Source: Bacteroidales bacterium
GTDB taxonomy: Bacteria; Bacteroidota; Bacteroidia; Bacteroidales; UBA932
Assembly: GCA_024689985.1 (NCBI GenBank)
Contig: JAILCZ010000075.1
Coordinates: 1-48,880, forward strand
Length of the DNA stretch: 48,880 nucleotides
Reading direction: 5' to 3'
The notes beneath the pieces are model-generated. The model had not been told where the DNA came from, did not search any database, and saw only the letters and a list, made by a program, of their open reading frames with translations. Below, one piece after another: positions 1 to 48,880 of this stretch. Made by a program: the position numbers and the translations under genes. Within the stretch, counting starts at the first letter, position 1. The number at the start of each line of letters is the position of its first letter.

Positions 1-182
1 GGCTTGCTGTCACGCATTGCTATGAAGGCTTTGTATTTGTCACCGAGGGTCTCGTCCCCGGTCTTGTCGCCCTGGACGATTTCTCCTACCTTCTTGTTGA
101 CTATCAGGATATGATTGTCTTCGTACAGAATCCTGCTTTCAAGGTCCTTGTACTCTTCTTCCGGAAGCTGTCTGTATTCCAT
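1..182 (-). CDS. RluA-family RNA pseudouridine synthase, N-terminal part (runs off window)
   Basis: Reverse-strand translation from ATG at 182: MEYRQLPEEEYKDLESRILYEDNHILIVNKKVGEIVQGDKTGDETLGDKYKAFIAMRDSKP; 'ILYEDNHILIVNKKVGEIVQGDKTGD' is typical of RluA-family proteins. Not in the ORF track because it is truncated. Confidence 0.8.
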   Translation of the reverse strand, partial: MEYRQLPEEEYKDLESRILYEDNHILIVNKKVGEIVQGDKTGDETLGDKYKAFIAMRDSK

Positions 183-322
183 GCCGCAAATGTAACAATT
201 ATAATTCATCTTCGACTGACATTTTGTCATAAAACGGAGTGTGGCACAGGATTCGTTATTTCTAAAGCGTCGTCCGGAAAGGATGACAGAACAAAAACAG
301 ATAGAAACAAAAATTAAATATT

Positions 323-2197
323 ATGGGAAAGATTATAGGAATTGACCTTGGTACGACAAACTCTTGCGTATCAGTAATGGAAGGAAACCAGCCTACCGTC
401 ATCATCAACAATGAAGGTGAGCGTACAACCCCATCAGTCGTAGCTTTCACTGACGGCGGCGAAAGAAAGATCGGTAACCCGGCTAAGCGTCAGGCTATCA
501 CCAATCCGCAGAATACCATCTTCTCAATCAAGAGATTTATGGGTGAGAAATACGATCAGGTGCAGAAGGAAATTTCACGTGTACCTTACAAGGTCGTAAA
601 CGAGAACGGCACACCTCGCGTTGACATCAACGGCCGCAACTATTCTCCTCAGGAGATTTCAGCGATGATTCTCCAGAAGATGAAGAAGACTGCCGAGGAT
701 TATCTCCGTCAGGAAGTTACGGAGGCCGTCATCACGGTTCCTGCATATTTCTCAGACTCACAGCGTCAGGCAACCAAGGAAGCCGGCAAGATCGCTGGTC
801 TCGACGTTAAGCGTATTATCAACGAGCCTACGGCCGCAGCCCTCGCTTATGGTCTTGACAAGAAGAACAAGGATATGAAGGTTGCAGTGTACGACCTCGG
901 TGGTGGTACCTTCGATATCAGTATCCTCGAACTCGGTGGCGGTGTATTCGAAGTGAAGTCTACCAACGGTGACACACACCTCGGAGGTGACGACTTTGAC
1001 CAGGCAGTCATCAACTGGCTTGCTGACGAGTTTGCTTCAGAGAACAACGGCATCGACCTCCGCAAGGACCCTATGGCCCTCCAGAGACTCAAGGAAGCTG
1101 CAGAGAAGGCCAAGATCGAGCTTTCAAACCAGAACTCAGCAGAGATCAACCTTCCTTACATTATGCCTGTTGACGGCATTCCAAAGCATCTCGTAAAGAC
1201 TCTTACAAGAGCTAAGTTCGAGCAGATCTGTGACGACCTCTTCCAGGCTACCATCAAGCCTTGCCAGCAGGCACTTGCAGACGCTCACCTCAGCACTTCA
1301 GATATTGACGAAGTCCTTCTCGTCGGTGGTTCTACACGTATTCCTAAGATCCAGGAGATCGTTAAGAACTTCTTCGGAAAGGAGCCTAACAAGAGCGTCA
1401 ACCCTGATGAGGTCGTAGCCATCGGAGCATCAATCCAGGGTGGTGTCCTCGCAGGTGACGTGAAGGATGTCCTCCTTCTCGACGTTACTCCGCTTTCACT
1501 CGGTATAGAGACCCTCGGCGGCGTGATGACAAAGCTCATCGAGTCCAACACGACCATTCCTAGCCGTAAGAGCCAGGTATTCTCAACGGCCGCTGACAAC
1601 CAGCCTTCAGTTGAGATCCGTGTCCTCCAGGGCGAGCGCCCAATGGCCAAGGACAACAAGCAGATCGGTATCTTCCATCTCGATGGAATCGCACCTGCAC
1701 CTAGGGGAATTCCTCAGATCGAGGTAACCTTCGACATCGATGCCAACGGTATCCTCAACGTATCCGCAAAGGACAAGGCTACCGGCAAGGAACAGAACAT
1801 CCGCATCGAGGCTTCATCAGGACTTTCTGATGACGAAATCCAGAGAATGCGTGACGAGGCCAAGGCAAACGAGGCCGCTGACCAGGCAGCAAAGGAGAAG
1901 GTTGACAAGGTGAACAACGGTGACTCACTGGCGTTCCAGGTTGACAAGTTCCTCAAGGAGAACGGAGACAAGATTCCTGCCGACAAGAAGTCTGCAATCG
2001 AGGCTCCTCTCGCATCCCTCAAGGAGGCTGTCAAGGCTCAGAATGTAGCCGACATCGACAAGTACACCGAAGAGGTGAACAAGATTATGGGTGAACTCTA
2101 TCAGGCAATGGGCGGTGCTCAGCAGGGCGGCCCTCAGCCAGGTCCTCAGGGCCCACAGGGTCCTCAGGGTGGAAATGACCAGCCTGACGAGCAGTAA
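323..2197 (+). CDS. dnaK: Molecular chaperone DnaK (Hsp70)
   Basis: [21 protein letters not shown] start, [15 protein letters not shown], and Hsp70 substrate-binding domain; 624 aa. Confidence 0.99.
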
Positions 2198-2203
2198 AAT
2201 GAA

Positions 2204-3178
2204 ATGAATCCTACAAGGAAAATAACAGTGTTGTCAGCAGCCGCATTATGTGTGCTGCTGACTTCCGTTATTGACCTTCTTGTGGGAGAAATGAATATTT
2301 CCGTCGGAGACTTCATCCGTACGGCTTTCGGGACGGCCGACAGTTCTACTGCCGCCGTCATTTTGCATCTGAGGTTCCCTCGTGTCCTGACGGCCCTTTC
2401 TGCCGGAATGGCTCTCGCTACGGCCGGAACCCAGCTCCAGAGCGTGTTCAGAAACCCGCTCGCCGATCCTCACATAATGGGCGTCAGTTCGGGCTCAGCC
2501 CTCGGCGCAGCCATTGTGACGATGGTGTCGGGAGCCGCCGGAAGCGTGTTCTTCGGAGCCCTTGGCGGAGCCGTCGTCTCAGCCATCCTCGTGATGCTGG
2601 TAGCAGGCCGCTTCCGCAATGCATCCACCGTGCTGATTTTCGGAGTCCTCCTCGGATACATCCTCGGTGCGGCGACTTCGCTGCTGGGATATATGTCCTC
2701 GCACGAATCCCTCCGCATCTTCTACAACTGGACGGTCGGTAGCTTCGCCACCACTTCGGCATCCGGTGCCCTCGTTCTCCTTCTGGTTGCAGTGGCAGTA
2801 GTCATTGCAGCCCTCTCGGGTGCGAAGGGTCTTGACATAATGATGTTCGGCGATGAATTCGCATCCCTTTCCGGAGCGTCTCCGCGCCGCATATCCCTTG
2901 TGAACATCACGGTCTGCTGCGTTGCGACTGCAGCCGTCACATCCCTCTGCGGTCCTGTCGGTTTCGTCGGAATCGTGGCTCCCCATCTGGCCCGTATCCT
3001 TCTCGGGACATCCCTTCACAGGTATGTCATCCCGACGGCGGCCCTCTGCGGAGCATCGTTCTACCTGATTGCCGACATTCTTTCGCAGCTCAGTCCGTTC
3101 CCGCTCCCTGTAGGCAGCGTCGTAGCCGTCCTGGGAGTTCCTGTTATAATCAGCATCTTACTTTCCAAGCGCGTATGA
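2204..3178 (+). CDS. FecCD-family ABC transporter permease (iron/siderophore/cobalamin type)
   Basis: 324 aa multi-TM protein with GTQLQSVFRNPLADPHIMGVSSGSALGA and CGPVGFVGIVAPHLAR, FecCD/BtuC signatures. Confidence 0.93.
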   Translation: MNPTRKITVLSAAALCVLLTSVIDLLVGEMNISVGDFIRTAFGTADSSTAAVILHLRFPRVLTALSAGMALATAGTQLQSVFRNPLADPHIMGVSSGSALGAAIVTMVSGAAGSVFFGALGGAVVSAILVMLVAGRFRNASTVLIFGVLLGYILGAATSLLGYMSSHESLRIFYNWTVGSFATTSASGALVLLLVAVAVVIAALSGAKGLDIMMFGDEFASLSGASPRRISLVNITVCCVATAAVTSLCGPVGFVGIVAPHLARILLGTSLHRYVIPTAALCGASFYLIADILSQLSPFPLPVGSVVAVLGVPVIISILLSKRV

Positions 3179-3753
3179 TAGAAGTCAAACATCTGAGTCT
3201 CGGCTATGGAGACAAGAAAGTCATCGACGACCTCTCGTTTGAGATTGCCGACGGCTGTCTCGTGCTTCTCGAAGGACCGAACGGGTCCGGAAAGTCTACA
3301 CTTCTGAGGGCTCTTGCCAGGGAGGACAGGACGCGCGTGATGCTGCCTACCAATGTGCCCAAGGTAAAGGGTTTCACCCTTATGGATTTTGCCCGCACCG
3401 GTATGTTCACTGAGGTGGACAGGCTAGGAAGAGGCTCCCGCGACGTGGACGAGGCTCTTGCCGAGGCTATGGAAATGATAGGTATTTCGCATCTGAGAGA
3501 CAGGGACATCTCCAGCCTTTCCGACGGAGAGTTCCGCAAGGGCTGCATTGCTGCGGCAATTTCCCGCAGGGGAGCGTCGGCCCTGCTTCTGGACGAACCT
3601 ACGGTATTCCTGGATGTCCCGGGAAGGGTAGCCGTATTCGAAACTCTTGCAAAAATTGCCCGTGAACGCAATATCCCGGTGCTTTTCTCATCTCACGACA
3701 TCTACGATGCAAAGCGATTCTGCGATAAAGTTATTTCGCTGAATAATTCGTAA
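3175..3753 (+). CDS. ABC transporter ATP-binding protein (FecE/BtuD-like)
   Basis: Walker [10 protein letters not shown], Walker B LLLDEPT, 4-bp ATGA overlap with the permease stop. Confidence 0.92.
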
Positions 3754-3758
3754 CTTTG
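3751..3758 (+). promoter_or_regulatory. -7 element upstream of uvrA, overlapping the ABC ATPase stop codon
   Basis: TAACTTTG (TAnnTTTG), 28 nt upstream of ATG 3787. Confidence 0.5.
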
Positions 3759-3786
3759 CCGTCTGCCCCAAAGGGGCAGGCTCGAT

Positions 3787-6615
3787 ATGGCAGACAAGGA
3801 AAACATACTCATAAAAGGAGCCAGGGTCAACAACCTGAAGAACATCACGCTGGAAATCCCGCGCGGCAAATTTGTCGTAATCACAGGCATCTCCGGCTCG
3901 GGAAAATCTTCCCTGGCCTTCGATACCCTCTATGCCGAGGGACAGAGGCGTTTTGCCGAAAGTCTGTCGTCCTATGCCAGACAATTTCTCGGAAGGATGG
4001 CCAAGCCTGATGTGGACCTCATAGAAGGCATACCTCCGGCTGTCGCCATAGAACAGAAAGTCAATACCAAGAATCCCCGCTCGACCGTAGCCACTACTAC
4101 GGAAATCTACGACTACCTCCGAATCATCTTCGCGAGGGTGGGCCACACCTTCTCTCCGGTCAGCGGCAGGGAAGTGAAGGCTGACACGATGAACGATGTC
4201 GTGGAACACATTATGTCGAAGAAAGGGGAGACCCTGCTTCTGCTTTCAGACATTGACTGGAAGGACAGGGAAGACAAGGTGGAGATGATGCTCGATTTCA
4301 AGGAGAGGGGCTTCACCAGACTCTACGCCGACGGTCCGGTAAGGATCGAGGATATGATGAAGAAAGACGGAAACTATCCTGACGAAGTTTATCTTCTGAT
4401 TGACCGCGTAAGGGTCCCGAAAGATTTCTCAACCCTTTCAGAACAGGAATTCGGGGACTGGAAGGCCAGGCTTCTGGCCTCGGTCGATACGGCCTTCCAC
4501 GAAGGAAAGGGCCGCGTCTTCGTGTTCGGAAGCGAGAATGCCGGATTCTCAACCAGGCTTGAACTGGACGGAATGACGTTCCGTGAGCCTGACGAATATT
4601 TGTTCAGCTTCAACAACCCTCTCGGAGCCTGCCCGGTATGCGGCGGACTCGGCAAGATCATAGGCGTAAGCGAGGATCTCGTCATTCCTGACAAGTCCAA
4701 GAGCATCTATGACGGTGCGATCGCCTGCTGGAGGGGAGAGAAGATGGGCTGGTTCAGGGACCAGCTTGTAAAGTGCGCCGAAAAATACGGAATTCCTATT
4801 TTCGAGCCTTATGCGAAGCTGTCTCAGAAAGTCAAGAACATTATCTGGGATACCCACAGTGTGGACGGGGATGATACTACCTTCCCCGGAATCAATGAAT
4901 TCTTCAGCTGGGTCGAGGCCAACAGGTACAAGATCCAGTACAAGTATATGCTCAGCCGTTTCTCAGGCAGGACAACTTGTCACGCCTGTCACGGTACCAG
5001 ACTCCGTGAGGAGGCCCTTTATGTTCGTGTCGCCGGAAAGAACATCGGCGAGGTCCTCAATATGAACGTGGACCAGGCCCTGGACTTCTTCACGAACCTG
5101 AATCTTCCGGAGAACGAATATGCAGTGGTCAGGAAGGCCGTCGAGGAAATCGTTTCCAGACTGAAATACATTCAGGACGTGGGTCTTTCCTACCTTACCC
5201 TCGACAGAACCTGCAACACCCTTTCCGGAGGTGAGAGCCAGAGAATCAACCTGGTAACAGCCCTGGGAAGTTCCCTCGTGGGTTCTATGTACATTCTGGA
5301 CGAACCGAGCATCGGCCTGCATCCCCGTGATACCAGACGGCTGATCGGTGTCCTCGAAAGACTGAGGGACCTCGGAAATACAGTTGTCGTCGTTGAACAC
5401 GACGAGGAAATAATGAGGGCGGCAGATGTCCTCATAGATATGGGACCGAGGGCCGGAATTGACGGAGGAACCGTCGTATTCAACGGCAAGCTTCCGGAAA
5501 AGCCTGAGGCTGATGCAGTCAGCAAATCCATAACTCTTCAGTATCTGACCGGAGCAATAGGCCGATACAACAGGAAAAAACACGGTTGGAACTACTCTGT
5601 AACGGTACAGGGCGCTATGGAGCACAACCTGAAGAACATAGATGTCAAGTTCCCTCTCGGAGTGCTTACGGCCGTCACTGGAGTGAGCGGCTCCGGAAAG
5701 AGTTCCCTCGTGGGAGACATCCTCTATCCGGCCCTCAACCGTAAGATAAATGATTCCGGAGACCTTCCTGGTACGTTCAAGGGCCTGTCAGGAAACGTGG
5801 ACAGGATTTCCCGGATAGAATATGTGGACCAGAATCCGATAGGAAAGAGCACCAGGAGCAACGCCGTCACCTATCTCAAGGTGTATGACGACATACGCAA
5901 GCTCCTTTCACTCCAGCAATATGCCAAGATCAACGGCTATTCACCGGCCTACTTCTCCTTCAACCAGGACGGAGGCCGATGCCCCGAATGTCAGGGTGAG
6001 GGAATCGTCAAGATCGAGATGCAGTTTATGGCCGACGTGACTATGGTCTGCGAGGCCTGCGGCGGAAAGCGCTTCAAGCCGGATGTCCTGGAGGTTCGAT
6101 ACAAAGGAAAGAACATAGACGACATCCTGAATATGAGCATCGAGGAGGCCATCTGCTTCTTCGGCGGTCAGGATGACGAACTGGCAAAGACGATTGCCTA
6201 CAAACTCCAGCCGCTCGTGGATGTGGGCCTCTCATACATCAAGCTCGGCCAGAGCAGCAGCACCCTTTCCGGAGGAGAGAGCCAGAGAATCAAGCTGGCC
6301 TACTTCCTTTCAATGAGCGAGTCTTCCGACAAGCTCAAGAACGGCAAGATTCTTTTCCTTTTCGACGAGCCTACTACCGGCCTCCATTTCTACGATGTCG
6401 AAAAGCTCCTCAAGGCCTTCGACGTCCTCATCGACAAAGGCCATACCGTCATCGTCGTGGAACACAACCTCGATGTGGTGAGGGCCGCCGACTGGGTGAT
6501 TGACCTTGGACCTGATGCTGGAGATGCGGGTGGAGAGGTGGTCTTCGCCGGAACCCCTGAGCAGATGATTGAAAAGGGAAATACGATTACAGCTGAATAC
6601 CTGAAAAAACTTTAA
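3787..6615 (+). CDS. uvrA: Excinuclease ABC subunit A
   Basis: 942 aa; [37 protein letters not shown], two LSGGESQRI motifs, zinc CxxC motifs. Confidence 0.99.
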
Positions 6616-6617
6616 AT

Positions 6618-7859
6618 ATGGTACGTTTCTTCTACAACATTGTAATGCAGGTCGCCATGTTCGGCGCCAGGATCATTGCACTTTGGAATCCTAAGGTGAA
6701 ACTCTTCGTGAAGGGCCGCAAAGGTCTTCTCGAGAGGATAGAGCAGGCTTGTGGCAAGGAGAAGGATATCATCTGGTTCCATACTTCCTCATACGGAGAT
6801 TTCGAGGAAGGCCGTCCTATCATCGATGAAACCCGCAAGCGTTATCCGGACGCGAAGATTCTCCTCACGTTCTTCTCGCCTGCTGGTTACGAGATGCGCA
6901 AGTCTTACAAGAGCGTGGACTGGGTTTTCTATCTGCCTATGGACAATATCAGGAATGTCCGCAGGTTCCTCGATATCGTCCGCCCCAAGAAGGCCATCTT
7001 CACCCTCGGCGAGTATTGGTACAACTACCTCACTGAGCTCCGTGACAGGAATATCGATACCTATGTGATGTCAGTCAGGATTCTTCCAACGTCGCCATAT
7101 CTGAAGTGGTACGGCTTCCTTCACAGGAACCTTTTCAGAACCTGTTACAAGAAGATAATCGTCAAGGATGCCGTTACGGAGAACATCCTCCACGGAATCG
7201 GAGCAGACGCTGCCGTGAAGGTGGGAGACGCAAGGTTTGACAGGGTAATCGACATAGCCAACGAGAAGTGGAGCGACCCTATTGTTGAGAAATGGGCGTG
7301 CGGCAAGAAGGTGTTCATAGCAGGAAGTACCTGTGAGGGTGACGATGACATCGTACTCGCAACAGCGGCAAAGCATCCTGAGATGAAGTTCCTCTTCATC
7401 CCTCACGAACTCTTCCCGGAACCTGTGCTCCATATAAAGGCGGAGGCTAAGCACGGATGCGTCGTATATACTGAGACTAATGCCGAAGACCAGGCTCTTG
7501 AAAGCGCTCAGATACTGGTCATCAATACCGTAGGCCTCCTCGCCAGAGTCTATCGTTACGGTTTTGCCTCATACATCGGAGGAGGCTTCATCAATATGCC
7601 TCACAGCGTGATTGAACCAGCCGTTTACGGTCTTCCGGTAGGAATGGGACCTCAGTATCAGAGAGACCTTCACTTCGTGGACCTTCTCGAAATGGGAGCA
7701 GGTGCATCTTTCAAGAATGCCGCTGAATTCGAGGCCTGGTACGACAAGATTGTCTCAGACCCAGCCTTCCTCGATCAGGCCAGCAAGAAGGCCGCGGCTT
7801 ATTGTGACGAGAACAAAGGTGCAACCGATACAATTATGAAACTTATCTTCGGAGCCTAG
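6618..7859 (+). CDS. waaA: 3-deoxy-D-manno-octulosonic acid transferase-like glycosyltransferase (KdtA/WaaA)
   Basis: 413 aa; 'IIWFHTSSYGDFEEGRPIIDETRKRYPDAKILLTFFSPAGYEMRKSYKSVDWVFYLPMD' matches the KdtA N-domain pattern; 2-bp gap from uvrA. Confidence 0.88.
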   Translation: MVRFFYNIVMQVAMFGARIIALWNPKVKLFVKGRKGLLERIEQACGKEKDIIWFHTSSYGDFEEGRPIIDETRKRYPDAKILLTFFSPAGYEMRKSYKSVDWVFYLPMDNIRNVRRFLDIVRPKKAIFTLGEYWYNYLTELRDRNIDTYVMSVRILPTSPYLKWYGFLHRNLFRTCYKKIIVKDAVTENILHGIGADAAVKVGDARFDRVIDIANEKWSDPIVEKWACGKKVFIAGSTCEGDDDIVLATAAKHPEMKFLFIPHELFPEPVLHIKAEAKHGCVVYTETNAEDQALESAQILVINTVGLLARVYRYGFASYIGGGFINMPHSVIEPAVYGLPVGMGPQYQRDLHFVDLLEMGAGASFKNAAEFEAWYDKIVSDPAFLDQASKKAAAYCDENKGATDTIMKLIFGA

Positions 7860-9688
7860 CTGCCGTTGGGTGCGAGGGCGCTCTTGTCAGTCCTCCAGGA
7901 ATCGTCCAGGTTGAGGCCTGTGCCTTCCGGAGTTATTACGAATCTGTAGCTGCCGTTCCTTTCGACATCGTAGTTTCCTTTGGAATCCCGGATGTAGAAT
8001 CTGTATCTGAGGTATTCTCCGGGTTTTGTATAATAAAGGGTGGAATAGTATTCCGCCCTTATTTCTATATAGGAGCAGAGCTTTTTCCTCGGGTCGTCAA
8101 GCTCTCCGTTGAGATTTTCCATCTGGTAGAGGGTGAGGCTGTCCTTGAGACCGAAAGTTTCGGCATAGCCCGTGGAGAAGATGTCGTATGTCGTCTCGGC
8201 ACGGCTTCCGGTGAATAGCATTGCCGATCTCGGACAGTTGCCGATCCTGGCATCCGTAAGGATGAGTTTTACGTCAGGATTCAGCTTCGTCCTGTCTGCA
8301 ACGACCTTTATCCTCGCCATCATTCTCTCCAGTTCCATATTCAGGGCATCTCCCGTGATTTCGTATCCTTTTAGCTTTCCGCACATAGGTATGCCTTCGG
8401 TAAATTCGTCCGGATAGGCAATCCAGTATCGGTATTTTTCTATTTCTTCCCTGGTCTTGAGATTGAGGGCGTAGCCGAGGTTCGCGCAGGCATAGATGTC
8501 ATATCTGCATCCCCTCAGCAGCTTCAGCTCCATCTTTCCGTTCCTGGAATAAACTTTCTCCTCAAGCAGTCCTTCCTCGTCGAAGATGAAGAGGTTGAGG
8601 TTGGAAATCTTGTCTTCAGTGTCTTTGGCCTTGACGCTGAAAGGCACCATCACGGTTTCCTTCTCGTCCCACTTCCTGGCCGTACATTTCACCGAGATCA
8701 TTCCAGGGTCTATCGGGATGTCAGGGTCCAGGGTGCCTTTGCGGTTTATGGTAATGTCATAGTTGTAGCTTATGTTCTTTTCCAGCCTGAGGTCGATAGG
8801 GTAGTAGTAGGTCCTGCCTTCGATTTCTCCTTCAATGACCAGGCGGGTGCAGGGCTTTCCTACAGTCTTTCCGTCATTGGTATTTGGGTAGGCGTGAAGT
8901 GATGTCAGAGGCCAGATTTTCTTCGTGGATACGGTGAAGCCGTAGTCGTGCATCAGAAGATTCCTGTCTTTCATCCCTTCCATTTCCCTTTCGTCATATC
9001 TGCCGGAGTTCAGGAAGACGCCAGGGGCTTCATAGTCTCCGAACCGGCATCTACCGCTGACATTGGTGAGGTAGAAGCGCACCTTCTTCAGTTTCTCTCC
9101 CTCATATGGCTTCCCCTTGAAGTCGCAGCAGATGGTCTTGACGTTCACTTCGGCCATCATCGGTTTCAGAGTCAGCTTCAGGTTTTTCTCAGATGCCGTA
9201 CCGAATCGCGTCTGCGCCGTCATTATGGGCATTTCTCCGCTCTCGTCGGTCAGTTGGGCGAATGAGGACAGAAACGCTTCGTAGCGGCTTGTTCCGGCCC
9301 ATTCCAGCCGTCCCTCCGGAATGTTTGCAACCAGAAACAGGATCTTCTTTCCGCAACGGGATGTGGACCTTACCTTCGAGGCCGTGACAGGGGAGATTCT
9401 CTGGTGTGAGTCCAGGGCTTTCAGGCTGTCGTCATTGAATATATATATGTCCAAACTTGAAATCACCGTGCCCGTGGCCTTGGTCAGTGTCATTTCAAAT
9501 GATGTGGTGTCGTCGTCCTCCCGGACCTCCGGAGTAAAGTCGGAGCGATCGCAGGAGGTTAATATACAGGCCGGAAATGAAGCAAGTAAGCAAGATGCGG
9601 CAAGAACGCCGCCAAGGAAAAGACTCCGGCCCTTTTTCAAGGCGTAATCCCTACGGCTTTCGGTTTTGAGGTTTTCTTCGTTTTTCAT
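7856..9688 (-). CDS. FimB/Mfa2-like (fimbrillin family) lipoprotein with two tandem modules
   Basis: Lipobox-like ...ILTSC in a long signal region; ISSLDIYIFNDD and ISNLNLFIFDEEG motifs characteristic of Bacteroidales Mfa2/FimB-type proteins. Confidence 0.7.
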   Translation of the reverse strand: MKNEENLKTESRRDYALKKGRSLFLGGVLAASCLLASFPACILTSCDRSDFTPEVREDDDTTSFEMTLTKATGTVISSLDIYIFNDDSLKALDSHQRISPVTASKVRSTSRCGKKILFLVANIPEGRLEWAGTSRYEAFLSSFAQLTDESGEMPIMTAQTRFGTASEKNLKLTLKPMMAEVNVKTICCDFKGKPYEGEKLKKVRFYLTNVSGRCRFGDYEAPGVFLNSGRYDEREMEGMKDRNLLMHDYGFTVSTKKIWPLTSLHAYPNTNDGKTVGKPCTRLVIEGEIEGRTYYYPIDLRLEKNISYNYDITINRKGTLDPDIPIDPGMISVKCTARKWDEKETVMVPFSVKAKDTEDKISNLNLFIFDEEGLLEEKVYSRNGKMELKLLRGCRYDIYACANLGYALNLKTREEIEKYRYWIAYPDEFTEGIPMCGKLKGYEITGDALNMELERMMARIKVVADRTKLNPDVKLILTDARIGNCPRSAMLFTGSRAETTYDIFSTGYAETFGLKDSLTLYQMENLNGELDDPRKKLCSYIEIRAEYYSTLYYTKPGEYLRYRFYIRDSKGNYDVERNGSYRFVITPEGTGLNLDDSWRTDKSALAPNGS

Positions 9689-9711
9689 AGTCTTGACCGT
9701 TTGGTTCTGAA

Positions 9712-9719
9712 CAAAATTA
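9712..9719 (-). promoter_or_regulatory. -7 element upstream of the fimbrillin-like lipoprotein
   Basis: TAATTTTG on the - strand, 1 bp from the hairpin 9721-9747; no clear -33. Confidence 0.45.
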
Positions 9720-9720
9720 A

Positions 9721-9747
9721 CCCCGGAGAAAAGAAATCTCTCCGGGG
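9721..9747 (-). terminator. Second GC-rich hairpin between nqrF and the fimbrillin-like gene (possible terminator/leader structure)
   Basis: CCCCGGAGA - 9 nt - TCTCCGGGG perfect 9-bp stem, followed on the - strand by TTAATTTTG. Confidence 0.55.
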
Positions 9748-9823
9748 TAATTCATATTATTGTTATACTCTTCGTTTCCTTGGAAAATCTTGTGCTTTTG
9801 ACTTCGTTTTTCCGTCGAAACAA

Positions 9824-9851
9824 AAAACCGAATGAAAAATCATTCGGTTTT
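9824..9851 (-). terminator. Intrinsic terminator of the nqr operon
   Basis: AAAACCGAATGA - AAAA - TCATTCGGTTTT, perfect 12-bp stem, T-tract on the - strand; 12 nt past nqrF stop. Confidence 0.92.
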
Positions 9852-9862
9852 CTGAGTATTCA

Positions 9863-11131
9863 TTAAGCGAAGTTATCGTAAAGGATGCTTTCAGGAGCAA
9901 CTCCGAGGCTGTCGAGAAGGTTGACGACAGCGCCGACCATAGGGCCAGGACCGCACATAAAGTATGTGATGTCCTCTGGTGCTTCGTGATCCTTGAGGTA
10001 CTTCTCGAACATTACGTTGTGTACGAAACCTGCAGTGTAAGGAACTCCAGCCTCATCTGCCTTAGGATCAGGACGGTCGAGGGCAAGATAGAACTTGAAG
10101 TTAGGGAACTCTCTCTCGATTTCCGCATAGTCGTCGAGATAGAATGCCTCCTGGAGGCTACGCGCTCCGTAGAAGAAGCTGACTCTTCTGTTTGTCTTGA
10201 GAGTCTTGAAGAGGTGCATAATGTGGCTTCTGAGAGGTGCCATACCTGCACCACCACCTACGAATATGTACTCCTTGTCGTCCGGGTCGTTCTGTGGGAG
10301 AAGGAATTCTCCGTAAGGACCTGAGATGATCACCTTGTCGCCAGGCTTGCGGCTGAAGACATAAGATGATGCGATACCAGGGTTGACAGGAAGAGTCTTG
10401 AACACTCCCTTAGGCTGGCTGCGGTCGAACGGTGGAGTTGCGATACGGACGTTGAGCTTGATGACGTCTTTCTCTGCTGGATAAGATGCCATAGAGTAAG
10501 CTCTGATTGTAGGCTGAGGGTTGTGGCTGTGGAGGTCGAAGAATTTGTAGAACTCCCAGTCCTTCTTGTATTCCTCATCGATGTCCATATCCTTGAAGTC
10601 GATGTCGTATGCAGGGATGTCGATCTGGATGTACTCACCTGACTTGAAGTCGATGTGCTCACCCTCAGGCAGCCTGACTGTGAACTCCTTGATGAAGGTT
10701 GACACGTTGTGGTTGCTGATGACCTCGCATTCGAGTTTCTTCACGCTGAGAGCTGACTCGGAAACAGCAATCTTGAGGTTGTCCTTTACCTTGACCTGGC
10801 AGCCGAGTCTCCAGCCTGCCTTGATCTGCTTGTTGTTGAAGAAGCCGACCTCCGTAGGGAGGATTGTTCCGCCGCCTTCGAGAACCTGAACCTTGCACTG
10901 GCCGCAGTTGGCCTTTCCGCCGCAGGCTGAAGGGAGGAAAATCTTGTTCTCTGCGAGGGTGCCCATAAGGGTGCCGCCCGTAGGAACTTCGAGAGTCTTC
11001 TTTCCGTTGTTGATGTCAATGGTGACTGATCCTTCAGGTGTGAGTTTCGCCTTGACGAAGAGAAGCAGCGCCACGAGTATGAGGGTGACGATAACGATTA
11101 CCGCTACTGATGAAATGATTGTACTGAACAT
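9863..11131 (-). CDS. nqrF: Na+-translocating NADH:quinone reductase subunit F
   Basis: 422 aa; 2Fe-2S motif CGGKANCGQCKVQV, FAD/NAD domain with RAYSMASYP and YFMCGPGPMV. Confidence 0.98.
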   Translation of the reverse strand: MFSTIISSVAVIVIVTLILVALLLFVKAKLTPEGSVTIDINNGKKTLEVPTGGTLMGTLAENKIFLPSACGGKANCGQCKVQVLEGGGTILPTEVGFFNNKQIKAGWRLGCQVKVKDNLKIAVSESALSVKKLECEVISNHNVSTFIKEFTVRLPEGEHIDFKSGEYIQIDIPAYDIDFKDMDIDEEYKKDWEFYKFFDLHSHNPQPTIRAYSMASYPAEKDVIKLNVRIATPPFDRSQPKGVFKTLPVNPGIASSYVFSRKPGDKVIISGPYGEFLLPQNDPDDKEYIFVGGGAGMAPLRSHIMHLFKTLKTNRRVSFFYGARSLQEAFYLDDYAEIEREFPNFKFYLALDRPDPKADEAGVPYTAGFVHNVMFEKYLKDHEAPEDITYFMCGPGPMVGAVVNLLDSLGVAPESILYDNFA

Positions 11132-11149
11132 ATTTCTCTGCCTCCTGTA

Positions 11150-11755
11150 TTAAAGTGAAATACCCATAAAGGTCATAAATGCGATACCCATAAGACCTAC
11201 GGTGATGAAGGTGATACCGATTCCCTTGAGTGCTGGTGGTACGTTGCTGTAAGAGAGTCTCTCGCGGATTGCTGCGAGGGCTACGATGGCGAGGTACCAG
11301 CCGATTCCGGAACCGAGGGCATATGTTGTTGCTTCACCTACGTTGGCGAAATCCTTCTGCTGCATGAAGAGTGAGCCACCGAGGATGGCGCAGTTCACGG
11401 CGATAAGCGGGAGGAAGATACCGAGTGAAGCGTAGAGACTTGGAGAGAACTTCTCGACTACCATTTCAACGATCTGCACGATGGCTGCGATGATGGCGAT
11501 GAAGAGGATGAAGCTCAGGAAGCTGAGGTCCACGTCAGGGCCGAGGATGCACTTCTCACCAGGGGTGAGGATGTACGTGTTGAGAAGATAGTTGATAGGA
11601 AGGGTCACGAGAAGGACGAAGATAACAGCAAGTCCCAGACCGTTGGCTGTCTTGACATTCTTCGAAACTGCAAGGAATGAGCACATTCCGAGGAAGAATG
11701 AGAAGATCATGTTGTCAATGAAGATTGACCTTACGAATAAGCTTAAATATTCCAT
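11150..11755 (-). CDS. nqrE: Na+-NQR subunit E
   Basis: [41 protein letters not shown]; position in nqrABCDEF. Confidence 0.98.
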
Positions 11756-11776
11756 AATCTAATCTGCGATTTGATG

Positions 11777-12397
11777 TTATTTCTCCTGAAGGTCTTTCTG
11801 GATGCTTCTCTGGATCCAGATGATCACACCGATGAGGATGAGAGCCATTGGAGGGAGAATTACCAGACCGTTGTTCATATATCCGAGGTCGTAGAGAGCC
11901 TGAGGGATGACCTGCACTCCGAAGAGTGTTCCTGAACCGAAGAGTTCACGGAAGAAGGCTACTACGATGAGGATGAGACCATAACCTGCACCATTTGCGA
12001 TACCGTCAAGGAGTGAAGGAATTGGCTTGTTGCCGAGGGCGAAAGCCTCGATACGTCCCATAACGATACAGTTGGTGATGATAAGACCGATGTACACGCT
12101 GAGCTGCTTGTCGATAGAGTAGGCGTAAGCCTTGAGAAGCTGGTCAACGAGGATTACCATCAGGGCTACGATGACGAGCTGGATGATGATACGTACTCGG
12201 TTAGGAATTGTGTTTCTCAGGATTGAGGCTACGAAGCTTGAGAGTCCGGTAACCGCGATTACTGAGAGAGCCATTACAAAGGCACCCTTGAGCTCGACCG
12301 TAACGGCGAGTGAAGAACAGATACCGAGGACGAGTACCGTGATCGGGTTGCTCTTGAATATAGGGTTGAAAATTGTTTCTTTGAGTTTAGCGTCCAT
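11777..12397 (-). CDS. nqrD: Na+-NQR subunit D
   Basis: 206 aa; FNPIFKSNPITVLVLGICSSLAVT, NCIVMGRIEAFAL. Confidence 0.98.
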   Translation of the reverse strand: MDAKLKETIFNPIFKSNPITVLVLGICSSLAVTVELKGAFVMALSVIAVTGLSSFVASILRNTIPNRVRIIIQLVIVALMVILVDQLLKAYAYSIDKQLSVYIGLIITNCIVMGRIEAFALGNKPIPSLLDGIANGAGYGLILIVVAFFRELFGSGTLFGVQVIPQALYDLGYMNNGLVILPPMALILIGVIIWIQRSIQKDLQEK

Positions 12398-12400
12398 TGC

Positions 12401-13192
12401 TTATTCCTCCACGTTTACATCAGAGAAGGCTACTTCCTCGGCCGCAGCGGTCGTGTCAGCAGGAACTTCTGCAGGGGTTACTTTAAGGACTGTCTCATAT
12501 GCCTTTGCCCAGGTGTTGACTGCGGCTTCAACGCCGTTGCTGGTCATTGTGGCACCTGTGATGGCGTCGATGGCGTTTGCCTTGTCAGCAGGTGCGCCAC
12601 CCTTTACGATTGCGAAAGGCTTGAGGTCAGAGAAGTCGAATACTTTGCCGACGAACTGGGCGCGGAACGCAGGGTCATCCTTGATCTTTCCACCAAGACC
12701 AGGGGTCTCGGAAGCGTGGTCGAAGTATGCACCTGCAATTACATTGTCGCTGCCTACTGCGATGTATCCCCATACTGGTCCCCAGAGACCGGCTCCGTAG
12801 ATAGGAATTACCTTGGTGCCGTTCTTGAAGACGTAAACAGGAAGCTTCGCGTCTGCTGCGTCTCTGATTGCATAGTTCTGAGCCTTGAGGTCTGATGTTG
12901 AGAATACTTCTGCGTTCTCAGTTGCGAGTGCGCCGTTCTCATTGCCTTCGAGGTCAACAGTATATGCCTTTTCGATGTTCTCCTTGTAGAATGCGATAGT
13001 CGCGTTGTTGTCAGTCCAGGATGACTTCTCGCCGAACTGTGCTGCGGTAAGGATCTGGCTGATAGTCTCAGCCTTCTCGTTTGCAGTCTGCATTGGCTTG
13101 AGGGCTGTTGCGACGAATGCGAGAACCGCTGCAACCACCACTACGATGATGGTTGAATATATTACTGTATATGTATTACTATTGGTATTCAT
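12401..13192 (-). CDS. nqrC: Na+-NQR subunit C
   Basis: 263 aa; FMN attachment motif DAITGATMTSNGVEAAV, GIYGAGLWGPVWGYIAV-like motif. Confidence 0.98.
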   Translation of the reverse strand: MNTNSNTYTVIYSTIIVVVVAAVLAFVATALKPMQTANEKAETISQILTAAQFGEKSSWTDNNATIAFYKENIEKAYTVDLEGNENGALATENAEVFSTSDLKAQNYAIRDAADAKLPVYVFKNGTKVIPIYGAGLWGPVWGYIAVGSDNVIAGAYFDHASETPGLGGKIKDDPAFRAQFVGKVFDFSDLKPFAIVKGGAPADKANAIDAITGATMTSNGVEAAVNTWAKAYETVLKVTPAEVPADTTAAAEEVAFSDVNVEE

Positions 13193-13204
13193 ATCCTTAT
13201 ATAT

Positions 13205-14317
13205 TTATGCGATTGTTGCCTTCTTTGCCCTCTTTGATGTTGCGCTTGAAGTTACGCAGTAGTCAATGAGCGGTGCGAATGTGTTCATAAGGAGGATTGC
13301 GAGCATCATACCCTCGGCGTAGCCAGGGTTGAAGAGGCGGACGATGACGCAGAGCGCACCGATGAGGAATCCGTAGATCCACTTGCCGCACTCAGTCTGA
13401 GCTGCAGTCACAGGGTCGGTAGCCATAAATACGGTACCGAATGCGAAACCACCCATAACGAGCTGATAGTAAGCAGGAACGTCCGTTGCTCCGAGAACGT
13501 TGGCGAGGCCGCCGATGGCGAGGGCGCCGAGAACTGATGAGCACATAATCTTCCAGCTTGCGACACCGGTGAAGATGATGATGAGGGCGCCGATAAGGAT
13601 GGCAACCACTGAAGTCTCACCGACAGATCCAGGGATGGTTCCGAGGAACATCTCCTTGAATGTGTAGCCAGCGGATGTGATGGCGTTCACGCCGTCTCCG
13701 AGGTATGAAAGAGGTGTTGCTCCTGAAGCGGCGTCTGCGATGGTCTCACCCTTGCGGAGAGCGATCCAGCAGGTTGAACCTGAAAGCTGTGAAGGGTATG
13801 CGAAGAAGAGGAATGCACGCGTGAGGGCTGCAGGGTTCAGGAAGTTGAAGCCTGTGCCTCCGAATACTTCCTTGCCGAATACCACTGCGAATGCTACTGC
13901 GATTGCGAGAATCCAGAGCGGAGTGTCAACAGGAACTATGAGAGGGATGATGAAGCCTGATACGAGGTAACCCTCGCTGACTTCCTCGTCCTTGATCTGT
14001 GCGAATGCGAATTCGATGCCGAGACCTACGAGGTAGGATACGACGAACAGAGGAAGAACCTTCCAGAAACCGAACCAGAAGTCGCCCCAGAATTCAGGAG
14101 CCTGGCCGATTGCGAGACTGTGCTGATAACCTACGTTCCACATTCCGAAGAGTGCTGCAGGAACGAGGGCGAGTACAACGATGATGAGGATTCTCTTGAG
14201 ATCGATGGCGTCTCTTACGTGAGAACCTTTCCTTGTAACGGTGCCAGGTACACGAAGGAATGTGTCAAAGGCATCGATCGTTGAATGAAGGAACCAGAAT
14301 TTTGAATTTCTATCCAT
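13205..14317 (-). CDS. nqrB: Na+-NQR subunit B
   Basis: 370 aa; FNFLNPAALTRAFLFFAYP, ASGATPLSYLGDG flavinylation motif. Confidence 0.98.
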   Translation of the reverse strand: MDRNSKFWFLHSTIDAFDTFLRVPGTVTRKGSHVRDAIDLKRILIIVVLALVPAALFGMWNVGYQHSLAIGQAPEFWGDFWFGFWKVLPLFVVSYLVGLGIEFAFAQIKDEEVSEGYLVSGFIIPLIVPVDTPLWILAIAVAFAVVFGKEVFGGTGFNFLNPAALTRAFLFFAYPSQLSGSTCWIALRKGETIADAASGATPLSYLGDGVNAITSAGYTFKEMFLGTIPGSVGETSVVAILIGALIIIFTGVASWKIMCSSVLGALAIGGLANVLGATDVPAYYQLVMGGFAFGTVFMATDPVTAAQTECGKWIYGFLIGALCVIVRLFNPGYAEGMMLAILLMNTFAPLIDYCVTSSATSKRAKKATIA

Positions 14318-14330
14318 AACTTTCTATCCT

Positions 14331-15686
14331 TTAAGCCATTTCTTTGATCATATAGTCGATACCGTCGGCGATGATAGCCTGGATGTCGTTCTTTGAAGGA
14401 TCTACGTACTCTACGAGAGCAAGGTCCTCAGGGAGAACCTCATAGATTCCGAACTTTTCCATCTTCTCGATGTCCTTTGCCAGACAAGCCTTTACGAGAT
14501 AGATAGGGAAGATGTCCATAGGGAGCACCTTGCCGTAAACATCGCTCATAAGGAATGCGCGAGGACCGCCGTTCATATTGGTATTCATATCGTACTTCTT
14601 GTTAGGGCAGAGCCAAGAGAAGTAGCTTCTCTGAGAAGAGAATACGTTGCGGACTGGCTTTGCCCAGCCGAACCACTCTCTTTCGGTACCCTCGTGAAGA
14701 AGGGTGACCTGGTTGTCGAAGAATCCGATGAAACCGTCTTCACCTACGTTCTCACCAGTGAGAGCGTCGCCGCTGACGAAACGGATGTCGCCTGCTGCGT
14801 TGTCATAGAAGTCTGCGAGGGCCTTGACTGGAGTTCCAGGAAGAGCCTCTACATATGCAGGCCTCTTTGCCACAGGTCCGGTCACTGCGATCTTTCTTGA
14901 AAGGTCGAGCTTTCCGGTCGTGAAGAGCTTACCGATCGCTGCGAGGAGAAGGAGGGAAACAGTCCATACGGTCTCACCCTTCTTGATAGGGGAGATGTGG
15001 CTGATCTGTACGCCTACGTTTCCTGCAGGGTGCTTGCCGCTTACGGTGTGAAGGACTGCGCCTTCAAGTTTGTGGAATGCTGAAACAGCGCTCTTTTCGC
15101 TGTTGATTGAGACGTGAACTCCACCTTCGGTGAGTTTCGAGAGAGCCTGTACGCCGGCCTGGATGGCAGCGAACTGGTCACCGAGTACGAAGTCGGTGTC
15201 TGCAGCGAGAGGGGCTGTGTTGAATGCTGATACGAAGATAGCCTTAGGCTTGATGGCAGGATCTGCCATAATACCGTAAGGTCTCTGGATAAGTGCTGTC
15301 CAAAGTCCGCTCTTGAGGAGCGTCTCCTTGACTTCTTCAGCAGAGGTCTTGGAAAGATCCTTTGCGCCGAAATCGACGTATTCCTGCTGGGCGTCAGCCT
15401 TTACAAGAACTGCAAGCAACTTTCTCTTGTCACCTCTGACAACCTGAGCTACCGTTCCGCTGACCGGAGAGGTGAGGAGGATGTCAGGATTCTTTTTGTC
15501 TGCGAGTACTGGTGAGCCAGCGAGGACCTTGTCACCTTCTCTGACGAGGAGTCTTGGAAGGAGACCCTTGAAGTCAGTAGGCTTTACGGCAACGATGTCC
15601 GGAGTGACTGTACTTGCGACTGACAGGGCAGCGGCACCACTTATAGGAATGTCGAGACCCTTTTTCAAATCGATGTTGTTTGACAT
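14331..15686 (-). CDS. nqrA: Na+-NQR subunit A
   Basis: 451 aa; first gene of nqr operon; KKGLDIPISGAA, FLMSDVYGKVLPMDIFPIYLVKACLAKDIEKMEKFGIYEVLPEDLALVEY. Confidence 0.98.
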   Translation of the reverse strand: MSNNIDLKKGLDIPISGAAALSVASTVTPDIVAVKPTDFKGLLPRLLVREGDKVLAGSPVLADKKNPDILLTSPVSGTVAQVVRGDKRKLLAVLVKADAQQEYVDFGAKDLSKTSAEEVKETLLKSGLWTALIQRPYGIMADPAIKPKAIFVSAFNTAPLAADTDFVLGDQFAAIQAGVQALSKLTEGGVHVSINSEKSAVSAFHKLEGAVLHTVSGKHPAGNVGVQISHISPIKKGETVWTVSLLLLAAIGKLFTTGKLDLSRKIAVTGPVAKRPAYVEALPGTPVKALADFYDNAAGDIRFVSGDALTGENVGEDGFIGFFDNQVTLLHEGTEREWFGWAKPVRNVFSSQRSYFSWLCPNKKYDMNTNMNGGPRAFLMSDVYGKVLPMDIFPIYLVKACLAKDIEKMEKFGIYEVLPEDLALVEYVDPSKNDIQAIIADGIDYMIKEMA

Positions 15687-15750
15687 AATATTTTATTATA
15701 AGTATTTTCCGCCGCGAATTTACTTAAAAAATTCGTATTTTCGCGAAGTT

Positions 15751-18120
15751 ATGACAAACAATGTGAACGCTATTTTGGATGGACTGAATCCGGAGCAACT
15801 TGATGCAGTCCAGTGTGTAGAAGGACCTGTGTTGATAGTAGCGGGCGCGGGTTCCGGTAAAACAAGGGTTTTGACGAGCCGAATTGCCTATATGCTCGCC
15901 CAGGGCGTAGCCCCTGAGAGCGTACTGGCTCTGACCTTTACGAAGAAGGCCGCTGCGGAGATGAAGGAGCGAATCGCTCTGATGGTGGGAGAACAAAAGG
16001 CCCGTAAACTCTATATGGGAACCTTTCATTCTGTCTTCATCAGATTTCTCAGGGAATTCGCTTCAGAAATCGGCTTTCCGTCTTCCTTTACCATCTACGA
16101 CACCTCTGATTCCGTAAGTGCGATCAAGGCCTGTATCAAGGAACTCGGTCTGGACGAGAAGGTTTACAAGCCAAAGACCGTCCTCTCCCGCATTTCGAAG
16201 GCGAAGAACAATCTCATCACCTTCGTGGGCTATCGCAACAACCAGCCGGCCATTATGGCCGATGTAGCCTCAAAGATGCCGAAGATCTGTGACCTCTATC
16301 AGCTCTATGCCACGAAGTGCAAGCAGAGCGGAGTGATGGACTTCGACGATATCCTCCTGTATATGAATATCCTCCTGAGGGACAGTCCTGCCGCCTTGAA
16401 ATCCATATCGGAGAGATTCTCGCATATCCTGGTCGATGAGTATCAGGACACCAACTTCGCGCAGTATCTCATTCTGAAAAAGCTCTGTCAGGCTCACGGC
16501 AACATATGCGTGGTGGGTGATGATTCCCAGTCCATATATTCATTCCGCGGCGCCAGGATCGAGAACATCCTGAATTTCCGCAAGGACTTTCCTAAGAACA
16601 AGGTGTTCAGGCTGGAGCGAAACTACCGCTCCACCCAGACCATCGTGAATGCCGCGAATTCCGTCATCGCGAAGAACACCGACAGGATCCCGAAGGAATG
16701 TCACTCAATGGGCGATGAAGGTGAGAAGATAGAACTGATCCGTTCCTACACCGAACAGGAAGAGGCCGTGCAGATATGCTCCGAGATTCTCGGAAGAATG
16801 CGCAAGGCCCAGTGCGAGTACCGTGACTTCGCCATTCTGTACAGGACGAATTCCCAGTCCCGTGCCCTTGAGGAAGCCCTCCGAAGAAGAAACATCCCTT
16901 ATCAGATCTTCTCCGGAAACTCCTTCTATGACAGGGCCGAGGTGAAGGATATGATGGCATATTTCAAGCTGGTCTGCAATGTGGGGGACGAAGAGTCCTT
17001 CAAGAGAGTCGTGAACAAGCCTGCCAGGGGAATAGGCGAGACTTCTATGTCCGCCCTGGATGCCGCTGCCAAGGCTCATAAGACCACTCTTTTCAAGGCC
17101 GCATACCTGGATGACCTCGCTGAATTCGGACTCAAGGATGCCGCCGCCCAGAAAATACGCAACTTCTGTGATATGATCAACGGCTTCGCGATGAACGTCC
17201 ACAAGACGGATGCCCACGAAATAGCCGCAAGGATTGCCGATGATTCAGGACTGTACAATCTGTACAAGCTCAGCCAGACCGTGGAAGACCAGGCCAGGGC
17301 TGCCAACATAGAGGAACTTCTCAACTCCGTCCAGAGTTTCATTGAGGACAGGGAGGAGGAAGTGGCCCAGGAGGAGGATGTACCGGAGACTATGCTCGTC
17401 ACTCTTTCAGACTTCCTTGACAACGCCGCCCTTCTGAGCGCAGTCGATGTCGAAGATGAAGGTGAGGACGCCAACAACAAGGTCACCCTTATGACAGTCC
17501 ATTCTTCCAAGGGACTCGAGTTTCGTTTTGTCTTCATTGCGGGCCTTGAGGAGAATCTTTTTCCATCCGGAGGCTGGAATGCGACTCCACAGGATATCGA
17601 AGAGGAAAGACGACTCTTCTATGTGGCTGTCACAAGAGCCAAGGAGGCCGTCTCGCTCTCGTTCGCAAAGACCAGGATGCGCAACGGAAAACACGAATCC
17701 AATGCACCAAGCCGTTTCGTCAAGGAAATTGACAGAAGGTATATCCTGAATCCTCTTATGGATGATGATTTCGATGACTCTGATACAAGGGATGAGATAG
17801 GATTCCCTGTCAGGAGAAGATCTTTCGCGCCTCAGTCGGAGATTACTTTCAGGAAGAGAAGCGCTCCTGCTCCTCTGGTTCCGCCAAGACCGAAGAATCT
17901 CGTGCCTCTCAACAGGGCAGTTCCGAAGTCAGATCCTGGGTTTATCTCGGATCCGATAGAAAAATTCAAGGTCGGAATGAGAATCGAACACAACAAATTC
18001 GGCAAGGGAACTATTTTCTCTATGGAGGGCAAACTTCCTGATACAAAGGCTGTTATAGATTTTGATGGCCTAGGAAGGAAGGTCCTTATCTTAAAATTTG
18101 CCAAAATTAAGATATTATAG
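15751..18120 (+). CDS. pcrA: UvrD/PcrA-family ATP-dependent DNA helicase
   Basis: 789 aa from ATG 15751 (MTNNVNAILDGLNPEQLDAVQCVEGPVLIVAGAGSGKTRVL); the track ORF start at 15472 extends antisense into nqrA and is not credible. Confidence 0.96.
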   Translation: MTNNVNAILDGLNPEQLDAVQCVEGPVLIVAGAGSGKTRVLTSRIAYMLAQGVAPESVLALTFTKKAAAEMKERIALMVGEQKARKLYMGTFHSVFIRFLREFASEIGFPSSFTIYDTSDSVSAIKACIKELGLDEKVYKPKTVLSRISKAKNNLITFVGYRNNQPAIMADVASKMPKICDLYQLYATKCKQSGVMDFDDILLYMNILLRDSPAALKSISERFSHILVDEYQDTNFAQYLILKKLCQAHGNICVVGDDSQSIYSFRGARIENILNFRKDFPKNKVFRLERNYRSTQTIVNAANSVIAKNTDRIPKECHSMGDEGEKIELIRSYTEQEEAVQICSEILGRMRKAQCEYRDFAILYRTNSQSRALEEALRRRNIPYQIFSGNSFYDRAEVKDMMAYFKLVCNVGDEESFKRVVNKPARGIGETSMSALDAAAKAHKTTLFKAAYLDDLAEFGLKDAAAQKIRNFCDMINGFAMNVHKTDAHEIAARIADDSGLYNLYKLSQTVEDQARAANIEELLNSVQSFIEDREEEVAQEEDVPETMLVTLSDFLDNAALLSAVDVEDEGEDANNKVTLMTVHSSKGLEFRFVFIAGLEENLFPSGGWNATPQDIEEERRLFYVAVTRAKEAVSLSFAKTRMRNGKHESNAPSRFVKEIDRRYILNPLMDDDFDDSDTRDEIGFPVRRRSFAPQSEITFRKRSAPAPLVPPRPKNLVPLNRAVPKSDPGFISDPIEKFKVGMRIEHNKFGKGTIFSMEGKLPDTKAVIDFDGLGRKVLILKFAKIKIL

Positions 18121-18121
18121 A

Positions 18122-18153
18122 TTTGGAGAATTAGTTAGAATTATTTACTTTTG
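18122..18153 (+). promoter_or_regulatory. Bacteroidota sigma-ABfr-type promoter for the candidate sRNA
   Basis: -33 TTTG, 20-bp spacer, -7 TACTTTTG (consensus TAnnTTTG); starts 2 nt after the pcrA stop codon. Confidence 0.65.
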
Positions 18154-18156
18154 AAT

Positions 18157-18286
18157 CGAAGTTTTTCATAGTTTAAGTTTAGGTTAAGTAGCGGGGCGGT
18201 CGCAGTGATTGCGATTGCCTCGTGAATTTTTTATATATATGCGTATATACAAAAAAAATCGGAGGCATTTCTGTCTCCGATTTTTT
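18157..18286 (+). ncRNA. Candidate small non-coding RNA (about 130 nt)
   Basis: TTTG (18122-18125) N20 TACTTTTG (18146-18153) promoter; 13-bp stem 18192-18204/18210-18222 with three G:U pairs; intrinsic terminator 18253-18286; no plausible ORF. Confidence 0.5.
18253..18286. terminator. Bidirectional intrinsic terminator (sRNA/pcrA on +, lyase on -)
   Basis: AAAAAATCGGAG - gcatttctgt - CTCCGATTTTTT, perfect 12-bp arms with T-tracts on both strands. Confidence 0.92.
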
Positions 18287-18300
18287 GTTTTCTTTATCTG

Positions 18301-19749
18301 TTAGAGAGAGTCTCCGAAGTCTTCCTTGAACTTGGCTACGAGGTCCTCCTGCCAGTGGCCGATTTCCTTGAGGGTTCCGTAGAAGAATCTGAGGACAGGC
18401 GGCTCCATAGTCCATTTGAGACCTCCGATGAGTTCCTTGTTGTCCCATACCCATTTCACACGGTCTGCGCAGTATTTGATCTGGCTGAGGGTGAATACTC
18501 GTCTAGGGCAGCCGAGACGCAGGAGCTCCATTTCAGCGAAGCGCTCGGTACCGTCCGGTTCACGCTGCTCTGAAAGCGTACCTCTTTCCATTCCTCGGAT
18601 ACCGCCGGCAATGTAGAGAGCTACAGCCACAGCTCCGGCAGGATACTGGTCGTGAGGCATATTCGGAACGAAGGCCTGGGCGTCGATGTGAGCGCCGAGT
18701 CCGCCGGCCGGCGTGATCATAGGAACACCATAGTCTGCGCATTCCTTTACGAGATACTCGATGAATTCAGGACCCTGGCAGAGATATTCCATATCGAGGG
18801 ACTCATACAGACCCTGTGTCATTGCCTCGATAGAACGTACGTCGATACCTCCGTATGTGAGGAAACCCTCATAGAGAGGAACGAACTGAACCATATCTTC
18901 GAAGAACTGCTTGTTGTGGCAGATAATGGCACCACCGCGTGCAAATCCGAGCTTTCTTGCAGAGAAGTAGATGATGTCCATCTTGTCTGCGAGAAGGTGG
19001 TATATTTCCTTGGTGGTCATATACTTGCACTGAGCCTCGCGGGTCTTCATAAAGTAGATGTTGTCCTGGAGGAGGGAAGCGTCAAGGACGCTCTTCACTC
19101 CGTAGTGGTGACATACGTCTGCAACTGCGAGCATATTTTCAAGACTGAGAGGCTGGCCTCCGATGAGGTTGGTGCCGGCTTCGATACGTACGAAGGCGAC
19201 TTTCTCAGGCCCGTATTCCTCGATTGTCTTCTTGAGTCTCTTGAGGTCGAAATCTCCCTTGAACGGCAGCGTGCTCTGAGGCTTTACGCCTTCTGGCTTC
19301 ACGAGTTCGATTACCGAACCGCCTACTCGTGTAATATGAGCCTTGGTCGTGGTGAAGTGGAAGTTCATAAGGGTGACCATTCCTGGCTTCACGTAGGTCT
19401 CTGCGAGAATGTTCTCACAGGCGCGTCCCTGGTGTGCAGGAAGCACATATTCGCATCCGAACACATCCTTGACTGCTTCCTTGAAACGGAAGAATGATTC
19501 TGAACCTGCATAAGCGTCGTCTGCCTGCATCATCGCAGCTGTCTGAAGGTCGGACATAGCGTTGACTCCGGAGTCTGTAAGCATATCCATAAAGATATCC
19601 TTGTTGTGGAGGAGGAAGGTGTTGTTACCTGCTTCCTGTGCTTTGCGGAGACGCTCTTCCACTGGGAGGAGGCTTAATTTCTGCACAACGCGAACCTTGT
19701 GCATCTCGAGAGGAACCTGATTCTCAGGTTTGTAGAATTTTACTGCCAT
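18301..19749 (-). CDS. Beta-eliminating lyase, tryptophanase / tyrosine phenol-lyase family (TPL-like substrate residues)
   Basis: 482 aa; LLPVEERLRKAQEAGNNTFLLHNKDIFMDMLTDSGVNAMSD, AYAGSESF, FTTTKAH, SARK (PLP Lys), GIRGMERGTLS. Confidence 0.85.
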   Translation of the reverse strand: MAVKFYKPENQVPLEMHKVRVVQKLSLLPVEERLRKAQEAGNNTFLLHNKDIFMDMLTDSGVNAMSDLQTAAMMQADDAYAGSESFFRFKEAVKDVFGCEYVLPAHQGRACENILAETYVKPGMVTLMNFHFTTTKAHITRVGGSVIELVKPEGVKPQSTLPFKGDFDLKRLKKTIEEYGPEKVAFVRIEAGTNLIGGQPLSLENMLAVADVCHHYGVKSVLDASLLQDNIYFMKTREAQCKYMTTKEIYHLLADKMDIIYFSARKLGFARGGAIICHNKQFFEDMVQFVPLYEGFLTYGGIDVRSIEAMTQGLYESLDMEYLCQGPEFIEYLVKECADYGVPMITPAGGLGAHIDAQAFVPNMPHDQYPAGAVAVALYIAGGIRGMERGTLSEQREPDGTERFAEMELLRLGCPRRVFTLSQIKYCADRVKWVWDNKELIGGLKWTMEPPVLRFFYGTLKEIGHWQEDLVAKFKEDFGDSL

Positions 19750-19811
19750 TTTTGGTTATTGATTTGTGTTTTGTTTTCGTGGTTTGACTTTCTTTCGGAA
19801 AAGTCCAATAT

Positions 19812-19819
19812 CAAATATA
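19812..19819 (-). promoter_or_regulatory. -7 element upstream of the lyase gene
   Basis: TATATTTG on the - strand, about 60 nt upstream of ATG at 19749; -33 degenerate. Confidence 0.5.
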
Positions 19820-19852
19820 CCAAAAAATAGAGAAAATATCCATTTGGGCTTA

Positions 19853-20950
19853 TTATTTTAGTACAAAATCAGATATTTCCTTGATGCCGACAATTCCATA
19901 GTAAGATTCGACGATGTCTCCCTGGAGATAGACCCTCCTTCCGAGAAGGTCAGGATGGTCGGGAAGATTCAGGTTGTCCCTTATGCTGCCCTTGGTCAAG
20001 GCGACTGAAATGCAGGATTCCTTTGTGCTTACGGATGACCTGGATGCTATAGCAATGTTGGTGTTTGATTTGAACGGGGCGTCGAAGCTTATTCCCTTGG
20101 CTCCTGATGAGAGGTCTCCTCCTACGATGTAGCCATAGACCCAGACCGCCTTCGCTCCGACGTGCGAACGGATAGCCGTGATGTTGAAGGCGGTTTCTTT
20201 CGTGCTGCCGGCCTCGGCCGACGATCCGCCTCCGATGACAAAGTCCTCGTTGAGGTAAACTGCAGTCGTGTCCACGTCCAGGGATATGCTGGCTCCGCCT
20301 TCACCTGACGTTGCGTTCCCTCCGGCCGATATTCCTATCGTCAGAATCTGCTGGCTGGCCAGGGTCCTGGTCAGCAGGACCTCGTCCTTGCCGTCGTTGG
20401 TAAGAATGAGGGATACTGCTCCCGGGTTGAAGTAGGCAATCCTTTTTTCGGTAAAGCAGTAGGCCAGCTTGCCCTCTGCGCTTTTCAGAAGCAGGGCCCC
20501 GTTGGGGTAGGCTGTTAGGAAGTTCTCGTCGATGTTCAGCTTTACCCCGGAATTTACGAGCCTGCAGTCCAGCTTGACCTTCGTCGTCTTGCCCGCTGAG
20601 ACCGTCACCACCTTGGTGTCTCCATACTGTGGGCAGGAGAATTTCGGCACCGTGAACTTCTGTGAGATCGCGTTTATCGTATAGGAGCCGGGCTCCACGT
20701 CGATTTTTTCAGGGGATTCACCATAGGTCCCTGAATATATTTCCTTTCCTGCCGAGTTCTGGACATTGAGGATGAAGTCGTTTGTGTCCGGGATGGATGC
20801 GTTCCGTCCCGTTGCCTTCGTCTCGTCGTAGAGGTCATACCTGAAGGCCCATTCCAGCTCTCCTTCGCCTTTCTCCGGAAAGAGGATGTCGCTGCAGCCA
20901 CATAGAAGCAGGACTGCCGCTGCTGATAGTGTCGCGGATGTCTTGAACAT
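19853..20950 (-). CDS. DUF4493-type lipoprotein with C-terminal OB-fold-like (DUF6359-like) domain
   Basis: Lipobox LLLCGCSD; IDVEPGSYTINAISQKFTVPKFSCPQYGDTKVVTVSAGKTTKVKLDCRLVNSGVKLNID; C-term VWVYGYIVGG...LGRRVYLQGDIVESYYGIVGIKEISDFVL. Confidence 0.7.
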   Translation of the reverse strand: MFKTSATLSAAAVLLLCGCSDILFPEKGEGELEWAFRYDLYDETKATGRNASIPDTNDFILNVQNSAGKEIYSGTYGESPEKIDVEPGSYTINAISQKFTVPKFSCPQYGDTKVVTVSAGKTTKVKLDCRLVNSGVKLNIDENFLTAYPNGALLLKSAEGKLAYCFTEKRIAYFNPGAVSLILTNDGKDEVLLTRTLASQQILTIGISAGGNATSGEGGASISLDVDTTAVYLNEDFVIGGGSSAEAGSTKETAFNITAIRSHVGAKAVWVYGYIVGGDLSSGAKGISFDAPFKSNTNIAIASRSSVSTKESCISVALTKGSIRDNLNLPDHPDLLGRRVYLQGDIVESYYGIVGIKEISDFVLK

Positions 20951-20985
20951 ATTTCATTCATTTGTCCGCCTTGTTCCGTGTGGGG

Positions 20986-20993
20986 CAAAAATA
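20986..20993 (-). promoter_or_regulatory. -7 element for the DUF4493-type lipoprotein, embedded in a terminator tail
   Basis: TATTTTTG on the - strand, 36 nt upstream of ATG 20950, directly after the terminator T-tract. Confidence 0.5.
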
Positions 20994-20997
20994 AAAA

Positions 20998-21025
20998 AGA
21001 ATCAGCCGAATTAACGGCTGATTCT
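20998..21025 (-). terminator. Intrinsic terminator of the msbA-vanZ-amidase-neuA-like operon
   Basis: AGAATCAGCCG - 6 nt - CGGCTGATTCT perfect 11-bp stem followed by TTTTTATTTTTG on the - strand. Confidence 0.9.
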
Positions 21026-21072
21026 ACAAATTTCCGGTTGAAAAAACAATTTTCAACTGTTTACCACGGATT

Positions 21073-21777
21073 TTACTCCTTCCAGTCTGGATCAAGTTCT
21101 GAAACAGACTCGTCGAGGTCCATCCAAGCGCGTGCGCAGGCGAGGTCGAGACCGTCGTCGATGTCGCAGGCTGTTCTCTTGCTTACCACGAACTTGTAAG
21201 GGTTGCGGCCGTGGAAGTATGACCATTCGATCATCTTCTTTCTAGGAGCCATAAGGATACCGTCAGTTACGAAGTACATCACAGGAAGCTGCTGTGAAGG
21301 TACGTGCTTGAGACCAAGCTCGTAGTTGAGAGGGCCTTCCTCAGTCCAGACATATCTCTTGAAGGATTCTACGCTCATAAGTGAGTCGTAGCCCTGCTCG
21401 AGAGCCGGATAGTAAGCCTCGATGGCCTTTCTGTAATCCTTAGGGGTTACGAGCGGTGATGTCGCGGTTGCCCAGAGAATGGTTTCTCCGTCCACGTTTT
21501 CGCAGATGTGGCGTACGACTTCTCCGAATGTCTTTGTCTTTTCGTCACAGTATTCGATTGCTCTCTTGTGAGTATCTGCTCCTGCTCTTCTTGCCATTTC
21601 AAGCATAAGGTCAGAATCGGAAGATACGACGATGCGTGTCACTTCCTTTACCTGCTTCAACTGTGCGATCTTGTTGAGGAGAAGGTTTGTTCCTGCGAAA
21701 GGAGCAACATTCTTGTTCTTCAGTCTCGTACTTCCTGCACGAACTGGAATGATGGCTGTAATAGTCTTTTCTGCCAT
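21073..21777 (-). CDS. NeuA-like acylneuraminate cytidylyltransferase (CMP-sugar synthetase)
   Basis: 234 aa; ITAIIPVRAGSTRLKNKNVAPFAGTNLL, VVSSDSDLMLEMARRAGAD, DIDDGLDLACARA. Confidence 0.82.
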   Translation of the reverse strand: MAEKTITAIIPVRAGSTRLKNKNVAPFAGTNLLLNKIAQLKQVKEVTRIVVSSDSDLMLEMARRAGADTHKRAIEYCDEKTKTFGEVVRHICENVDGETILWATATSPLVTPKDYRKAIEAYYPALEQGYDSLMSVESFKRYVWTEEGPLNYELGLKHVPSQQLPVMYFVTDGILMAPRKKMIEWSYFHGRNPYKFVVSKRTACDIDDGLDLACARAWMDLDESVSELDPDWKE

Positions 21778-21792
21778 AACTGTGTTTTTTAA

Positions 21793-24700
21793 TTATTCTG
21801 AGAAGAACTTGAGGAGCTCGTGAACGAGTTCCGCAGCTTTCTCTTCGTTAGTGATAGTTTCTATTGGGAAGCCGATCGATGCGGCTTTGTATCCGTTTCC
21901 TATATATACTATGCCGGCGTTGATGTTGGTGTCTTCATATCTGAGGAATCCTGCGGCATTCTCGGATGCCGGAAGAAGTCCGTCAGCTGTTTCGACGCTG
22001 TAGGTCTTGCCGAATTTTGCCTGCTGGTAGGCGATTCCGCCTATGTTCTGCGGTTTGAAGAGCTCAGTCTTGTGCATCTTCGTCCTTGCATAGCGTGTTC
22101 CGTATGTGGTGAGCCACTTGTAACCGAGGACGCTCTGTACGAATTCCTGGGTGTTGGCCCTGTATGTGCTGTCAATCTGCACAGGATAAATCATATCCCA
22201 AACATCCGTTGCAATTTTCGAGCCTGAGATAAGGATGTTTCCTCCATCCGAGGTGTAGTTTCTGATCGCTTCCTGAAGCTTTACAGGGAAGACCTGGTAT
22301 CTGTCCGGCATATTTCCTGTGCCGAGGTTGGTCGTGACCTGTTTTCCGCAGATGATGTCGGCTGCGAAAGCTCCGTCTGCAATTCCTGGATTCTCTTCGA
22401 AGGCCTCGTTGCTTGCTGAATAGAATGAGTAACCTGCCTCGAGAATGTATTTTCCGTGTACGGAAGGATAGTCGAAAGTGTTGCCAGGCACTACCTTGCC
22501 CGCATCGTCAACCCAGCTTGAACCGAAACCGGCGTTGTCGTCGTCCATCCAAGGTAGGGTGCGGCGGAAGTTGTACTGCTCACCGATGAAGTTGATCTCG
22601 TTGATGTATGGAACTCCGCTGTCAAGGCTGTTGTCGAATCCGGCCCTGTCCTTTCCGTCGAACCAGGCTGGAGATGAAAGGCGGTCGAAGTTGTTGACTA
22701 CGAGAATCTTGCCCTTTGATGCGGCTGGAATGCCGGCGCTGAGAATCTCAGAAGGGAAGCTCTTTCCTCCCTGGTTGTATGCCTCGATCTTGTAGCTGTA
22801 GATGTGACCCGGCTGGATTTCGATTTCCTTTGAGAGGGTGTTGCCTATGACAGTGCCGTTGTCCCATCCTCCGTCGTCAATCCTTGTGTAGAGGATGTAG
22901 CCGTCTGCCGTTGCCGTAGGTTCGGCTGCATCGGCCGTCTCCTTCCAGGAAAGTCTTACCTTGTTGCCGTCAAGAACGGCTGCGAAGGTGTTTACAGGGA
23001 GTGGCTGGACCACATATGGACAGCCGTAGCGGTTGCTGAGGTATTTGAGCATACCCTTGTAGATCGCGCGGCTGACGGTGAACCTGTATGCAGGGTTGAG
23101 ACCGAACTTCATATCAGCGAAGTTCTGGTGGCTGAGGTGCTCGAGGAGCATTGCCGGAACTCCGGTTGTCCTGGATTCGCTGTAGTTGCCGTCGCGGAGC
23201 TGTCTTCTGCTCCAGAGAGGCTCGTATTCGCTGCGCACGTCGTTGACGATCTGGGTCTGTACGAAGTCGGCGAGTTCCCTGGCCTGGAGTCTGTCCTCTC
23301 CGTTAGGAAGGACTCTGCTGTCGTCGGCCATAAGGGTGTAGATGCTGAGGGTGCCGACGATTGAATCGTTCGGCGTTGTTCCTGCGTCAGTATGGAAGGC
23401 GAAGCTCAGGTCGAACGGAATGCCCTTGCCCTCTTCCTTCGGATTTACGCGTGAACCTCCGGCCATCATCGATGTCCAGGCTCCGCGTGTTCCGTAATCG
23501 TTCGTGTAGTCTTTGTCGAATTTATGGGTGATAGTGGAATCGGTGCCGGCCCACTGCATCCAGTAAACGGCTCCTTCCACGAAGCTAGGATAGCCTGAAG
23601 TCTCCCACTCTTCCAACGGGGTGGTGTCGAGACCGCGGGCGATCTTGCCGATACCTCCTCCGATCTTCACTCCGTCGGCCGTGATCACGCTCTTTGAGGA
23701 TACTTTCTCGCCGTCAGGAATGACATTGTCGAGGGTCACGCAGCCTTCGGTGCCCTTTGCGAATTCGAAGGTGCCGAGGTAGATCCAGGTGCCACCTCCG
23801 ATTTTCTGGTTTACGATGAAGTTGCTTTCTCCACCGAGGTGCTTTACGGTATAGTGAGCTGCTGTCGTGCTGTTTTCAAGGCTCTTGTAGGAGATATATA
23901 CGGCGTAATTGCCTCTTTCAGGGATGTCCGGTGTCCACACCGCTTCGCTCTTGTAGAGCTTGGCTTTCTTGGACGGGATGCAGGCGGCCTGACGGACTGT
24001 TCCCATAGTGAACGGGTTGTCGGTGCCGTAGTAAGCCTTCTTCGCATCAGCGAAGCCCACGCCGGCGTCGCTCCAGCTGCCTTTTTCGCCATATGTTCCG
24101 GCACGGCGGGTGTAGCCGTCCCTTTCCTCGCTGAACATCGGGTCGTTGTCGCAGATGACTTCCCAAGGCTGAGGGTCTCTTTCGCGCGGGGTCATACAGT
24201 ATGCTCCTGCATTTTCGAGCATAGGTATGAGGAATGGTACTACATAACTCTGGGTGTATGTGTCTTCAACCGTCTGGAGGAGGGTGGCGCGCTGCCACTC
24301 CCAGCGGTCAAGCTTTGCTTCAAAATATCGGCCGTGGCTCTGCCAGAGGGCGATGTATCTGCCGTCGAGACCTTTAGGATATGCGAGTGATTCTTCTCTT
24401 GTGATGAATCTCTTCTCCTTGCCTCTGTTGTCACAGGTGCGGAAAAGCTTTGAATTAGGCTGGCCGTCGTTGCCTAGTTCCGGCATTATGAGTTCCTTTG
24501 CGTTGAGGTTCCTCGTGTAGATGTTGCCGACCTTGATGTCTTCATATTCTTCTGGAGCAAGTTCCTTGAGCTCCTTCTTGAGCCAGTCGACATCTCCTGC
24601 CTTCAATGGATAGTCAGATAGGGAGGGACCGAAGTAAAAATCATAAACACAGCCTCTTTTCATTACCTTGTCAATCTTGAGGAATGACGTGACCGAGGTC

Positions 24701-24822
24701 TTCTCCTTGAGAAGGACGCTTATCGAGTCACAGGCAGGTTGAAATTCTTCGGCTATCTGGGCCGAAACTGTCACGGACGCCAATGCAATGGCGGAAAGTG
24801 TCAGTGCGATTTTTTTGATCAT
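21793..24822 (-). CDS. Secreted N-acetylmuramoyl-L-alanine amidase (amidase_3-like) with inserted golvesin-like domain, FN3 and C-terminal domain
   Basis: 1009 aa, signal peptide; IALWQSHGR...VEDTYTQSYVVPFLIPMLENAGAYCMTPRERD; RRAGTYGEKGSWSDAGVGF...golvesin-like; SFAFHTDAG; GVPAMLLEHLSHQNFADM; FN3 VRLSWKETADAAEPTATADGYILYTRIDDGGW. Confidence 0.78.
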   Translation of the reverse strand: MIKKIALTLSAIALASVTVSAQIAEEFQPACDSISVLLKEKTSVTSFLKIDKVMKRGCVYDFYFGPSLSDYPLKAGDVDWLKKELKELAPEEYEDIKVGNIYTRNLNAKELIMPELGNDGQPNSKLFRTCDNRGKEKRFITREESLAYPKGLDGRYIALWQSHGRYFEAKLDRWEWQRATLLQTVEDTYTQSYVVPFLIPMLENAGAYCMTPRERDPQPWEVICDNDPMFSEERDGYTRRAGTYGEKGSWSDAGVGFADAKKAYYGTDNPFTMGTVRQAACIPSKKAKLYKSEAVWTPDIPERGNYAVYISYKSLENSTTAAHYTVKHLGGESNFIVNQKIGGGTWIYLGTFEFAKGTEGCVTLDNVIPDGEKVSSKSVITADGVKIGGGIGKIARGLDTTPLEEWETSGYPSFVEGAVYWMQWAGTDSTITHKFDKDYTNDYGTRGAWTSMMAGGSRVNPKEEGKGIPFDLSFAFHTDAGTTPNDSIVGTLSIYTLMADDSRVLPNGEDRLQARELADFVQTQIVNDVRSEYEPLWSRRQLRDGNYSESRTTGVPAMLLEHLSHQNFADMKFGLNPAYRFTVSRAIYKGMLKYLSNRYGCPYVVQPLPVNTFAAVLDGNKVRLSWKETADAAEPTATADGYILYTRIDDGGWDNGTVIGNTLSKEIEIQPGHIYSYKIEAYNQGGKSFPSEILSAGIPAASKGKILVVNNFDRLSSPAWFDGKDRAGFDNSLDSGVPYINEINFIGEQYNFRRTLPWMDDDNAGFGSSWVDDAGKVVPGNTFDYPSVHGKYILEAGYSFYSASNEAFEENPGIADGAFAADIICGKQVTTNLGTGNMPDRYQVFPVKLQEAIRNYTSDGGNILISGSKIATDVWDMIYPVQIDSTYRANTQEFVQSVLGYKWLTTYGTRYARTKMHKTELFKPQNIGGIAYQQAKFGKTYSVETADGLLPASENAAGFLRYEDTNINAGIVYIGNGYKAASIGFPIETITNEEKAAELVHELLKFFSE

Positions 24823-25247
24823 TTGGCTTTTATATTAGTTTTAACCTTGTGGTACAGGATTAGTGTGATGATGCTTCCTATGATAATTCCGGTCGTGTCC
24901 GCAACGAAATCCAGGGGATCTCCGGTCCTGTAATCAATCTGCATCTGTCCGAGTTCCGTTCCTATTGCGAAGGCCACTCCGGCCAATACGCCTGCTATGA
25001 CCAGAATCAGGGAAAACCTTATTTTGCCAATGTATTTGTTCAGGAAGGCAAGCCCGAACAGGAATGGGAACGGCAGGAACATAAGTGCGTGCGCAAACTT
25101 GTCGGAAGGAATTCCGAGAATAGTTCTAGGGATTTCCTCAATGCTGTCGAATTTTCCGAAGCACAGGTATATGACCAGGAAGAAATAAACAGTGAAGATT
25201 ATCTTCCAGGTAATTCTGTATTTGCTGTCAATAATGTGCTCTACCAT
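24819..25247 (-). CDS. VanZ-like family membrane protein
   Basis: 142 aa; PSDKFAHALMFLPFPFLFGLA, GTELGQMQIDYRTGDPLDFVADTTGIIIG; 4-bp overlap with downstream gene. Confidence 0.85.
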   Translation of the reverse strand: MVEHIIDSKYRITWKIIFTVYFFLVIYLCFGKFDSIEEIPRTILGIPSDKFAHALMFLPFPFLFGLAFLNKYIGKIRFSLILVIAGVLAGVAFAIGTELGQMQIDYRTGDPLDFVADTTGIIIGSIITLILYHKVKTNIKAK

Positions 25248-25250
25248 AGC

Positions 25251-27086
25251 TTAAAGCTGCTGCATATCGTTTAGTTTCTTGTAATAGCCGTCAAGTGCGA
25301 GGAGTTCCTCGTGCTTTCCTCTTTCCACGATTCTTCCTTCGTCCATTACGATGATCTCGTCAGCGTTCTTGATGGTTGAGAGACGGTGGGCGATCGCAAT
25401 GGTGGTCCTGGTTGACATAAGTCTCTCGAGGGCCTCCTGGACGATTCTCTCTGACTCAGTGTCGAGGGATGCCGTAGCCTCGTCGAGGATGAGGATAGGA
25501 GGGTTCTTGAGAATTGCGCGGGCGATGCTGACTCTCTGCCTCTGTCCGCCGGAGAGCTTGCATCCGCGGTCACCGATGTTGGTGTCGTAGCCTTCTTCCT
25601 TCTCCATAATGAAGTCGTGGGCGTTGGCTATCTTGGCCGCTTCGATTACCTGTTCCTTCGTGGCGTTCTCCACGCCGAAGGCTATGTTGTTGAAGATTGT
25701 GTCGTTGAAGAGGATGGCCTCCTGGTTCACGTTTCCGATGAGGCTTCTGAGACTGACGATGCCGAGGTCGCGTACGTCGTTGCCGTCAATCGTTATGGAG
25801 CCGGATTCCACGTCATAGAAGCGCGGAATGAGATCCACGAGAGTGGATTTTCCTGCTCCGGAAGCTCCTACGATCGCAATCGTCTTGCCCTTCTCGATGT
25901 CGAGGCTGATGTCCTTGAGGATTTCCTTGTTGTTGTCAGAATACTTGAAGCAGACATTCTTGAAGCTGATCCTGTCATTGAAGCCCTCAATCTGCTTAGG
26001 CTCTGCGATTTCTTTTATGCTGCTCTCCGCTTCGAGAATCTTGTTGATTCTCTCCATTGATGCAAGACCCTTCGGGATGTTGTAGGCTGCCTTCGAAAGT
26101 TCCTTCAGAGGGTTGAGGATGCTGTACATCATCACCATAAAGAAGATGAAGGTTGAGGCGTCGATAGGTGAACGGTTGCTGAGGATGAGTGATCCTCCGA
26201 ACCAGAGAACGATCATTATCATCACGGTGCCGAGGAATTCGCTCATAGGGTGGGCGAGTGCCTGGCGGGTGTTGACCCTGTTGTATTTGCGTCTCATCGC
26301 CTCGGTGACATTGTTGAATCTGTCGGTCATCTTCTTCTCGGCGATGAAGGCCTTGATGATGCGGAGTCCTCCGAGGGTTTCCTCCACCTGCGACATAGTG
26401 TCGCTCCAGAGAAGCTGGGCGTCAAGGGATTTCTTCTTGAGCTGCTTTCCGATCACACCCATCAGCCAGGCCATGAACGGCACGAAGAGGATGGTGAAGA
26501 GGGTGAGCTCCCAGCTGGTATAGACCAGGACTGCGAAGTAGAAGATGATGAGGATAGGATTCTTGATCAGTACGTCGATTGACGATGTGATGGAAGTCTC
26601 GACCTCCTGTACGTCACCTGTCATCCTGGCTATTATGTCGCCCTTTTTCTCCTGGGAAAAGAAACCGATAGGCAGGGCGAGTATCTTGCGGTAAATCTTG
26701 TTTCTGATGTCTTTGACGATGCCGGTGCGGATAGGAATCATCACGGCTGACGATCCGAAATAGCAGGATGTCTTCAGAAGTGTGGTAAGACCGAGGAATC
26801 CGCAGAGAACCATAAGCGTCATAGACGCTCCGTGCTCCGTCATAAAATTAGATACGTACCAGTACGCGTTGTTTATGAGCTTTTCCTTGAAGTCGCCTTC
26901 GGCTTCCCAGGGAATGAATTCATATACGGTCTGGTTCAGGTTGAAGAGCAGGTTCAGCATCGGAATCACCAGCGAGAATGAAAAGATGTTGAATACTGCT
27001 GACAATATATTGAGGATGACTGATTCGCCGAGGAACCTCTTGTATGGTCCGACGTATTTCAGCATCATCTGCCAAAATTCTTTCAT
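25251..27086 (-). CDS. ABC exporter (MsbA-like, permease-ATPase fusion)
   Basis: 611 aa; TM domain then AIVGASGAGKSTLVDLIPRFYDVESGSITIDG, KLSGGQRQRVSIARAILKNPPILILDEATASLD. Confidence 0.95.
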   Translation of the reverse strand: MKEFWQMMLKYVGPYKRFLGESVILNILSAVFNIFSFSLVIPMLNLLFNLNQTVYEFIPWEAEGDFKEKLINNAYWYVSNFMTEHGASMTLMVLCGFLGLTTLLKTSCYFGSSAVMIPIRTGIVKDIRNKIYRKILALPIGFFSQEKKGDIIARMTGDVQEVETSITSSIDVLIKNPILIIFYFAVLVYTSWELTLFTILFVPFMAWLMGVIGKQLKKKSLDAQLLWSDTMSQVEETLGGLRIIKAFIAEKKMTDRFNNVTEAMRRKYNRVNTRQALAHPMSEFLGTVMIMIVLWFGGSLILSNRSPIDASTFIFFMVMMYSILNPLKELSKAAYNIPKGLASMERINKILEAESSIKEIAEPKQIEGFNDRISFKNVCFKYSDNNKEILKDISLDIEKGKTIAIVGASGAGKSTLVDLIPRFYDVESGSITIDGNDVRDLGIVSLRSLIGNVNQEAILFNDTIFNNIAFGVENATKEQVIEAAKIANAHDFIMEKEEGYDTNIGDRGCKLSGGQRQRVSIARAILKNPPILILDEATASLDTESERIVQEALERLMSTRTTIAIAHRLSTIKNADEIIVMDEGRIVERGKHEELLALDGYYKKLNDMQQL

Positions 27087-27114
27087 TAAGAAATACTTAT
27101 TTAATATATTCCTA

Positions 27115-27122
27115 CAAATATA
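27115..27122 (-). promoter_or_regulatory. -7 element upstream of the ABC exporter operon
   Basis: TATATTTG on the - strand, about 28 nt upstream of ATG 27086. Confidence 0.5.
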
Positions 27123-27141
27123 GGTATTTTTCGATTCAAAC

Positions 27142-28158
27142 CTACATCAGACGGTCCAGCCAATGGTAGATGAGCCAGACTCTTTTTTTGAGGACGGAGT
27201 AGTCCAGGGAAGACGGAATGTCGTCTTCCTTGTTGGTTTTCATCGTGATGCCCGAGGTGAAGAGCACCGCAGGAATGCCGGCGTCGAGAAAGACCTTCTG
27301 GTCGCCGATTCTGTTGTAGAAAATCCTCGTGAACCCGGCTGATCCGTAGTAGTCGAAGCAGAGGTCCATCTTGAGGCGCGGGTTGGTGTTGTTGCAGGAG
27401 TTGAGCTGGGCTACGAACCGGCCTCCGCTGAGCATAAGCATATAGTCCGGTCTGCCGGATTTGAGAGGGGCGAGGGTGGAACCGAGAATATCCAGGTTCA
27501 CCATCGCGACTATTCTTTCCTTGGTAATTGCAAGACCAGTTTCGGGGTCGGTCAGCAATCCTTTTTCTATGGTGCTCATAAGGGCTCGGCTTCCTGCCAT
27601 ACTGAGGTCCTTGGCGTCGAAGGCCACGAAAAGGACTGACGTCTTGTATGTCTTGCCGAGAGTCTTCATCGACTTCAGCATATGGGCCAGGTTCAGCAAA
27701 GCCGCCACTCCGCTGGCGTTGCTGTCTGCTCCCGGGTGAGTCTTGCCGTTGATTGTCGGAATGTTGTCGAAATGAGCTCCGACTATGATGTATCTTCGCT
27801 CAGGTCCTTTCTGCCATCCTGAAGACAGACCTATGACATTGTGTCCGATGACGCTGCTGTCCGGTTTTGCGGGGAAGGAAAGGGAGAATGTCTCCATTCC
27901 TTCTTCCCTCATCTGGCGCTGAATCCACATCGCAGCTTCCACGGCTCCCGGCGTTCCGGTTGCACGGCTGTCGCAGAGACTGTCGCACAGAAAATCCACA
28001 CAGCGGCTGAGTGTTTTTTCGGTCACCACGGCCTCGGCGTTCCTTGTGCTGGGAATGAATCTTCTCGTTTTGGCGGCATTCTGACCATAGGATTGGCCGG
28101 TGCCGATCAGACAAATGCCTGACAGTAGAAAGATTATGAATTTTTTTTGGTGCGTCAC
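27142..28158 (-). CDS. M28-family zinc aminopeptidase-like protein
   Basis: 338 aa with signal peptide; NVIGLSSGWQ...RYIIVGAHFDNIPTINGKTHPGADSNASGVAALL. Confidence 0.9.
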   Translation of the reverse strand: MTHQKKFIIFLLSGICLIGTGQSYGQNAAKTRRFIPSTRNAEAVVTEKTLSRCVDFLCDSLCDSRATGTPGAVEAAMWIQRQMREEGMETFSLSFPAKPDSSVIGHNVIGLSSGWQKGPERRYIIVGAHFDNIPTINGKTHPGADSNASGVAALLNLAHMLKSMKTLGKTYKTSVLFVAFDAKDLSMAGSRALMSTIEKGLLTDPETGLAITKERIVAMVNLDILGSTLAPLKSGRPDYMLMLSGGRFVAQLNSCNNTNPRLKMDLCFDYYGSAGFTRIFYNRIGDQKVFLDAGIPAVLFTSGITMKTNKEDDIPSSLDYSVLKKRVWLIYHWLDRLM

Positions 28159-28179
28159 TGCTTAAGGCACAATTAATGT

Positions 28180-28212
28180 TATCTTTGTGAGATTTGACGA
28201 GCCACAAAGATA
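28180..28212. promoter_or_regulatory. Perfect 10-bp inverted repeat carrying two facing -7 boxes (TPR gene + / M28 gene -)
   Basis: TATCTTTGTG (28180-28189) ... CACAAAGATA (28203-28212); TATCTTTG on each strand matches TAnnTTTG. Confidence 0.6.
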
Positions 28213-28228
28213 GTCAAAAACTCCATTT

Positions 28229-30238
28229 ATGAAGAGGATAATCTCGTTTCTTGTTTCGATGTTCTGCCTGCTTGGCACCGCCGGTGCCCAGTATGACCAG
28301 GATGTGTTCTCCTGGAGGGGCCGCAACGCCCTTTCCGAGGGCAAATATGCCGAGGCCATACAGAACTTCAATGTCATCGCGAGGCTGGATACCGCCGATT
28401 ACTGGAATTTCTTCTACCGTGGTATTGCCAAATACAACCTTGGTGATATCCGCGGAGCCCAGCAGGACTTCAACAGAAGCATTCGCCTGAATCCGGTCTT
28501 TACTAACGGATATCATTACAGGGCAATTACATATAGCCGTTTCGGTGACTTTGACGCGGCTTTCTCCGACCTCGCTGAGGCCATCCGTCTCCGTCCTGGT
28601 TTTCTGGGACTGTACTACACCAGGGGAGTGACTTCCTTCCTCGCCCAGAAATTCGACCTTGCGGTGGAAGATTTCAACAAGTACATCAAGAAGGAACCGA
28701 AGGATCCGGGAGCATATCTGAACAGGGGAGCCAGCTATCTCTTCCTCGGGGATACCCTCAAGGCACTTGCAGACTACAACAAGGCAATCAAGCTCGACAG
28801 GTTCGAACCTGAAGGCTACATCAGAAGGGGACGCCTCAATGCGATGAGGAAGAATTACGGCGAGGCCATAGCCGATATGAACAAGGCCATCCAGCTGGAC
28901 AGCACGAATACGTTCGCATATTTCAACAGGGCTATAATGCATTATGACAGAAATGATTATAATTCTGCGATGTCGGACCTGAACCGCGTGCTCAAGGATG
29001 AACCGGGCAATGCCCTCACACTCTACAACCGAAGTCTCATCAATGCCCAGGTCGGCAATTTCGACGAAGCCCTCGCCGATATGGACAGGGTGATCAACAT
29101 AAACCCGAAGAATGTCCTGGCCTACTACAACAGGGCCGCCTTCTTCGTGGAAATGCAGAGGTGGAGAGATGCCCTGGATGACTACGACAAGGCAATAGAC
29201 CTCTATCCTGACTTTGCGAAGGCCTATATGAACAGGTCTTTCGTGAAGAACCGTCTGGGAATGAAGAAGGAGTCGAAGAAGGACTACGACGTGGCTCAGA
29301 AGAAGGTTGCGGAATACAGGGAAAAGAATGCCGCCAATGAGGGCTCCTTTGCTGACACGACCAAGAAATACAGCGCCCTGCTGAGCTTCGATGCGGATTT
29401 CGCGAAGAAGGATTTCGACAATGAACTGCTCCAGCACAGGGATGTGGACATAAAGCTCAGGCCTCTCTACAAATTCGTCCTGTCTCCGGAAAGGGCGACG
29501 ACGAGGTATGCCCTGAGCAGAAGGTTCGAAAATCCGATCCTGGACAAGTTCCTCGACGAGGCGAGGGTGCCTGTGGCAATCACGAATCAGGATTCGCTCG
29601 CAGGTGTGCCGCGCGGCATCGGACTTGACGCCCAGCTCTATAGCGATATGGCTGAAAGGAGGGCGGACACCTATTTCTACCGCGGACTCCTCGACCTGCA
29701 GCACAAGATGTACAACTCGGCCCTCTCGAATTTCGAGAAATCGGTGGAGAAGGAGGAAGGCGGCAGATACAGCGATGCCTACGGAGCTTTCTACAAGGTC
29801 AATCTCGGAGTGCTCCGCGCTGAGATGATCGACTTCATCGCATCTATGCAGAGCAATGTCCAGACCCTCACTATGGATGACAGCGGAGCCACCCGCGCCC
29901 GCATCAGCGACAGGGTCGAACGTACTTATGACTATACTGAAGCAATTGAGGCGATGGAAGAAGCGGCCAAGGCCCTGCCTGACATCCCTTATGTCCACTA
30001 TAATCTCGGCAATCTCTATTGCCTCTCTTCCCAGTTCGTGAATTCAATAAGCAGCTACTCCAGGGCCATCGAACTCTACCCGTATATGGGTGACGCCTAT
30101 TTCAACAGGGGACTCGTGCTCATCTATCTGAAAGACAAGGAGAAAGGTTGCATCGACCTTTCCCGCGCAGGCGAGCTCGGAGTGGACAGCTCCTATAGCG
30201 TAATCTCAAAATATTGTGAGGAGGACAAGAATCTTTGA
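28229..30238 (+). CDS. Secreted TPR-repeat protein
   Basis: 669 aa, signal peptide MKRIISFLVSMFCLLGTAGAQ; many TPR units (e.g. AEAIQNFNVIARLDTADYWNFFYRGIAKYNLGD, ALADYNKAIKLDRFEPEGYIRRGRLN). Confidence 0.93.
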   Translation: MKRIISFLVSMFCLLGTAGAQYDQDVFSWRGRNALSEGKYAEAIQNFNVIARLDTADYWNFFYRGIAKYNLGDIRGAQQDFNRSIRLNPVFTNGYHYRAITYSRFGDFDAAFSDLAEAIRLRPGFLGLYYTRGVTSFLAQKFDLAVEDFNKYIKKEPKDPGAYLNRGASYLFLGDTLKALADYNKAIKLDRFEPEGYIRRGRLNAMRKNYGEAIADMNKAIQLDSTNTFAYFNRAIMHYDRNDYNSAMSDLNRVLKDEPGNALTLYNRSLINAQVGNFDEALADMDRVININPKNVLAYYNRAAFFVEMQRWRDALDDYDKAIDLYPDFAKAYMNRSFVKNRLGMKKESKKDYDVAQKKVAEYREKNAANEGSFADTTKKYSALLSFDADFAKKDFDNELLQHRDVDIKLRPLYKFVLSPERATTRYALSRRFENPILDKFLDEARVPVAITNQDSLAGVPRGIGLDAQLYSDMAERRADTYFYRGLLDLQHKMYNSALSNFEKSVEKEEGGRYSDAYGAFYKVNLGVLRAEMIDFIASMQSNVQTLTMDDSGATRARISDRVERTYDYTEAIEAMEEAAKALPDIPYVHYNLGNLYCLSSQFVNSISSYSRAIELYPYMGDAYFNRGLVLIYLKDKEKGCIDLSRAGELGVDSSYSVISKYCEEDKNL

Positions 30239-30240
30239 TT

Positions 30241-31041
30241 ATGCTGCAATTTATGAGCATTTCCAGCGGAAGCTGCGGTAACTGTTACATACTCAAGGGA
30301 GACCAGGGAAGGGGAATCATCATCGACGCCGGCGTAAGCCTCCGCCGTCTCAAGAGGGCCCTGCTTTCCGTGGGTTTCAGTTTCGATGATTTCGCCGCCG
30401 TCCTCGTCACCCACGACCATCTGGACCACATCCGTCATCTCGGCCCGTATTGCAAGACCCTGAAGCTGCCGGTCTATGCTACCGATGTACTTCACAGGGC
30501 TCTCGCGGTCCATACTTTCACCCGCGATTACATCGCCGGATGCAGGCGCATCCTGCCGGCAGGGGAGTGGACCGAAGTCGCTCCCGGTTTCGAAGCGCGC
30601 TGGTTCGAAGTCCCTCACGATGCCACCCAGACGGTCGGCTTCGTGATCCGTGCCTTCGGGCACCAGATCGTCCACATCACCGACTGCGGAAAGATGACGG
30701 CCGAAGCCCTTGACTGGGCCAGGCAGGCCGACACCGTGACGGTGGAATCCAATTTCGACATCGGAATGCTTATGGCCGGCCCATATACCGAGGCTCTCAA
30801 GATGAGGATATGTCAGGGTCACGGACATCTTAGCAATGACGGCTGTGCCGATGCCGTCAAGACCTTCGTGCACGACGGGCTGAACAATATTTTCCTCTGC
30901 CATCTGAGCGAGAACAACAATACCCCTGACCTTGCCTTTGAATCTGCGAAGGAGGCCCTTGCCGAGGCCGGAGTCATGGATGGCGAGATAAATCTCCGGA
31001 CTCTTCCAAGACAATATCCTTCACCTCTTTTCACTTTGTGA
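30241..31041 (+). CDS. MBL-fold metallohydrolase (YycJ/WalJ-like)
   Basis: MLQFMSISSGSCGNCYILKGDQGRGIIIDAG, THDHLDHI; ORF-track start at 30235 is TTG, ATG at 30241 preferred. Confidence 0.9.
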   Translation: MLQFMSISSGSCGNCYILKGDQGRGIIIDAGVSLRRLKRALLSVGFSFDDFAAVLVTHDHLDHIRHLGPYCKTLKLPVYATDVLHRALAVHTFTRDYIAGCRRILPAGEWTEVAPGFEARWFEVPHDATQTVGFVIRAFGHQIVHITDCGKMTAEALDWARQADTVTVESNFDIGMLMAGPYTEALKMRICQGHGHLSNDGCADAVKTFVHDGLNNIFLCHLSENNNTPDLAFESAKEALAEAGVMDGEINLRTLPRQYPSPLFTL

Positions 31042-31066
31042 AAATGGTTTTTTGTATAATCTTTCT

Positions 31067-31074
31067 TACATTTG
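31067..31074 (+). promoter_or_regulatory. -7 element upstream of BadF-type kinase/murQ/recR
   Basis: TACATTTG (TAnnTTTG) 41 nt upstream of ATG 31116. Confidence 0.5.
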
Positions 31075-31115
31075 CACCCGCGGCAGGACAATCTTGCCGT
31101 TTATAAACCCCTATT

Positions 31116-31982
31116 ATGATAATTATCGTAGAAAGCGGCGCTACAAAGACAGATTGGTGCGCCATCCAGGCTGACGGAAAAGAAATCAGCGTCAAGACAG
31201 CTGGCATGAACATCTCTACTATGCCTGCTGAAGCAATCAGTGCAATCATCAATGAGGCTGCCCCAGTGCTCAACCCTGCTGGAGAAAAGGTAACGGAAGT
31301 ACATTTCTATGCAGCTGGACTCATCGTTCCGGAAGGAGAGAAAGTCCCTGAGTCTGCAAAGGTCCTCGATGCCCAGCTCAAGGCTATCTGGCCTGACGCT
31401 GAGATGGAGTACGCATCCGACCTTCTCGATGCGGCCCGTGCGGTATGCGGTCACAAGCCAGGTATCGCAGTCATTATGGGAACTGGCTCCAACAGCTGTT
31501 TCTTCGATGGCGAAAAGGTGGTCAAGAATGTCCGTTCAGCCGGATTCATCCTCGGAGACGAGGGCGGCGGAGCCTGCCTCGGCAAAATGTTCATGGCAGA
31601 TTTCCTCAAGGGCCTCGTACCTGAGCCTGTGGCATCAGAGTTCGCTTCTACATACCAGGTTGATTATATGACTGTCGTAAAGAATGTCTACAAGAGTGAC
31701 GCTCCTTCGAAGTATCTCGGATCGTTCGCTCCTTGGATTATGGAAAGATATTCTACTTGCGACTATATGAAGAACCTCATCGAGCAGAATTTCAGGAACT
31801 TCATCGAGAGAGCCTTGAAGCAGTATCCTATCGACAAATACCCTGTAGGCGTCGTAGGTGGCTTCGGAAACGCTCACCAGGTCGTAATGAAGAAGGTTGC
31901 CGCTGAGTACGGAATCAAGTTCTCCGACATTATGGCAACACCTATCGAAGGTCTCGTCAAGTATCACACCGGAAAAAATTAA
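31116..31982 (+). CDS. BadF/BadG/BcrA/BcrD-family sugar kinase (N-acetylglucosamine/N-acetylmuramic acid kinase-like)
   Basis: 288 aa; MIIIVESGATKTDWCAI, GTGSNSCFFDGEKV, GFILGDEGGGACLGK; adjacent to murQ. Confidence 0.85.
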   Translation: MIIIVESGATKTDWCAIQADGKEISVKTAGMNISTMPAEAISAIINEAAPVLNPAGEKVTEVHFYAAGLIVPEGEKVPESAKVLDAQLKAIWPDAEMEYASDLLDAARAVCGHKPGIAVIMGTGSNSCFFDGEKVVKNVRSAGFILGDEGGGACLGKMFMADFLKGLVPEPVASEFASTYQVDYMTVVKNVYKSDAPSKYLGSFAPWIMERYSTCDYMKNLIEQNFRNFIERALKQYPIDKYPVGVVGGFGNAHQVVMKKVAAEYGIKFSDIMATPIEGLVKYHTGKN

Positions 31983-31991
31983 TGTCATAAT

Positions 31992-32807
31992 ATGAGAACA
32001 ACAGAACAGTCTTCAAACTACGCTCATCTCGACCAGATGTCAACCGAGGAACTCCTCCGTGGCATCAACAACGAGGACAAGAACGTCCCAGTCGCAATTG
32101 AGAAAGTAATCCCTAATATCCAGGCCCTCATCGACCAGATCGTCCCAAGAATGGAAAAGGGCGGCCGTGTATTCTACATCGGTGCCGGTACCAGCGGACG
32201 TCTCGGAGTCGTTGACGCATCTGAGATCCCTCCTACATACGGTGTCGCTGACGCATTCATCGGAATTATGTGCGGTGGCGACGGTGCCATCAGGAACGCT
32301 GTCGAAGGAGCCGAGGATGATGAGAACGGAGCTTGGGCTGACCTTGCTCCATACAAGCCGAACGAGAACGATACCCTCATCGGTATCGCCGCATCAGGAA
32401 CCACTCCTTATGTGATCGGAGGCATCAAGGCTGCACGCGAGGCCGGTATGCTTACCGGATGTATTACCTGCAACGAGGGTTCTCCTGTCGCTCAGGTTAC
32501 CGAATATCCTATCGCAGTAGTGGTAGGCCCGGAATTCGTGACCGGTAGTACCCGTATGAAGGCGGGTACCGCGCAGAAGCTCGTGCTCAATATGATTTCA
32601 ACATCCTGCATGGTCCTTCTGGGACACGTCAAAGGCAACAAGATGGTCGATATGCAGCTTACCAACAAGAAGCTCGTCGACCGCGGAACCCGTATGATTA
32701 TGGCGGATACGGACATCACAGACTATGAGTATGCGAAGTCCCTCCTGCTCAAGTATGGTCAGGTCCGCGCTGCCGTTGACGCCTACAAGGCCGGCAAAGA
32801 AAACTAG
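31992..32807 (+). CDS. murQ: N-acetylmuramic acid 6-phosphate etherase
   Basis: 271 aa; GRVFYIGAGTSGRLGVVDASEIPPTYG, GPEFVTGSTRMKAGTAQKLVLNMIST. Confidence 0.97.
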   Translation: MRTTEQSSNYAHLDQMSTEELLRGINNEDKNVPVAIEKVIPNIQALIDQIVPRMEKGGRVFYIGAGTSGRLGVVDASEIPPTYGVADAFIGIMCGGDGAIRNAVEGAEDDENGAWADLAPYKPNENDTLIGIAASGTTPYVIGGIKAAREAGMLTGCITCNEGSPVAQVTEYPIAVVVGPEFVTGSTRMKAGTAQKLVLNMISTSCMVLLGHVKGNKMVDMQLTNKKLVDRGTRMIMADTDITDYEYAKSLLLKYGQVRAAVDAYKAGKEN

Positions 32808-33437
32808 ATGATATCGGAGAAATATCCATCAAAGCTGCTTGAAGAAGCAGTTGACGCAATAAGCTCCCTTCCCGGTGTCGGGAAGAGGAGCGCTTTGCGT
32901 TTGGCCCTCCACCTTCTGAAACAGCCTCAGGAGAACGTGCACCATTTCACGGGAGCCATCAACCGGCTCCGTGACGATGTCATCTACTGCAGCGACTGTA
33001 TGATGATTTCGGATACGCCGAAATGCTCGATCTGCTCCGACAGGACCAGGGACAGGCGCACGATCTGCGTCGTCGCCACCGTCCGCGACGTTATGAGCAT
33101 TGAGAATACCGGCCAGTATCACGGTCTCTATCACGTTTTGGGCGGTATCATTTCTCCAATTGCGGGAGTCGGCCCTTCAGACCTTACGATCGGCAGGCTC
33201 GTGGAAAGGGTGAAGACCCTTTCTGAAGACGGCGGAGGCCCCGTCGAGGTCATAATGGCCCTCAGCGGTGACGTCGAGGGTGAGACCACGGCCTTCTATA
33301 TCTACAGGCAGATTTCCGGTTACGGAGTGACGGTTTCGTCTCTTGCAAGGGGACTGGGATTCGGCGACGACCTGGAATATGCCGACGAACTTACATTGGG
33401 CAGGTCTATTGCGAACCGCCAGATTTTCAAACCTTGA
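32808..33437 (+). CDS. recR: Recombination mediator RecR
   Basis: 209 aa; LEEAVDAISSLPGVGKRSALRLALHLL, zinc finger CSDCMMISDTPKCSIC; starts directly after the murQ stop. Confidence 0.98.
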   Translation: MISEKYPSKLLEEAVDAISSLPGVGKRSALRLALHLLKQPQENVHHFTGAINRLRDDVIYCSDCMMISDTPKCSICSDRTRDRRTICVVATVRDVMSIENTGQYHGLYHVLGGIISPIAGVGPSDLTIGRLVERVKTLSEDGGGPVEVIMALSGDVEGETTAFYIYRQISGYGVTVSSLARGLGFGDDLEYADELTLGRSIANRQIFKP

Positions 33438-33441
33438 TGGT

Positions 33442-34389
33442 CTAGAGGAATTTCTTGTGCTTGAACAGGAAGAAGATCGCACCGATCGTAAGAACCATCA
33501 TTCCTATGATTAGCAGCCAGGCCAGGTCAAGGCCTTCAAGCGGCAGCTTCACATTCATTCCATAGAAACTTGCGACGAGTGTCGCAGGCATCAGCAGAAC
33601 TGATACGAGGGTGAATACCTTCATTATCTCGTTCTGGTCGAGGTTGATCAGGCCGAGCACGGTGTTCTGAAGATACTCCAGCCTTTCGAAGCTGAAATTC
33701 GCGTGGTTGATGAGGGACACGACGTCCTGCAGCGTCACGTTGAATTTCGGAAGAAGGCTGTCCGGCATCTTGTCGCTCTTCATAAGGCTCGTGATGAGTC
33801 TCTGCTTGTCGACGATGTTCTCGCGGACGATCATCGCATTCTCCTGCTGCTGGTTGATGTCGAGGAGGAAGTCTTCGTTGATGTCTTCCTTCTGGTTGAT
33901 CCTCTTGCTGTACTGGGTGATCTCCTTTGACATCAGCTCGATGATGTCGGCATCGAGGTCGACACGCTGGTCCAGAATGGCTGCCATCACGTCGAATCCG
34001 GTAGGGTAGGCCTTCGGTCTGGCCACCATCTTTCTCTGAAGTTCGGTGATGCTTCGAAGAGGAACGCTTCTCATCGTGGTAAGGGTATCCCCTACGATGG
34101 TGAAGGACACGGCCTCCATCTCGTATTCGTCGCTGCCAGGGAGCAGGAAGTTGGTGTTCGCGAAAATTGCTGTTTCGTTCTCTGAGTATCGAGAAGAACT
34201 CTCGATCTCTTCTGCCTGCGCGCGGCTCTGTATTTCGGTCCCGAGGAATTCTTCTGTGGAATGTTTCTCTTCGCCGTCAGGGGCAAGGAGGTCAATCCAG
34301 ATTACATCCTCGATTGCAAGATTTGCGTAAACCTCAATGGTCTGCTCATACTCTATTTGACCGTTTTTTCTGTAGAAAATATTTATCAT
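33442..34389 (-). CDS. corA: CorA-family Mg2+/Co2+ transporter
   Basis: 315 aa; YGMN motif in LVASFYGMNVKLPLEG with two C-terminal TM helices. Confidence 0.93.
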   Translation of the reverse strand: MINIFYRKNGQIEYEQTIEVYANLAIEDVIWIDLLAPDGEEKHSTEEFLGTEIQSRAQAEEIESSSRYSENETAIFANTNFLLPGSDEYEMEAVSFTIVGDTLTTMRSVPLRSITELQRKMVARPKAYPTGFDVMAAILDQRVDLDADIIELMSKEITQYSKRINQKEDINEDFLLDINQQQENAMIVRENIVDKQRLITSLMKSDKMPDSLLPKFNVTLQDVVSLINHANFSFERLEYLQNTVLGLINLDQNEIMKVFTLVSVLLMPATLVASFYGMNVKLPLEGLDLAWLLIIGMMVLTIGAIFFLFKHKKFL

Positions 34390-34451
34390 ATCTCTTCCAG
34401 TTTTAGGCCGGCACTTTGTCGACAGATTTTACATAAGTGTGTATAACTGGG

Positions 34452-34459
34452 CAAAGGTA
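34452..34459 (-). promoter_or_regulatory. -7 element upstream of corA
   Basis: TACCTTTG on the - strand, about 62 nt upstream of ATG 34389. Confidence 0.45.
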
Positions 34460-34556
34460 AATAAATTTTCTTTTTATCCTCGTTTCACGCAACTTTTTTG
34501 TTTCGTTTTCCGACGTGTTCCAATCCGCCTATCTTATTAAATAATAGGTGAAAAGG

Positions 34557-34587
34557 TTTGGGAAAATGAAAAATATTCGTATTTTTG
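34557..34587 (+). promoter_or_regulatory. rpsA promoter
   Basis: TTTG (34557-34560) N19 TATTTTTG (34580-34587). Confidence 0.75.
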
Positions 34588-34677
34588 CGCGCTCAAAGTT
34601 GGGAACCTTTTCCTAAAGGGGAACACGAGAGACAATACATAATGTTTAACTACTAGTTTTTTTCAACAATTAATTTT

Positions 34678-36495
34678 ATGTCAGAAGAAACAAAGAATGT
34701 TGCAGCTGAGGCTGCAGCAGAAGAAACCAAGAAGCCGCTCAACGCGTCTGTAGCTCCAGAAGCATTCGACTGGGATGCTTTCGAGAATGACCAGGTTTAC
34801 GGAAGCGATGACAAGGCTAAGATTGAGGCTGCTTACGACCAGACTCTTTCAAAGATCAACGAGAATGAAGTTGCAGAAGGTGTGGTAACCGCCATCTCAA
34901 AGAGAGAGGTTATCGTCAACATCGGCGCCAAGAGCGAAGGTGTCATCGCTGCTCCTGAGTTCCGTTACAATCCGGACCTCAAGGTTGGTGACAAGGTTGA
35001 GGTTTACGTAGAGTCAGCCGAGGACAAGAAGGGACAGCTCGTCCTTTCTCACAAGAAGGCACGTGCCCTCAAGTCTTGGGATAGAGTCAACGAGGCATAC
35101 AATAACGATGAGATCGTTAACGGCTTTGTCAAGACTCGCACTAAGGGTGGTATGATCGTTGACGTATTCGGCATCGAGGCATTCCTCCCAGGTTCACAGA
35201 TCGACATCAAGCCAATCCGTGACTACGATGTATATGTTAACCAGACAATGGAATTCAAGATCGTCAAGATCAACCAGGAGTTCCGCAACGTTGTCGTTTC
35301 TCACAAGGCTCTTCTCGAGGCAGAGCAGGAGCAGAAGAGAGCTGAACTCATCAGCAAGATTGAGAAGGGTCAGGTTCTCGAGGGAGTTGTCAAGAACATC
35401 ACTAACTACGGTGTATTCGTTGACCTCGGCGGCGTAGACGGTCTCATCCATATCACAGACCTTTCTTGGGGTCGTATCAACCACCCGGAGGAGGTTGTAG
35501 CACTCGACCAGAAGATCCAGGTCGTAGTTCTCGACTTCAACGAGCAGCAGAAGAGAATCGCTCTCGGTCTCAAGCAGCTTTCAGCTCATCCTTGGGACAG
35601 CCTCGACGCTAACCTCAAGGTTGGTGACAAGGTTAAGGGTAAGGTTGTCCTCATCGCTGACTACGGTGCATTCGTTGAGATTGAGCCAGGCGTAGAAGGT
35701 CTTATCCACGTATCAGAGATGTCTTGGTCTCCAAGACTCCACTCTGCACAGGAGTTCCTCAAGGTTGGTGACGAGGTTGAGGCACAGATCCTTACTCTCG
35801 ACCGTGAGAGCAGGAAGATGTCACTCGGTCTCAAGCAGCTCCAGGCTAACCCTTGGGAGAACATCCGCGAGAAGTATCCAGTAGGTTCAGCTCAGAAGGC
35901 TGTTGTCCGCAACATCACCAACTTCGGCGTATTCGCTGAGCTTGAGGATGGCGTTGAGGGACTCATCCACATCAGCGACCTTTCTTGGAACAAGATCAAG
36001 CATCCATCAGAGTTCGTAGCAGCAGGTGACACTATCGACGTCAAGATCCTTGACTTCGATGAGGCTAACCACAAGCTCAGCCTCGGTCACAAGCAGCTTC
36101 TCCCTAACCCTTGGGATGAGGTTGAGGCTAAGTATCCTGTAGGCGCAACCGTAGAGGGAACAATCGCAAGCGTTACTGACAAGGGCGCTACCATCACCCT
36201 CGAGGGCGACGCAGAAGGATTCGCATTCACCCGTGAGCTCGTCAAGGAAGACGGCAAGCAGGCTGCAGCCGGCGAGACTCTCTCATTCAAGGTTGTCGAG
36301 CTCCGTCGCAGCACACGCCGCATCCTTCTCTCACACGTAAGAACTTACGCTGAGGTCAAGGAAGCTAAGGCAGCTACTGAGGCAGACAACACCAAGAAGG
36401 CACTCAAGAAGGTCAACACTTCTATCGAGAAGATCACTCTCGGAGATATCGACGCTCTTGCTGCCCTCAAGGAGAAGATGGACAAAGGCGAATAA
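34678..36495 (+). CDS. rpsA: 30S ribosomal protein S1
   Basis: 605 aa; multiple S1 repeats such as GVVKNITNYGVFVDLGGVDGLIHITDLSWGRINHPEEVV. Confidence 0.97.
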   Translation: MSEETKNVAAEAAAEETKKPLNASVAPEAFDWDAFENDQVYGSDDKAKIEAAYDQTLSKINENEVAEGVVTAISKREVIVNIGAKSEGVIAAPEFRYNPDLKVGDKVEVYVESAEDKKGQLVLSHKKARALKSWDRVNEAYNNDEIVNGFVKTRTKGGMIVDVFGIEAFLPGSQIDIKPIRDYDVYVNQTMEFKIVKINQEFRNVVVSHKALLEAEQEQKRAELISKIEKGQVLEGVVKNITNYGVFVDLGGVDGLIHITDLSWGRINHPEEVVALDQKIQVVVLDFNEQQKRIALGLKQLSAHPWDSLDANLKVGDKVKGKVVLIADYGAFVEIEPGVEGLIHVSEMSWSPRLHSAQEFLKVGDEVEAQILTLDRESRKMSLGLKQLQANPWENIREKYPVGSAQKAVVRNITNFGVFAELEDGVEGLIHISDLSWNKIKHPSEFVAAGDTIDVKILDFDEANHKLSLGHKQLLPNPWDEVEAKYPVGATVEGTIASVTDKGATITLEGDAEGFAFTRELVKEDGKQAAAGETLSFKVVELRRSTRRILLSHVRTYAEVKEAKAATEADNTKKALKKVNTSIEKITLGDIDALAALKEKMDKGE

Positions 36496-36504
36496 TTTTC
36501 CATC

Positions 36505-37437
36505 ATGGAATTCAAACTGACAGTACTCGGCACGGCTTCGGCCATGCCGGTTACTGAAAGGAAACAGAGCGCCCAGGTACTTCAGGTACACGGGCGCTTT
36601 TTCCTTTTTGATTGTGGCGAGGGCACTCAGACCCAGCTCCTCAGGAGCCACATACCTTCGATGAAGATCGACACCCTGTTGATTTCACATATACACGGGG
36701 ATCATATCTTCGGCTTGTTTCCTCTTCTTTCCACCCTCGGAATGAAGAAACGTACCGCTCCTTTGAATGTTTACGCTCCGACCAACTTCGGACCGATCCT
36801 GAAATTCTTCCTTTCGTATTTCGGCGAAGGCATTTCCTATGAAATCCGCTTCACGCCGCTCACGATGAAGGAACCTCAGGTCGTGTATCAGACAAAGAAG
36901 ATTGCGATAGAGGCCTTTCCTCTTGAACATAAGATCGAGACGTTCGGATTCATAGTAAGAGAGAAGGAACCGGACCTCAACATAGACAAGGACGCACTGG
37001 AAAGACTGCACTTCACGCTGGAGGAAATCGGAACCCTCAAGCGCGGAGAGGATGTCGTGCGCGAAGATGAAAAACTCATAATTCCGGCTGCGGAGGTGAC
37101 ATACCGTCCGTACAAGCCAAGAAGCTTCGCATATTGCAGCGATACTTCGGTCTTCCCGAAGGAAGCTGAATGGGTTAGGGGAGTTGACCTTCTCTATCAC
37201 GAGGCTACATATCTTTCCGAACTGGAGGACCAGGCGGCCCTCCGTCATCATTCAACTGCAGCACAGGCTGCACGCGTGGCCAAAGAGGCCGGAGCAGGCA
37301 AGCTCATCCTCGGCCATTATTCATCCAGATGCTCGGACAAATCCCTTTATGAGGCCGAGGCCCGTGAAATTTTCCCGGAAACCTACGCCGCCGACGATTT
37401 GGATGTCTTTGAAATTCCTCTTGAAAAACTTCGATAA
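36505..37437 (+). CDS. rnz: Ribonuclease Z
   Basis: 310 aa; LTVLGTASAMPVTERKQSAQVL, FLFDCGEGTQTQLLRS, ISHIHGDHIFGLFPLLSTLGM. Confidence 0.96.
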   Translation: MEFKLTVLGTASAMPVTERKQSAQVLQVHGRFFLFDCGEGTQTQLLRSHIPSMKIDTLLISHIHGDHIFGLFPLLSTLGMKKRTAPLNVYAPTNFGPILKFFLSYFGEGISYEIRFTPLTMKEPQVVYQTKKIAIEAFPLEHKIETFGFIVREKEPDLNIDKDALERLHFTLEEIGTLKRGEDVVREDEKLIIPAAEVTYRPYKPRSFAYCSDTSVFPKEAEWVRGVDLLYHEATYLSELEDQAALRHHSTAAQAARVAKEAGAGKLILGHYSSRCSDKSLYEAEAREIFPETYAADDLDVFEIPLEKLR

Positions 37438-37457
37438 TTCCATTATCTTTACCTATT

Positions 37458-38531
37458 ATGCGTAAAGTTTGGAAATTCGTGGCAGGGCTTGCAGCCGTTG
37501 TCACTCTTCTCATATCTGCCGTGGGGTCGGACAAGACTCCGCAGCAAATCTACATCGCGACCTATTCGGAACTCGCCGTGAGTGAAATGTACCGCAGCGG
37601 AGTCCCGGCCAGCATCACCCTTGCCCAGGGCCTTCTGGAATCGCGCGCAGGTCTTTCGGACCTTGCGGCAAAGGGCAACAATCATTTCGGCATAAAATGT
37701 CACGACTGGAAGGGCCGTACGATGAAGGTGGACGACGACAGGAAGGGGGAGTGCTTCAGGGTTTACGACTCCGCAGACCAGTCCTTCAGGGACCATTCCG
37801 ATTTCCTCAGATACAGGGACCGCTACAAATTCCTGTTCGAAAATGACGTGACCGACTATAAGGCCTGGGCTCACGGCTTGAAGAAGGCTGGCTACGCGAC
37901 TGACCCGGCCTATCCTTCGAAACTCATCAGGATAATTGAAGAATACGGGCTCAATGAGTATGACACGATGAAGGTCTCAGACCTTGCGTCAACCAATACA
38001 AAGCCTGAAAAGAAGAAAAAGGACAGACATCGCAGACACAAGGTCGTCAGGGTGGAAGTTCCCGATGAGATACCGGAATCACCTCTCAGCATAGAGGAGC
38101 CTAAGCCTGTGGAGAAAGGCCGTCTTGAAGAATTCAGATTCTCCCTTTCAAGGCAGATGTATTCGAAGAACGGCGTGCCATTCATCCGCAGCGTCGAAGG
38201 TGAGTCTTACGAGAGCATCGCAGCCGCATACAACCTCTTCCTCAAGGAAATCCTCATCTACAATGACGTCGAGACCTCAGGCCCTCTTGCTCCAGGAACC
38301 GTCGTATATCTCCAGGCCAAGAAGAATCAGTCTGCGCCTGGCCTTGACAAATACATCGTGGATGACTCGGGAGTCAGCCTCCGCGACATAGCCCAGAGAT
38401 TCGGAATCAAGCTCAAGTCCATCAAGAAGATGAACGGAATCGAAGGCGATTATACTCCAAGGGAGGGTGATACCATTCTCCTCCGTGCAGAAGGAATTTT
38501 CAACAAGTTCACTAAGAATGCCGAAAACTAA
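37458..38531 (+). CDS. Glucosaminidase (GH73-like) with LysM domains
   Basis: 357 aa; ASITLAQGLLESRAGLSDLAAKGNNHFGIKCHDWKG; C-terminal LysM-like IVDDSGVSLRDIAQRFGIKLKSIKKMNGI. Confidence 0.92.
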   Translation: MRKVWKFVAGLAAVVTLLISAVGSDKTPQQIYIATYSELAVSEMYRSGVPASITLAQGLLESRAGLSDLAAKGNNHFGIKCHDWKGRTMKVDDDRKGECFRVYDSADQSFRDHSDFLRYRDRYKFLFENDVTDYKAWAHGLKKAGYATDPAYPSKLIRIIEEYGLNEYDTMKVSDLASTNTKPEKKKKDRHRRHKVVRVEVPDEIPESPLSIEEPKPVEKGRLEEFRFSLSRQMYSKNGVPFIRSVEGESYESIAAAYNLFLKEILIYNDVETSGPLAPGTVVYLQAKKNQSAPGLDKYIVDDSGVSLRDIAQRFGIKLKSIKKMNGIEGDYTPREGDTILLRAEGIFNKFTKNAEN

Positions 38532-39561
38532 GAGAAAAATATTTGCAGTACTGGCCGTGGTCGGAATCATCGTTTCGGTCGTCGGCCTGGATGTGGTATA
38601 TAGTCTCTATACGGATTATTACAGGGTGGGCTTCAAGCAGACCAAGGAACTCTACGTCTATCCTAATACGACGGCAGAGTCAATTCTGGAGGAGCTGGAA
38701 GAAGTCGCATATCATCCTTCCAGCCTCGAGCGCAGTTTCGAGAGGCAGGATGTGGCCGGAACCCTCAAGCCGGGACATTATACCATAGAACCTGCATATA
38801 CTGCAGTCTTTGTTTCGAGAATGCTTTCAGCCGGCTGGCAGACTCCTGTGAACCTCGTTCTTTCCGGCACCCTCAGGACAAAGGGTGAAATTGCCAGGAA
38901 GATTTCCAGGCAGATGATGATGGATTCGCTCACTGTCATCCGGTCCTTCTCCGATACGGCCCTTCTGCATTCATACGGCAGGGAAAAGAGCGAAATCTTC
39001 TCTATGTTCCTTCCCGATACATACGAAATGTACTGGACGGCGGGTATGAAGGATGTCTTCGATGTCCAGAAAAAGGCTCTCGACGCATTCTGGACACCCA
39101 ACAACATAGTTCTTGCCCAAAAGCAGGGCCTTACTCCTATGGAGGCGACCATCCTTGCTTCCATCGTCAAGGGAGAGTCCAATCACGAACCTGAATATCC
39201 TCAGATCGCAGGAGTGTACCTGAACAGGCTTCACAAGGGGATGAAACTCCAGGCCGATCCGACCGTCGCTTTCTGCTATGGCTATACTCTGAACCGTATT
39301 CTCAAGAGACATCTCAAATACGATTCACCTTATAATACATATAAGTATGCCGGACTTCCTCCGGCTCCTATCTGCGTTCCTACGAAGGCCTGTCTGGAAG
39401 CCGTGCTTCATCCGGATCCCCATAATTATATGTTCTTCTGTGCCAGTCCGGCATTCGACGGCACCCATCTGTTCGCGAAGACATATTCTGAGCATCAGAA
39501 AAACGCAAGGGCATTCCAGAAAGAACTTAACGCCAGGCATAAAGCCAAGTCCAATAAATAA
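38518..39561 (+). CDS. mltG: Endolytic murein transglycosylase MltG
   Basis: 347 aa from ATG 38518 (MPKTKRKIFAVLAVVGIIVSVVG); ASIVKGESNHEPEYPQIAGVYLNRLHKGMKLQADPTVAF; overlaps upstream stop by 14 bp. Confidence 0.93.
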   Translation: MPKTKRKIFAVLAVVGIIVSVVGLDVVYSLYTDYYRVGFKQTKELYVYPNTTAESILEELEEVAYHPSSLERSFERQDVAGTLKPGHYTIEPAYTAVFVSRMLSAGWQTPVNLVLSGTLRTKGEIARKISRQMMMDSLTVIRSFSDTALLHSYGREKSEIFSMFLPDTYEMYWTAGMKDVFDVQKKALDAFWTPNNIVLAQKQGLTPMEATILASIVKGESNHEPEYPQIAGVYLNRLHKGMKLQADPTVAFCYGYTLNRILKRHLKYDSPYNTYKYAGLPPAPICVPTKACLEAVLHPDPHNYMFFCASPAFDGTHLFAKTYSEHQKNARAFQKELNARHKAKSNK

Positions 39562-39572
39562 GGGATTGAATT

Positions 39573-41741
39573 ATGGAAAATAATTTCGACGAGCGCTACG
39601 GGCATTATGATGATGCCGGTCGCGCGATAATCAGGAAGGCATACGACATCGCCAAGGAGGCTCTCAAGGATGATACCCGCTACAACGGGGCTCCGTTCTT
39701 CGAGCATCCCCTCGGCGTGTCTCAGATAGTTGCGGACGAAATCGGTCTGCAGGCCGAGTGCGTGGCCGCCGTCTTCCTTCACGAGACTGTTCTCCGTCAT
39801 CCTGAGGTCGACATAAAGAGCGCCGGCTTCAGCAGCGACGTCTATACGATGACTGAGGGACTCACCAAGATTTCCTCTATCAATCCCCGCGACACCAAGC
39901 TCGAGGCAGAGAATTACAAGAAACTGATTCTCCAGTACTCCACCGACCCGAGGGTGACCGTCATCAAGATAGCCGACCGTCTCGAGGTTATGAGGAATCT
40001 GGAGATGTTCCCAAAGACATCCAAGGAGAAGAAGGTGCTCGAAACCCTTCTCCTCTACATACCTCTTGCCCACCAGCTCGGCCTGTACAATATCAAGAGC
40101 GAATTGGAAACCATATATTTCCGTTTTGCCGACCCTGAGCACTTCCGCCTCGTCACCAACAAACTGAAGGCGACGGAAAAGGACAGGGAGAAACTTTCCG
40201 AGGAATTCGTGGAGCCTCTCAAGAAGAAGCTCGACCTCGCCGGAATCAAGTACAAGTTCAAGGTAAGGACAAAGACTCCTTATTCTATTTATAAGAAGAT
40301 GCAGAAGCAGGGCGTGCCTTTCGAGGGCGTGTATGATGTCTTCGCGATGAGGTTCATCATCGACTGTGACTGCGACATAAAGACCGAAAAGGAACTTTGC
40401 TGGAAGGTCTATTCCTATGTGACCGAGGAGTACGAGCCTGATACCAAGAGACTGAGGGACTGGATCACCAATCCTAAGCCGAACGGATACGAGAGCCTTC
40501 ACATCACGGTAAGGAACAGGGAAGGCGCTTCCGTGGAGGTACAGATCAGAACCAAGAGGATGGACGATATGGCCGAGAACGGCCACGCATCCCACTGGTC
40601 GTACAAGGGAATCAAGCGTGAGGCAACGATGGATTCCTGGCTGACATCGGTCCGCTATATCCTGGAACATCCGGGAACCGTGCCTGCCGAGGACCTTCCC
40701 GAGCAGATATCCAAAGATGTCTTCGTCTATACTCCGACCGGAGACCTGAGGGTGCTTCCGGAAGGGGCTACAATCCTGGACTTCGCTTATATGATCCATT
40801 CCAACCTCGGTAACAAGTGTACCGGAGGAAAGGTGAACGGCAGGGTAGTGTCCATAAAGGAAAAACTCAAGACGGGCGACATCGTCGAGATTATGAGCGG
40901 GAGGAACCAGAAGCCTTCGGCTGACTGGGTGAATTTAGTCGTGACCAGCAAGGCCAGGAGCAAGATCCGTCAGTCCCTGAACGAGGAGGAATACAAGAAG
41001 GCCTCGCTCGGAAAGGAACTCGTGGACAGGCGTCTGAAGAATGCAAAGCTGGAATTCTCCGACGGAATTATGGCGGAAATGATGAAGAAACTCCATTATT
41101 CCACCGTTACCGAATTCTTCGCCGCCGTTTATGACGGAGCCGTCGATTACAACGACATCAAGACTTACATCACCGAGCACGATGCTATGGTGGCACAGCA
41201 GATAGCCGAGGCGAAGGCTGCCGGTGCCGTTCAGAACCAGGAGTCTATGAAGAGGTGGACGGCTCAGAATACCGGAAGTTCTTCGGACGACATCCTCGTC
41301 ATCAACGCCAGGGACCTCAAGGGACTGGAGTATCATATGGCACGCTGCTGTCATCCTGTGTTCGGAGACGATGTGTTCGGATTCGTCACGAGGTCAGCCG
41401 GAATCACGATCCACAGGATGTCCTGCCCTAATGCGGCCAGGCTACTTGAGTCCTTCCCGTACCGTATCCAGAAGGTGCGCTGGGCCGATACTCCGAGCTC
41501 GGGCAGCTTCCAGTCCACGCTGCGCATCACCGCGGCTATGGAAGGAGCCGTGCTGAACCAGATAATGGACATTACCAACAACTTCAAGGCGTCCATCCGC
41601 TCGTTCAACGTAAGCGAGAACCAGCGTAACGGCACCTATGATATTCTGCTGAAGATTTCCGTCCCTTCAAATATGGAACTGGACAAGGTTATGTCCCAGA
41701 TCCGTATGCTGAAGAACGTGATAAAGATTGCCAGAGCTTAG
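39573..41741 (+). CDS. RelA/SpoT-family (p)ppGpp synthetase/hydrolase
   Basis: 722 aa; HD, synthetase (NGYESLHITV), TGS (KDVFVYTPTGDLRVLPEGATILDFAYMIHS) and ACT-like C-terminus. Confidence 0.96.
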   Translation: MENNFDERYGHYDDAGRAIIRKAYDIAKEALKDDTRYNGAPFFEHPLGVSQIVADEIGLQAECVAAVFLHETVLRHPEVDIKSAGFSSDVYTMTEGLTKISSINPRDTKLEAENYKKLILQYSTDPRVTVIKIADRLEVMRNLEMFPKTSKEKKVLETLLLYIPLAHQLGLYNIKSELETIYFRFADPEHFRLVTNKLKATEKDREKLSEEFVEPLKKKLDLAGIKYKFKVRTKTPYSIYKKMQKQGVPFEGVYDVFAMRFIIDCDCDIKTEKELCWKVYSYVTEEYEPDTKRLRDWITNPKPNGYESLHITVRNREGASVEVQIRTKRMDDMAENGHASHWSYKGIKREATMDSWLTSVRYILEHPGTVPAEDLPEQISKDVFVYTPTGDLRVLPEGATILDFAYMIHSNLGNKCTGGKVNGRVVSIKEKLKTGDIVEIMSGRNQKPSADWVNLVVTSKARSKIRQSLNEEEYKKASLGKELVDRRLKNAKLEFSDGIMAEMMKKLHYSTVTEFFAAVYDGAVDYNDIKTYITEHDAMVAQQIAEAKAAGAVQNQESMKRWTAQNTGSSSDDILVINARDLKGLEYHMARCCHPVFGDDVFGFVTRSAGITIHRMSCPNAARLLESFPYRIQKVRWADTPSSGSFQSTLRITAAMEGAVLNQIMDITNNFKASIRSFNVSENQRNGTYDILLKISVPSNMELDKVMSQIRMLKNVIKIARA

Positions 41742-43909
41742 TCTTTCCAGACTTTCAGATATTGCTGGAGGGCCCAGTATTCATCGCGGCAGTGGGCTGC
41801 CTCGGTGAAGTTGAGGTCTGCGGCCGCTTTTTCCATCCTGCGCTTGTCTTCTTCGATGAGCTGCTCTATCTGTGTGCGTGACATACTCCTTATGACAGGG
41901 TCCTGAAGGACGGCGGCAAGGTCGGCCTTGATGTATCCGTCAACATAGGCGCTGCGGGAATCTCTCTTGGCGTCGTGTCCGAATCCCACGGAAACCGTTC
42001 CCTTTCCGAGGTCGCTCGGGTTCGGAACGTATTCCGGATGGGAAACCGAATCGGCTGCGCTGAAGCGTCCCGTCGTTCCGTTCACGAGGTTCGGGTTCAT
42101 CGCCTTCCTGTCTCCGAATTGGTTCAGGAGAACGTTCTGGCGGACAGTCACCTGCTTAGGAGTGATGTTGTTCTTTTCGTTGTACTCCATCTGCTTCTTC
42201 CTGCGGCGGTCGGTCTCGCGGATTGTCTCCTGCATCGAGTCTGTGATGTGGTCGGCGTACATTATGACGAGGCCGTGGACATTGCGGGCGGCTCGTCCCG
42301 CAGTCTGGGTGAGAGCTCTCGCCGAGCGGAGGAAGCCCTCCTTGTCAGCGTCTAGTATTGCTACGAGGGATACAGTCGGAATGTCGAGACCCTCCCTGAG
42401 GAGGTTGACTCCGATGAGGACGTCGAAGAGTCCGTTCTTGAAATCTTCGATGATCTGCACCCTTTCCTCCGTGTCCACGTCGGAGTGTATGTATCGGCAG
42501 CGGATACCCCTGTTGCCGAAGTATGTGTCGAGTTCTTCAGCCATCCTTTTCGTGAGAGTGGTGACGAGGACTCTTTCGTCATTCTCGGCTCTTTTGCGGA
42601 TCTCCTCCATAAGGTTGTCCACCTGATGCTCAGTCGGCCTGACTTCTATAGGAGGGTCGAGGAGTCCGGTAGGCCTTACGACCTGCTCCACGACGAGGCC
42701 GTTGCTCTCCTCGAGCTCGTAGTCCGAAGGTGTGGCGCTTACATAGACGGTCTGATGGGTCAGGGCCTCGAATTCATCGAAGGTGAGAGGCCTGTTGTCG
42801 GCTGCGGCCGGCAGACGGAAGCCGTACTCCACGAGGACGGACTTGCGGGAATGGTCTCCTCCGTACATCGCCCTGATCTGAGGCAGGGTGACGTGGCTCT
42901 CGTCTATGAAGGTGACGAAGTCGTCAGGGAAGTAGTCGATGAGGCAGAATGGCCTCTGGCCTGGATCCCTGCCGTCGAAATATCTGGAGTAGTTCTCCAC
43001 GCCAGGGCAATATCCCATCTCCTTGATCATCTCCAGGTCGTTCTCCACCCTCTGGCGGAGACGCTTTGCCTCCAGCGGCTTTCCTATGGACTCGAAGTAT
43101 TCTATCTGTTTGACGAGGTCGTCCTGTATGAGCGAGACGGCCTTGAGGGTCCTCTCCCTGGTAGTGACGAAGTTCTTCGCCGGATAGATCGTGACCTTTT
43201 CCAGGCTGTCGATATGTTCGCCGGTTATAGGGTTGATTATCCATATCCTGTCCACCTCGTCTCCGAAGAATTCCACCCTCACGGCATATTCTTCTCCGCC
43301 AAGATATACATCGACCACATCTCCCTGCACGCGGAAGGTACCGCGCTTGAAGTCGGTTTCAGTCCTGGAATAAAGGGCGTCAACAAGTTGGTAGAGCAGG
43401 CGGGTGAGGCTTCTCTGCTCACCCTGCACCACTTCTATCGTCTGTTCGTGGAAGTCGTCAGGGTTGCCGATGCCGTAGAGGCAGGATACGCTGGAAATGA
43501 CGATCACGTCCTTTCTGCCCGAAAGCAGGGCCGAGGCGGCGTTGAGCCTTAGCTGGTCGATGCGGTCGTTGATCGCGAGGTCCTTTTCTATATAGGTATC
43601 GGTAGTCGGAATGTAGGCTTCCGGCTGGTAGTAGTCGTAGTAGGATACGAAATATTCCACGGCGTTGTCCGGGAAGAACTGCTTGAATTCTCCGTAGAGC
43701 TGGGCCGCCAGAGTCTTGTTATGGCTTAATATCAGGGCAGGGCGCTGCAGGTTCTGGATCACGTTCGCCATCGTGAACGTCTTTCCCGAACCTGTGACGC
43801 CAAGGAGCGTGAGTTTGTCAACTCCGCTCTGCAGGGCCTCGGTCATCTGTCTGATTGCTTCAGGCTGATCTCCTGAGGGTTTGTATTCTGATTTAAGCTT
43901 GAAAGGCAT
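41738..43909 (-). CDS. uvrB: Excinuclease ABC subunit B
   Basis: 723 aa; TLLGVTGSGKTFTMANVI, YYDYYQPEAYIPTTDTYIEKD, C-terminal UVR motif. Confidence 0.99.
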   Translation of the reverse strand: MPFKLKSEYKPSGDQPEAIRQMTEALQSGVDKLTLLGVTGSGKTFTMANVIQNLQRPALILSHNKTLAAQLYGEFKQFFPDNAVEYFVSYYDYYQPEAYIPTTDTYIEKDLAINDRIDQLRLNAASALLSGRKDVIVISSVSCLYGIGNPDDFHEQTIEVVQGEQRSLTRLLYQLVDALYSRTETDFKRGTFRVQGDVVDVYLGGEEYAVRVEFFGDEVDRIWIINPITGEHIDSLEKVTIYPAKNFVTTRERTLKAVSLIQDDLVKQIEYFESIGKPLEAKRLRQRVENDLEMIKEMGYCPGVENYSRYFDGRDPGQRPFCLIDYFPDDFVTFIDESHVTLPQIRAMYGGDHSRKSVLVEYGFRLPAAADNRPLTFDEFEALTHQTVYVSATPSDYELEESNGLVVEQVVRPTGLLDPPIEVRPTEHQVDNLMEEIRKRAENDERVLVTTLTKRMAEELDTYFGNRGIRCRYIHSDVDTEERVQIIEDFKNGLFDVLIGVNLLREGLDIPTVSLVAILDADKEGFLRSARALTQTAGRAARNVHGLVIMYADHITDSMQETIRETDRRRKKQMEYNEKNNITPKQVTVRQNVLLNQFGDRKAMNPNLVNGTTGRFSAADSVSHPEYVPNPSDLGKGTVSVGFGHDAKRDSRSAYVDGYIKADLAAVLQDPVIRSMSRTQIEQLIEEDKRRMEKAAADLNFTEAAHCRDEYWALQQYLKVWKD

Positions 43910-43915
43910 AGCTTA

Positions 43916-43923
43916 CAAAGGTA
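43916..43923 (-). promoter_or_regulatory. -7 element of uvrB, very close to the start codon
   Basis: TACCTTTG on the - strand, 6 nt between the element and ATG (43909). Confidence 0.5.
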
Positions 43924-43970
43924 CTTCTTTTTTTCGAGAGACTCCTTTCTGAGTCAATTATTTGCAATTC

Positions 43971-44002
43971 TTTGCACTTTTGTAAGAAATTATTTACCTT
44001 TA
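43971..44002 (+). promoter_or_regulatory. ompA-family gene promoter
   Basis: TTTG (43971-43974) N20 TACCTTTA (43995-44002). Confidence 0.6.
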
Positions 44003-44067
44003 TACCAAATTTAACTAAAACACGCCAAATATTTCTAGATTAATTATAACTAACTAATTCATAAAAA

Positions 44068-45201
44068 ATGAAAACTTTAAAGTTCATTGGAGCAGCTATG
44101 GCAGCTCTTCTCGTATCATCTGCGGCATTTGCGCAGGAGAACGGCAACCGCGATGAAAATGGAAACATCGTACGCGGTGCTTATGAGACTAACGGCTTCT
44201 GGGATAACTGGTTCATAGGAGCAGGTGCTGGTGTCAACGGCAACTATGACGGTGAAATCAAAAATAAGGTAGCTGGCGGTTTCGCCGGTGAAATCTTCGT
44301 CGGAAAATGGATTACTCCTTGCGTAGGAGCTGACGTTAAGTTCCACGGCTTGACAAACAAGGCTGAGAGAAAGTCTCCTTCTGAGGACGTCAAGTTCCAT
44401 CAGAATTCTTTCGAGGCTAACGCCCTCTGGAACATCTCAAACGAACTCAGCGGCTACAAGGAGACCCGTCTTATTGACGTGATCCTCTATGCTGGTCCTG
44501 GCGTAGGTGACTATAACATCAAGGGTACTGCTGCTGCGTGGGAATTGTCTGCACAGGCAGGTATCATCGCTGACGTACGTCTCGGCAAGAGAATTGACCT
44601 CTATGCAAACCTTTGCGGTAGAGTATTGGATGACGAAGTTTTGAAGTCAACAGGCCGTGGATGCGTCCTCCCTTCACTTACAGCAGGTCTCGTATGCAAT
44701 CTCGGCAAGACCGGATTCTCTCGTCACTCATCAGTTACTCCTGTCGTAGTTCCTGTTCCTTTCACTGTTGAGCAGTACAACGACCTTTCTGACAAGGTTG
44801 CAGCTCTTGAGAAGGAGAACGAGGCACTCAGAGCTAAGATCGCTGAGCTTGAGGCAGAGCCTGACACAGTTTTCGTAGAGTCTCCTATCGTTTCATCAGC
44901 AACTCTCTACTTTGACTGCGGTTCAGCTACCCTCTCATCACGTGAGCTCGCTCACCTCGAATACTATGCATCTTCTGCACTCAACGCTGACAGCAAGGTT
45001 ACCGTTACAGGTTCAGCTGACAGTGCTACAGGTTCAGCAAAGCGCAACCAGTACCTTTCAGAGGCTCGTGCAAACTACGTAGCTAAGCTTCTCGTCGAGA
45101 AGTATGGCCTCGCAGAGGACAACATCACAATCGTTGCAGACGGCGATACCAACAACGTATTCGACACACCAGCAAAGAACAGAGTCGTTACTATCAAGTA
45201 A
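44068..45201 (+). CDS. OmpA-family outer membrane protein
   Basis: 377 aa; signal peptide, beta-barrel-like N-domain, coiled coil [25 protein letters not shown], OmpA C-domain [18 protein letters not shown]. Confidence 0.93.
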
Positions 45202-45220
45202 TTTAATCTCAATCTTATAT

Positions 45221-45259
45221 AAAAAAGGGAATTTCCTGACCAGGGAGTTCCCTTTTTTT
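45221..45259 (+). terminator. Intrinsic terminator of the OmpA-family gene
   Basis: AAAAAAGGGAA ... TTCCCTTTTTTT, inner CCTG/CAGG stem, ends in a 7-T tract. Confidence 0.9.
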
Positions 45260-45260
45260 G

Positions 45261-45268
45261 TATTTTTG
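45261..45268 (+). promoter_or_regulatory. -7 element of purT directly after the ompA terminator
   Basis: TATTTTTG, 27 nt upstream of ATG 45296. Confidence 0.55.
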
Positions 45269-45295
45269 CAAAGAATCTCAAAACACAGCAATCAA

Positions 45296-46480
45296 ATGGT
45301 TAAAATCGGCAATACATTCAGCGCTTCCGGAAAGAAGGCGCTTCTTTGTGGTTCTGGCGAGCTCGGAAAGGAGGTCGCTATCGAACTTGCTCGTTACGGA
45401 GTTGAGGTGGTGGCCTGTGACAAGTATCAGGGTGCCCCTGCAATGCATATCGCCCAGTCTTCCCACGTCTTCTCGATGCTTGACGCAAAGACTCTCCGCG
45501 ACGTCATCGTAAGCGAAAAGCCAGACTATATCATTCCGGAAATCGAAGCCATCGCCACCCCTGAGCTCGTGAAGCTTGAGAAAGAAGGCTACAATGTAAT
45601 CCCGACGGCCCACGCTACGCTTCTCACTATGAACAGGGAAGGTATCCGCCGTCTCGCTGCTGAAGAACTCGGACTTCCTACTTCAAGGTACGAGTTCGCT
45701 GATACTGAGGAAGATTTCAAGGCTGCGGTCGCAAGAATCGGCTGCCCTTGTGTCGTCAAGCCTGTGATGAGCTCTTCAGGCCACGGCCAGAGCGTCGTCC
45801 ACGATGAATCTGAGATTGACAAGGCCTGGCACATCTCCCAGGAGGGAGGCCGTTCGGGCGAGGGAAGAGTCATCGTAGAGGGCTTCGTGAAATTTGATTA
45901 TGAGATTACCCTCCTTACCGTTCGTCACAGCGCAGGCACGACCTTCCTCGAGCCTGTCGGACACCACCAGGTTGACGGCGACTACCGCGAGAGCTGGCAG
46001 CCTCAGGCAATGAGCCCTGTAGCTATCGAGAAGGCAAAGGATATCGCCGGCAAGATTACATCGGCCCTCGGAGGCTACGGCATCTTCGGAGTGGAGATGT
46101 TCGTCTGCGGAGACGACGTGATCTTCAGCGAGGTTTCTCCTCGTCCTCACGATACCGGTATGGTGACTATGATTTCACAGGATCTCTCAGAATTCGCCCT
46201 CCACGCACGCGCCATCCTCGGCCTGCCTATTCCTGAGGTGCGTTTCTTCGGACCTTCCGCATCGAAGGCCATAGTGGTCGAAGGTGATACTGACAGATAC
46301 GAGTTCGAGAATCTCGACAAGGTGCTTGAGGAACCTGGCGTCCAGATCCGCCTCTTCGGCAAGCCTGAGATCCGCGGCCACCGTCGCGTCGGAGTCATCC
46401 TTGCAACGGACAAGACGGTTGAACTTGCCCTCGCAAAGGCTGAAAGGGCATACAAGAAACTTTCCGTGAAGGTTTACTAG
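45296..46480 (+). CDS. purT: Formate-dependent phosphoribosylglycinamide formyltransferase
   Basis: 394 aa from ATG 45296 ([31 protein letters not shown]); ATP-grasp motifs; upstream ORF extension covers the terminator and is rejected. Confidence 0.96.
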
Positions 46481-46483
46481 AGA

Positions 46484-47323
46484 TTATCTGTAACGGCCGT
46501 ACTGCTTGAGATCGTACTCCGCCTTGATCTTGTCGATGATCGTGCAGACGAGACGGTAGGTCCTGGAATCCTTGGTGTAGTTGGCCGGAGTTATGAAATT
46601 TACGCGTTCTTGGCGAAGAAGCTTCTGAGCCTGGGCGCGTTTCTTTTCGTGTTCAGGATTGAATACTGCTATCGAGTTTCCTCCGAACATCTTGACGATC
46701 TTCATACTCGGGATGTCGGTCTCTCCGTCTCCAAAGTAGATCATATGAGGGAAGGGGATTCGTTTCGCATCCTCTGTGATGCTTTCGTTCACCTGCTTGC
46801 TGTCGCGGGCAGTGAACACTCCCTTGTTTATCTTGAAGAGGGCCTGAGTCTTGGCCGTGTAATCGACTGCGACGCCCGGCCAGACTGCCTCTCCCTTGCT
46901 GTTGTAGATGAAGGAGCAGGCATAGATGTGCTTGAACTCGTCAGCTATAGGACTGCCTTCTATGATTTCGGTAAGTCCTGATGAGTTGATGTAATGCTCG
47001 ATAATCACGCCGTTCTGCTCGCCGTATTCGTTTATGAGCTTGAACCAGCCACGCACGCCTTCGAAGAGGTCGATATGCTCGCCGAATTTCTTGAAATCCT
47101 GCTTGCGGAGCTTTATGCCCTGTCTCTTGGCTTCGTCGATCATCAGCTTCATATAGGAAAGAATGTTGCTGGCGTCTGATGTTTCGGCTATTTCGTTGCT
47201 CTTCGTCCAGAACTCCTCCGGAGTCTGGCCGATGGCCTGGATGAATCCAAATTCCTGCATATTGCCCGGGGACAGGGTTCCGTCAAAGTCGTAAATCAGG
47301 GCGATTATCGGTTTCTTTCTCAT
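46484..47323 (-). CDS. HAD-family hydrolase/phosphatase
   Basis: 279 aa; IALIYDFDGTLSPGNMQEFGF, FGDGETDIPSMKIVKMFGGNSIAVF. Confidence 0.88.
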   Translation of the reverse strand: MRKKPIIALIYDFDGTLSPGNMQEFGFIQAIGQTPEEFWTKSNEIAETSDASNILSYMKLMIDEAKRQGIKLRKQDFKKFGEHIDLFEGVRGWFKLINEYGEQNGVIIEHYINSSGLTEIIEGSPIADEFKHIYACSFIYNSKGEAVWPGVAVDYTAKTQALFKINKGVFTARDSKQVNESITEDAKRIPFPHMIYFGDGETDIPSMKIVKMFGGNSIAVFNPEHEKKRAQAQKLLRQERVNFITPANYTKDSRTYRLVCTIIDKIKAEYDLKQYGRYR

Positions 47324-47344
47324 AATGAGCTCTTTAACTGGTTA

Positions 47345-47377
47345 TTTTGCAAATGTAGTGTATTTCCATTTGCAAAA
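47345..47377. promoter_or_regulatory. Perfect 11-bp dyad in the divergent HAD / acyl-CoA synthetase promoter region
   Basis: TTTTGCAAATG (47345-47355) ... CATTTGCAAAA (47367-47377). Confidence 0.6.
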
Positions 47378-47400
47378 GGTACACTTTTGTTGTAATTTTA
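47369..47400 (+). promoter_or_regulatory. Promoter of the AMP-binding enzyme gene
   Basis: TTTG (47369-47372) N20 TAATTTTA (47393-47400). Confidence 0.5.
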
Positions 47401-47424
47401 GGAGAAAATTCAAGCTAACCCCCT

Positions 47425-48880
47425 ATGGAACATTATTTTTCACGATTACAGAATGCGATTCGCAAGTATTGGGAAAGACCGGCAGTGGCGAATTACAATG
47501 GTGAGGTCCTTACTTACGCTCAGCTCGCTGAGAACATCAAGCGTTTCCATCTGCTGTTCGAGAAGGCCGGAATAGTCAAGGGAGACAAGATTTCCATCTG
47601 CGGAAAGAATTCAGCAAGATGGGGAGTGACCTTCCTTTCCGTAAACACTTACGAGACAGTTGCCGTGCCGATTCTGGCGGATTTCCATCCTGACAGCGTG
47701 AACTATCTCGTAGACCATTCCGAGAGCGTCCTGCTCTTTACCGACAAGGAAATATTCGAGAAACTCGACCTCGAAAAGATGCCGCGTCTCAAGGGCGTCA
47801 TCGACAATACATCATACAAACTCCTTTTCTGCCGTGACGAGGCCCTCCAGACTGCTATGGTATTCCTGGACGAGGCTTTCAAGACGGCATACCCTGACGG
47901 AGTGAAGCCGGAGGACATCGTCTTCAACACCGACAATGACAAGGACCTTGCCCTGATCAACTATACTTCAGGATCAACGGGAACGCCTAAGGGCGTGATG
48001 CTCAGGTACGAGTGCCTCAGCGCCACTATCGACTTCGGTCAGCGCTACATTCCTTCGAATTCCGAATATACTATGGTTTCGATGCTTCCTATGGCGCATA
48101 TGTACGGACTCACCTATGAGTTCCTCTATCCTCTGTGCAACGGAACGTCAATCCATTTCCTCGGCAAGACTCCTTCTCCGTCCCTTCTTCTCAAGGCTAT
48201 GAAGGATGTCAAGCCATACCTTCTCATCACGGTGCCTCTAGTGCTGGAGAAGATCTACAAGTCTTCCCTCAAGCCGGCTCTCGAGAAGCCTGTCGTGAAG
48301 TTCCTCCTGAAAGTGCCGGGACTCAACAAGGCTCTCTACAAGAAGATGCGCGAGGCTATGATCAACGCCCTCGGAGGCAATATCCAGATGCTCATCGCCG
48401 GCGGTGCCGCCCTCAATCCGGAGGCTGAGGCCTGCTTCAAGAAGATGGGTCTTCCTTATACGGTAGGATACGGTATGACAGAGGCTGCTCCTCTGCTCGC
48501 ATATCAGGACTGCCGATACTATGTGCCTGGCAGCTGCGGTGTCGCGGTTGACTGCGCCGAGGTCAGAATCGATTCTGACGATCCTCAGCACAAGGTCGGA
48601 GAAATCCAGGCGAAGGGAGTGAACATCTGCTCCGGATATTTCAAGAACGAAGAAGCGACGAAGGCTGCCTTCACCGAGGACGGTTTCCTCCGTACCGGCG
48701 ACCTCGGTATCATTGACGCTGACGGCAACATCTTCATCAAGGGCCGCAGCAAGTCTATGATCCTTTCTTCAAATGGACAGAACATCTATCCTGAGGAAAT
48801 CGAGGCCGTGGTCAACAATCAGCCTTATGTCATCGAGTCAGTGGTCGTTTCGCGCGACGGAAAGCTCGTTGCCCTCGTCT
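47425..48880 (+). CDS. AMP-binding enzyme, long-chain fatty-acid-CoA ligase-like (truncated by window end)
   Basis: ATG 47425 MEHYFSRLQNAIRKYWERPAVANYNGEVLTYAQLAE; ALINYTSGSTGTPKGVMLRYECL; YTVGYGMTEAAPLL. Confidence 0.92.
   Translation, partial: MEHYFSRLQNAIRKYWERPAVANYNGEVLTYAQLAENIKRFHLLFEKAGIVKGDKISICGKNSARWGVTFLSVNTYETVAVPILADFHPDSVNYLVDHSESVLLFTDKEIFEKLDLEKMPRLKGVIDNTSYKLLFCRDEALQTAMVFLDEAFKTAYPDGVKPEDIVFNTDNDKDLALINYTSGSTGTPKGVMLRYECLSATIDFGQRYIPSNSEYTMVSMLPMAHMYGLTYEFLYPLCNGTSIHFLGKTPSPSLLLKAMKDVKPYLLITVPLVLEKIYKSSLKPALEKPVVKFLLKVPGLNKALYKKMREAMINALGGNIQMLIAGGAALNPEAEACFKKMGLPYTVGYGMTEAAPLLAYQDCRYYVPGSCGVAVDCAEVRIDSDDPQHKVGEIQAKGVNICSGYFKNEEATKAAFTEDGFLRTGDLGIIDADGNIFIKGRSKSMILSSNGQNIYPEEIEAVVNNQPYVIESVVVSRDGKLVALV

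Follow-up and report, generated by a model that had tools for sequence, protein, structure and literature searches.

A small RNA gene related to Bacteroides FopS and GibS downstream of pcrA in a Bacteroidales genome

The locus examined here lies between the convergent genes pcrA and a beta-eliminating lyase gene of the tryptophanase/TPL family, on a 48,880-nt contig of an uncultured Bacteroidales bacterium of the gut (JAILCZ010000075.1), the whole of which is referred to as the window. The pcrA stop codon ends at position 18120, and the gap to the convergent gene is 180 bp. As a previous sequence-only reading had pointed out, this gap is the odd one out, the other convergent junctions of the window (7859/7856, 33437/33442, 41741/41738, and 46480/46484) having 4 bp or less. 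The features of the locus and its surroundings are as follows, where A1 denotes an alignment of homologues and R1 a covariance model that we built from 20 sequences.

15772..18120, + strand: pcrA/uvrD helicase gene, start inferred (Pfam UvrD; conserved upstream neighbour)
18122..18125, + strand: −33 box TTTG of the small RNA promoter (sequence)
18146..18153, + strand: −7 box TACTTTTG (sigma-ABfr, TAnnTTTG; sequence, and in a fixed place in 95 of 138 homologues)
18158..18232, + strand: FopS-like small RNA, predicted at about 75 nt (model R1, sub-threshold Rfam matches)
18158..18190, + strand: unstructured 5' seed GAAGTTTTTCATAGTTTAAGTTTAGGTTAAGTA (unpaired in the centroid fold, invariant in A1, equivalent to R1/R1' of FopS/GibS)
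18191..18223, + strand: terminator hairpin of 14 pairs, loop GTGAT (covariation, terminator score)
18227..18232, + strand: T run of the small RNA terminator (sequence)
18253..18286, no strand assigned: bidirectional terminator, not conserved with the small RNA (folds on both strands)
18301..19749, − strand: beta-eliminating lyase gene of the tryptophanase/TPL family (Pfam PF01212)
19853..20950, − strand: DUF4493/DUF6359 lipoprotein gene (Pfam PF14900 and PF19886; the usual downstream neighbour of the small RNA in relatives)

The promoter elements reported in that reading, TTTG and TACTTTTG with a 20-bp spacer behind the pcrA stop, are exact in the sequence and form a canonical sigma-ABfr promoter (TTTG-N20-TACTTTTG). 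The predicted 5' end of the RNA at 18158 lies 5 nt past the −7 box, and the predicted 3' end lies in the T run. The conservation block of model R1 spans 18158-18237 in the window (105.9 bits), and the Rfam alignments of both GibS and FopS begin at 18159, that is, 5-6 nt past the −7 box, where the RNA is expected to start. Downstream of the seed, the arms 18192-18204 and 18210-18222 form the 13 unbroken pairs, three of them G:U, that had been described earlier, and an additional outer G:U pair (18191-18223) brings the stem to 14 pairs. On the + strand this region folds at −23.9 kcal/mol (z −3.5, reached by 0 of 200 shuffles), compared to −12.9 kcal/mol on the − strand, in agreement with the claim that the stem fits + strand transcription. 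The stem is directly followed by GAATTTTTT and was itself scored as terminator-like, although the 3 nt (GAA) between the stem and the T run count against the explanation favoured below, and TTTT occurs within 12 nt past the hairpin in 103 of 129 distinct homologues.

The conservation and covariation of the stem in relatives, on which the sequence-only reading had made its proposal depend, were both found. In A1, 98.9% of the cells were paired and 7 of the 14 pairs were doubly changed, a result reached by 0 of 500 shuffles. In a second alignment of 99 sequences (A2), which was fitted to the covariance model and so leans towards that model, 96.4% of the cells were paired, with 274 double changes (61 in the shuffled version) distributed over 13 of the 14 pairs, and the covariation score was 0.70, compared to 0.21 when shuffled and no more than 0.15 for slid versions. 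The centroid fold leaves the 33 nt ahead of the stem unpaired, and they are almost invariant, with columns 1-33 of A1 showing no change at all. Since the stem is followed by GAATTTTTT, TTTT recurs after the hairpin in the homologues, and covariation is strong, we place the end of the RNA at about 18232, and the 14-bp stem is the sRNA's own intrinsic terminator. The length of about 130 nt that had been proposed from the sequence does not hold: both the AT hairpin and the 18253-18286 terminator are present as described, but neither was seen downstream of the homologues in relatives, which leaves a predicted RNA of about 75 nt. The terminator at 18253-18286, which folds on both strands, is most likely not part of the sRNA; it most likely serves the convergent TPL-family gene on the − strand and acts as a backstop for the sRNA.

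When the region 18120-18290 was compared by BLAST with 24 other genomes of the genus, matches were obtained in 21, with a common block from about 18150 to 18231. Conservation of this block goes beyond chance, since it was recovered by BLAST in 21 of the 24 genomes and since the −7 box and the hairpin are conserved although they lie outside all search patterns. A scan of named genomes with the 31-base seed yielded over 118 stretches, every one of them from a genome or metagenome-assembled genome of Bacteroidales or Bacteroidia/Bacteroidetes, several being named Candidatus Cryptobacteroides and Coprenecus; the seed identity of these loci is by construction, since the scan selects for it, whereas their promoter, hairpin, and synteny were not selected. 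Model R1 matched 99 of 121 genus genomes, some of which rest on a divergent paralogue (type II) alone, and 43 of the 53 with a completeness of 90% or more and a contamination of 5% or less, so that about four fifths of the sampled species in the genus keep the sRNA. Across the order, matches with diverged seeds were found in 38 of 247 genomes, representing 27 of 173 genera. Overall, we conclude with high confidence that the pcrA-TPL intergenic region of the window encodes a real small RNA gene.

Nearly all genus genomes contain one or two R1 matches. The genome of the window (84% complete) carries one type I copy, the one described above, and one divergent type II paralogue (C122:2449-2521), a form that recurs in many genus genomes, where it has the seed GAATAGTTTTTTCATAGGTTAAGTTTTAGGTTAGAA and a terminator of its own. 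The type II copies (L028, which is the copy in the window's own genome, L182, and L184-L201) have a conserved seed of their own and are usually preceded, at 100-230 nt, by a small lipoprotein gene. In the window's genome the type II copy precedes a dps-like gene and a regulator gene resembling oxyR, both named by eye from their translations, and this neighbourhood is not conserved. A third seed version, TTTTTTCATAGTTAAGGTTTAGGTTAAAT, followed by a terminator, recurs in many other families of the order (L156-L181). A literature search on Cryptobacteroides sRNAs returned nothing relevant.

The promoter of the type I homologues occurs in two forms. In 95 of 138 homologues TA..TT[TC]G stands at a constant distance from the RNA, compared to 2.2% of AT-rich background windows, while the −33 box is weakly conserved (among 137 upstream regions, 78% have T at −34 and 50% have G at −32). 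In 23 of the 138, TAnnTTTG is replaced by TGGCAC-N5-TTG at −27/−28, for which the background is 0.3%, and none of the 138 carried both the sigma-ABfr box and the sigma54 motif. The −24/−12 motif of the sigma54 type reads TTGGCACG-N4-TTGC and stands 27-28 bases before the sRNA at loci that include L035, L037, L053, L055, L062, L093, L101, L107, L110, L115, L121, L126, L132, L137, and L140. The sigma54 motif was also found in 16 of 32 type II copies, which are not fully independent of one another, and the genome of the window encodes RpoN, as do 22 of 24 genus relatives. The PM2 promoter of GibS was considered as a sigma54 motif and rejected, as the two motifs differ, and a literature search on sigma54-driven sRNAs of Bacteroidetes returned nothing relevant.

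No Rfam family, 6S and Bacteroidales-1 included, reached its gathering threshold in the window. In a relaxed search the locus matched GibS (RF04182; 37.3 bits, E 0.0016, cut-off 115 bits) and FopS (RF04319; 28.7 bits, E 0.03, cut-off 56 bits), and it is the best FopS match in the whole of its genome. BTnc231 (RF04180) was matched from the same 5' end at 18.5 bits (E 0.25), far under its cut-off of 80.4. The relaxed matches to L20_leader, FsrA, Hsp90_CRE, sraA, and similar families were judged to be chance matches to terminators or poly-U stretches, and 6S and Bacteroidales-1 were absent among the relaxed matches as well.

FopS RNAs consist of a single-stranded R1 seed and an intrinsic terminator, are 65-70 nt in length, are transcribed from sigma-ABfr promoters, and are induced by bile salts; the family comprises 12-15 paralogues per genome, with 14 copies in B. 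thetaiotaomicron (PMC11697453). The window RNA resembles them in its 5' seed (UUUUUCAURGU...AGGUUAA is common to both), in the layout, seen by folding and covariation, in which an intrinsic terminator comes immediately after a single-stranded seed, in its similar predicted length, and in its sigma-ABfr promoter. It differs in its sub-threshold score, in the middle of the seed (UUUAAGUUUAGG here, AUUAGAUUUAAGG in FopS), in being present as one copy with one divergent paralogue instead of in many copies, in its pcrA and DUF4493 neighbourhood, in the sigma54 promoter of some lineages, and in that no RRM protein of the RbpB type was found alongside it. GibS shares the R1 seed at its 5' end. However, GibS is about 145 nt long and has a second seed (R2), two middle hairpins, and the PM2 promoter (PMC7366714), all of which are absent here, the window RNA ending after its first hairpin. 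Among the order-level loci scanned, two (L159 and L177), both with a Bacteroides-type seed, scored above the Rfam FopS cut-off; since R1 reaches these two loci, common descent with FopS is likely through this transitive link. We therefore regard the window RNA, with high confidence, as a diverged relative of FopS and GibS, but by the Rfam definition it falls outside the FopS family. The proposal that the locus holds an undescribed sRNA gene thus stands as to an sRNA gene on the + strand with a sigma-ABfr promoter, but the RNA is not wholly undescribed, since it belongs in one broad class with FopS and GibS, two Bacteroides sRNAs that have been studied experimentally.

The gene neighbourhood bears on two other readings of the locus. 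In 85 of 144 loci pcrA ends no more than 400 nt upstream of the sRNA, and 89 of the 144, including many without pcrA, have a DUF4493/DUF6359 lipoprotein gene near the sRNA. In 71 of these 89 loci the lipoprotein gene follows the sRNA on the same strand, with 150-290 nt typically separating its start codon from the RNA start, an arrangement that would be expected if the RNA were a cis-acting leader (attenuator) whose hairpin either terminates transcription or allows read-through into that gene. However, the DUF4493 gene has a TAnnTTTG box of its own in 47 of 60 same-strand spacers (15% expected), mostly 50-60 nt before the ATG, the gene is convergent in 15 loci and upstream on the other strand in 3, and in the window it is encoded on the opposite strand, at a distance of 1.7 kb and beyond the TPL-family gene. 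The leader model was rejected on the basis of this separate promoter box and the convergent cases; the RNA is probably not a leader of the DUF4493 gene, and we consider that reading quite unlikely. It is more improbable still that the RNA is simply the terminator or a piece of the 3' UTR of pcrA, with no function of its own. The pcrA end does lie 30-130 nt upstream in most loci and the hairpin does score as a good terminator, but conservation is far stronger in the 33 nt before the hairpin than in the hairpin itself, a promoter box stands at a fixed distance from the RNA, the relatives share the seed with known sRNAs, and many homologues lie away from pcrA (L008, L056, L094, and L138). A role of the TPL-family gene was rejected, as it adjoins the sRNA only in copies of the window's own locus and not at other loci. 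Between the sRNA and the DUF4493 gene at L008, L056, L079, and L109 there are candidates for a small G+C-rich inverted repeat, e.g., CGGTCCGCGACAACCGCGG, which would lie in the short 5' UTR of the DUF4493 gene. The literature searched made no mention of DUF4493 or DUF6359.

We also weighed whether the RNA acts mainly via a protein, as a decoy or in a 6S-like manner, and not by base pairing. A protein might bind the 33-nt single-stranded stretch, which is unusually invariant, and the RRM protein RbpB binds the 5' part of FopS (PMC11697453). However, there was no 6S or Bacteroidales-1 match at either stringency, the seed contains the complement of a AUGAAAAA start, the relatives of the RNA are proven base-pairing RNAs, and no RRM or Hfq protein turned up here. 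RRM_1 (PF00076) had no match in the window's own genome or in 23 of the 24 other genus genomes, seven of which are at least 90% complete, while the control genome, Bacteroides ihuae, was positive, and no Hfq was detected in any of the 25 genomes. The one genus genome with an RRM_1 match was G013. In other families of the order, RRM_1 was present in 10 of 16 genomes. An action mainly via protein is thus very unlikely in our judgement, and it is highly probable that the window encodes a free-standing, trans-acting base-pairing sRNA related to FopS and GibS.

The first steps of the proposed mechanism are supported by the sequence: a sigma-ABfr promoter of the housekeeping type, immediately behind pcrA, would drive the sRNA, an RNA of about 75 nt with an unstructured and almost invariant 5' seed would be made, and transcription would end at its own covarying intrinsic-terminator hairpin. 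FopS pairs at the start codon of susC-type or other PUL mRNAs, repressing their translation, and is antagonised by RbpB, and FopS-10 on susC in B. thetaiotaomicron covers the start codon and blocks initiation (PMC11697453). By homology, the seed segment UUUUUCAUAGUUUAAG may pair with mRNA start regions CUUAAACUAUGAAAAA, covering the start codon and so preventing initiation in the same way, a mode of action in which we have moderate confidence. Exported envelope proteins with gene starts ACUAUGAAA would be the likely clients, the linked DUF4493/DUF6359 lipoprotein possibly among them. The window-type RNA would have to function independently of Hfq and, almost throughout the genus, of any RRM (RbpB-like) protein.

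For the targets, a duplex scan was carried out on the nearly whole genome of a relative (G016; 2.34 Mb, 1835 genes). Pairing with start regions at −12 kcal/mol or better exceeded that of fully shuffled seeds, none of 60 of which reached it, but when the shuffles kept the start-codon part UUUUUCAU, 2-29 of 60 reached it and the excess vanished. Since this control removes the excess, no regulon is claimed, and the scan supports start-codon pairing only in general. The strict antiseed pattern YTTAAACTATGAAAA, searched in 121 genomes, matched almost exclusively the sRNA gene itself, with a handful of others. Among linked DUF4493 genes, 25 of 83 had an ACUAUG start, compared to 21 of 727 comparable genes, although the linked genes are homologous and their antiseed starts are therefore not independent; near-perfect antiseed starts were seen at L015, L042, L106, and L091. 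The window's own DUF4493 gene pairs poorly with the seed (−10.2 kcal/mol).

A wider interpretation, which we regard as possible but doubtful, is that FopS and GibS form one branch of a superfamily that spans the order and is older than the Bacteroidaceae, and that Cryptobacteroides-like bacteria have two single-copy sRNAs without RRM or Hfq proteins, one of them fixed between pcrA and a targeted DUF4493/DUF6359 gene and rewired to sigma54 in whole lineages. To our knowledge, FopS regulation has been described for the Bacteroidaceae only, where it is tied to RbpB. Our results place such a seed-plus-terminator RNA in the majority of species of a large genus of uncultured gut and rumen bacteria, as well as in families scattered over the order. 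Since this RNA is found where RRM proteins are missing, the data suggest that it can work without an RbpB partner, which makes the lineage of this genus a natural comparison for the contribution of RbpB, and its single-copy members sidestep the difficulty that 14 redundant paralogues pose for FopS genetics. Finally, if a sigma54 promoter has taken the place of a housekeeping promoter while the sRNA behind it stayed otherwise unchanged, this would be a case of sRNA rewiring that is both rare and dateable.
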